DNA from: a virus
IMG/VR virus record: IMGVR_UViG_3300042321_002876
Location: 1 to 38,516 of that record
Strand: one strand, 5' to 3'
Length of the DNA: 38,516 nucleotides
In this document: piece by piece, positions 1-38,516 of the stretch
Layout of the letters: the number at the start of each line of letters is the position of its first letter
Position numbering within the stretch: the stretch's first letter is position 1
Program-made: the position numbers and the translations under genes
The notes under the pieces: model-generated
Told to the model about the DNA's origin: nothing
The model's input: the letters and a program-made list of their open reading frames with translations, nothing else
Database searches by the model: none

Positions 1-632
1 GAACAACAACTGTTACTGATGCAAATAAAAATTTCCCAACAAACTATCTGGCAGGAAAAAGAATTCGTTATATTGCTGGAACCGCTTCTTCTTCTGCTGG
101 TACAGCAACAGTAGAAGTTTCAGTAACATCAAATACTGCAACAGTAATTACTGTACCTACATTAACTTCCAACGCCACAGATACATTCTATGCAATTTAT
201 GAAATTCCAGCAAGAAGCACAGGTACTAATATAACATGGCTGTATGGTGTTTCTGATGTAGAGAAGAAAGGAAGATGGTTGATTTCTCCCCGTGGCGGTG
301 GTTCAAATATTTTTGATATATTTGACATCCCGACATCAACTTGGGAAATTACGCCATTTGTTACACCAATTACAACTACTTTGACTACGGGTTCCATGTA
401 TGCATATGACGGAGTTGATTCGTATTACTTCACCAAAGACGCTACAAACCGTATTTATCAACTAGATCTTTCTAAGTTCCAAGTAGAAGCAGCAACATCT
501 ATTCCATATGCTCATAGCACAGCAACCCTCAGCAATAAATTTGAAATTGTAAAAACTGTTGATGGTTTAACATATCTGTACGTTATGCGTCATACTGGTC
601 AGGAAATGTGGAGAACCTTGAAGTTCTGGTAA
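1..632 (+). CDS. Phage structural protein, beta-rich, 3' part
   Basis: The reading frame is open from position 3, so the real start lies upstream of the window and about 209 residues are visible. The sequence is rich in Thr, Ser, Val and Tyr, with no membrane segment. It contains the stretch KKGRWLISPRGGG and ends with RHTGQEMWRTLKFW. A short repeat-like region (YAYDGVDSYYFTKD) resembles propeller-type blades seen in virion proteins of large environmental phages. It precedes a set of fibre genes on the same strand, which supports a tail or baseplate role. The exact function is not known. An internal ATG at 279 could serve as a start, but the upstream frame codes convincingly, so I treat the gene as truncated by the window edge. 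Confidence 0.75.
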   Translation, partial: TTTVTDANKNFPTNYLAGKRIRYIAGTASSSAGTATVEVSVTSNTATVITVPTLTSNATDTFYAIYEIPARSTGTNITWLYGVSDVEKKGRWLISPRGGGSNIFDIFDIPTSTWEITPFVTPITTTLTTGSMYAYDGVDSYYFTKDATNRIYQLDLSKFQVEAATSIPYAHSTATLSNKFEIVKTVDGLTYLYVMRHTGQEMWRTLKFW

Positions 633-695
633 TCCATTAAGGAGCATCTATGACAGGATTCGGAGTGTGCAGAGCATTGCTGACACAGGCATAAA

Positions 696-836
696 ATGGA
701 TGACATCATTTTCTACAGCGAATACTTCTTTCTTGATATGCCAGTACAGGCATCGGGAACGATATCTGCATTTGAGGCAGACAGTTCGTGGTTTGTCCTG
801 AGATTGGCTCTTCCAGAGAGAATTAGCATAGGTTGA
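696..836 (+). CDS. Small hypothetical protein or fragment, 46 aa
   Basis: A short frame starting MDDIIFYSEYFFLDM and ending LALPERISIG. It reads like real protein (aromatic, amphipathic, balanced composition). No good ribosome binding site precedes its ATG. A good one (AAGGAG, 638-643) precedes a different frame whose ATG at 650 gives only 14 codons and stops one base before this ATG. A third frame across 628-699 also reads protein-like (IYDRIRSVQSIADTGIKW). The pieces may be one small gene split by frameshifts, or a 14-codon leader coupled to this gene. The next gene starts four bases after the stop. Function unknown. Confidence 0.4.
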   Translation: MDDIIFYSEYFFLDMPVQASGTISAFEADSSWFVLRLALPERISIG

Positions 837-839
837 TAA

Positions 840-3325
<2,486 letters not shown>

Positions 3326-3346
3326 ATATTATAGGAGAATAAATAA

Positions 3347-3667
3347 ATGCCAGAAACATATGCAAGTTATGGAACAAATCTTACAAGTACAAATGAAACA
3401 ACAGTTGTTACAAGTGTAACTGGTACTTCAATAGTAAGTGCAATACACGTTTCCAATGTTGATGCATCAAATAACTCATCAGTTACAATTAAATTGTATA
3501 AAGGGGCAACTGGTTATACTATAGTAAATTCTGCTGCTGTACCAATTCAATCTACTTATCAGGCATTAGATGCACCAATACCATTAACTACCGGAGATAC
3601 TATCAAAGTAACCGCTGGACACGCAAACAGGTTAAATGTAATAGTTTCTGTTTTAGAAATAACATAA
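3347..3667 (+). CDS. Small beta-rich virion protein
   Basis: 106 residues, rich in Thr, Ser, Val and Ile, with alternating polar and hydrophobic residues that predict a beta-sandwich. No cysteine and no membrane segment. A good ribosome binding site (AGGAG, 3333-3337) precedes the ATG. It resembles in style the 127-residue protein at 14283, which sits just before the polyglycine adhesins. Both look like small fibre- or baseplate-associated proteins common in large environmental phages. No specific function can be assigned. Confidence 0.7.
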   Translation: MPETYASYGTNLTSTNETTVVTSVTGTSIVSAIHVSNVDASNNSSVTIKLYKGATGYTIVNSAAVPIQSTYQALDAPIPLTTGDTIKVTAGHANRLNVIVSVLEIT

Positions 3668-3675
3668 GGATAAAT

Positions 3676-3975
3676 ATGGCTTTAAGACAAATCATACAAC
3701 ACCCAACAGGCACATATTCGGAATATTGGAAAGTCCGTTCAATAACAATCAATCATACAGAAAAAACAGGTACGATTATTGTAGATGGATATGTATCTCA
3801 GCAAGCAAGAAATGACAACAAAGTGCCCCTAGATGAAAGAACAATACCGATATCGGAATATGATACAAGATTTTCTCCCTCCGTTATCGATTCTTTAAAT
3901 ATGAATGAGGTAAAGGCATCCTATTTGTTTTTAAAAGATACAAATTCAGAATTTTTAAATGCGGAAGATACATAA
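3676..3975 (+). CDS. Hypothetical phage structural protein, 99 aa
   Basis: Starts nine bases after the previous stop with an AGGA-type binding site (3667-3670). The protein begins MALRQIIQHPTGTYSEYWKV and has alternating beta-type segments (RSITINHTEKTGTIIVDGYV), then a charged second half. Its position among fibre genes suggests a structural or assembly role. No catalytic motif is visible. The next ATG, three bases after the stop, opens the degenerate fibre gene at 3979. Confidence 0.65.
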   Translation: MALRQIIQHPTGTYSEYWKVRSITINHTEKTGTIIVDGYVSQQARNDNKVPLDERTIPISEYDTRFSPSVIDSLNMNEVKASYLFLKDTNSEFLNAEDT

Positions 3976-3978
3976 AAT

Positions 3979-4237
3979 ATGCCAAGTAATTTTCCAAATA
4001 ATCCATCAGTAGGAACCACCCATACTATTGATAATATAACTTGGAAGTGAAATGGTGTGTCTTGGATTGCTGCTACCGTAATCACCAATACAATTTCGTG
4101 TGGTGATTAGTTTACCAACAACAGTTTTTTCAAACGGAACTGCTGTAACAAGTACAGGAAATCTGTCACAGATAGCTATTGAATCACAATTTTCATTAAT
4201 CTATCAATATATTTTAATAATAAAATTTATAATTTGA
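3979..4237 (+). pseudogene. Remnant of a third fibre head-module gene
   Basis: The ATG at 3979 opens MPSNFPNNPSVGTTHTIDNI, the same head module seen at 840 and 5368. At 4048-4050 a TGA sits exactly where the paralogues have the second Trp of the W-x-W-[DN]-G pattern. After that stop the frame reads NGVSWIAATVITNTIS, as the module should, then stops again at 4108. From about 4097 the next frame continues with plausible fibre-like sequence (VVISLPTTVFSNGTAVTSTG) until it degrades close to 4214. There the end of a minus-strand glycosyltransferase gene overlaps. One nonsense change plus a frame change near 4095 point to decay. TGA is a normal stop in this phage (many ATGA overlaps), so recoding is unlikely. 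A sequencing error cannot be excluded for either lesion. Confidence 0.7.
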
Positions 4238-5305
4238 TTCGACTCTTCTTCGATGTTCTATTGGTAAATAATCTTCAGTCAGCAACTTGATGCATGCTTC
4301 TTTTCCTACTTCTGTTTGTTTTGCATAATATGCTGTAGCTGCAATTTCATCATAAATTTTCCATAAGTAATCTTCTTTGTGAATAAACAGTTTTTCATAA
4401 TTTATTTTTTTGTTTTTTCCCATCGATGCAAACATGTACGCTGATTTTGGTTTTCCTTTTTCTCTTAAAAATGAAGACGCCAGAACAAGATGTTCAACTC
4501 TTTCCTGGTCTACTTCGTGTGCATTTATGCATGCTTCTATAATCAATGATTCTGATTTTTTTAATTTTATTCTGCATTTTATCACTTTAAGCCAAGAATA
4601 AAAAACTTCATCTTCCCATCCTTTCATGTCTATTCTCTTTAAATATTCTTTTTCTGCAGCTTCAATCATGTTGGCATCAAAGAGTGATTGTGCAGCATAA
4701 AATTGATTTCTTGGATTGTTTGGATTTTTTTCAAGTTCTTTTTTTAATATAAGATAATCGCTGAAGTACTTGCTTCTTGCGTCCTCGTGCTGTTTTGTTC
4801 TATTGCCGTCTCTGCTTGAGACCCATATGTAGTTCCCAGTTATTTTTCCTATTTTGCAGTTACCTTCTGCGTATGGGTATTCGTGTATTGGTTCTTTATA
4901 TTCCCATTTTTTATTTTTTACATTAAATATTTGTATTCTTGGATAGTTTAGTTCAGAATTTCCTACATTTACCTTATAGGCATCAAGTGATGAATCAAGG
5001 CACGAAAGGTCTATTTCTCCTTGTATCCAATCATCTGCATCGATCATGATGACCCATTCTGTTTTGTCATAACATAGCTGAAGGGCGGCAGTCCTGTTAT
5101 GGCCAAAATTTACCCACTGATGATCGTGTATTTCTCCTAAAATTCTATAATTATTAAAAAAGTTTGTTATTTTATTTTTTGTTCCGTCTGTGGATCCGGT
5201 ATCACATATTATAAAATAGTCAATCTTTTTGTATATAGACTGTAAACACCTTTCTATGATAGCTTCTTCGTTTTTGACTATCATGCATAGCGTAATTTTA
5301 TTCAT
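4214..5305 (-). CDS. GT2 family glycosyltransferase with helical C-terminal region
   Basis: 363 residues, the only convincing minus-strand gene in the window. Residues 4-93 show the GT-A fold signature of family 2: CMIVKNEEAIIERCLQSI, the nucleotide-binding CDTGSTDGT (Asp35 to Thr42), and the metal-binding DADD at residues 89-92. From about residue 170 onward the protein is helical and Lys/Glu-rich with TPR-like pairs (NPRNQFYAAQSLFDANMIEAA). This combination is known in phage and giant-virus proteins. It probably transfers a sugar from a nucleotide sugar to a host glycan or a virion protein; the acceptor cannot be read from sequence. Orientation and its place beside a broken fibre gene suggest a later insertion (moron-like). 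It must have its own promoter, probably within 5306-5367. Confidence 0.88.
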   Translation of the reverse strand: MNKITLCMIVKNEEAIIERCLQSIYKKIDYFIICDTGSTDGTKNKITNFFNNYRILGEIHDHQWVNFGHNRTAALQLCYDKTEWVIMIDADDWIQGEIDLSCLDSSLDAYKVNVGNSELNYPRIQIFNVKNKKWEYKEPIHEYPYAEGNCKIGKITGNYIWVSSRDGNRTKQHEDARSKYFSDYLILKKELEKNPNNPRNQFYAAQSLFDANMIEAAEKEYLKRIDMKGWEDEVFYSWLKVIKCRIKLKKSESLIIEACINAHEVDQERVEHLVLASSFLREKGKPKSAYMFASMGKNKKINYEKLFIHKEDYLWKIYDEIAATAYYAKQTEVGKEACIKLLTEDYLPIEHRRRVESNYKFYY

Positions 5306-5354
5306 AACAAATTTATCGTTTATATTTTAAAAATAGGAATATTTGCTAATATTT

Positions 5355-5362
5355 AATAAATA
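5355..5362 (+). promoter_or_regulatory. Possible variant late promoter box AATAAATA
   Basis: The 62-base gap between the divergent genes at 5305 (minus) and 5368 (plus) is very AT-rich and must contain promoter activity for at least the minus-strand gene. AATAAATA at 5355-5362 differs by one base from the T4 late box TATAAATA. With T4-like spacing, transcription would begin on the A of the ATG at 5368, giving a leaderless message. This fits the absence of any Shine-Dalgarno sequence there. AT-rich sequence makes chance matches common, so this is weak. Confidence 0.22.
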
Positions 5363-5367
5363 TCTGT

Positions 5368-6375
5368 ATGCCAATTATAAATTTTCCAACATCTCCATAC
5401 TATGGACAATCATATAGTTTCAACGGCAGAACTTGGTCTTGGAATGGATATGCCTGGGATGTTTCTACTTCCACTTCTGGTGGTGGTAGTGGTACTGCCG
5501 TTCAGTATCTTGACCAGTTAGCGGATGTTTCAATTTATGATCCTTATGTTGGCCAAGCTTTGATTTTCAATGGCAATGAATGGGTAAATGATTATGTTGA
5601 TATTCCTAACTCAGTTTGGGAAAATGTAGAAACAACAACTGCTACAGATATTAATGGCGTTCCTGCAGGCACTTCATTAATTGGATTAACTCCAATACAG
5701 GTTTTGGAAGAAATATTATATGCATATCAGCCAGTAACATTGAGTGCTTTCTCAATAGGCTTGTCTTCTACTTTTGAGATAGGTCAAACTGCTGGAAGTG
5801 GTTCTGCGACTGCAACATGGTCAGCAACAAATAGTTCTAATATTGTTACAAACGGCATGGGGATTTCTTACTCTGGTGTATCTTCTGGGGCTCTTGTTTC
5901 TGGTCAACCGTATTCTTCAGGATCTGGATTATCAATTGTGCATCCAGCATATACAAGTTCGACAGTTGGCGCCACTCTTACATTCACGTTAAGTGCGGAT
6001 CAGCAACAAGGTGCAGATGCTACTCGTACAACATCATCTAGATGGTGGAGTAGAATGCATTATGGTAAGTCTACAAATGCGTCTTTAACTACATTTATGG
6101 GAGGAACACTCTCTGGCGGTAGTAATAATCTTATATCGAGTGCGTCTTTTCCGTCTTCTTCTTTAAGTTTAGGAGCAGTAAATGGTTATGTATATATATT
6201 TGTCCATAATAACTATACAATTTCTTCTTTTGCAATAGGTGCTACAGACGTTTCAGGAACATTCTCTATGGTTGGAACTCAAAGCATTACAAATACTTAT
6301 GCAGCAACTGCTACATACAAAGTTTATAGGTCTACAAATCAATTAAATGGAGATTTTACGCTAAGCGTATCATAA
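5368..6375 (+). CDS. Fibre or baseplate protein with FP..P/W-x-WNG head module
   Basis: 335 residues. Residues 1-32 (MPIINFPTSPYYGQSYSFNG then RTWSWNGYAWDVS) repeat the head module of the collagen-like fibre at 840. A Gly/Ser linker follows, then LADVSIYDPYVGQALIFNG and NEWVND, a pattern frequent in neck, tail and fibre proteins of cyanophage-like myoviruses. The remainder is beta-rich, Ser/Thr-rich sequence with no enzyme motif. The ATG has no clear Shine-Dalgarno sequence, which is unusual here. It lies divergently from the glycosyltransferase and starts a block of plus-strand fibre genes. Structural role is likely; exact location in the virion is not known. Confidence 0.75.
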   Translation: MPIINFPTSPYYGQSYSFNGRTWSWNGYAWDVSTSTSGGGSGTAVQYLDQLADVSIYDPYVGQALIFNGNEWVNDYVDIPNSVWENVETTTATDINGVPAGTSLIGLTPIQVLEEILYAYQPVTLSAFSIGLSSTFEIGQTAGSGSATATWSATNSSNIVTNGMGISYSGVSSGALVSGQPYSSGSGLSIVHPAYTSSTVGATLTFTLSADQQQGADATRTTSSRWWSRMHYGKSTNASLTTFMGGTLSGGSNNLISSASFPSSSLSLGAVNGYVYIFVHNNYTISSFAIGATDVSGTFSMVGTQSITNTYAATATYKVYRSTNQLNGDFTLSVS

Positions 6376-6379
6376 TCAT

Positions 6380-6781
6380 ATGCCAATATCAGGAACCGTC
6401 ACAGTCTCTGGAATAGTTGCGCCTACATCTACTGGCGACACATATCCGGTAACAGACCCTAAATACGGACTTGGTGGATTAAGGTCTATTACTGGAGGAG
6501 CAGGAGATGCTCTTACCGACATCCCCGCTGCTCGCAGAGAAGAAGGAATGTTAGTATACGTGCAAAGCACAAGTAAATATTATAAATTAGTTGGTGGAAC
6601 AGCTGATATTAACTGGACAGAATTTGTCTTGCTTCCAGTTGATGTTCATGGAAACGTTTATATTACTGGTAATCTTATTGTAAGTGGATATATTGAGACC
6701 GACACTGGAATACAAGGTAATCCATATGATGCTCCAGAATATTTTCATGGAATTGATCTTGATGGAGGAAGTTATTCTTAA
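6380..6781 (+). CDS. Small tail structural protein
   Basis: 133 residues, starting five bases after the previous stop. It contains VTDPKYGLGGLRSITGG, ARREEGMLVYVQSTSKYYKL and then NWTEF. This is a recurrent module in phage fibre and tail proteins, often found as a domain near fibre repeats. The C-terminal third (DVHGNVYITGNLIVSGYIET) resembles the 'GNL.V.G' repeat of the long fibre that follows, so it may be a companion or connector of that fibre. No catalytic residues are apparent. Confidence 0.7.
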   Translation: MPISGTVTVSGIVAPTSTGDTYPVTDPKYGLGGLRSITGGAGDALTDIPAARREEGMLVYVQSTSKYYKLVGGTADINWTEFVLLPVDVHGNVYITGNLIVSGYIETDTGIQGNPYDAPEYFHGIDLDGGSYS

Positions 6782-6827
6782 ATAGGATAATATTTAAACA
6801 TACAGAAATTTAAATGGAGTTTGAACG

Positions 6828-9800
6828 ATGGCAACTAATCCAACAATTCAATTTAAGAGAAAAACAAGCGCAGCTGGAGCGCCTGCTTCACTGTCTGCTG
6901 GCGAACCAGCATTTAATACAGTTTCAAACTTCCTATATGTAGGTAATGGTTCTGCGGTTAAGTGGGTTGGTGCCGAGATATTAGATCATACTACAACTGC
7001 ATTTACAAGCACAACAAGCCTTGCTACTCGTAAGGCAATTGGTGACATATTTGCTCCATTAAGAAGTCCAGTTTTTGAAGGGACTATTACTGGAAGCGCT
7101 CTTTCTTTGTCTAGTACTGTTAGTACTTTAATTGTAGGATCTACCAACGACGGTGGTGTATTAAGTTTTGGTCCAGTTGGTGCTGCAGTTCAAATTTATG
7201 GATCTCTTACGACAGGTAACCCTCTTTCTTCTATTAAGGTTGCAAATGTAACTTCTCCAGGATTTTCCACATTTCCAGCTCTTGTTTTGACTGGCATTCA
7301 AGACTTGGGGGCCACGCTTGGAAGTGATGCGCAGATAACCATATCTGGCTCTGCTGCAGGAATTAGTAAGCCTACTTTAGTTAACATATCTGCTAATGAA
7401 ACACTTTTGTCTGGAGATTTAGTAGTAAAGGGCGGAGATATATTCACTACTGCAACTACATTTAATTTTGTAACAAATACTGCATCAACAATAAATATAG
7501 GGACTACTTCTGGGAGTACAATAGTTATAGGAAATTCTGCTGGTACTGCTACAATAAGAAATGCAGCTACTGCAATTAATGGAACTCTTAGTGTCACAGG
7601 TGATGCAACATTTGTTGGAGACATTGCTGTTAGAGGTGGAGACATCACGCTGCGAGAAAAAGGCGGAGGCACTGATGATATTACAATAGCAGCTCCTTCT
7701 GCAGTGAGTACAGGAGGAGTGACGTATACGTTGCCTGGTGCGTATCCAGGATCTTCTGGATATGTACTTCAGGCTGACACATCTGGAAACATGTCTTGGG
7801 CAGCACCATCTTCTTCTGCTAATGTTGGAGTAACTGCAACAAGCGCTAGTCAAAACTACAAGATGTTATTCACTGACATTAATGCGACAAATACATCTGC
7901 TGCATTGTTTATTGATACCACTTCTGGAATAATATTTAATCCATCAACAGATGAATTAATTGTGAATGGCCCACTTACTACAAATGGATCACTCTCAGTC
8001 ACGGGTAACGCTACTTTTGCAGGTAGTATTCTTGCTAACGGTGGCACTATCACAAGTAGCGCTACTACATTCAATTTACTCAACACAACAGTCACTAATG
8101 CAAACGTACTCGATGCTGCTACAACATTATCTATTGGAAATAACGTAAATGGTACGCAAAATGTAAACATTGCTAGCGCTTCAGGTAGTGCAATAAAAAC
8201 TTTAAATATTGGTGGATCATGGGCTTCTTCTGGCCTTGGAGAAACAAATATTTTTATAGGTCAAGCAGGTAATGGAAGCACATGGTTACAGACTTCTAAC
8301 TTAGGAATTCTTTCTTCAACAATCACTTCTAATCAGTCTACTTTAAGTTTATTTAACACTACTGTAACCAATGCAAACGTTTTAGGTGCTGCTAACACAA
8401 TTATATTAGGTGGTACAGGTGGCACTGCTACAATTCGTAATGCTGCTACAAATCTCAACGGTACACTAACTGTAACTGGTGTCTCTGTGCATCAAGGTGC
8501 TGGACACTTTAATAGTACACTTACTGTTACTGGTGCATCTTCTCTTATTGGAGACGTTACTGCAACAGGTGACATAGCAGTTAACGGTGGAGACATTACA
8601 AGTACTGCCACTACATTTAATCTTCTTAATACAACTGTTACTGGTCTTAACGTAGCTAGTGCTGCTGGCACAGTAAACGTTGGAACAAGTGCCACGGCGG
8701 TTAGAATTGGAGCAAATGGCACTGGTGGTTTAATACTTGGTAATTCTACTGTTTCTGGTCTTTCTACCACTCAGAATCTTTATAATACAACAGCGACTAC
8801 TATTAACTTTGCTGGAGCTGCAACATCTCTTGTCATGGGAGCTCTCACTGGAAGTACAAATGTTCGTAACACTTTTACAGTTGGTCAGGGTGGAGGCGTT
8901 GGTGGCACAATAAATACGAACTCCGTCAGTGGAACAAATCCTCTTACTATTACGCCAACTGGAAATTTAAATCTTACAGCAGTTCCTTTTGCAAATGTGG
9001 GCGGAAATTCTCCACAGTTAACAATTCAAGGCATTGATCAGGCAGCAGGTTTATCTATTTTCTCAGGTGGAAACCTATACTTGGGTGCTAAGACGGATGA
9101 TACTCTTGATGTTACTCCAGTAGACCTTACATTTGGATGGACCACTGCAAATATATTAACAACTACCTCAGGAACAACAGCAAACGTATTTAACACAAAT
9201 GCTACAACTGTAAACGTAGGTGGCGCTGCTACTTCTCTTGTTATGGGTGCTGCATCCGGTACGACTACTATAAGAAATGCTGCTACAAGGTTGAATGGTA
9301 CTCTTACCGTTACAGGTGCTACAGTAATTCAGGGAGCATTGTCTACTAACGGTGCTCTTACTGTCACTGGTGCATCAAATTTACAGGGCCTAGTAACAAT
9401 TTCTGACAATCTTACAGTGAATGGTAATGCTGAAATCAAAGGTACTACAATTAGTAGTTCTAGTGCTACTTTCAATCTTCTCAACACAACAGTTACCAAC
9501 GCCAACGTACTTGGTGCTGCTAACACTATTATACTAGGTGGCACAGGTGGCACTGCTACTATTCGTAACGCTGGTACCAATCTCAATGGTACTCTTACTG
9601 TTACTGGTGTCTCTGTTCACCAGGGTGCTGGTTCATTTAATAGTACTCTTACCGTCACTGGTGCCACAACACTAAATAATAATCTCACAGTGACAGGTGC
9701 ATCTACTTTGCAAGGCAACGTAAACATGAACGGTACCCTCACCGTTACTGGTGTCTCTGTTCACCAGGGTGCTGGTTCATTTAATAGTACTCTTACTGTT

Positions 9801-10757
9801 ACTGGTGCCACAACACTAAATAACAATCTAACCGTTACAGGCGCATCTACGTTGCAAGGCAACGTAAACATGAACGGCAATCTTACTGTGACTGGTGCTA
9901 CAACGTTGCAGGGTGCAATGTCTGTTTCCACTACTATTTCCAGTGGTTCTACTACATTTAACTTATTAAATACAACTGTAACTGGCCTAAATATAGGTGG
10001 TGCTGCTAATACAGTTAACATAGGTTCTACTACTGCTATTATTAATCTTGGCACTGGGACAACAGGTGCAACAGTAAATATTAAAGGAAATCTTGTAGTA
10101 GAAGGTTCTACTACAACGGTAAATTCTACCACTGTTACCATAGACGACTTGAATATAGTGCTTGCTGATGGTCAGACTACTGCGGCAGGAGTTGATACCG
10201 GCGGCATTAATCTTGGCACCTCTGGTATAAACTGGACGTATGTGCACGGTGGTGGTACTTTTGCAAACTGGACATCAACTACTAACGTTGATTTAACTAC
10301 CGGATTTGCATATAAGATCGGCAATCAATCAGTGCTTTCTTCTTCAACTCTTGGGGCATCTGTTGTCAACTCTTCGCTAACTCAAGTTGGAACAATTGCC
10401 ACTGGTACTTGGCGTGGTTCTGTGATAGCTGCAAACTGGGGTGGTACTGGGTTTGGCACGTACACTGTTGGTCAAGTTCTTTATGCAGCTACAACAACAA
10501 GCTTGGCACAATTGTCCGCTGCTGCAACTCCAGGCTCTTTACTTGCCAGTAATGGTGCAGGTGTAGCCCCAGAATATAAATTTATATCTCTAAGTAATGG
10601 TTCAGTTACTTCTTCTTCTGGAACATTAACTTTAAGTATACAAAATGCTGCAGCAGACGGCTCAACAAAAGGACTTGCGTCGTTTAATTCAACTCAATTT
10701 GATGATTCATCTGGTTTGATTACACTCGATACAATTGACGGCGGAACTTACGCATAA
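6828..10757 (+). CDS. Long repeat tail fibre protein 1
   Basis: 1309 residues. The N terminus (MATNPTIQFKRKTSAAGAPA ... LSAGEPAFNTVSNFLYVGNG) is a typical phage fibre N-terminal module. The body is built from beta-repeat units such as TFNLLNTTVTNANVLGAANT, TATIRNAATNLNGTLTVTG and VSVHQGAG, varied and repeated many times. Such runs form elongated trimeric beta-structures. Near the C terminus lies a second known fibre module: GNLVVEGSTTTVNSTTVTID, then VGTIATGTWRGSVI and GGTGFGTYTVGQVLYA. The Shine-Dalgarno ATGGAG (6811-6816) fixes the ATG at 6828. The gene is a paralogue of the one at 11295 and shares identical DNA blocks with it. Role: host-contacting or side fibre, inferred. Confidence 0.87.
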   Translation: MATNPTIQFKRKTSAAGAPASLSAGEPAFNTVSNFLYVGNGSAVKWVGAEILDHTTTAFTSTTSLATRKAIGDIFAPLRSPVFEGTITGSALSLSSTVSTLIVGSTNDGGVLSFGPVGAAVQIYGSLTTGNPLSSIKVANVTSPGFSTFPALVLTGIQDLGATLGSDAQITISGSAAGISKPTLVNISANETLLSGDLVVKGGDIFTTATTFNFVTNTASTINIGTTSGSTIVIGNSAGTATIRNAATAINGTLSVTGDATFVGDIAVRGGDITLREKGGGTDDITIAAPSAVSTGGVTYTLPGAYPGSSGYVLQADTSGNMSWAAPSSSANVGVTATSASQNYKMLFTDINATNTSAALFIDTTSGIIFNPSTDELIVNGPLTTNGSLSVTGNATFAGSILANGGTITSSATTFNLLNTTVTNANVLDAATTLSIGNNVNGTQNVNIASASGSAIKTLNIGGSWASSGLGETNIFIGQAGNGSTWLQTSNLGILSSTITSNQSTLSLFNTTVTNANVLGAANTIILGGTGGTATIRNAATNLNGTLTVTGVSVHQGAGHFNSTLTVTGASSLIGDVTATGDIAVNGGDITSTATTFNLLNTTVTGLNVASAAGTVNVGTSATAVRIGANGTGGLILGNSTVSGLSTTQNLYNTTATTINFAGAATSLVMGALTGSTNVRNTFTVGQGGGVGGTINTNSVSGTNPLTITPTGNLNLTAVPFANVGGNSPQLTIQGIDQAAGLSIFSGGNLYLGAKTDDTLDVTPVDLTFGWTTANILTTTSGTTANVFNTNATTVNVGGAATSLVMGAASGTTTIRNAATRLNGTLTVTGATVIQGALSTNGALTVTGASNLQGLVTISDNLTVNGNAEIKGTTISSSSATFNLLNTTVTNANVLGAANTIILGGTGGTATIRNAGTNLNGTLTVTGVSVHQGAGSFNSTLTVTGATTLNNNLTVTGASTLQGNVNMNGTLTVTGVSVHQGAGSFNSTLTVTGATTLNNNLTVTGASTLQGNVNMNGNLTVTGATTLQGAMSVSTTISSGSTTFNLLNTTVTGLNIGGAANTVNIGSTTAIINLGTGTTGATVNIKGNLVVEGSTTTVNSTTVTIDDLNIVLADGQTTAAGVDTGGINLGTSGINWTYVHGGGTFANWTSTTNVDLTTGFAYKIGNQSVLSSSTLGASVVNSSLTQVGTIATGTWRGSVIAANWGGTGFGTYTVGQVLYAATTTSLAQLSAAATPGSLLASNGAGVAPEYKFISLSNGSVTSSSGTLTLSIQNAAADGSTKGLASFNSTQFDDSSGLITLDTIDGGTYA
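9588..9875 (+). repeat. Tandem 144-bp repeat in fibre gene 1
   Basis: Two adjacent 144-base copies (9588-9731 and 9732-9875) encode the same 48-residue block, beginning GTLTVTGVSVHQGAGSFNST and ending LQGNVNMN. The copies differ mainly at synonymous positions. This is a recent in-frame duplication that lengthened the fibre. Confidence 0.9.
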
Positions 10758-10772
10758 TATAGCAAATAATTT

Positions 10773-10807
10773 ACAATAAATGACGACAATTGTCGTAATT
10801 TTATTGT
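10773..10807 (+). terminator. Strong hairpin after fibre gene 1
   Basis: The arm ACAATAAA (10773-10780) pairs with TTTATTGT (10800-10807). Inside, ACGACAATTGTCGT (10783-10796) is a perfect palindrome. Allowing one mismatch and one bulge, the whole 35 bases fold into a single long stem with an AATT loop. It lies 15 bases after the fibre stop and upstream of the next Shine-Dalgarno. A terminator or mRNA-stabilising end is likely. The outer arm is A/T-rich and no clear U-tract follows beyond the stem, so termination is not certain. Confidence 0.55.
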
Positions 10808-10833
10808 ATTTCCGATAAACTTTTGGAGGTTTT

Positions 10834-11037
10834 ATGGAAGAAAAATTTGCATTTTATGAAAACTTTTACATCCCTTTATTGAAAAAGCGAATCGCAGACA
10901 TGAGTGTTGCTATACCTGAGATAGAAGCAACTATTTTGTTTTTTAAAGATAAATGTGCTAAGCTAGAATCTGAAAATGCTTTATTAAAAGATCATATCAA
11001 TAAAATTTCTAATGATAATTCATTAGATTATAAATAA
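10834..11037 (+). CDS. Small coiled-coil protein A between the fibre genes
   Basis: 67 residues with a strong Shine-Dalgarno (GGAGG, 10823-10827). The sequence starts MEEKFAFYENFYIPLLKKRI and continues with MSVAIPEIEATILFFKDK, then a heptad-rich KLESENALLKDHINKI. It is predicted to be a short helical coiled coil. The next gene encodes a clear paralogue: both share FYE..(Y/L)IP, MS..I.E.EA, F.(Q)D(K/E)K and KLE in the same order. Location between two giant fibres suggests a fibre chaperone, trimerisation partner or minor fibre component; this is inference. Confidence 0.72.
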   Translation: MEEKFAFYENFYIPLLKKRIADMSVAIPEIEATILFFKDKCAKLESENALLKDHINKISNDNSLDYK

Positions 11038-11048
11038 GGTAAATTTAT

Positions 11049-11285
11049 ATGGAAGACATGAATAAATTTTATGAAAGCAATCTCATTCCATTTTTTCGGG
11101 CAAAGCATTCGGAAATGTCTCTGAGAATTATAGAGCTCGAAGCCTTTACTTTGTTTCAAGATGAAAAAATAAAAAAACTTGAAGAAAAAATAAAACAAAT
11201 GGAAAATGGACAATTTTTAAGTAATCAAGATACATCTGCAAGCGCAGTTAATTCTAATAAAAAGAATAGAAAACAAAAGCATTGA
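11049..11285 (+). CDS. Small coiled-coil protein B between the fibre genes
   Basis: 78 residues, paralogous to the protein just upstream. It starts MEDMNKFYESNLIPFF, then EMSLRIIELEAFTLFQDEKI and KKLEEKIKQMENG. The helical part is followed by a short Ser/Asn/Lys-rich tail (NSNKKNRKQKH). The start at 11049 uses an AAGG site (11036-11039); a second in-frame ATG at 11058 is possible. The pair looks like a tandem duplication that has diverged. Its function is probably tied to the adjacent fibres. Confidence 0.7.
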   Translation: MEDMNKFYESNLIPFFRAKHSEMSLRIIELEAFTLFQDEKIKKLEEKIKQMENGQFLSNQDTSASAVNSNKKNRKQKH

Positions 11286-11294
11286 GTCTAGTGA

Positions 11295-14267
11295 ATGGCA
11301 ACAAATCCAACTATTAAACCAAGACGAGGGACATCTGCACCTGGTGCTGGAGCTATTACTCAAAACGAATTAGCAGTTGACACAACCAATAAGCGTATAT
11401 ACATAGGCGCAGCTGATGGCTCTGGTACATTAATTGGGTCTGCTCCTGGCGGTTCAAGCACGCAGGTTCAATTCAACGATGGAGGAAACCTAGGTGGTAG
11501 CTCTGGTCTTATATTTAGTAAAACTTCTTTTGATTTAACTATTGGCGGAGATCTCGCAGTAAGTGGTGGAGATATTACTACTACCGTTACTACATTTAAT
11601 TTACTCAACACAACTGTTACTAACGCCAACGTGCTTGGTGCTGCTGATACTATTGTGATTGGTTCTGCTAATAATTCTACTACAATTAGAAATGCAATAA
11701 CTGCAATCAACGGAGCATTAACTGTTACAGGTAATGGAACATTTGTAGCAAATATTCTTGCTAATGGTGGTACAATCACTTCTACTGCCACTACATTTAA
11801 CTTATTAAATACAACGGTTACTGGTCTCAATATAGGCGGTGCTGCAAATACAGTTATATTAGGTGGCGCAGGCGGCACTGCTACAATTCGTAATGCTGGT
11901 ACAAGTCTCAACGGCACCCTCACCGTTACTGGTGTCTCTGTGCATCAGGGTGCTGGTTCATTTAATAGTACTCTTACTGTTACTGGTGCCACAACACTAA
12001 ATAACAATCTAACCGTTACAGGCGCATCTACGTTGCAAGGCAACGTCAATATGAACGGCACTCTCACTGTGACTGGTGCTACAACGTTGCAGGGTGCAAT
12101 GTCTGTTTCCACTACTATTTCCAGTGGTTCTACTACGTTTAACTTGCTAAATACCACAGTTACGAATGCAAACGTATTTGGTGCTGCTAACACAGTTGTT
12201 ATAGGTGGTACTGGTGGAACTGCAACTGTGAGAAATGCTGGAACAAACATAAACGGTACTCTCACTGTTACTGGCGCAACAACTTTACAAGGTGCCTCTA
12301 CGTTGCAAGGCAACGTCAATATGAACGGCACTCTTACTGTTACTGGTGTATCTAATTTTGTTGGAGTTTTGACTGCTAACACCATTACCACAACCAGTTT
12401 CCTTGCTGCCACAGTTGGAGGAGATGAAGGCGGAGAAATATTATTAGGAAAAGCGGTAACGAACACCACTTTAAGTGGAACTGGCGTTACTATTGATGTT
12501 TACCAGAATAGACTAAGATTCTTTGAACAGGGTGGCGCTGCTAGGGGTTATTACCTTGATATTTCTAATGGAGGGGGAGGTGCCTCCACTCAAATAGGAG
12601 GCTCCGCAACTGCTGCTGGTTCAAATACTCAAGTTCAATATAATAATGGTGGCGCATTTGCTGGATCTGGAAACTTTACATTTGATGGTTCTGGAGTAAA
12701 TGTAAATGGCATTATTTCTTCAGGCTTAGGCATCTCTACAAGTGCTACTACATTTAATATAGCCACCAATACTGCATCTACTATTAACATAGGTACTACA
12801 TCTGGAAGTGCAATAAATATAGGCAATGCTGGCGGAACTACTACAATAAGGAATGCTGGTACAAACATAAACGGGACTCTGACCGTTACTGGTGTTTCAG
12901 TACATCAAGGTGCGGGTGCTTTTAATAGTACACTTTCTGTTACTGGTGCATCTACTCTTATTGGTGACGTTACTGCAGGCGGCGACATTGCAGTGAACGG
13001 TGGAGATATTACAAGTACTGCTACCACATTCAACTTACTTAATGCCACCGTTACCAATGCAAACGTACTTGGAGCTGCTAACACGGTAGTTCTAGGTGGC
13101 ACAGGTGGTACGACGACAATTAGAAACGCTGGAACAAATATAAATGGTACTCTTACTGTTACTGGTGTCTCAGTGCATCAAGGTGCTGGTGCTTTTAATA
13201 GTACACTTTCTGTTACTGGCGTCACAACATTGCAAGGTGCTTCTACACTACAGGGTGCAGTAAATATGAACAGCACTCTCACCGTTACTGGTGTTTCAGT
13301 GCATCAAGGTGCTGGTGCTTTTAACAGTACTCTTTCAGTTACTGGCACATCTACTCTTATTGGTGACGTTACTGCAAGCGGAGATATTGCAGTAAACGGT
13401 GGAGACATTACTTCCACTGCAACTACGTTTAATTTACTGAACGCTACCGTTACTGGTCTCAATATAGGTGGTGCTGCTAATAGAGTTGTATTAGGTAATA
13501 CAGGTGGTACCGCTACAATTAGAAATGCTGGTACAAACATAAATGGTACTTTAACCGTAACTGGAGCTACTACTCTGCAAAGTACTTTAGATATTGGTGG
13601 CAATGCAATATCGTCTGGATCAACTACCTTTTATCTTTTAGATACTACTGTTACCAACTTGAGCATTGGAGGTTCTGCCACTTACGTTTCTATTGGTGCT
13701 GCTTTTTTGCCCGGGCAAACAATTATTCAAAACGAAACATTTAGTGTTAAGAGTAGTAATATTAGTCTTTTTAATGATTCTGTTACAGGTGTCTATGCCA
13801 GCAGCAAAGCAGGAACTTTTTGGACATTTACGGTGGGAGAGGGAAACGTATTCCTTATAGAGCCAAGCGCTTTTGCATATGACAAGCCAGATTTGGCATT
13901 TGGAGGTATGACAAGTACATTCATTGGTGACTATAGTGGCAATGGAAATGGCACTTTGATAGGAGTTTTAGATGGTACCCAAACTATTAATTTCACTGGC
14001 AACTTAGCAGGCACAAGCGGTTCTCTTGGTATTTATAGTCATCTTATTCTTGGTACAAATTCATATGAGCTTAGGTTCTACGATGCTGATGGCTCTCATT
14101 TCGTTGGATTTAAAGCTCCATCTACTGTGACCGCTGATAATACATGGGTACTTCCTGCGCAAGACGGTTCTGCTGGTCAATTGTTAACTACAGATGGAGC
14201 CGATAACTTAACTTGGACATCTCCACCAGCATTAGATTTGTTCTTATTCTCACAAGGTATTATTTAA
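11295..14267 (+). CDS. Long repeat tail fibre protein 2
   Basis: 990 residues, paralogue of the fibre at 6828. The N terminus (MATNPTIKPRRGTSAPGAGA then ITQNELAVDTTNKRIYIG) is a common phage fibre start. The body reuses the same units (TTVTNANVLGAA, TIRNAGTNINGTLTVTG, VSVHQGAG). The C-terminal third differs from fibre 1. It is a globular-looking region that includes LRFYDADGSHFVGFKAP and TWVLPAQDGSAGQLL, a pattern seen at fibre tips. The Shine-Dalgarno is weak, so coupling to the preceding small gene (stop nine bases upstream) is likely. The two fibres probably share their mounting but have different tips, giving two receptor specificities or a proximal and distal half; the sequence does not decide which. 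Confidence 0.86.
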   Translation: MATNPTIKPRRGTSAPGAGAITQNELAVDTTNKRIYIGAADGSGTLIGSAPGGSSTQVQFNDGGNLGGSSGLIFSKTSFDLTIGGDLAVSGGDITTTVTTFNLLNTTVTNANVLGAADTIVIGSANNSTTIRNAITAINGALTVTGNGTFVANILANGGTITSTATTFNLLNTTVTGLNIGGAANTVILGGAGGTATIRNAGTSLNGTLTVTGVSVHQGAGSFNSTLTVTGATTLNNNLTVTGASTLQGNVNMNGTLTVTGATTLQGAMSVSTTISSGSTTFNLLNTTVTNANVFGAANTVVIGGTGGTATVRNAGTNINGTLTVTGATTLQGASTLQGNVNMNGTLTVTGVSNFVGVLTANTITTTSFLAATVGGDEGGEILLGKAVTNTTLSGTGVTIDVYQNRLRFFEQGGAARGYYLDISNGGGGASTQIGGSATAAGSNTQVQYNNGGAFAGSGNFTFDGSGVNVNGIISSGLGISTSATTFNIATNTASTINIGTTSGSAINIGNAGGTTTIRNAGTNINGTLTVTGVSVHQGAGAFNSTLSVTGASTLIGDVTAGGDIAVNGGDITSTATTFNLLNATVTNANVLGAANTVVLGGTGGTTTIRNAGTNINGTLTVTGVSVHQGAGAFNSTLSVTGVTTLQGASTLQGAVNMNSTLTVTGVSVHQGAGAFNSTLSVTGTSTLIGDVTASGDIAVNGGDITSTATTFNLLNATVTGLNIGGAANRVVLGNTGGTATIRNAGTNINGTLTVTGATTLQSTLDIGGNAISSGSTTFYLLDTTVTNLSIGGSATYVSIGAAFLPGQTIIQNETFSVKSSNISLFNDSVTGVYASSKAGTFWTFTVGEGNVFLIEPSAFAYDKPDLAFGGMTSTFIGDYSGNGNGTLIGVLDGTQTINFTGNLAGTSGSLGIYSHLILGTNSYELRFYDADGSHFVGFKAPSTVTADNTWVLPAQDGSAGQLLTTDGADNLTWTSPPALDLFLFSQGII
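11946..12046 (+). repeat. 101-bp block identical to fibre gene 1
   Basis: Positions 11946-12046 are identical to 9765-9865 in the first fibre gene, 2181 bases upstream. A further block of about 70 identical bases follows shortly after (ending near 9955 in fibre 1). Identity at synonymous sites in two otherwise diverged genes indicates recent gene conversion or duplication, and offers a substrate for deletion of the intervening small genes. Confidence 0.9.
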
Positions 14268-14282
14268 TAGGAGGAAAATATC

Positions 14283-14666
14283 ATGGCCACTACAGCGCAA
14301 TATACGGCACAACCTTTAGTTGAATGTACAACTACTGTCAGTGCTGGTTCTACAACCATTTCCACTGCACTTTCTACATCTGCAGCTAATGGTGTTGGTA
14401 AAAGAATTTTAAGAGTGTATTCTACTATAACAGGTACTAATACAGCAGGAAAATTAAGTCTTTACATTACTGCAAGTTCAAATGACTTTTTGATTGCAGA
14501 AAGAGCAGTTGCAGCGAATACGGTTAGTGCTACAGCTGCTGCACTTCGTGTTGAATTTCCAGAAGCAGTTGGCTTAGTTTTGCCTGGAGGCAGTACAACA
14601 TCATTAAAACTTGTGAATGGAGTAAACGTCACAACGAACAACGTTGTTGAAAGCGGATTGTTATGA
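14283..14666 (+). CDS. Small beta-rich structural protein upstream of adhesins
   Basis: 127 residues with a good Shine-Dalgarno (AGGAGG, 14270-14275). Composition is Thr/Ser/Ala/Val-rich with alternating hydrophobic residues (KRILRVYSTITGTN, GKLSLYITASSNDFLIAERA), suggesting a beta-sandwich. Its stop overlaps the start of the first polyglycine adhesin (ATGA), so the two are probably made together. It may be an adaptor or a small fibre subunit. It resembles in composition the protein at 3347. Confidence 0.7.
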   Translation: MATTAQYTAQPLVECTTTVSAGSTTISTALSTSAANGVGKRILRVYSTITGTNTAGKLSLYITASSNDFLIAERAVAANTVSATAAALRVEFPEAVGLVLPGGSTTSLKLVNGVNVTTNNVVESGLL

Positions 14667-15565
14667 ATCATGGTTTTTATGGATTTCCTAATAAATTAAA
14701 TTTATCAGAAAACGCCATTGAGCAGTTCGATTCTAGCGGTGCTTATTCTATATTGCCTGGAGCAAAAAAGCTTTATATATTTGCAGTAGGCGGCGGTGGT
14801 GGTGGTGGTGGTGGTGCTCGGCAAAGCGGTAACGCATACGGCGGCGGTGGTGGTGGTGGTGGAGTGATGATATTAAAAGAGTTTTATGTTTCTGATCTTG
14901 GAGGTCCGGGTCAAACATTGTTTATCACTATTGGAGCTGGCGGAACAAGTGGTGCTGCTGCTGCCAGTGATAGTTCAAACGGCAGTAATGGTGGCGCAGG
15001 TGGAGCTACTCAAATCAATATTGCAGGGAAGCCAGGTGCGCTTATATATTGCCCGGGTGGAAATTTTGGATCTGGAGGCACAACCAGCGGTGGTACTGCA
15101 GGGCAAGGCCAGTCATGTTTCATAGAATCTTATAGTGTTACTGGTGGCCTTGGATCAGGATCTGGAGGCGGTATTACTGTGGCAGCAATTTATTCTCATG
15201 GGGGCGCTGGTGGGGGATGGAAAATATCTGGTAATGGCAGCAATGGCGGCGCAATAACATTGCAAGGTACGTCTGTTTCTGGGATTATGTCTTCTTTACA
15301 GGCAAGAGCAAATAACGTATATAATGGAGGTACTGCTGAGTCATCAACAAAGCCATTTGATTCTTATCAACATATTCTTGGAATTATGTCCCCAGGATTT
15401 GGTGGTCCGGGTGGTGGAGGTGGTGGTGTAACTGCATCTAATGCTGGCGGTAATGGTTTTAGAGGGTCAGGGGGTGGGGGTGGTGGAGCATCAACAAACG
15501 GAATTGCTGCCAGTGCAGGTGGAGTTGGTGGAAACGGATACGTAGCAATATTGGCGATATATTGA
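14663..15565 (+). CDS. Polyglycine-rich receptor-binding adhesin 1
   Basis: 300 residues. The N terminus MNHGFYGFPNKL and the next segment, FDSSGAYSILPGAKKLYIFA, are shared with the two following paralogues and resemble the 'glycine-rich domain' found on phage fibre proteins. Runs of 5 to 9 glycines (VGGGGGGGGGA, AYGGGGGGGGVM) alternate with variable segments. The C terminus ends with GFRGSGGGGGGA and GGVGGNGYVAILAIY. In T4-like phages such as S16, the distal adhesin gp38 uses polyglycine helices packed in a sandwich to display variable loops; this protein has the composition for a similar fold. Assignment to receptor binding is from this analogy and from its position after the fibres. Confidence 0.78.
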   Translation: MNHGFYGFPNKLNLSENAIEQFDSSGAYSILPGAKKLYIFAVGGGGGGGGGARQSGNAYGGGGGGGGVMILKEFYVSDLGGPGQTLFITIGAGGTSGAAAASDSSNGSNGGAGGATQINIAGKPGALIYCPGGNFGSGGTTSGGTAGQGQSCFIESYSVTGGLGSGSGGGITVAAIYSHGGAGGGWKISGNGSNGGAITLQGTSVSGIMSSLQARANNVYNGGTAESSTKPFDSYQHILGIMSPGFGGPGGGGGGVTASNAGGNGFRGSGGGGGGASTNGIAASAGGVGGNGYVAILAIY

Positions 15566-15580
15566 AAAGGAGTTTATTTT

Positions 15581-15769
15581 ATGAGATGGGCAATTATAAA
15601 TTTAGAAACTAATACTGTTGAAAATGTTATAATTTGGGACGGAAACGGTCAAATTTTCCCTTTTGATGCAAATCAGCTTATTCACTTACAAGATGATGAA
15701 CGATGTGAAATTGGCGCTATTTTTGATCCAAATTCTTCTCCACGATTTATAGAACAACAGCAAGTATGA
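15581..15769 (+). CDS. Tail-fibre-assembly-like small protein
   Basis: 62 residues with a good binding site (AAAAGGAG, 15564-15571). MRWAIINLETNTVENVIIWD matches the short beta module ('WAII..g.V.NVI.WDG') found in phage tail fibre assembly and fibre-associated proteins. It sits between two adhesin genes and its stop overlaps the start of the second (ATGA). Likely an adhesin chaperone or a short connector; no enzyme motif. Confidence 0.65.
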   Translation: MRWAIINLETNTVENVIIWDGNGQIFPFDANQLIHLQDDERCEIGAIFDPNSSPRFIEQQQV

Positions 15770-16707
15770 ACCAAGGTTTTTTTTCTAATTTTTCTTCAAA
15801 TACTCGTCTTGATCCAGACTCAGAAGACGTTGTTTTATTCGATTCCAGTGGTGCTTACAAGATACTTCCTGGTGTTCGCATGCTATTTATATTAGCTTGT
15901 GGCGGCGGAGGTGGCGGCGGCGGTGGTGGAAGATACGCGTCTGGTACTAATTCCTTTGGTGGTGGTGGTGGTACAGCAGGGGCAAATGTTTATACGTATT
16001 TTTTAGCAGAAGATTTAGGTGGATCAAATAGTATTTTGTACATAACTATTGGCGCTGGTGGTACGAGTGGAGCTACTGCAGCTAGTGATGGCTCTGCTGG
16101 AGGAAGCGGTGGATCTGGCGGCAGCACTTCTATCAGCTTGAATGGTTGGCCTGGCACTTTATTAACTGCTTTAGGCGGCGGTGGTGGGGCTGGAGGAAGT
16201 AACACTTCTGGCACTGGTGGTACTGCAACTTCTCATTCTTTTTATGGTTGGTTGATTACAGCTACTTCTGGTGGTGCTGGTGGTGGGTCAAGTGGCAATG
16301 GTGGTAGTATAACTGCAAATATCATTAGTGCGGGGCATCAGGGAGCTGGTGGTGGCGGAAAAAGTTCTGGCGGTACTATTTATTCTGGTGGAGATATTTT
16401 AAATACCGGCGCTACCACTGGTGGCATGGCTGCGCATCCAGATATTGCAAGAGGCTCTGCGATATTAGCTGGCGGAGGATCTGGTTCTGGCGGTGCTTCT
16501 AACACCAGATTTCATTTGACTGGTATTTTTACTGGAGGATTGGGCGGTGCAGGCGGTGGGGGCTCAACATTGGTGGCTGGTGGAGCTGGCGGTTCTGGAT
16601 TTCGTGGCGGCGGCGGCGGCGGCGGTGGTGGTTGTCAAAATGGAAGTGCTTCAGGTATTGGTGGTCGTGGTGGTAGTGGTTATGTTGCAATACTTGCGAT
16701 AAGGTGA
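15766..16707 (+). CDS. Polyglycine-rich receptor-binding adhesin 2
   Basis: 313 residues, paralogous to the adhesins at 14663 and 16711. Shared features: the start MNQGFFSNF, the segment LFDSSGAYKILPGVRMLFIL followed by a glycine run of nine, TIGAGGTSGATAASDGSAGG, and the end GGSGFRGGGGGGGGG ... GGSGYVAILAI. The centre differs, which is what would be expected of receptor-contact loops. The ATGA overlap with the upstream small gene suggests coupled expression. The GGC/GGT repeats make the DNA locally GC-rich compared with the surrounding AT-rich sequence. Confidence 0.78.
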   Translation: MNQGFFSNFSSNTRLDPDSEDVVLFDSSGAYKILPGVRMLFILACGGGGGGGGGGRYASGTNSFGGGGGTAGANVYTYFLAEDLGGSNSILYITIGAGGTSGATAASDGSAGGSGGSGGSTSISLNGWPGTLLTALGGGGGAGGSNTSGTGGTATSHSFYGWLITATSGGAGGGSSGNGGSITANIISAGHQGAGGGGKSSGGTIYSGGDILNTGATTGGMAAHPDIARGSAILAGGGSGSGGASNTRFHLTGIFTGGLGGAGGGGSTLVAGGAGGSGFRGGGGGGGGGCQNGSASGIGGRGGSGYVAILAIR

Positions 16708-16710
16708 CTT

Positions 16711-17694
16711 ATGAACAATGGATTTTATGGATTTCCAGGTATAGTCGGAACCAAATTTATAGAAGCAGTTCAATTTGACACTACTGGTGTTTATACAATT
16801 CCGAGAAACTCAAGAACTTTATTGGTGTATGCTACTGCTGCGGGCGGCGGCGGTGGTGGTGGTTTTAGAGGGGCATCATTAGGCAATGCTGCAGGCGGTG
16901 CGGGTGGTGGCGGTGGTGGGTGGACATTATATAGATTATTACTAGATGAATTCCAAAATTTTTCTGGCAATAATGCTTCTAGTGCATATAGTTTTTCTGC
17001 ATTACTAATCACTATTGGTGCAGGAGGTACTTCTGGGCCCGCTTCTGCTAGTGATGGTGGTGCTGCTACCGCCGGTGGTACGGGAGGAAGTACTACAATT
17101 TCTTTTCTTGGTTCTAGGGGTAATTTAATTCTATTGCAAGGAGGCGCAGGTGGTGCGGCGGGAACAGCCGCATCCGCTTCAGGTGGTGCAGCTAGAGTAT
17201 CAGCAACTTGGGGGTATAACACCGTATCAGCGATGGGTGGAGTGGGTGGCTCTGGTTCTACTTCAAAGCCATCTAACGTTTCAGTTGGTCATCCGCAACA
17301 AACGCAAGTTTTGTGGAACGGCGGTGGTGGTGGTGGTGGATATCTAAACTCTTCTGGCCTTGCTGCTGCTGGTGCAGATATTACTTTGTATAGCGCCACA
17401 TCATTTACCACTTTTGGAACTCCTGGATTGGCGCGTAGTGCAACAATAGCCTCTGGAGGGACAGCTGCTGGGGTCGCTCCCACTCCTACTCCTACATTTA
17501 ACATATGCGGTAAATTGTCGCCTGGATTCGGTGGTGCTGGCGGTGGAGGCTCTGCTCTTGGCGGTGCCACTGCGGGAGCAAATGGATTTCGTGGTGGCGG
17601 TGGTGGCGGTGGTGGCGGATCAAAGTCTGCAGTTACTGCTGGCGCTGGTGGCGTTGGTGGTAATGGCTATGTTTGCATCGTTGCTTTTGAATAA
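16711..17694 (+). CDS. Polyglycine-rich receptor-binding adhesin 3
   Basis: 327 residues, the most diverged of the three. It keeps MNNGFYGFPG, VQFDTTGVYTIPRNSRTLLV followed by a glycine run, TIGAGGTSGPASASDGG, and the closing GANGFRGGGGGGGGG ... AGGVGGNGYVCIVAF. The central region has unique Ala/Ser/Thr-rich segments. It starts three bases after the previous stop, and its own stop TAATG overlaps the methyltransferase start. Three tandem adhesins with the same ends and different centres suggest alternative or combined receptor specificities. Confidence 0.78.
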   Translation: MNNGFYGFPGIVGTKFIEAVQFDTTGVYTIPRNSRTLLVYATAAGGGGGGGFRGASLGNAAGGAGGGGGGWTLYRLLLDEFQNFSGNNASSAYSFSALLITIGAGGTSGPASASDGGAATAGGTGGSTTISFLGSRGNLILLQGGAGGAAGTAASASGGAARVSATWGYNTVSAMGGVGGSGSTSKPSNVSVGHPQQTQVLWNGGGGGGGYLNSSGLAAAGADITLYSATSFTTFGTPGLARSATIASGGTAAGVAPTPTPTFNICGKLSPGFGGAGGGGSALGGATAGANGFRGGGGGGGGGSKSAVTAGAGGVGGNGYVCIVAFE

Positions 17695-18260
17695 TGATAA
17701 AAAAATATATTAAAGATTTTTATCCACATCCAGAATCAAATGGATATGGCATTGAAAGCGCATATAGAAGGTTCGAAATTCTAAGGCCTCTGCACTTTGA
17801 TTCTGTTTTAGACGTTGGTTCTGGCCCCTGTTTGTTGCACAAATGGCTTTTAACAAATAACATACTAGCTTCTTATGAGGCCGTTGACATTCGAGAAGAA
17901 TCTCTAAATCTTTGTAATTGCAAAACGTATATAGATATACCAACAAATAAAAAATATGATTTAGTTTGCATGTTTGGAACTGTTACTTTTAATATTAATC
18001 ATGATGTAGAGAAAAATAAACTATTATTGCATGAATTAGTTGCTGATAGCACAAAAGTATGCTCTAAGTATATTGTAATGACTGTATTTAAGGATGAATT
18101 TGTTAATAAAAGTCCATCTATTGTAAAAAAAATGTGTGTTGGTTTTTCTAAAAATGAAATTAAAAATATGTTTAATAATTATACTGACGACATTGACATT
18201 CAAGAAAGAAATGATTTAGACAAAGATGAATATTTTGTAGTAGTAAAATTGCCGATATAG
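17694..18260 (+). CDS. Class I SAM-dependent methyltransferase-like protein
   Basis: 188 residues. Motif I is visible as VLDVGSGPCLL (Asp40 to Gly44 region), the loop that binds S-adenosylmethionine. An acidic strand follows with the adenosyl-ribose contact at YEAVDIREESL. Later the segment KYDLVCMFGTVTFNINHDVE matches the strand 4 region. There is no target-recognition domain, so the substrate (sugar, protein, small molecule or DNA) cannot be told. It is AT-rich relative to the adhesins and directly coupled to them (TAATG). With the following glycosyltransferase-like gene it may form a glycan-modifying pair; this is inference. Confidence 0.72.
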   Translation: MIKKYIKDFYPHPESNGYGIESAYRRFEILRPLHFDSVLDVGSGPCLLHKWLLTNNILASYEAVDIREESLNLCNCKTYIDIPTNKKYDLVCMFGTVTFNINHDVEKNKLLLHELVADSTKVCSKYIVMTVFKDEFVNKSPSIVKKMCVGFSKNEIKNMFNNYTDDIDIQERNDLDKDEYFVVVKLPI

Positions 18261-18267
18261 ATTTATT

Positions 18268-19041
18268 ATGGCAAAGAAAAAGAATACAACCACAAAAAGC
18301 ACTTCATCAGTAGAAAAAAATAGCGTTAAGCCTAAAAGAAAAGTGATGATTGCAACACCTGCATATGATGGCAGAATAGATGCATGGTATAATCACAGCA
18401 TGCTCTTGACAGAAAGAGAATGTGTCAAAAATAATATTTTGATAGATCCTATTTATGTATGTTATGATGCTCTTGTGGAGAAGGCTCGTAATGATTTGTT
18501 TGCATATGCATACGAAAACAATTATGATGATTTAGTTTATATTGATTCAGATATTTCTTGGGATCCACAACAGTTTTTAAGATTACTCAGTCATCCAGTT
18601 GACTTCGTCGCTGGCATATATCCCAAAAAGTCAGAAATTGAAGACTTTCCAGTTAATCTAATTGGAGATATTACTATTCAGAATGGCCTAATGGAAGTTG
18701 CTTCTGTGCCAACTGGATTTTTAAGGTTGAGTAAAAATGCAATTAATATTTTGTGGAAAGCGTGCCCTCCATATACAATAAGTCAAGATCCAAAAGTTTT
18801 TAAGCATGTATTTCAGACCGGAGTTCTTGGCGGCAGATACATTAGTGAAGATATACTGACTTGTTTAAAATGGAGGGAGCTTGGAAATAAGGTTTATCTA
18901 GATCCTTTTATTTCTGTTGCTCACAGTGGACATAGAACATGGAGAAACAACTTTATGGATTTCTTGAACAAGAACACGGTTAGACAAGTTCCTCAATCTG
19001 CTGCTGCTGCTCAAATATCTCAGGCTCAACAAAATGCTTAG
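18268..19041 (+). CDS. GT-A fold glycosyltransferase-like protein
   Basis: 257 residues. After a Lys/Ser/Thr-rich 25-residue N-terminal tail the protein reads VMIATPAYDGRIDAWYNHSM, a start typical of a phage glycosyltransferase-like family. ARNDLFAYA and VYIDSDISWDPQ follow; Asp93-Ser-Asp95 is the probable metal-binding DxD. A late acidic motif SEDILTCLKW and a His-rich segment VAHSGHRTW complete the GT-A pattern. The tail is Gln/Ala-rich. This family is often encoded close to terminase genes in large phages. The donor and acceptor are unknown; it may modify virion proteins, a host polymer or DNA. Confidence 0.75.
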   Translation: MAKKKNTTTKSTSSVEKNSVKPKRKVMIATPAYDGRIDAWYNHSMLLTERECVKNNILIDPIYVCYDALVEKARNDLFAYAYENNYDDLVYIDSDISWDPQQFLRLLSHPVDFVAGIYPKKSEIEDFPVNLIGDITIQNGLMEVASVPTGFLRLSKNAINILWKACPPYTISQDPKVFKHVFQTGVLGGRYISEDILTCLKWRELGNKVYLDPFISVAHSGHRTWRNNFMDFLNKNTVRQVPQSAAAAQISQAQQNA

Positions 19042-19101
19042 TGAGTAATTATTTTTAAAAATATAAGTAGGGAAACTTTTAGTTTTGTTTTAAAAAAATA
19101 T

Positions 19102-19458
19102 GTGGAATATATATATCATATAATTATTCCAAAACATCATGTCGCTAAAGTAAATGATTGCTTTAGCAAAATATGTAAGACTAAGTCAAAACCCTTTTCT
19201 CATAATTTAGCATCAAAAAGTGTTTACAAAGCAACTCATGTTGCTGCATCTGGTATATCTGAAGAAGAGCTTAGGGTTTTTGAAATAGTTTTACAGCTTG
19301 ATAGTCCAAATGTTTTTTGGTGGAAAGTTTCCGCTAAAAATGGAGTACTGGAAGACTGCAACGATGCTGATTGTTTCGTTTATTTGGGCGAAAAAACAGA
19401 GTACAAACAGTTGTTCAAAAAAGCAGGCTTCATTTATTTGAGTAAAGATGATGGGTAA
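19102..19458 (+). CDS. Hypothetical protein before terminase, 118 aa
   Basis: No ATG is available in this frame between the upstream stop (19042) and the conserved-looking body, so the likely start is GTG at 19102. No strong Shine-Dalgarno is near it; AGGGA at 19070-19074 is too far. The protein starts (M)EYIYHIIIPKHHVAKVNDCF and has mixed alpha/beta composition with Cys residues (ICKTKSK, LEDCNDADCF). The end overlaps the terminase start by 11 bases. Position immediately upstream of the large terminase is where small terminase genes often lie, but no helix-turn-helix is evident, so I do not call it one. Confidence 0.6.
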   Translation: MEYIYHIIIPKHHVAKVNDCFSKICKTKSKPFSHNLASKSVYKATHVAASGISEEELRVFEIVLQLDSPNVFWWKVSAKNGVLEDCNDADCFVYLGEKTEYKQLFKKAGFIYLSKDDG

Positions 19459-21322
19459 ATCAGGAAGACCAAAGAAAAAGTCAGATCTCTTTTTAGATCT
19501 CGAAGGCTTAAAGGAAGCGGTTAAGAACGTTACAATTACAGCCGCTGATGCTGGTCGTATTCCTAGTATAATTGAATTTATTGAGTCTGAAAAATATTTG
19601 GGGTTAATTCATAGAAAGCCCACTCCTATCGATTTATACCCTTTTCAGAGAATTATGTTAAAAGCTTTTTATGCTAATAGTGTTGGTAATGAAAATTTAT
19701 CCCTTTCAGATGAAGAAATAAACTTATGTAAAGAAAATAACTTTGAAGATGAAGATATAAGTGATTTGTTTTTCAAAAAAGACAACGGAACCACAAAGAG
19801 CGAGCTGGTTCTTGTGTGGGGGCGCAGGAGCGGGAAAGACTTTATTGTTTCAATATTAGCATGCTATGAGGCAGCAAAACTTCTAGAAGCTCCTGAAGGA
19901 GACCCTTATAAGCTTTATGGTTTAGGTTCAGGAGCTCCATTCACCATTCTTACTGTTGCAAACAGTTCGGCTCAAGCTCAAGTTTTGTTTAATGAAATAA
20001 AAGATAAAATTATTAATAGTTCATATTTTGCTGATAAAATAGTTCCATCTGGAATTTTATCTGAACAAATTCATTTATTGACTCCTGCGGATAAAGTGCG
20101 AAATGCTGAGCTTGCCTCTCGTGGATTGCCTACCAGTCCTGGCTCTGTAATTATTCGTTGTGGTCACAGTAACTCTGATTCTTTAGCAGGTATTTCTTGC
20201 TATTGTTTATTGCTTGATGAAATTGGCTTATATAAGCAAACTGCTGGTAGTAGCGGCGGAGAAAGTATATACAGAACATTAGCACCTGCCACTGCCACAT
20301 ATGTACGCAAAGAAAAAGTGATTGATCCATATGGAGTGGAATCTACAAAAGACGTTTATGATGGTAAAATTATATGCATTAGTTCTCCTCGTGGTAAAGA
20401 AGGTGTGTTTTATGATTTATATAGGAAAAGTAGTGCAGTATCTCACAGGGTAATGTGCAAGCTTCCAACATGGAAGGTTAATCCAAACCAGACTCAAGAA
20501 TTACTTCGTGAAAAATTTGCAAATATGACAGAAGAAGAATTCATGATGGAGTTTGGTGCAGAATTTAGTGGCACAGCTGGACAAACTTTCTTTACAAGAG
20601 ATATGGTTGAAAAGGCATTTAGTAACAATTTGCATCTCAAAGATCACGGCGAGGCTGGCTTTACCTATTTTTGCCATTTAGATCCAGCAACTTCTTCTCA
20701 CAACTATGCTCTTTGTGTTGTCCATAGAGAGCTTTTTGTAAATCCAGAAACAAATAAGATGGATTTTAAAGTAAAGGTAGATCATTTGAAGTATTGGCAG
20801 CCTGCAGAGGGAAAACCAATTCTTACAGAAGAAGTTGATAATTACATTATTAGTTTGAGTAAAAAGTATAATTTTGAACTTGTTACTTTTGATCAATGGA
20901 ACTCCCAACACAGCATTGACCATCTTAAAAAACATAGTGTTCCAGCAAAAATGACTAGATTTACAAAAAGATATAAAATTATTATATATGATAATTTATA
21001 TGACTTATGTTCTGCCGGTAGACTTGATATTCCAGAGCATGATTTATTAAAAAATGAAATGTTGTATCTGCAGCGCAGATATACCCCAACTGGATACCGT
21101 GTTTTTGCTAAAAAAGACGGCTTGGTAAAAACAGATGATGTTGTAGATGCTCTGGCTGGTGCAGCTTATTCTTGCATGAATGACACTATGACAAGATTGC
21201 CTCAAGGAAAATTAGTTAGATTATCAGTAAATCCTGTAGGAGAAGATGTTGTCTTTAGAAGCATGTCAGGAGTTCCTATTGGCAATACACTTCAACAACA
21301 AAAATGGAGCAAAAGGTTTTAA
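19448..21322 (+). CDS. terL: Terminase large subunit
   Basis: 624 residues, usual for a T4-like large terminase. The ATPase half has a Walker A variant GRRSGKD (Gly125 to Asp131) and Walker B LLLDE (Asp257, Glu258). The C-terminal nuclease half has an RNase H-like acidic set: HLDPATSSHNYALCVVH (Asp412), VTFDQWNS (Asp482) and KTDDVVDALAGAA (Asp563, Asp564, Asp567). It translocates genomic DNA into the prohead through the portal and cuts the concatemer. The start is ATG at 19448 or the adjacent ATG at 19451. It overlaps the upstream gene, suggesting coupled translation. Portal lies about 8 kb downstream, with an unusually large set of genes between. Confidence 0.93.
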   Translation: MMGKSGRPKKKSDLFLDLEGLKEAVKNVTITAADAGRIPSIIEFIESEKYLGLIHRKPTPIDLYPFQRIMLKAFYANSVGNENLSLSDEEINLCKENNFEDEDISDLFFKKDNGTTKSELVLVWGRRSGKDFIVSILACYEAAKLLEAPEGDPYKLYGLGSGAPFTILTVANSSAQAQVLFNEIKDKIINSSYFADKIVPSGILSEQIHLLTPADKVRNAELASRGLPTSPGSVIIRCGHSNSDSLAGISCYCLLLDEIGLYKQTAGSSGGESIYRTLAPATATYVRKEKVIDPYGVESTKDVYDGKIICISSPRGKEGVFYDLYRKSSAVSHRVMCKLPTWKVNPNQTQELLREKFANMTEEEFMMEFGAEFSGTAGQTFFTRDMVEKAFSNNLHLKDHGEAGFTYFCHLDPATSSHNYALCVVHRELFVNPETNKMDFKVKVDHLKYWQPAEGKPILTEEVDNYIISLSKKYNFELVTFDQWNSQHSIDHLKKHSVPAKMTRFTKRYKIIIYDNLYDLCSAGRLDIPEHDLLKNEMLYLQRRYTPTGYRVFAKKDGLVKTDDVVDALAGAAYSCMNDTMTRLPQGKLVRLSVNPVGEDVVFRSMSGVPIGNTLQQQKWSKRF

Positions 21323-21324
21323 AA

Positions 21325-22041
21325 ATGTTTAATTTAAAAAAATGGGTCAAATCTTTGTTTTCTGAAAGTGATAATGTAAAAACAGCTAGTTTAGCTTCTG
21401 ATCTTGATCAGCATAGAAAAGATCAGGGCACTGGAATATCAGATGTCCCAGAAATAGCTGAAGCAGTATTGGATAGAGTCGAATCTTCTGATAAAGATGT
21501 GACTATCGAAGGCAAGATGAGTAAAGAAAATAAGTCTGATTCTCAGACTCTTGAAGCTCAAATGGATGAAAAATTAAAATATTCAATAAGAAAAAATGAC
21601 AATATAAGAGAAGAGGTTCCTAGAATAAATGTTGCAACAGAAATGCATGATCAAGCTTATCGTGAAGCTTATTCAAAGGCAGAAAAAAATCTTACTAAGC
21701 AAAAAGATTTATTTGAAAAATATATAGGCAAAAAGGGTTCAAAGCAGGTTCCTGCTAATGTCGCTGATTCTGCTTCTGGTTTGCCAAATAGCCCTGAACG
21801 CTTTGTTAATTTTGACGGCGTACCTTCAGAGGATGTAAAGAAAAACTTGTCTCATATTGGAGACTCTTCTGAAGTTAAGTCAATGCATACTACTGGAGAT
21901 TTAGATTCTGTTAAAAAGCTAGATGCTGCCGCTTTTTATATAGCCTACAAAGCTGCATCTGCTGGCAGAGATTTAAATGACAGCGAAAATTCTATTATTA
22001 AATCTATAATTGATAAAAAACGAGAGTTACTTTTGTCATGA
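21325..22041 (+). CDS. Hypothetical hydrophilic protein of the head module
   Basis: 238 residues from ATG 21325, preceded by AAAAGG (21311-21316). An in-frame ATG at 21304, inside the terminase gene, lacks such a site. Lys/Asp/Ser-rich, mostly helical, no cysteine or membrane segment. Near the N terminus it carries VKTASLAS (residues 18-24), an example of the K-x-A-[S/Q] motif repeated in this region. The C-terminal part (AAFYIAYKAASAGRDLNDSE) looks helical. Function not recognised. Confidence 0.65.
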   Translation: MFNLKKWVKSLFSESDNVKTASLASDLDQHRKDQGTGISDVPEIAEAVLDRVESSDKDVTIEGKMSKENKSDSQTLEAQMDEKLKYSIRKNDNIREEVPRINVATEMHDQAYREAYSKAEKNLTKQKDLFEKYIGKKGSKQVPANVADSASGLPNSPERFVNFDGVPSEDVKKNLSHIGDSSEVKSMHTTGDLDSVKKLDAAAFYIAYKAASAGRDLNDSENSIIKSIIDKKRELLLS

Positions 22042-22478
22042 AAAAAGTAGCCAGACGTGGCACTGGTTGGCCAGCAGCATTTGAACATCCTCTTGATAGG
22101 AAAGATCCATACAAGAGATATGTTGGTCCAAATTCTGGCGAATCTCCTAAGTTAACTAGAATTGGAGATCAGGGTTTTCCCGATGAAGCTCCAGACGCGT
22201 CTGGATCTATAGGTGGTGCTAGTAAATATGATCATATAGCTCCAGGCGATCACCCATGGACTGATTTTGATCCAGATGATCCATTTGAGTCCTATGTTGG
22301 TAGGGATCAGGGTCAAATGCCATACGGGGAGTCTGGACAAGAGTTGAATTTTACAACCAATGACGGTCCACTTTCGCGTACTTTTCGCATATTTACTTTG
22401 ATGGCTGACGATAATAGGGATAGCAAGCCTGAGCAGTTGTCTGGCAATTTGGCCAAGAAAAGGATTAAAAAAATATGA
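22038..22478 (+). CDS. Hypothetical protein, 146 aa
   Basis: Overlaps the previous stop by four bases (ATGA) and its own stop is overlapped the same way by the next gene. The protein is Pro/Gly/Asp-rich with little predicted secondary structure (HPLDRKDPYKRYVGPNSGES, DFDPDDPFESYVGRDQGQM). The parallel phrases DPYKRYVGPNSGESP and DPFESYVGRDQGQMP suggest an internal repeat. Could be an extended virion linker protein; no domain recognised. Confidence 0.62.
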   Translation: MKKVARRGTGWPAAFEHPLDRKDPYKRYVGPNSGESPKLTRIGDQGFPDEAPDASGSIGGASKYDHIAPGDHPWTDFDPDDPFESYVGRDQGQMPYGESGQELNFTTNDGPLSRTFRIFTLMADDNRDSKPEQLSGNLAKKRIKKI

Positions 22479-23056
22479 AATTTAGAACAACAGAAAAAAT
22501 TACCGGAGAAATAGTGCTTGGTGGTTTGAATTTGGTTTTAAAGCGTGGTGTGTTTTTTGATTTAACTAAAGATAAAATTGGTCACCATGAATTAGTATGG
22601 GCAATTCATAACGGCTATGTTGAAGCTATTGATAATGACGCTAAAAATGCAGCAAATGCAGAAAAGAAAGTTTATACTAACAGTTCAAAAAAAATCATAG
22701 TTTCACAATTTCTGAAGAGTCCCCTTAATTCAGGAGACACTGTTGTCTTGCTGAAAGATGATCCAACATGTGTTGAACTTGATAAGCTTGTTGCTGCTGG
22801 TCTGCTTTCTTGCTCTGACGCTTCATCTCCTGCAGCTGAAGCTAAGCAGGTTAAGGCTCCAGTGGACTCAAAGCCTGAGAAAATTACTGAAACTAGAAAA
22901 AGTTTTAAGAAAAAGCCTTCTTCAAAGAAAGAGGACAAAAAGGATAATACAGTCGAATCATCAAAAATAACCTCGGATGCTAAGCCTAAGCCTTTCGTTT
23001 CAGAACAGAAAACGATTTTCGTAGGCTCAAACAACGAGGAGTTAGAGCTTGATTAA
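22475..23056 (+). CDS. Hypothetical protein with low-complexity Lys-rich C-terminus
   Basis: 193 residues, ATGA overlap with the preceding gene. Residues 1-60 look like a small beta domain (TGEIVLGGLNLVLKRGVFFD). After about residue 120 the sequence becomes Lys/Ser/Ala-rich and probably disordered. The last 15 residues are acidic. The 3' end contains GAGGAG (23036-23041), which appears to be the ribosome binding site for an overlooked small gene starting at TTG 23049. Function unknown. Confidence 0.62.
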   Translation: MKFRTTEKITGEIVLGGLNLVLKRGVFFDLTKDKIGHHELVWAIHNGYVEAIDNDAKNAANAEKKVYTNSSKKIIVSQFLKSPLNSGDTVVLLKDDPTCVELDKLVAAGLLSCSDASSPAAEAKQVKAPVDSKPEKITETRKSFKKKPSSKKEDKKDNTVESSKITSDAKPKPFVSEQKTIFVGSNNEELELD

Positions 23057-23195
23057 ATTTAATTCTAGTACTTTTCAAAATAAACTAAAAAAAGTAAAAA
23101 GAAACAATAAGAAAAAATTGTGTCGTTATTTTACTCTTCTGTATCCACAAGAGTATGCCTCTGACTTAGTGGGGAAGAAGTGCAATGACTCATGA
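23049..23195 (+). CDS. Small basic protein with TTG start, 48 aa
   Basis: A frame in the apparent gap between 23056 and 23185. It has an ideal Shine-Dalgarno (GAGGAG at 23036-23041, seven bases before TTG 23049), overlaps the upstream stop by eight bases and the downstream start by eleven. The peptide starts (M)IKFNSSTFQNKLKKVKRN and ends KKCNDS, with a highly basic first half and a TLLYPQEYASDLVG middle. Spacing and tiling fit the packing style of this operon. No known family. Confidence 0.5.
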   Translation: MIKFNSSTFQNKLKKVKRNNKKKLCRYFTLLYPQEYASDLVGKKCNDS

Positions 23196-23973
23196 TTCAA
23201 AATTGCAGGCTATTCAAGCAGAATTAAATTACTATGGATATGCCATTAATGGATCCCAGATTATTTCTTTAGAAAACAGCTCTGTAGAAAACGTTGATCT
23301 TTTTTTGCAAAGGTTATCTGATTTGCAAAAAGAACAAGTAGTAAAATTAAAAGACGAATGGGAAAAAATTGAGATTAATGTCAAGGCTATTGCTGGTGGT
23401 ATTACTGTTCATGGGCTCCGTGTTTTGCAAAAATGTTTCAACTACGTTAAAAGCAAAAGTCAGCATTCTGTTTTAAAAGATAGGTCTTGTATAAAACATA
23501 TTAGAAACATTTCATGCATGGCTGCTGATCGCATGAGTCATGCAACCGCTGAACAAATTGCAGTAGTCCTGTCAAGAATTGAATTGTATGAGTATAACAT
23601 AAAAAAAATAGGATATCTTAAGTTTTTAATTAGTTCTTATATAAAAAAACAAAATTCTTCTAATATAAAAATTGCAATAGATATTGATATTAGTTCATCT
23701 GTACAGGGTCCTTATTCTAATCTTGATCTTCCAACAGAAGAAAGAGTATTCAGATGGAGTGATGTAGATGAAGAGACTTATGCAAGACAGGACATGAAGC
23801 AAAAGCAAAGAAGATATCAAATGGGTTTAGAAGACAATCAGTCTAGTGATACAAAGGTTGGATTTTATTGGCGAGAATTACGTAATGAGCCTTATCCATT
23901 TCTTAGCGGTTCTGAAGAAATGGGCTATGAAACTTCGTATCCTTATCGTGCAAATCTGTGGGGTAATCCATGA
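23185..23973 (+). CDS. Hypothetical structural-region protein, 262 aa
   Basis: Good Shine-Dalgarno (GGGGAAG, 23171-23177). The N-terminal 160 residues are helical (LDLFLQRL-type segments, then KIEINVKAIAGGITVHGLRV). The C-terminal 90 residues are Tyr/Arg/Glu-rich with little obvious structure (DEETYARQDMKQKQRRYQMG) and end with YPYRANLWGNP. No enzyme motif. Location between terminase and portal suggests a packaging or head-completion role, without direct evidence. Confidence 0.6.
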   Translation: MTHDSKLQAIQAELNYYGYAINGSQIISLENSSVENVDLFLQRLSDLQKEQVVKLKDEWEKIEINVKAIAGGITVHGLRVLQKCFNYVKSKSQHSVLKDRSCIKHIRNISCMAADRMSHATAEQIAVVLSRIELYEYNIKKIGYLKFLISSYIKKQNSSNIKIAIDIDISSSVQGPYSNLDLPTEERVFRWSDVDEETYARQDMKQKQRRYQMGLEDNQSSDTKVGFYWRELRNEPYPFLSGSEEMGYETSYPYRANLWGNP

Positions 23974-24371
23974 AAAAAGTAAGTCAGTCATCTCTCGTTG
24001 ATTTTTTGGTAAATAATAAAACTATAAATGTTAGTAATCTAAATTTTATTAGCATTCATTCTAGGCAGGCTAAAAATTTATATTCTCTTTTTGTTTCTTC
24101 TGTTGATGGAAATTCTAATATAAAAATAGCTAAACCAATTAATATGCATACTACTGACTTTGTTGAGCTGCAGCTTGCTGGTCTTATTAAGGGTGACATG
24201 AGTAACGCTGTTATTACCGCAAACGGTGCAAAGCTTTTGGAAAAAATGATATTGTCTGATGACGATTGTACGTTTGCATTAAAGACCAATGTACATCATA
24301 AGGGTTTAGGAAAAGTTAGTGAAAATAATTTTGATGTGCCAAAAAGGGGCAATTCTATTTTTAGAGCATGA
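23970..24371 (+). CDS. Hypothetical protein, possible winged-helix
   Basis: 133 residues, ATGA overlap with the previous gene. The middle (TTDFVELQLAGLIKGDMSNA followed by VITANGAKLLEKMIL) resembles a winged-helix pattern: a helix pair, a 'L...GLI' turn and a beta wing ending in a 'T..G..LL..' helix. DNA binding would fit a regulator or a small terminase-like partner. The match is only by pattern, so the call stays open. Confidence 0.55.
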   Translation: MKKVSQSSLVDFLVNNKTINVSNLNFISIHSRQAKNLYSLFVSSVDGNSNIKIAKPINMHTTDFVELQLAGLIKGDMSNAVITANGAKLLEKMILSDDDCTFALKTNVHHKGLGKVSENNFDVPKRGNSIFRA

Positions 24372-24577
24372 TGCAATTAAGTTATAGATATAATAGTGAG
24401 AGAGATCGTGCACTATGCTTAGATTTTTTGCGTCACAGTGGTTTTTGGAATGACATAGAAGTTGAATATTTAAGATCTGCAACAAAAAGATTAGTAATAT
24501 CTATAGAAAATGAAGATGTTGATGACTTTACTATAAGGGCAAAATACAAAGGTTTTAAATTCAATGAAATTGAGTAA
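24368..24577 (+). CDS. Small hypothetical protein, 69 aa
   Basis: Starts inside the previous stop (ATGATG; 24368 or 24371). Composition is charged and mixed alpha/beta: RDRALCLDFLRHSGFWNDIE, then EVEYLRSATKRLVISIENE. It overlaps the next gene by 14 bases. Unknown family; the overlap at both ends supports it being a real gene in the operon. Confidence 0.58.
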   Translation: MMQLSYRYNSERDRALCLDFLRHSGFWNDIEVEYLRSATKRLVISIENEDVDDFTIRAKYKGFKFNEIE

Positions 24578-25397
24578 CTCAAAAAAAATCTATGTAGAAG
24601 TTGCAAAGACCCCGGAACAGCAAAGTCAAGGGTTAATGTTTAGGAAATCTTTAGATAAAGATAGTGGCATGCTGTTTGTTTTTCAAAATTCAAAACCTTT
24701 AAGTTTTTGGGGAATGAATACTTTTATTCCTTTAGACATCGCATTTATAGATGAATCTGGAAAAATTCAAGACATTAAAAGAATTAAAGAGCATGATTTG
24801 ACAAGTGTAAAGTCTTCATGTCCATGCAAATATGCTTTAGAGATGGAAGACGGATGGTTCAAGTCAAACGGTTTTTCTGTTGGAGATTATTGTGAGCCTT
24901 TATTCAAAAAATTTGACAATTCCGTTGTGCTTATTAAGAATATAAAAACTGCTCAAAAAGAAGAAGCTCAGGACGTTGAAGATAAAACTGAAGATTTAGA
25001 TAAAGATGAAAAAAAACCGGAAGAGACAAAAAAGGAAATAAAAGTTCCATCTCCAGCTAAGCCTATTCCTAATGTTGTTGTGACTCCTGTGTCAGCCCCA
25101 GCAAAACAGGACGTAATTAATATCCCAAAATTTGGCAATATTTTTGAGGCATTAAGATGGTCTATTTCTAATAATCAAGTTATGAGAGTGACTTATCATA
25201 CGCAAAAAGGACACACTGTTACTAAAGATATAGAACCTCATCGTGTTTTCTTTTCCAGGAGTAGTAAGCGTCAGGTTTTAAAAGCATATGACGAAACAGC
25301 AGATCATCCAAGCCAATATATAATTATGAATATTGTTTCGTATGGATTTCCTGGAAGGAAGTTTATGCCTAAATCAATATTATTAACACGGAGATAG
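24564..25397 (+). CDS. DUF192 domain protein with WYL-like C-terminus
   Basis: 277 residues. Residues 1-115 match DUF192 (COG1430): VAKTPEQQSQGLMFRKSL, then GMLFVF, FWGMNTFIPLDIAFID and GKIQDI, in the family order. A Glu/Lys/Pro-rich linker runs from about residue 130 to 185. Residues about 190-277 look like a WYL-type SH3-like fold: ALRWSISNNQVMRVTYHT, KGHTVTKDIEPHRVFF, a v.AYDE segment and a terminal YIIMNIVSYGF. DUF192 proteins are of poorly known function; WYL domains sense ligands or nucleotides in phage and defence regulators. The DUF192 call is strong, the WYL call moderate. Neighbours are head-module genes, so a virion or assembly role is possible. Confidence 0.78.
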   Translation: MKLSNSKKIYVEVAKTPEQQSQGLMFRKSLDKDSGMLFVFQNSKPLSFWGMNTFIPLDIAFIDESGKIQDIKRIKEHDLTSVKSSCPCKYALEMEDGWFKSNGFSVGDYCEPLFKKFDNSVVLIKNIKTAQKEEAQDVEDKTEDLDKDEKKPEETKKEIKVPSPAKPIPNVVVTPVSAPAKQDVINIPKFGNIFEALRWSISNNQVMRVTYHTQKGHTVTKDIEPHRVFFSRSSKRQVLKAYDETADHPSQYIIMNIVSYGFPGRKFMPKSILLTRR

Positions 25398-25402
25398 TGT
25401 TT

Positions 25403-26005
25403 ATGATTAATTTAATAAAAGATATAATTTTGACCGCACAAAGTTTAGAGATCAAGGGGCTTAGCAAGCATGCATCGCAGCTAGATGGCGTTGCAGAATC
25501 TTTAACTATGATTAAGCAAGCTCAGTATGATGGTGTTCAAGGCTACTGGATCAGAAATGGTCGTTGTTTTGACAATTGTTATAGAGAGAAGCGTACAAAA
25601 GAAGCAAAAAAGAGTGCACAAGAAATTTGGAGTGAATGTCATGAAGAGTGGTTAAAATCTCTGATGAGTAATAGTTCTGAATGGGACAAGTACGCCAAAG
25701 ACTCTTCAAATTCTATGATAAAAATAGCGAAGTCAGAGACAACTAATTTTTCTGATGAAATTTTAAAAGATGAAATAAAAGAAAAAGTATCTTCTGGTTT
25801 GCCTATTTCAGACGCAGTCCCAATGACTGTTGCTGAAAGAATGTTTAGTATCCCATGGAAACTTGCTCAAGTGAGTAATGAAGTTGTTGAGATAGCTAGG
25901 GAGGTTTCCGAGTCAGATCCCGCCGTTTCTGAGAAACTTTATGATTTTGCAGATCAAATTAGACAAGAAAGTTTACATAATTATAGAGACTGCCTTATAT
26001 CATAA
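25403..26005 (+). CDS. Hypothetical helical protein of the head module
   Basis: 200 residues from ATG 25403, which is nine bases after GGAG (25390-25393). The alternative GTG at 25397 overlaps the previous stop but is too close to that site. The protein is helical, with YDGVQGYWIRNGRCFDNCYR and SECHEEWLKSLM in the first half; Cys and His positions could bind metal. It carries several K-x-A-[S/Q/K] motifs, including SKHASQ at residues 21-26, IKQAQ and IKIAK. Function not recognised. Confidence 0.6.
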   Translation: MINLIKDIILTAQSLEIKGLSKHASQLDGVAESLTMIKQAQYDGVQGYWIRNGRCFDNCYREKRTKEAKKSAQEIWSECHEEWLKSLMSNSSEWDKYAKDSSNSMIKIAKSETTNFSDEILKDEIKEKVSSGLPISDAVPMTVAERMFSIPWKLAQVSNEVVEIAREVSESDPAVSEKLYDFADQIRQESLHNYRDCLIS

Positions 26006-26014
26006 AGGAAAATT

Positions 26015-26022
26015 TATAAATA
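26015..26022 (+). promoter_or_regulatory. T4-type late promoter box TATAAATA
   Basis: An exact TATAAATA, the complete T4 late promoter consensus, stands in the largest gap of the terminase-portal block, ten bases after the stop of the upstream gene. With T4 spacing, transcription would start near 26028, leaving a leader of about 32 bases with GGAGG at 26046-26050 and the ATG at 26060. I found no other exact intergenic copy in the window. It implies that the phage uses a gp55-like late sigma factor, which is not encoded here. Confidence 0.6.
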
Positions 26023-26059
26023 CTTATTAATAAAAAGGACCATTTGGAGGAACAACTAT

Positions 26060-26782
26060 ATGCAATTTTTTTCTAACAAAATTTACGTAAACGGATCTCA
26101 AAAATCATTCCAAGACCTTATTGATGGTGTCAAGGGTAACGGAATGACTAAGGTCGCATCTTCTGCTGAAGCTCCCGTCAAGGAAGCTGGCAAGGAAGCT
26201 ATGATGGAAAAGACGACTAAGGGCGGTAAGATGCCCAAGGAAGTGCTGGAGCACTTTAAGGGTAAGTCAGGTGCTTCTGGTAAGTCAGGTGCTTCTGGTA
26301 AGTCAGGTGCTTCTGGTAAGTCAGGTGCTTCTGGTAAGTCAGGCTTAACTTCTGCTCAAAAGAAATTGCCAGCTGCTCTTCAGCAAGCTATCTTAGACAA
26401 GAAGAAGGCTGAAGCCAAAGATGATGGCCTAAAAATAGCAAGTATTGAAAAGGTTAATGATGATGAAGTTATTTTGACACTAGCAACTTCTCATGAAGCT
26501 GGATTTGCTCACGCAGCAACTTCTCATGAAGATGGAGAAGAGGTTGTTATTGATGATTCAGATGAAGGCAAGAGTGGCAAGAGTGGCAAGAGTGGCAAGG
26601 ACGAAAAAGAATCTTGCTGGTCTGCAAAAGAATCTTGTTGGTCTGACAAAATGGCTTCTGAGCAACCAAAGTTTGTCAAGATAGCTAACCTCACCGATAA
26701 GCAAAAGTCTCATTTCCGTAAGTATTGGGACAATGTTTGGCCAAAGGAGTTTATTGAAGCTCTACTTTCTGTACAGAATTAA
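26060..26782 (+). CDS. Probable abundant virion protein with GKSGAS repeats
   Basis: 240 residues with an unusually strong Shine-Dalgarno (GGAGG, 26046-26050) and an upstream late promoter box. Codons favour AAG and GGT more than those of the neighbours, a sign of high expression. Layout: residues 1-35 include MTKVASS; a Lys/Glu-rich stretch; four-plus GKSGAS repeats at about residues 68-95; an alpha/beta segment (LTSAQKKLPAALQQAILDKK); an acidic stretch, GKSGKSGKSGK and a duplicated KESCWS; then a C-terminal helical end (FRKYWDNVWPKEFIEALLS). The low-complexity part resembles linkers in head or internal proteins. A head accessory or internal protein is my best guess, not shown. Confidence 0.65.
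   Translation: MQFFSNKIYVNGSQKSFQDLIDGVKGNGMTKVASSAEAPVKEAGKEAMMEKTTKGGKMPKEVLEHFKGKSGASGKSGASGKSGASGKSGASGKSGLTSAQKKLPAALQQAILDKKKAEAKDDGLKIASIEKVNDDEVILTLATSHEAGFAHAATSHEDGEEVVIDDSDEGKSGKSGKSGKDEKESCWSAKESCWSDKMASEQPKFVKIANLTDKQKSHFRKYWDNVWPKEFIEALLSVQN
26261..26343 (+). repeat. 18-bp tandem repeat, 4.6 copies
   Basis: GGTAAGTCAGGTGCTTCT is repeated four times without change and then partly a fifth time. It encodes (GKSGAS)n. The perfect repetition suggests recent expansion; copy number could vary. Confidence 0.95.
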
Positions 26783-26793
26783 GGAGCTTTAAT

Positions 26794-27396
26794 ATGGCTA
26801 TTTTGCCTGTAGGAATTAGGAAAGAAATGCAGACGCAGATGTTCAGGACGGCGCAATCAGCGCCTCCTGAACCTGCTTCTGCTTATATGCAGGGAGGTCC
26901 GTCAGTTCCTCCTGAACAGCCAGCGCCCGTTGCTAATGTTGCTAAAAATATAGATGATCAAAATATTCGAGATTTTGTAACGGATATTTTGGTAAATAGG
27001 CTTGGCGTTCCCGAAAGAACCGTTGACAAAAAGTTAGAAAATTTAGTTAGTTATTCTATAGCATCGAATGGCGATATCAGCGGATTCTTTATTATTCCTG
27101 TTCATACTGGTCAAAAGAAAGTATCTTTGCAAGAGGCAAAACAAATTGTTTCTGATTTTTGCTCAGCATTCAATGTTGAATGTGAGATAGAACATGGCAA
27201 AAATTTTAAAATATCTTTTAAAAGTGTTCCAAAAACTGATATCCAAGAGCCAACAGATGAAGGTAGTTTAAAGTTTGTTCCAGATGAAAAGGGGACAGCT
27301 CAGAAAAAGGTTGCTTCTAGTATTTTTGCAGAACAATTTGAGATGCGTAAGACAATGCTTGCAGACACCTTAAAAAGATTGGGATATACAAAATGA
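26794..27396 (+). CDS. Hypothetical protein, 200 aa
   Basis: Shine-Dalgarno AAGGAG (26782-26787). It has a Pro/Ala/Gln-rich N-terminal 50 residues, then an alpha/beta domain (RDFVTDILVNRLGVPERTVD, VSYSIASNGDISGFFIIPVH, VSLQEAKQIVSDFCSAFN). The tail contains QKKVASSIFAEQF, another K-x-A-S site, and a helical end. The next gene overlaps its stop (ATGA). No known family. Confidence 0.6.
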   Translation: MAILPVGIRKEMQTQMFRTAQSAPPEPASAYMQGGPSVPPEQPAPVANVAKNIDDQNIRDFVTDILVNRLGVPERTVDKKLENLVSYSIASNGDISGFFIIPVHTGQKKVSLQEAKQIVSDFCSAFNVECEIEHGKNFKISFKSVPKTDIQEPTDEGSLKFVPDEKGTAQKKVASSIFAEQFEMRKTMLADTLKRLGYTK

Positions 27397-28034
27397 TATT
27401 TAAAAACAAAGATGCTGGAAAGTCATCTATATTTAATGAAAAATCATCTAAGAGCTCAGAGACTCCAGTAGATCCATCTGTTTTAGAAAGTTTTTTCAGG
27501 AAGCAGGTAAGTAAAAAGTCTGCACAATCTGATGGCACTTTATTAAATAAAAAAGTTACTAGAAGTTCCTCTACAAGTGACGCGAATGTTCCTGCAGATA
27601 ATTATTTTGGCAAGTCTTCTTCTAGGTCAATATTCACTCCAGACTCAGTGCCAGCTGACAATCAGGTAGGTATTGTTGAGAAAAAATCAGAGTTTTTACC
27701 AAATGTCAAGCAAGAAATAGCGCCAGATATTGCTGATGACCTTACAAGATTCAAAGGTAATTTTTCTCCAGCTGCAAAGAATGCCGGATCTCACGGATCT
27801 ATTCGTAAAGACAGAATTAGCTTATTTGATAAGGGTGCTTTTGACCGCATAGATACGCCTTCTGCTTCTGAAGAAAAGGTTGCTTCTGTCGAAGAAAAGA
27901 AAATATCTAAATCTTTAAGATCTACAGATGTGGTCGAGTCATTGTGGTCTAAAATTGCTTCTCCTCAATCCGAAAAGCCAAAGTCTGCTAGAGAAAGAGC
28001 AATAGATAAATTATTTGGAGATAAAAATGCCTAA
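27393..28034 (+). CDS. Hypothetical Ser/Lys-rich protein, 213 aa
   Basis: Starts inside the previous stop. Largely disordered, Ser/Lys/Asp-rich, with a repeated phrase: SDANVPADNYFGKSSSRSIF and TPDSVPADNQVG. C-terminal sites EEKVASVEEK and SKIASPQSEK fit the K-x-A-S pattern. Probably a scaffold-like or internal head protein, judged only by composition and neighbours. Confidence 0.58.
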   Translation: MIFKNKDAGKSSIFNEKSSKSSETPVDPSVLESFFRKQVSKKSAQSDGTLLNKKVTRSSSTSDANVPADNYFGKSSSRSIFTPDSVPADNQVGIVEKKSEFLPNVKQEIAPDIADDLTRFKGNFSPAAKNAGSHGSIRKDRISLFDKGAFDRIDTPSASEEKVASVEEKKISKSLRSTDVVESLWSKIASPQSEKPKSARERAIDKLFGDKNA

Positions 28035-29022
28035 GTTTAATTTGTCTAAGTTCGCACAAAAATCTATTGAAATGACTCCTCCTCCCACCATTCAAGGAGC
28101 AGAAGAGTTCAGTGACATTGAGATGTCTGATGAGGCGAAAGATAGTTCTGGGCTTCTTATGGCTCCAAATAAAGACATTGACACAGAAGTTGAAACCATA
28201 TCTGTGCCTGTATTTGATAATCATGTTCAAATGTACGAAAAGTTAAAGTCTTTCGCATATGGCGACATTAAGTCTTCTATGGATGCTGCGTGGAATGAGT
28301 ACTTTTCTCAATCTATTGGGGCAACTGATATAGCAGACGATTTTAAAGCTGGATTAAGTCAGTTTTTTGAAGTTGATCCACAGTCAGAAGATGCAGTAGA
28401 TATAGCTAATAGATTATTTGATATGTATTCAAAAATACATCCTCCACAAGTTCAGGAAGAAGAGATGGACATCGCTACTGCAAGTACCATGCATGTTATG
28501 AAGCTAGCTAGAGATGTGGCAGAGTCTGAAAGAAAGCAGAGTTCTGTAGGCAAATTTAATCTCACAAAAACAGCTCAACATAAAAGCATTATGCATGGAA
28601 CTATTATGTCTGGTCCTGGCCAAACCTCTTTAAGTCCATTTAGTAGAGATATACAAAGTGGCTTGCATTTAGTAGAGCAAAATAAGGGATTTGGCTTGAA
28701 AATAGATGACGTTTTAGACATTGATTTTGAAGCCATTTGGCGTGGCAATGTTATGGACAAGTACAATGCTCCATATCGTGATGCTGAAGGAAATTATGTC
28801 GGCGGCTATATTAATAGAAGGTTTGAAGTTAACCGCAATATTCCAGTTGGCAATAATTTGCAGTTATTGCCTGGAACAAGAGGTCGTCCGTGGATGCCTC
28901 AATACTCTACTCTTGAATCAAGAATGGAAGTATTAAGAGGAAATGAAGACAAGTTGGTAAACCCAGCTACTTTTAACAAAATTTCCATCGGTCCATTTAA
29001 CTTAAAAAAAAAGAACAGTTAA
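28027..29022 (+). CDS. Hypothetical pre-portal protein (zero-frame product)
   Basis: 331 residues from ATG 28027, six bases after GGAG (28017-28020). A TTG at 28015 is also in frame but lies at that site. The N terminus MPKFNLSKFAQKSIEM and an internal copy GKFNLTKTAQHKS share the same phrase. An acidic helical middle (DAAWNEYFSQSIGATDIADD) is followed by a Gly/Arg/Asn-rich region. The zero-frame protein ends FNLKKKNS at a TAA just after nine consecutive A. In the -1 frame the coding sequence continues for 75 more codons with a zinc ribbon (next features). Unknown function; abundance of both products is not known. Confidence 0.62.
   Translation: MPKFNLSKFAQKSIEMTPPPTIQGAEEFSDIEMSDEAKDSSGLLMAPNKDIDTEVETISVPVFDNHVQMYEKLKSFAYGDIKSSMDAAWNEYFSQSIGATDIADDFKAGLSQFFEVDPQSEDAVDIANRLFDMYSKIHPPQVQEEEMDIATASTMHVMKLARDVAESERKQSSVGKFNLTKTAQHKSIMHGTIMSGPGQTSLSPFSRDIQSGLHLVEQNKGFGLKIDDVLDIDFEAIWRGNVMDKYNAPYRDAEGNYVGGYINRRFEVNRNIPVGNNLQLLPGTRGRPWMPQYSTLESRMEVLRGNEDKLVNPATFNKISIGPFNLKKKNS
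29007..29013 (+). promoter_or_regulatory. Candidate -1 ribosomal frameshift site A-AAA-AAG
   Basis: At 29004-29012 there are nine A residues. In the zero frame the codons are AAA AAA AAG, so A-AAA-AAG (29007-29013) matches the slippery heptamer of E. coli dnaX. Slippage by -1 bypasses the TAA at 29020-29022 and enters a long open frame ending at 29240. An alternative is a homopolymer length error in the assembly. Confidence 0.55.
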
Positions 29023-29240
29023 ATCTTAAGTCTGCGTCTAATGCTTCTACTTCTCCTTTTAATAGGGCATTAGACCGTGCTTTCTCCTTTATGAAACCCG
29101 ATAAAGGTAATATATATTCTAGACAGAAAAAAATCTGTCCAATATGTAATTCTGATAATTCTGCAGATTCTTCAAAAAACGGTAATAAATGTGTAAATTG
29201 CGGATGTGATTTAAGTAATGTTTCCATAACAAGAGTGTAA
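29013..29240 (+). CDS. -1 frame extension with zinc ribbon
   Basis: In the -1 frame the protein would continue KKKEQLNLKSASNASTSPFN and reach CPICNSD ... KCVNCGCDLSN, a C-x2-C...C-x2-C zinc ribbon, before TAA at 29238-29240. 'NLKSAS' continues the repeated FNL-type phrase of the zero-frame protein, which supports a single fused product of about 403 residues. Independent translation is possible only from ATG 29091, which lacks a Shine-Dalgarno. The portal gene follows after five bases. Confidence 0.55.
   Translation, partial: EQLNLKSASNASTSPFNRALDRAFSFMKPDKGNIYSRQKKICPICNSDNSADSSKNGNKCVNCGCDLSNVSITRV
29036..29075 (+). other. 9-bp hairpin downstream of the slippery site
   Basis: GTCTAATGC (29036-29044) is the exact reverse complement of GCATTAGAC (29067-29075), with a 22-base loop. 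It begins 22 bases after the slippery heptamer. That is farther than the usual 5-9 bases, so it may or may not help frameshifting. Confidence 0.45.
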
Positions 29241-29245
29241 AATAA

Positions 29246-31510
29246 ATGGCAAAGTCAATCAATAAAGAACAAGAAACAGGTAACGCAGAACATAATTCTA
29301 ACTTTGATGTTCGCAAATACGCAAATTCTTCAGCTGTATCTTTACCTTTAACAAAAGCTGCTCAATACGTTGGAGGCAATGCCGGGACAATATTTACACA
29401 GCCAATGTTTTTTAGCCCTTTGCATACACCACAAAATTGGCAGATTGCAAGTAAAAGAAAAGAAGTTTATCAATGGGCTAGATTTTATTACGAAAACGAA
29501 CCAAAAGCTGCTGCTGGCATAGATTTTTATGCAGGATTCCCAATGAATGGCTTTGCACTTGAGTGTAAGGACAAAAAGGTTCTTGCATATTTTGAGCACA
29601 TGTCGGAAAAACTAAATCTAGAGTATTGGCTTAGAAAAATAAGTCATGAATATTTTTTGTTGGGTGATGTATTTGTTTTTACAGAAATAGAATGTCCAGT
29701 ATGTCGTGGCATGGGTCATCTTCCAAATGGTAATATCTGCAATCACCCCGATGGGACCATAAAGCGTTTACTAATTTTAAATCCTGATTTTATAGAAGTT
29801 CAAAATACTCAGCTTGCAGATGAGCCCACTGTTGCTTTAATTCCAGACGATGATCTTAAAAGGGTTGTTGCTCAGAAGAAGCCCAAAAATGTTTATGACA
29901 GAATTCCAGATTCTATTAAAGAGTATGTATTGTCTGGTAGACCTATTCCGCTGAGTCCAAGATGCATTAGTCATATACGACACAAGGGTTCTCCATATGG
30001 AACTTATGGAGAAAGTTTATTGCGAAGACTGTTTACAATCATTTCATATAAGACAAAGTTAATGACTGCCAACTGGATTATGGCAGAGCGTCATATCCTT
30101 CCTGTAAGAGTTGTTAAAGTTGGCAATGCAGAAAGACCAGCTTCTGAATTTGATATTGCAGATGTGCAAGGACAACTCGCTGCTGTTGCAAACGATCCTA
30201 ATCTTACTATTGTGACTCACCATGCATTTGAAATGGATTTTATAGGAGCAACTGGTAAAATACACGATATTTCTAATCAGCTTGAAATGATTGGAAAAGA
30301 AATGCTGGACGGTCTTATGTTGCCTCAAACTCTTCTTAACGGAGAAATGGCAGCATATAGCGCTGCTGCAGTTGGCGTTGAGACTTTGATCAGAAGATTA
30401 GAAACTTGGCGTATGGAGCTTTCATCTTGGGTTGAAAAAAATATCTTTTTACCAGTTGCGCAAATGCAAGGTTTTGTTGATACTCAAAAAAGCAAATTAG
30501 TTGGTGAGACTGTATGGCTTTATCCAAAGATGAAATGGAATGATTTAAGGTTGCGTGATAATAGTCAGTATTTGCAAGGACTAATGCAGCTTCATGACAA
30601 GGGGTTGATATCTTCTCAAAAGCTTCTTACTGAATATAATATTGATTATGATCAAGAGATCAATAGACTTCGTGAAGAGCAGATTACTGCTGGTAAGGGT
30701 GGTCAGGTGATTGGTGGTAGTCCAGATTCAGGTGGCGGAATGGGCGGTCTTGATTTAGGCCTTGGCGGACCTCCTGGTGGTGGTTTAGATCTTGGCATGG
30801 GCGGCGGCGGCATGCCGCCAGGCTTAGCTGGCCCAGGACCTGGCGCTCCTCCGCCAGGACCTCCAGTGGGTGGCGCTCCTCCAACTCCGCCAATGGGAGC
30901 TGCTGCTAGTTCAGACGATATGACCAAGGTTGCTCAATTTTATCCAGCTATGGATGGCATGCAATCAGGAGTTGATGCTGGCATGCGCGTATATAAGCGT
31001 GGTAAGGAACCAAAACAGAAAAAAGTTGAAGAGCAAGCTCCAGAGTCAAAACAAATATTTTTGACCAAGCCTGAGCAGAAGTTGTTTAGTATTATCAAGT
31101 CTTTGAATATTCCACTAAGACTTTTTGCTCAATATGAGTTTCAAGTTCCAGGAGAAAAGAATGCGTATCTTTTAGATTTTGCATTCCCTGATATTATGAT
31201 TAATTTTGAAGCAGACGGAGATTTTTGGCATTCTGACGTAGATGCTGTAGAGCGAGACAAGCAAAGAGACATGAAGCTTGCAAATATGGGCTGGCGTGTT
31301 GTAAGAATCAAAGAAAGTGCTTTAAACACAAATGTTGAACTTGTAACGCAAATTATAATAAATAATATTAAAGATACAATAGCTCAAAGAAAAGCATTGA
31401 TGGCTAAAAAAGCTAGTGTAAATGATGATGAAAGTATTTATTACGAAGATGGGGATGAACTAAAAATCACTTATCAAAATTTGATTTATGATAACAGTGA
31501 CAATTCATAA
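29246..31510 (+). CDS. Portal protein fused to DUF559/Vsr-like nuclease domain
   Basis: 754 residues. Residues about 65-470 read as a portal protein: YQWARFYYENEPKAAAGIDF, a stem/wing region with KGSPYGTYGESLLRRLF, and WRMELSSWVEKNIFLP after the ETLIRR helix. A CPVC...C.H cluster near residue 150 may bind zinc. Residues about 485-560 are a Gly/Pro-rich linker. Residues about 605-720 match DUF559 (PD-(D/E)xK, Vsr-like): TKPEQKLFSIIKSLNIPLRL, YLLDFAFP (Asp644), INFEADGDFWH (Glu655, Asp657, His662), ERD..RD (Arg670, Asp671) and GWRVVRIKES. The portal is the DNA channel at one capsid vertex and binds terminase. The fused nuclease is unusual. No Shine-Dalgarno is clear; start chosen at the first ATG after the preceding frame. 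Confidence 0.85.
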   Translation: MAKSINKEQETGNAEHNSNFDVRKYANSSAVSLPLTKAAQYVGGNAGTIFTQPMFFSPLHTPQNWQIASKRKEVYQWARFYYENEPKAAAGIDFYAGFPMNGFALECKDKKVLAYFEHMSEKLNLEYWLRKISHEYFLLGDVFVFTEIECPVCRGMGHLPNGNICNHPDGTIKRLLILNPDFIEVQNTQLADEPTVALIPDDDLKRVVAQKKPKNVYDRIPDSIKEYVLSGRPIPLSPRCISHIRHKGSPYGTYGESLLRRLFTIISYKTKLMTANWIMAERHILPVRVVKVGNAERPASEFDIADVQGQLAAVANDPNLTIVTHHAFEMDFIGATGKIHDISNQLEMIGKEMLDGLMLPQTLLNGEMAAYSAAAVGVETLIRRLETWRMELSSWVEKNIFLPVAQMQGFVDTQKSKLVGETVWLYPKMKWNDLRLRDNSQYLQGLMQLHDKGLISSQKLLTEYNIDYDQEINRLREEQITAGKGGQVIGGSPDSGGGMGGLDLGLGGPPGGGLDLGMGGGGMPPGLAGPGPGAPPPGPPVGGAPPTPPMGAAASSDDMTKVAQFYPAMDGMQSGVDAGMRVYKRGKEPKQKKVEEQAPESKQIFLTKPEQKLFSIIKSLNIPLRLFAQYEFQVPGEKNAYLLDFAFPDIMINFEADGDFWHSDVDAVERDKQRDMKLANMGWRVVRIKESALNTNVELVTQIIINNIKDTIAQRKALMAKKASVNDDESIYYEDGDELKITYQNLIYDNSDNS

Positions 31511-31574
31511 TATATTCCTGCATTTAAAAGGAAAAACAATATATTTTATTAAATGAATATGTTACAAGGTTATT

Positions 31575-31988
31575 ATGATAAAATTATCTGCCAAAAGAAT
31601 TAAAGATCGCAATATTACTTGGCGTGAAGCTTACTCGGAGCGCACAGCACCATTGCACGAAAGATATACGGCAGAAGTAGGGCCCGGATCGTATAGAAGG
31701 TGGGAAGGTCATGACTATACTACGAATAGTGATTACTATGTAGTTTGTAGTCCAGCTCAAACTAAATACGGCGAAAAATCTTATTTTGCTGGTATCAAGA
31801 AACTGCCACCATTAGCCGTAAGAGATGTTGTAAAAACATATTCTCCTTATGGAAAATATTTTACCAATATGGCTTCTGCGTTATCTTTTTTAAAAGAAAA
31901 ATACGGTATCCCATGGCCAAAGGGTCAAATTAACTACACCGTAGATAACCTTGAAAATATTGATATTCCTAGATTTGTAAAGGCATAA
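31575..31988 (+). CDS. Hypothetical protein, 137 aa, between portal and protease
   Basis: Shine-Dalgarno ACAAGG (31564-31569). The 64-base gap before it is AT-rich and shows no other gene. The protein is basic and aromatic: MIKLSAKRIKDRNITWREAY, RRWEGHDYTTNSDYYVVCSP, ASALSFLKEKYGIPWPKGQI. It looks like a compact alpha/beta domain. Stop and next ATG are two bases apart, so it is probably co-translated with the protease-scaffold polyprotein. Function unknown. Confidence 0.6.
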   Translation: MIKLSAKRIKDRNITWREAYSERTAPLHERYTAEVGPGSYRRWEGHDYTTNSDYYVVCSPAQTKYGEKSYFAGIKKLPPLAVRDVVKTYSPYGKYFTNMASALSFLKEKYGIPWPKGQINYTVDNLENIDIPRFVKA

Positions 31989-31990
31989 AA

Positions 31991-34900
31991 ATGGATAAAT
32001 TCACAATTACATCTGAAAGACAAATAGAGCCATTAAATTTACCGCAAAATTGGGATGAAATTAATCTTTCTCCTATTCAAAAATTTGCATCAAAAGAAAA
32101 AACATTTGATGACCATATAAAGAATATAGACCTTGGCGGATTTGATATAGTTTCAGCTGTCAAAGAAAATCCAGATCATCTTTTTGTAAAAGTTTTTGCA
32201 ATTAAGAAAGATGAAGTAAATGACAATGGAGATTATTTTAGTGAAAATGAATTAAAAAAAGCAGCCAAAACTTTTATTGGAGTTCCTGTATTTGTTAATC
32301 ACCAAAACGATGACGTTGAAAAGGCTAGAGGTAAAGTTGTTCATGCATGGTGGGATGATACTCGTGGTGGAATATATACTATTAATATGGTTGACAAAGT
32401 TGCGTATCCAAGACTTGCTAGAGGCATAGAAGCTGGTTACGTCACTGGAAGCAGTATGGGCTGTAGTGTAAAGTATTCTTGCTGCTCTGTATGTCATACA
32501 CGCGCTGCAAATGCAAAAGAATATTGCTCTCATATTAGAGAAAGAAAAAAGAAAAATTATACTGGAGATCATGAATGTGAATATCACAAAAGTGCCAATG
32601 CGGGTGAAGAGCCATGTCCAGTGTGTGGATGCAAAAAGGGAGAAAAGAAACACAACAAGTTTGCCAGTCAACAGATATTTGAGCATAACTATGGTGTTAA
32701 ATTTATAGAAGACAGTTTTGTTGTCAACCCAGCATGTCATGACTGCTTAGTAAGTGATATTATAAACCCCACTGGCTTACTTAAGAAGGTGGCAGACCTT
32801 CGTGACACTCTTGCTAAGATTGGAACTTCCATGGACCAAGACTCTTCATTTGGCATGGAATGTGCTTCTGGACAATGCAGCTTGCATAAAGCTGCAGGTA
32901 AGCAAGAAATCAATGAATTAAATGATGCGATGAACCAGCTTGAGCGTGTTGCGCGCTCTATGATGGCTCAAAAGAGCAAGGTAAGCTTAGAGTATGTATC
33001 TGATATTGTTAAAGTTTGCTCTGATATCCAGAAAATCTCAGATGAATTAGTTGAAATGGGCTACGCAGTTTTGCCCAGTCCTACGGAATCTCAAATTGCT
33101 TATGGCACAAATGCCCCAGCAAGTCCTATTTCTAGGCCCCAATCCGCTACGCAAATGCCAGTTTCTGCAATGCCTCAGCCTTCGCAGGCTGCTGTCCCTT
33201 CTATGCAGCCAAGCATGGCTATGCCGCAACAGCAAGCTCCTGCAATGATTAAGTCTATGCCTACTTCTGCTTCTCCTCAAATACAAGAATTTGGAGATGA
33301 GATTGGCAGAGTAACTAAACCAAATTTTATTCCAGTTAAAGCAGATTCTATAAAGGATTTTATTAAAATATCTAATAGTATAACAAATAGGCTAAATAAT
33401 TTATCTAGTCTTATGTACACCAACGGAGAATTTATGTCAGAAAATTCAGGATACAAATTTACACAAGGCGATGACACAATAGTTATTTCTTCAGACAATG
33501 ATGGAGAAGTGCACATTGCTTATTTAAAGGGAGACCGTTTAGTTAAATGGTCTAGCATAGATTCTTTCGATGCAGAAACACAGCAAATTATCAATCATGA
33601 TCCAAAGCACGCCGCTCGTCAAATTTTAAATTCATACTTGAACAAAACTTCAGAGGAGTCAATTACATCCATGGAAAGCTCAAATCAAAACAAAGTTGCA
33701 CAGTCACGCACAGGCGAAATGAGAGAGGTTACTACCGAATCTCAACTCTCTGACATGAAGGGCATTCATGCCCGCAAGGGAGAAGCTCACACTGCTACCA
33801 CCGAAAGCAAAGAGCAGCTTGGTGCTGGCAAGTCCTACAGTGATGTTGGAGGAACTTCAGCTACTCCTCGTCAGGGAACTGCATATGAGACAGTTGTTGA
33901 AGCCACCCTTAACTCTAAGACTGGCGGATACATGGCTCGTTGGGGTTCTTTCCCTGAAGTGATTACAGAAGCTCAATGGAATGACATCAGTAGAGAAGTG
34001 TTCGCAAACATTCCTTCTGATTGGACATCAGTTGCCCAGCAGGGACAATTAGAAATGCTGCAAAAAACATTCAGTTGGTCTGAGCCAACTGTCACGACAG
34101 AAGGTCAGCTTGCTGGAAAGTCCACAAAGAAAGCCTCTGCTCAAGATCTCATAAAGCAAGCTCAGGCAGCCATTGCTGATGCGATGGCATTTTATGGCGT
34201 TGGATCTGAAGACATACAAAACAGCGTAAGCTTTATTAATTCCGATTCTTCACGACACAACAAGGCAAAGGTGGTTGTTGCTATGAATGCAGCTCCATGG
34301 GCTGTGAGCGCTCGTAAGTCAAACAACACTCGTCTTGCAAATTTCTCTAAAGTTGCTTCAGAAGTTTATGGCGTTGAGCCAGTAGATGCAGTTTTGGCTG
34401 CTGTTGGAGACAACCTGGGTGCATCTTCTGCAGAAGATGTTCTTGCAGCTCTCTCTTTCGTATCCAACAACAAGCTGGCAATGCAGCAGGCAGAAGATCT
34501 CGCTGTAGAAAGATTTGAAAGCGCAACATCTGAGAATGAAGATGATTCAAATATGTTCCGTAAAGCATTTAGCGAAATGTCATTGCCAGAGGACGGAATG
34601 ATCAAAGTCTGCATGAGTGCAGAGGATGACCTCGGCATGGAAGTTTCATCTGGTAAAGATTTTATTGCAGCTGTTCATAAGTTTGCTCAAAATATGGTGA
34701 ATGAGAATCTCGGACAGAATGTCGAAATCATTCCCGTTGCAGTTGACGTTGACGAAGAAAATGGTCTTGTTGAAGCCACTTGCAAAATGGCTTCCAAGGT
34801 AACTGATCAAGAAAGAGCTGCGTTTGAGAAATGGGCATCTTCAGTCGAGTCAAATGTTGTAACTTCTGATTTAAACGAAGAGTCAGTTCAGACAAAGAGA

Positions 34901-37768
34901 GCTTCTTTACTATCTGATCTTGAGAAGCTTGAAAAGCAGGCTCAGCTTGCTGGCGGTCAAATGCCCGCTGGTTTAAATCCAGCAGGAATGGGCATGGGAA
35001 TGCAGCTTCCAGGTGGAGCTCCACCAGCTGGCGCTCCCGGAGTTGAAGCACTCACTGTTGGAGCTCCAGCTGATGCAGGTGCTGCTCCAATGGGTGCAGA
35101 TCCTCTCGCAGGCGGAGATATGGGCGGTGGAGAAATGGAAGAAAGTAAGCCCAAGCCACCAGGCGCAGTGTGTGTTGTGTGTGGGGGTCAGGACGTAGAC
35201 GTTCTTGGAGGAAAATCCAAGTGCAATGGTCCTGGATGTGGATTAAATTATACAATCAAGATTGTTCCAGATGCATCTCTACTCGACAAGATTACCGATG
35301 GTGATGTTGATCAAGAAGATGTAACTGCTGAACCAGAGTCTCCAGAGAAGGGCTTAGGTGGAGAAGGTGCAGCATCCCCTGCTCCAGACATGGGTATGGG
35401 TGCTCCAGCTCCAGGCGGTATCCCAGGCATGGGAGGCATGGCCGTTGCTGCTTCTACAAGAATTAGTGCAGATACTATGAAAAAGTTTGCATCTAAGGGA
35501 GATTTTGGAAGCATTAGCCCAATCAGTGGTGAGCGTAATACCATTAAGCTTGATCAAGAGCACTGGCAGTGTTTGGATAGTGGTCAAATTTATAGAGTTA
35601 GAGTTGCTGCTAAGACTAATGATCCAAAGCATGTTTATGCTCAGTGGGAGTGGGCTCCAGTTGCAAAGCAGGCTTCTTGCACTCCTTGCCAGCGTAAGAA
35701 AAATGCCATAATCAAAGCTCTTGCTTCAGTTGGCATTTCTGAAGACAGCTTTGACGGCATGTCTATGCAAGATAAGGCATCTGCGCTAAATAAGATTAAT
35801 GACAAGGGACTTTTGGGCACAATTAAGGAAGCCTCTTCTGATGACATAAAGGGTTTCTTTAAGCAAGCATTTACAGTGCACGGAGAATTCCCCATGGCAA
35901 GATGCATAGAGAAGCTTGCTAATAGATATGGTGAAAATGCACTTGCACTTAGTGGTCCATGTGAAGGTAAGAATCTTGCAGAATGTGTCTGCGGATCACT
36001 TTCTGACGAGAATGTCTACACAACCAAGCTAGCTAATAAGATTGCTTCTACTTGGTCTGAAAGAGACGGCATGCATGAATGCGTAGAAGACTTCATTAGA
36101 AATGGCCTTGCTCTCAATAAGGCTGCTCAGGCTTGCGAAGACTTAAAATCCAAGTACATATCTCCTGAAGAAGTTTATGCAGAATCTCTTTCTGAAGATC
36201 AATCAATAAAGATTGCAATCGGAGAAGAGGATATGGAAGAAGATCCATTTGATTCTGATGAAGATATGGATATGGGTGAAGACAGTGATGACATGTCTGA
36301 GAATCCAAAGGGTTACGATGATTCTGATCTCAACGAAGAAATTGATGAGGATATGGACATGGATGAGCCAAGTGAAGAGGAAATGCCATCAGGTTATCGT
36401 GATGAGACTGATGAAGATGAAGGCTTTGATTTAAATATTGAATTGGGCGATGATATGTCCGACATGGAGGGTGGCGAAGATCTCGACGTAGAGATTGAAA
36501 TGCCAGAGTCAGAAGAAGGCATGGAGCCTTCCTCTGAAGAAACAGAGCTCACTGAACCAGAAACCGAGGAGGAGACTGATATGGAAGAATCTTTTGAGGA
36601 GCCATCTGCAATTGAAGAAGCAGATATTATGAAAGAAGCTCCTAAGAGCGCATCTACAAATGATCAGTTAAATCTACTTGAGAAAGAGGCCAATGCATTG
36701 CGCCATGGCCGTATCGTAGGCGTCAACAAACTAAATATAGATGTTGACTCAATACGTTCTGCTCTAAATAAGCAGGCTAAAAATGGCAAGTTAGAGCAGA
36801 CTAGTGCACAGGACAACGTGGGTCAAGTTGCTAACGGCAAGCCTCACAAGGATAGTGCTCAGGAAGGCTTCTCTGCCGATTCCCCTGACGTTCCCACCAA
36901 CGGCGGCAAGCCATTGTCTGGCGAGCATGGTGAAGGCTTTAAGGCCGATGCTCCAGAAATTCCATATGGTGATGGACATTTTGAAGGTGAGCCAAACAAG
37001 GGTGAAATGCAGAATGCAGTGACAGGCGGCCAGCAAGGTCAAGGAAAAGACCATACAGGCAAGTACCGTAAGGCGTCAAATATGTTCGATCAAGCTCTTG
37101 CTAAGTTGGCTAAAGATATGGGCCTTTCTGTGCACACAGTGCAGGATGATCCAGACATCGGTCAAGTATCGAATGGTAAGCCTCACAAGGACAGTACTCA
37201 GGAGGGCTTCTCTGCCGACACTCCAGATGTTCCAGAAAATGGTGGTCAGCCGCTTTCTGCTGAAAAGGGCGAAGGCTTCAAGGTTGATGTTCCCAGCATT
37301 CCAGCAGGTGACGGTCAACTTGGTCACGAGTCCGAACTAGGTCTTGAGGGCGAAAAACAAAATCAAATCACCGGCGGCCAAGATGGTCAGGGCGGTGCAA
37401 AAAACTATAAATCTAAGAAGGCCAGTAGTGCCAGCAATGAGGTTGCTATCAAGCTTGCTGCTAAAATGGTTGAAAACGGCATAATTAAAGCCGAACAAAT
37501 GCCAGCAAAGCTCTCGGAGCTCCAGAGATATGATGTATCTCAGCTTCGTGACCTCGAGAAGGCGATGTTTAATCGCCCAAGTGCTACCAAGGGTCTGAAG
37601 GTTGCGTCGAGTGGAGTTGAGCAGCCACTCGTAATCAGCGAAGTAAGCAGTCATAAAAATGCTTCGACTGACTTGAAGGGTAAGATTGCTTCTCTATTCC
37701 GTCTCCAACAGCAGGTCGAGATGGCAGATGAGAGCGAGGCTGCTAAGTTACGTAATGCTTTTAAATGA
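31991..37768 (+). CDS. Giant head-maturation protease/scaffold polyprotein
   Basis: 1925 residues. Residues 1-270 read as a prohead protease: VKVFAIKKDEVNDNGDYFSE, TFIGVPVFVNHQND (His104), GKVVHAWWDD (His118) and YVTGSSMGCSV (Ser154/155, probable nucleophile). It is interrupted by a Cys/His cluster (YSCCSVCHTRAANAKEYCSH, EPCPVCGCKK), likely zinc. Then: a helical region; a Met/Pro/Gln-rich linker (about 375-425); a region with V-T-T-E-x-Q-L copies (about 575-710); a second zinc-ribbon-like VCVVCGG...CNGPGCG (about 1057-1085); an acidic tract of about 145 residues (1410-1555); and two copies of a 90-95-residue repeat (about 1607-1812). Protease plus scaffold fusions are known from HK97-like and other phages, but rarely at this size. 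It probably guides capsid assembly and is self-cleaved into pieces. Codon use shifts toward AAG and GAG after about 33660, perhaps for high expression. Confidence 0.75.
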   Translation: MDKFTITSERQIEPLNLPQNWDEINLSPIQKFASKEKTFDDHIKNIDLGGFDIVSAVKENPDHLFVKVFAIKKDEVNDNGDYFSENELKKAAKTFIGVPVFVNHQNDDVEKARGKVVHAWWDDTRGGIYTINMVDKVAYPRLARGIEAGYVTGSSMGCSVKYSCCSVCHTRAANAKEYCSHIRERKKKNYTGDHECEYHKSANAGEEPCPVCGCKKGEKKHNKFASQQIFEHNYGVKFIEDSFVVNPACHDCLVSDIINPTGLLKKVADLRDTLAKIGTSMDQDSSFGMECASGQCSLHKAAGKQEINELNDAMNQLERVARSMMAQKSKVSLEYVSDIVKVCSDIQKISDELVEMGYAVLPSPTESQIAYGTNAPASPISRPQSATQMPVSAMPQPSQAAVPSMQPSMAMPQQQAPAMIKSMPTSASPQIQEFGDEIGRVTKPNFIPVKADSIKDFIKISNSITNRLNNLSSLMYTNGEFMSENSGYKFTQGDDTIVISSDNDGEVHIAYLKGDRLVKWSSIDSFDAETQQIINHDPKHAARQILNSYLNKTSEESITSMESSNQNKVAQSRTGEMREVTTESQLSDMKGIHARKGEAHTATTESKEQLGAGKSYSDVGGTSATPRQGTAYETVVEATLNSKTGGYMARWGSFPEVITEAQWNDISREVFANIPSDWTSVAQQGQLEMLQKTFSWSEPTVTTEGQLAGKSTKKASAQDLIKQAQAAIADAMAFYGVGSEDIQNSVSFINSDSSRHNKAKVVVAMNAAPWAVSARKSNNTRLANFSKVASEVYGVEPVDAVLAAVGDNLGASSAEDVLAALSFVSNNKLAMQQAEDLAVERFESATSENEDDSNMFRKAFSEMSLPEDGMIKVCMSAEDDLGMEVSSGKDFIAAVHKFAQNMVNENLGQNVEIIPVAVDVDEENGLVEATCKMASKVTDQERAAFEKWASSVESNVVTSDLNEESVQTKRASLLSDLEKLEKQAQLAGGQMPAGLNPAGMGMGMQLPGGAPPAGAPGVEALTVGAPADAGAAPMGADPLAGGDMGGGEMEESKPKPPGAVCVVCGGQDVDVLGGKSKCNGPGCGLNYTIKIVPDASLLDKITDGDVDQEDVTAEPESPEKGLGGEGAASPAPDMGMGAPAPGGIPGMGGMAVAASTRISADTMKKFASKGDFGSISPISGERNTIKLDQEHWQCLDSGQIYRVRVAAKTNDPKHVYAQWEWAPVAKQASCTPCQRKKNAIIKALASVGISEDSFDGMSMQDKASALNKINDKGLLGTIKEASSDDIKGFFKQAFTVHGEFPMARCIEKLANRYGENALALSGPCEGKNLAECVCGSLSDENVYTTKLANKIASTWSERDGMHECVEDFIRNGLALNKAAQACEDLKSKYISPEEVYAESLSEDQSIKIAIGEEDMEEDPFDSDEDMDMGEDSDDMSENPKGYDDSDLNEEIDEDMDMDEPSEEEMPSGYRDETDEDEGFDLNIELGDDMSDMEGGEDLDVEIEMPESEEGMEPSSEETELTEPETEEETDMEESFEEPSAIEEADIMKEAPKSASTNDQLNLLEKEANALRHGRIVGVNKLNIDVDSIRSALNKQAKNGKLEQTSAQDNVGQVANGKPHKDSAQEGFSADSPDVPTNGGKPLSGEHGEGFKADAPEIPYGDGHFEGEPNKGEMQNAVTGGQQGQGKDHTGKYRKASNMFDQALAKLAKDMGLSVHTVQDDPDIGQVSNGKPHKDSTQEGFSADTPDVPENGGQPLSAEKGEGFKVDVPSIPAGDGQLGHESELGLEGEKQNQITGGQDGQGGAKNYKSKKASSASNEVAIKLAAKMVENGIIKAEQMPAKLSELQRYDVSQLRDLEKAMFNRPSATKGLKVASSGVEQPLVISEVSSHKNASTDLKGKIASLFRLQQQVEMADESEAAKLRNAFK
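36809..37426 (+). repeat. Duplicated 90-95-residue module at the polyprotein end
   Basis: Unit 1 is 36809-37078, unit 2 is 37142-37426. Both carry GQV(A/S)NGKPHKDS(A/T)QEGF, then SAD(S/T)PDVP.NGG.PLS, GEGFK.D.P.IP.GDG and a TGGQ.GQG end. The units have diverged (ANGK/SNGK, AQEGF/TQEGF), so this is not a recent duplication. Function unknown. Confidence 0.9.
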
Positions 37769-37802
37769 CTTGCAAATTAATTCTTAAAGGAGAATAAAAA
37801 AA

Positions 37803-38372
37803 ATGGCTTTAATTGAAGTTTTTCACACAATAGCAACCCAGCTCCCAACTACTGCTACTGATATTGTTGAGGGAATGGGCGTTAAGCTTAGCGCAAATTC
37901 AGGCGCTGAGTCCTCAGTAGTTAGAAAGAGTTCTGATACTGACATCGTGTTTGGTATTGCTGCAGACAGTGCAAGAGCAACTGGTCCAAATAAGCCCTAC
38001 GGAGCTTCTTTGGTCGTAAATGCTGCTGGTGGTACTCGTGCAACTCAGAACCGTGTTTCTGATTTCTTTAATGAAACTGTCGGTTCTGGTAAGATGACTG
38101 TATATACTGGTATCGGAGAATTTTACACCGACCAATACGATACAGCTCAATCTTATACAGCTGGTGCAGCTCTTTACTGCAACGGTAACGGCAAGTTGAC
38201 AAGTGCTTCTTCCAGTATGGGAAATCAGATTGGATATATCATTGACGGACCACGTGCTTATCCAAGTGGTGTCCCAGGCGTTGATGATGGTGGAGTTGCA
38301 GGAAACACTGCTGCAGTAAACGGCAGCTTGTCTCTCGGCACTTTCCTTCGTTTTTACATGAATGTTCAGTAA
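37803..38372 (+). CDS. Probable capsid decoration protein
   Basis: 189 residues with a strong Shine-Dalgarno (AAAGGAG, 37786-37792). It begins MALIEVFHTIATQLPTTATD, is beta-rich with Gly/Thr-rich loops, and has VFGIAADSARATG and YTAGAALYCNGNGKLTSASS segments. The pattern (a sheet with 'G.AA...A..G...V.....Y....G' phrases) resembles small head decoration proteins encoded just before the major capsid protein. It lies between the protease-scaffold and the next gene. Codons are of the highly expressed type. No cleavage site is evident. Confidence 0.62.
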   Translation: MALIEVFHTIATQLPTTATDIVEGMGVKLSANSGAESSVVRKSSDTDIVFGIAADSARATGPNKPYGASLVVNAAGGTRATQNRVSDFFNETVGSGKMTVYTGIGEFYTDQYDTAQSYTAGAALYCNGNGKLTSASSSMGNQIGYIIDGPRAYPSGVPGVDDGGVAGNTAAVNGSLSLGTFLRFYMNVQ

Positions 38373-38374
38373 TT

Positions 38375-38406
38375 TTATATTGGTATTCTTGTTGAGATCA
38401 ATATAA
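38375..38406 (+). other. 10-bp hairpin between decoration and next gene
   Basis: TTATATTGGT (38375-38384) pairs with ATCAATATAA (38397-38406), one pair being G-U, around a 12-base loop. There is no U-tract, so it is not a classic terminator. It could be an RNA processing or stability element between two abundantly needed genes. Confidence 0.4.
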
Positions 38407-38436
38407 TAAAATAAAACTTTGAAAGGATATACAAAC

Positions 38437-38516
38437 ATGTCATTAAATAAAGATGGTTTGACCTATGATGAGAAGGAGGCAGTGATTGCCCAAGCCCTCG
38501 CTACTGAGGAAGGCCG
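38437..38516 (+). CDS. Start of the next gene, perhaps major capsid protein (partial)
   Basis: ATG at 38437 with GAAAGGA (38421-38427) upstream. Only 26 codons are in the window, reading MSLNKDGLTYDEKEAVIAQA and then LATEEG. The position after protease-scaffold and decoration genes is where the major capsid gene is normally found. The visible part is too short to identify on its own. Confidence 0.45.
   Translation, partial: MSLNKDGLTYDEKEAVIAQALATEEG

Follow-up and report, generated by a model that had tools for sequence, protein, structure and literature searches.

A probable recombination scar in the tail-fibre cluster of a large tailed phage, with a broken fibre head module beside an inverted glycosyltransferase gene

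The host recognition cluster of pelagimyophages and cyanomyophages is a hypervariable fibre island situated between the VrlC and gp14 genes, and its glycosyltransferases (GTs), mostly GT8, are linked to the host O-chain in the sections of that study drawn on here (PMC7029224). For GTs of aquatic phages, the roles proposed are to modify the O-chain or the cell wall of the host or to protect the phage genome (PMC7029224, PMC10202952), and in mycobacteriophages phage GTs have been linked to sugars on the phages' own structural proteins, with capsid and tail tube being glycosylated (PMC11256854, PMC12619734). Among bacterial enzymes, GmaR of Listeria, a flagellin GlcNAc transferase, has an N-terminal GT domain followed by TPR and, as described in the cited portion, further antirepressor domains (PMC9638930). 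SgtA of Clostridioides difficile (358 aa), in which GT-A is combined with TPR, attaches GlcNAc to Thr within the Gly-Pro-Thr collagen region of the spore protein BclA3, and its gene adjoins the collagen-like BclA3 gene (PMC7157674). Finally, SunS and ThuS, which are titled glycocin S-glycosyltransferases in the PDB, are peptide S-glycosyltransferases that combine GT-A with a helical repeat part. Among the papers listed by searches of the open-licence PMC literature, none had a title on glycosylation of collagen-like phage fibres.

The window, the whole stretch of DNA that was analysed, is the 38.5-kb virus record IMGVR_UViG_3300042321_002876 (38,516 nucleotides). Since a 147-kb contig occurs among its relatives, the phage is taken to be a large tailed one, of which the window is a fragment; what lies to the left, where the usual GT site would be, is missing from it, and upstream of the fibre locus the relatives carry genes that by eye resemble T4-type replication genes. 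The fibre locus spans window genes 840-10757, and short N-terminal head modules recur through it. Like the clusters of PMC7029224, it is a variable structural region that mixes tail-fibre and GT genes; fibre and GT genes here form a non-syntenic region that differs between relatives, and we assign the locus to the host recognition clusters by this content and variability. Reshuffling of fibre and GT genes is a known form of turnover at such loci and is commonplace in the host-recognition regions of phages. Unlike the clusters in the cited sections of PMC7029224, however, the window appears to record one turnover event, in the form of a broken stub beside an inverted, clipped GT gene. We propose, with a probability of roughly 0.7, that recombination has left a scar at positions 3976-5321, within the host-recognition (tail-fibre) cluster of this large tailed phage, a reading drawn from one genotype. 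The segment would thus be a snapshot of turnover in a host-recognition locus, in which a fibre gene was lost, its head stub was left behind and a flipped enzyme gene of the same locus type came to occupy the gap. The features concerned are:

3676-3975, plus strand: 99-aa gene (phrog_5084) left of the remnant, the anchor of the slot in 32 relative loci
3979-4110, plus strand: fibre head-module remnant, first frame (head profile, codon log-odds, translation), with a TGA at 4048-4050 and the next in-frame stop at 4108-4110
4100-4207, plus strand: continuation in the +1 frame, without a found relative, with coding-like codon use (codon log-odds) that fades after about 4160
4208-4216, no strand: probable junction, with the GT stop codon (4214-4216, minus strand) at the end of the remnant; 13 of 13 close GT kin run 35-65 residues further
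4214-5305, minus strand: GT2 glycosyltransferase, 363 aa (PF00535, phrog_13126), modelled with a GT-A domain at about residues 1-165 and TPR-like helices at 168-362
5306-5367, no strand: 62-base spacer (14.5% G+C) that separates the divergent GT and fibre genes, with homology to two relatives (L124 and L125) from 5322
5368-6375, plus strand: intact gene for a 335-aa head-module fibre, the next in the cluster, with counterparts of 89-90% identity in L124/L125

With a profile made from 12 intact heads, the remnant was recognised over 3979-4086 (24 bits, E 9e-7) despite its internal stop, in keeping with the earlier note, which had described a third fibre head module broken at this place. The TGA at 4048-4050, which the earlier note had put at an expected Trp codon, falls where intact heads have W, Y or F. 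The frame change proposed to follow it was also recovered: with the 26 remaining window genes as the training set, codon log-odds point to the 3979 frame until about 4075 and, between about 4100 and 4160, to the +1 frame, which places the change between about 4075 and about 4100. The codon score of 4100-4207, 7.6 bits, was reached by none of 1820 wrong-frame stretches of equal length, and 25% of 910 true-frame stretches score at or below it. Relatives of this body piece were found neither in the loci nor in PHROGs, and phage records gave a single match at E 10. Recognisable sequence had been said to run out at about 4210; the coding-like signal does continue past 4100, but because it fades from about 4160 and the 4100-4207 piece has no found relative, 4210 is only an upper bound. 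The profile thus recognises the N-terminal module of the remnant, but an open frame into the body is absent, given the stop, the frame change and the loss of the 3' part.

The slot to the right of the 99-aa gene varies in content among the 32 loci that encode a relative of this gene. One of the 32 is a sibling contig, IMGVR_UViG_3300042298_003758 (18,821 nt), which equals the window over its full length save for 10 differences at 2981-3107, near the contig's own end. In the other 31, whose downstream flanks run from 1.0 to 8 kb, an uninterrupted head module lies at most 160 nt downstream in 13 and none is found in 18; 12 of the 13 heads belong to complete ORFs of 126-982 codons, and the ORF of the remaining one (L016) leaves the contig end. 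A GT gene occupies the slot in none of the 31. The comparison called for in the earlier note therefore did turn up relatives with an intact fibre gene in the slot and no GT2 gene. In addition, the heads nearest the remnant by pairwise score are slot genes (L032/L033 first, L007 second and L020 fourth). In L014/L015 an orthologue of the 5368 gene sits directly in the slot, which means that the broken head was perhaps a surplus one.

On the right, L124 and L125 match about 78% of the bases of the window from 5322 rightwards, that is, from 17 bases past the GT start codon, and in both a different virion-type gene ends at about window position 5322. The 3' part of the broken fibre gene was not visible between the GT gene and 5368, and transposon-like ends, terminal repeats or a target duplication were not clearly present. 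A scan for promoters and terminators gave counts that did not exceed those of shuffles, or hardly so (15 vs 17.2 and 2 vs 1.5).

The gene between these flanks is a GT2 gene on the minus strand that ends at 4214, as the earlier note had read it. Its product matches PF00535 over residues 6-97 with 46.4 bits against a curated cut-off of 23.3 (E 5e-12) and phrog_13126 with E 2e-27, and keeps 54 of the 56 columns that are invariant in 13 homologues; the Asp-x-Asp motif (D89 A90 D91) is invariant in 13 sequences. That it is the sole gene on the opposite strand holds in a narrower form: all other minus-strand ORFs of at least 100 aa are mostly overlapped by plus-strand ORFs, but at or across two other gaps between plus-strand genes there are three shorter minus-strand ORFs (65-76 aa). 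Codon score was discarded as support for further minus-strand genes, as it does not discriminate, many shadow ORFs scoring above zero. The GT gene has a G+C content of 31.9% vs 40.0%, and all 26 plus-strand genes, themselves the training set, exceed it in codon score.

We searched for the GT in 19 records, comprising the sibling, 16 of the 31 other relatives and the L124 and L125 records. It is held by the sibling and by seven of the 18 others, in all seven cases elsewhere and co-oriented with fibre genes, in one (G006) some 73 kb away. In the three GT neighbourhoods inspected, the GT follows genes that by eye are of replication type in L150 and L152 and of sugar-nucleotide type in L151. In the tree, the window GT joins the GT of L022 with support of 100/99, those of L014/L015 stand beside this pair (93/86), and the branch of the window GT is 1.18 long; a GT nearer by identity (48%, G010) is absent from the tree. 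The GT that the earlier note had taken for cargo is therefore not evidently foreign, since its closest relatives identified here are GTs that belong to the same phage group.

The window GT lacks a C-terminal tail of 35-65 residues that is present in 13 of the 13 close kin examined, a comparison from which L040, L042 and L045 were left out. These tails are mostly Lys-rich, often with a terminal Lys/Arg run (L022:139-1419, L015:1729-2925, L038, L041 and others). Three outgroup GTs also lack the tail, so its absence from the window GT could be old. A residual tail past the GT stop was sought and dismissed: the best match (E 0.015) is in frame with the 3676 gene, the others have E of at least 0.15, and we judged them all to be chance. 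Given that the tail is absent here and present in all 13 close kin examined, the fibre remnant and the GT were probably both truncated at the 3' end, at a single junction.

The simplest account that we infer from this arrangement is an illegitimate recombination in which the greater part of the fibre gene was deleted and a flipped GT copy took its place. A non-homologous joining would have replaced the rest of the head-module fibre gene; the replacement would be a copy from the tail-locus GT family of the same phage group; and the GT would have been flipped in the move, whether by relocation or duplication, and clipped of its C-terminal tail. A GT from outside, or one that evolves fast, may fit the low G+C content, the low codon score and the long branch as well.

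These same features, together with a slot free of the GT in 31 of 31 other loci, are what would be expected if a foreign cargo gene had simply been inserted into an intact fibre gene whose sequence then decayed. This alternative survives best, but it is unlikely: no fibre remnant is visible on the far side of the GT, where homology to L124/L125 begins after only 17 bases, the nearest GT kin come from the same phage group, and clear terminal repeats or a target duplication are missing. The cargo insertion into a fibre locus suggested by the earlier note thus gains from the relatives with GT-free slots and uninterrupted heads, but replacement or deletion fits better than simple insertion because no 3' part of the target is found beyond the GT. 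It is very improbable that the head stub is alive, whether as a short product that is kept, as a recoded gene or as a recombination seed for the swapping of fibre genes. Head modules do recur through the locus, and in L003 and L016 the counterpart of the 3676 gene is followed by a bare head stub of 6-8 codons (by eye); however, none of the 41 other head matches in the window and the 32 relative loci (above 40 bits, 31 distinct) is interrupted, a count that omits the sibling's copy of the remnant and in which strongly decayed heads would go undetected. Repeats show only ordinary head similarity, the TGA is an ordinary stop, and the window contains no tRNA gene; an alternative code in which TGA encodes a residue was rejected on the latter ground and because nine of the 26 genes end in TGA. 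Nor did an exact pattern scan of viral contigs match any further genotype of the remnant, the sibling alone being returned, and the same stop, which if kept in relatives would have spoken against decay, was seen in none but this near-identical contig. A sequencing or assembly error is an unlikely cause of the break, and a fibre gene that is in truth whole or otherwise arranged is the least probable alternative of all, since, although the window represents a single population and the sibling possibly comes from the same site or reads, that contig carries the same stop, frame and junctions, and two separate lesions and the 3' loss would all have to be errors.

Within the proposed scar, the GT is probably still an enzyme, as its frame is open, conserved columns are kept and the predicted fold is confident (pLDDT 92.5). 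The model has a GT-A domain followed by TPR-like helices at 168-362, the architecture of GmaR and SgtA, and TPR proteins are among the fold matches to its helical part. Among the matches listed, the best solved folds are SunS/ThuS (Z 21.6-22.8 over 266-274 residues), with which it shares GT-A plus a helical repeat part, and the next family is WrtF (Z 18.1 over 160 residues); GmaR is absent among the fold matches listed (the best 50 in each list). The best profile matches are to GmaR (E 1e-23 over the GT domain) and SunS (E 3e-13). Against TIGR04195, the SunS family, it scores 35.1 bits, well under the curated NCBIfam cut-off of 350 for membership, yet it may work like SunS.

The fold match to SunS/ThuS, the profile matches to GmaR and SunS and the precedent of SgtA lead us to suggest, tentatively, that the most likely activity of the GT is sugar transfer onto Ser/Thr residues in a fibre protein, which the TPR-like part would hold. 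The candidate acceptor is:

840-2441, plus strand: head-module fibre gene with a collagen-like region (PF01391, E 1e-74), proposed as GT acceptor

The longest unbroken tract of this fibre comprises 162 Gly-X-Y triplets, with 90% Thr at Y. The likeness to SgtA is drawn by description: the GT shares a locus with a collagen-like gene, as SgtA adjoins that of BclA3, but its gene is inverted and some 1.8 kb from the 840 gene, and the SgtA acceptor is a bacterial spore protein (PMC7157674, in the part cited). GmaR differs in having flagellin as a named acceptor (PMC9638930). Likewise by description, the parallel with mycobacteriophages concerns capsid and tail tube there and, as proposed, fibres here. 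If the GT does act on fibres, it would offer an example, open to assay, of a phage enzyme that glycosylates collagen-like fibres, and its likely protein acceptor is the part worth assaying.

Gene neighbourhoods of the GT kin bear on this proposal. Seven of the 11 closest GT loci, as ranked by the GT search, have 4 kb on both sides; five of these seven have a Gly-X-Thr tract downstream (two of the five have identical GTs) and none has one upstream, and the corresponding counts for distant GTs are 0 and 0 of 38. A Thr-rich collagen tract occurs in only two of the 47 distant GT loci with a 4-kb downstream flank. In three loci (L038:7242-, L040:7245- and L041:7254-), a gene for a head-module fibre with a Gly-X-Thr tract begins on the final base of the GT stop codon, an overlap that suggests one transcription unit. 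It is doubtful, though conceivable by analogy, that the window GT and its close kin serve specifically as fibre glycosyltransferases, placing a sugar on Thr of Gly-X-Thr collagen-like tail fibres, and that this phage group varies fibre and sugar coat together by shuffling one locus. An invariable position of the GT beside a Thr-rich collagen tract was ruled out by several loci, which also speak against the acceptor proposal: in L015, L020, L022 and L151, the tract nearest downstream of the GT has 0-4% Thr at Y, with Thr-rich tracts further downstream in the first three and absent in L151; L037 has 25-30% Thr in its first two tracts; and L039 and L044 have no tract in the stretch examined. Also against the proposal, Thr-rich tracts are present in relatives in which no GT was found, e.g., L011 and L025.

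Several further observations concern the fibre locus at large. The 1309-aa protein encoded at 6828-10757 has a Major tropism determinant N-terminal domain (PF18454, E 3e-6) and has repeated segments in common with the protein encoded at 11295-14267. The gene at 2426-3325 encodes a headless body behind the collagen-like gene, and the same type of body is headed in several relatives (e.g., L020:6631-7656), another sign of module swapping. The bare head starts mentioned above (L003:7131- and L016:8332-, by eye) run into unrelated DNA and are possible scars of other lost fibre genes. Finally, the plus-strand gap at 633-839 is possibly another stub plus a small gene: bases 670-840 (171 nt) recur unchanged at L016:6437-6607 and with 93% identity in L020, each copy immediately preceding a head-module gene, and the first 40 bases bear a weak likeness (80%, E 0.017) to the start of an L018 gene that by eye looks like PAAR.
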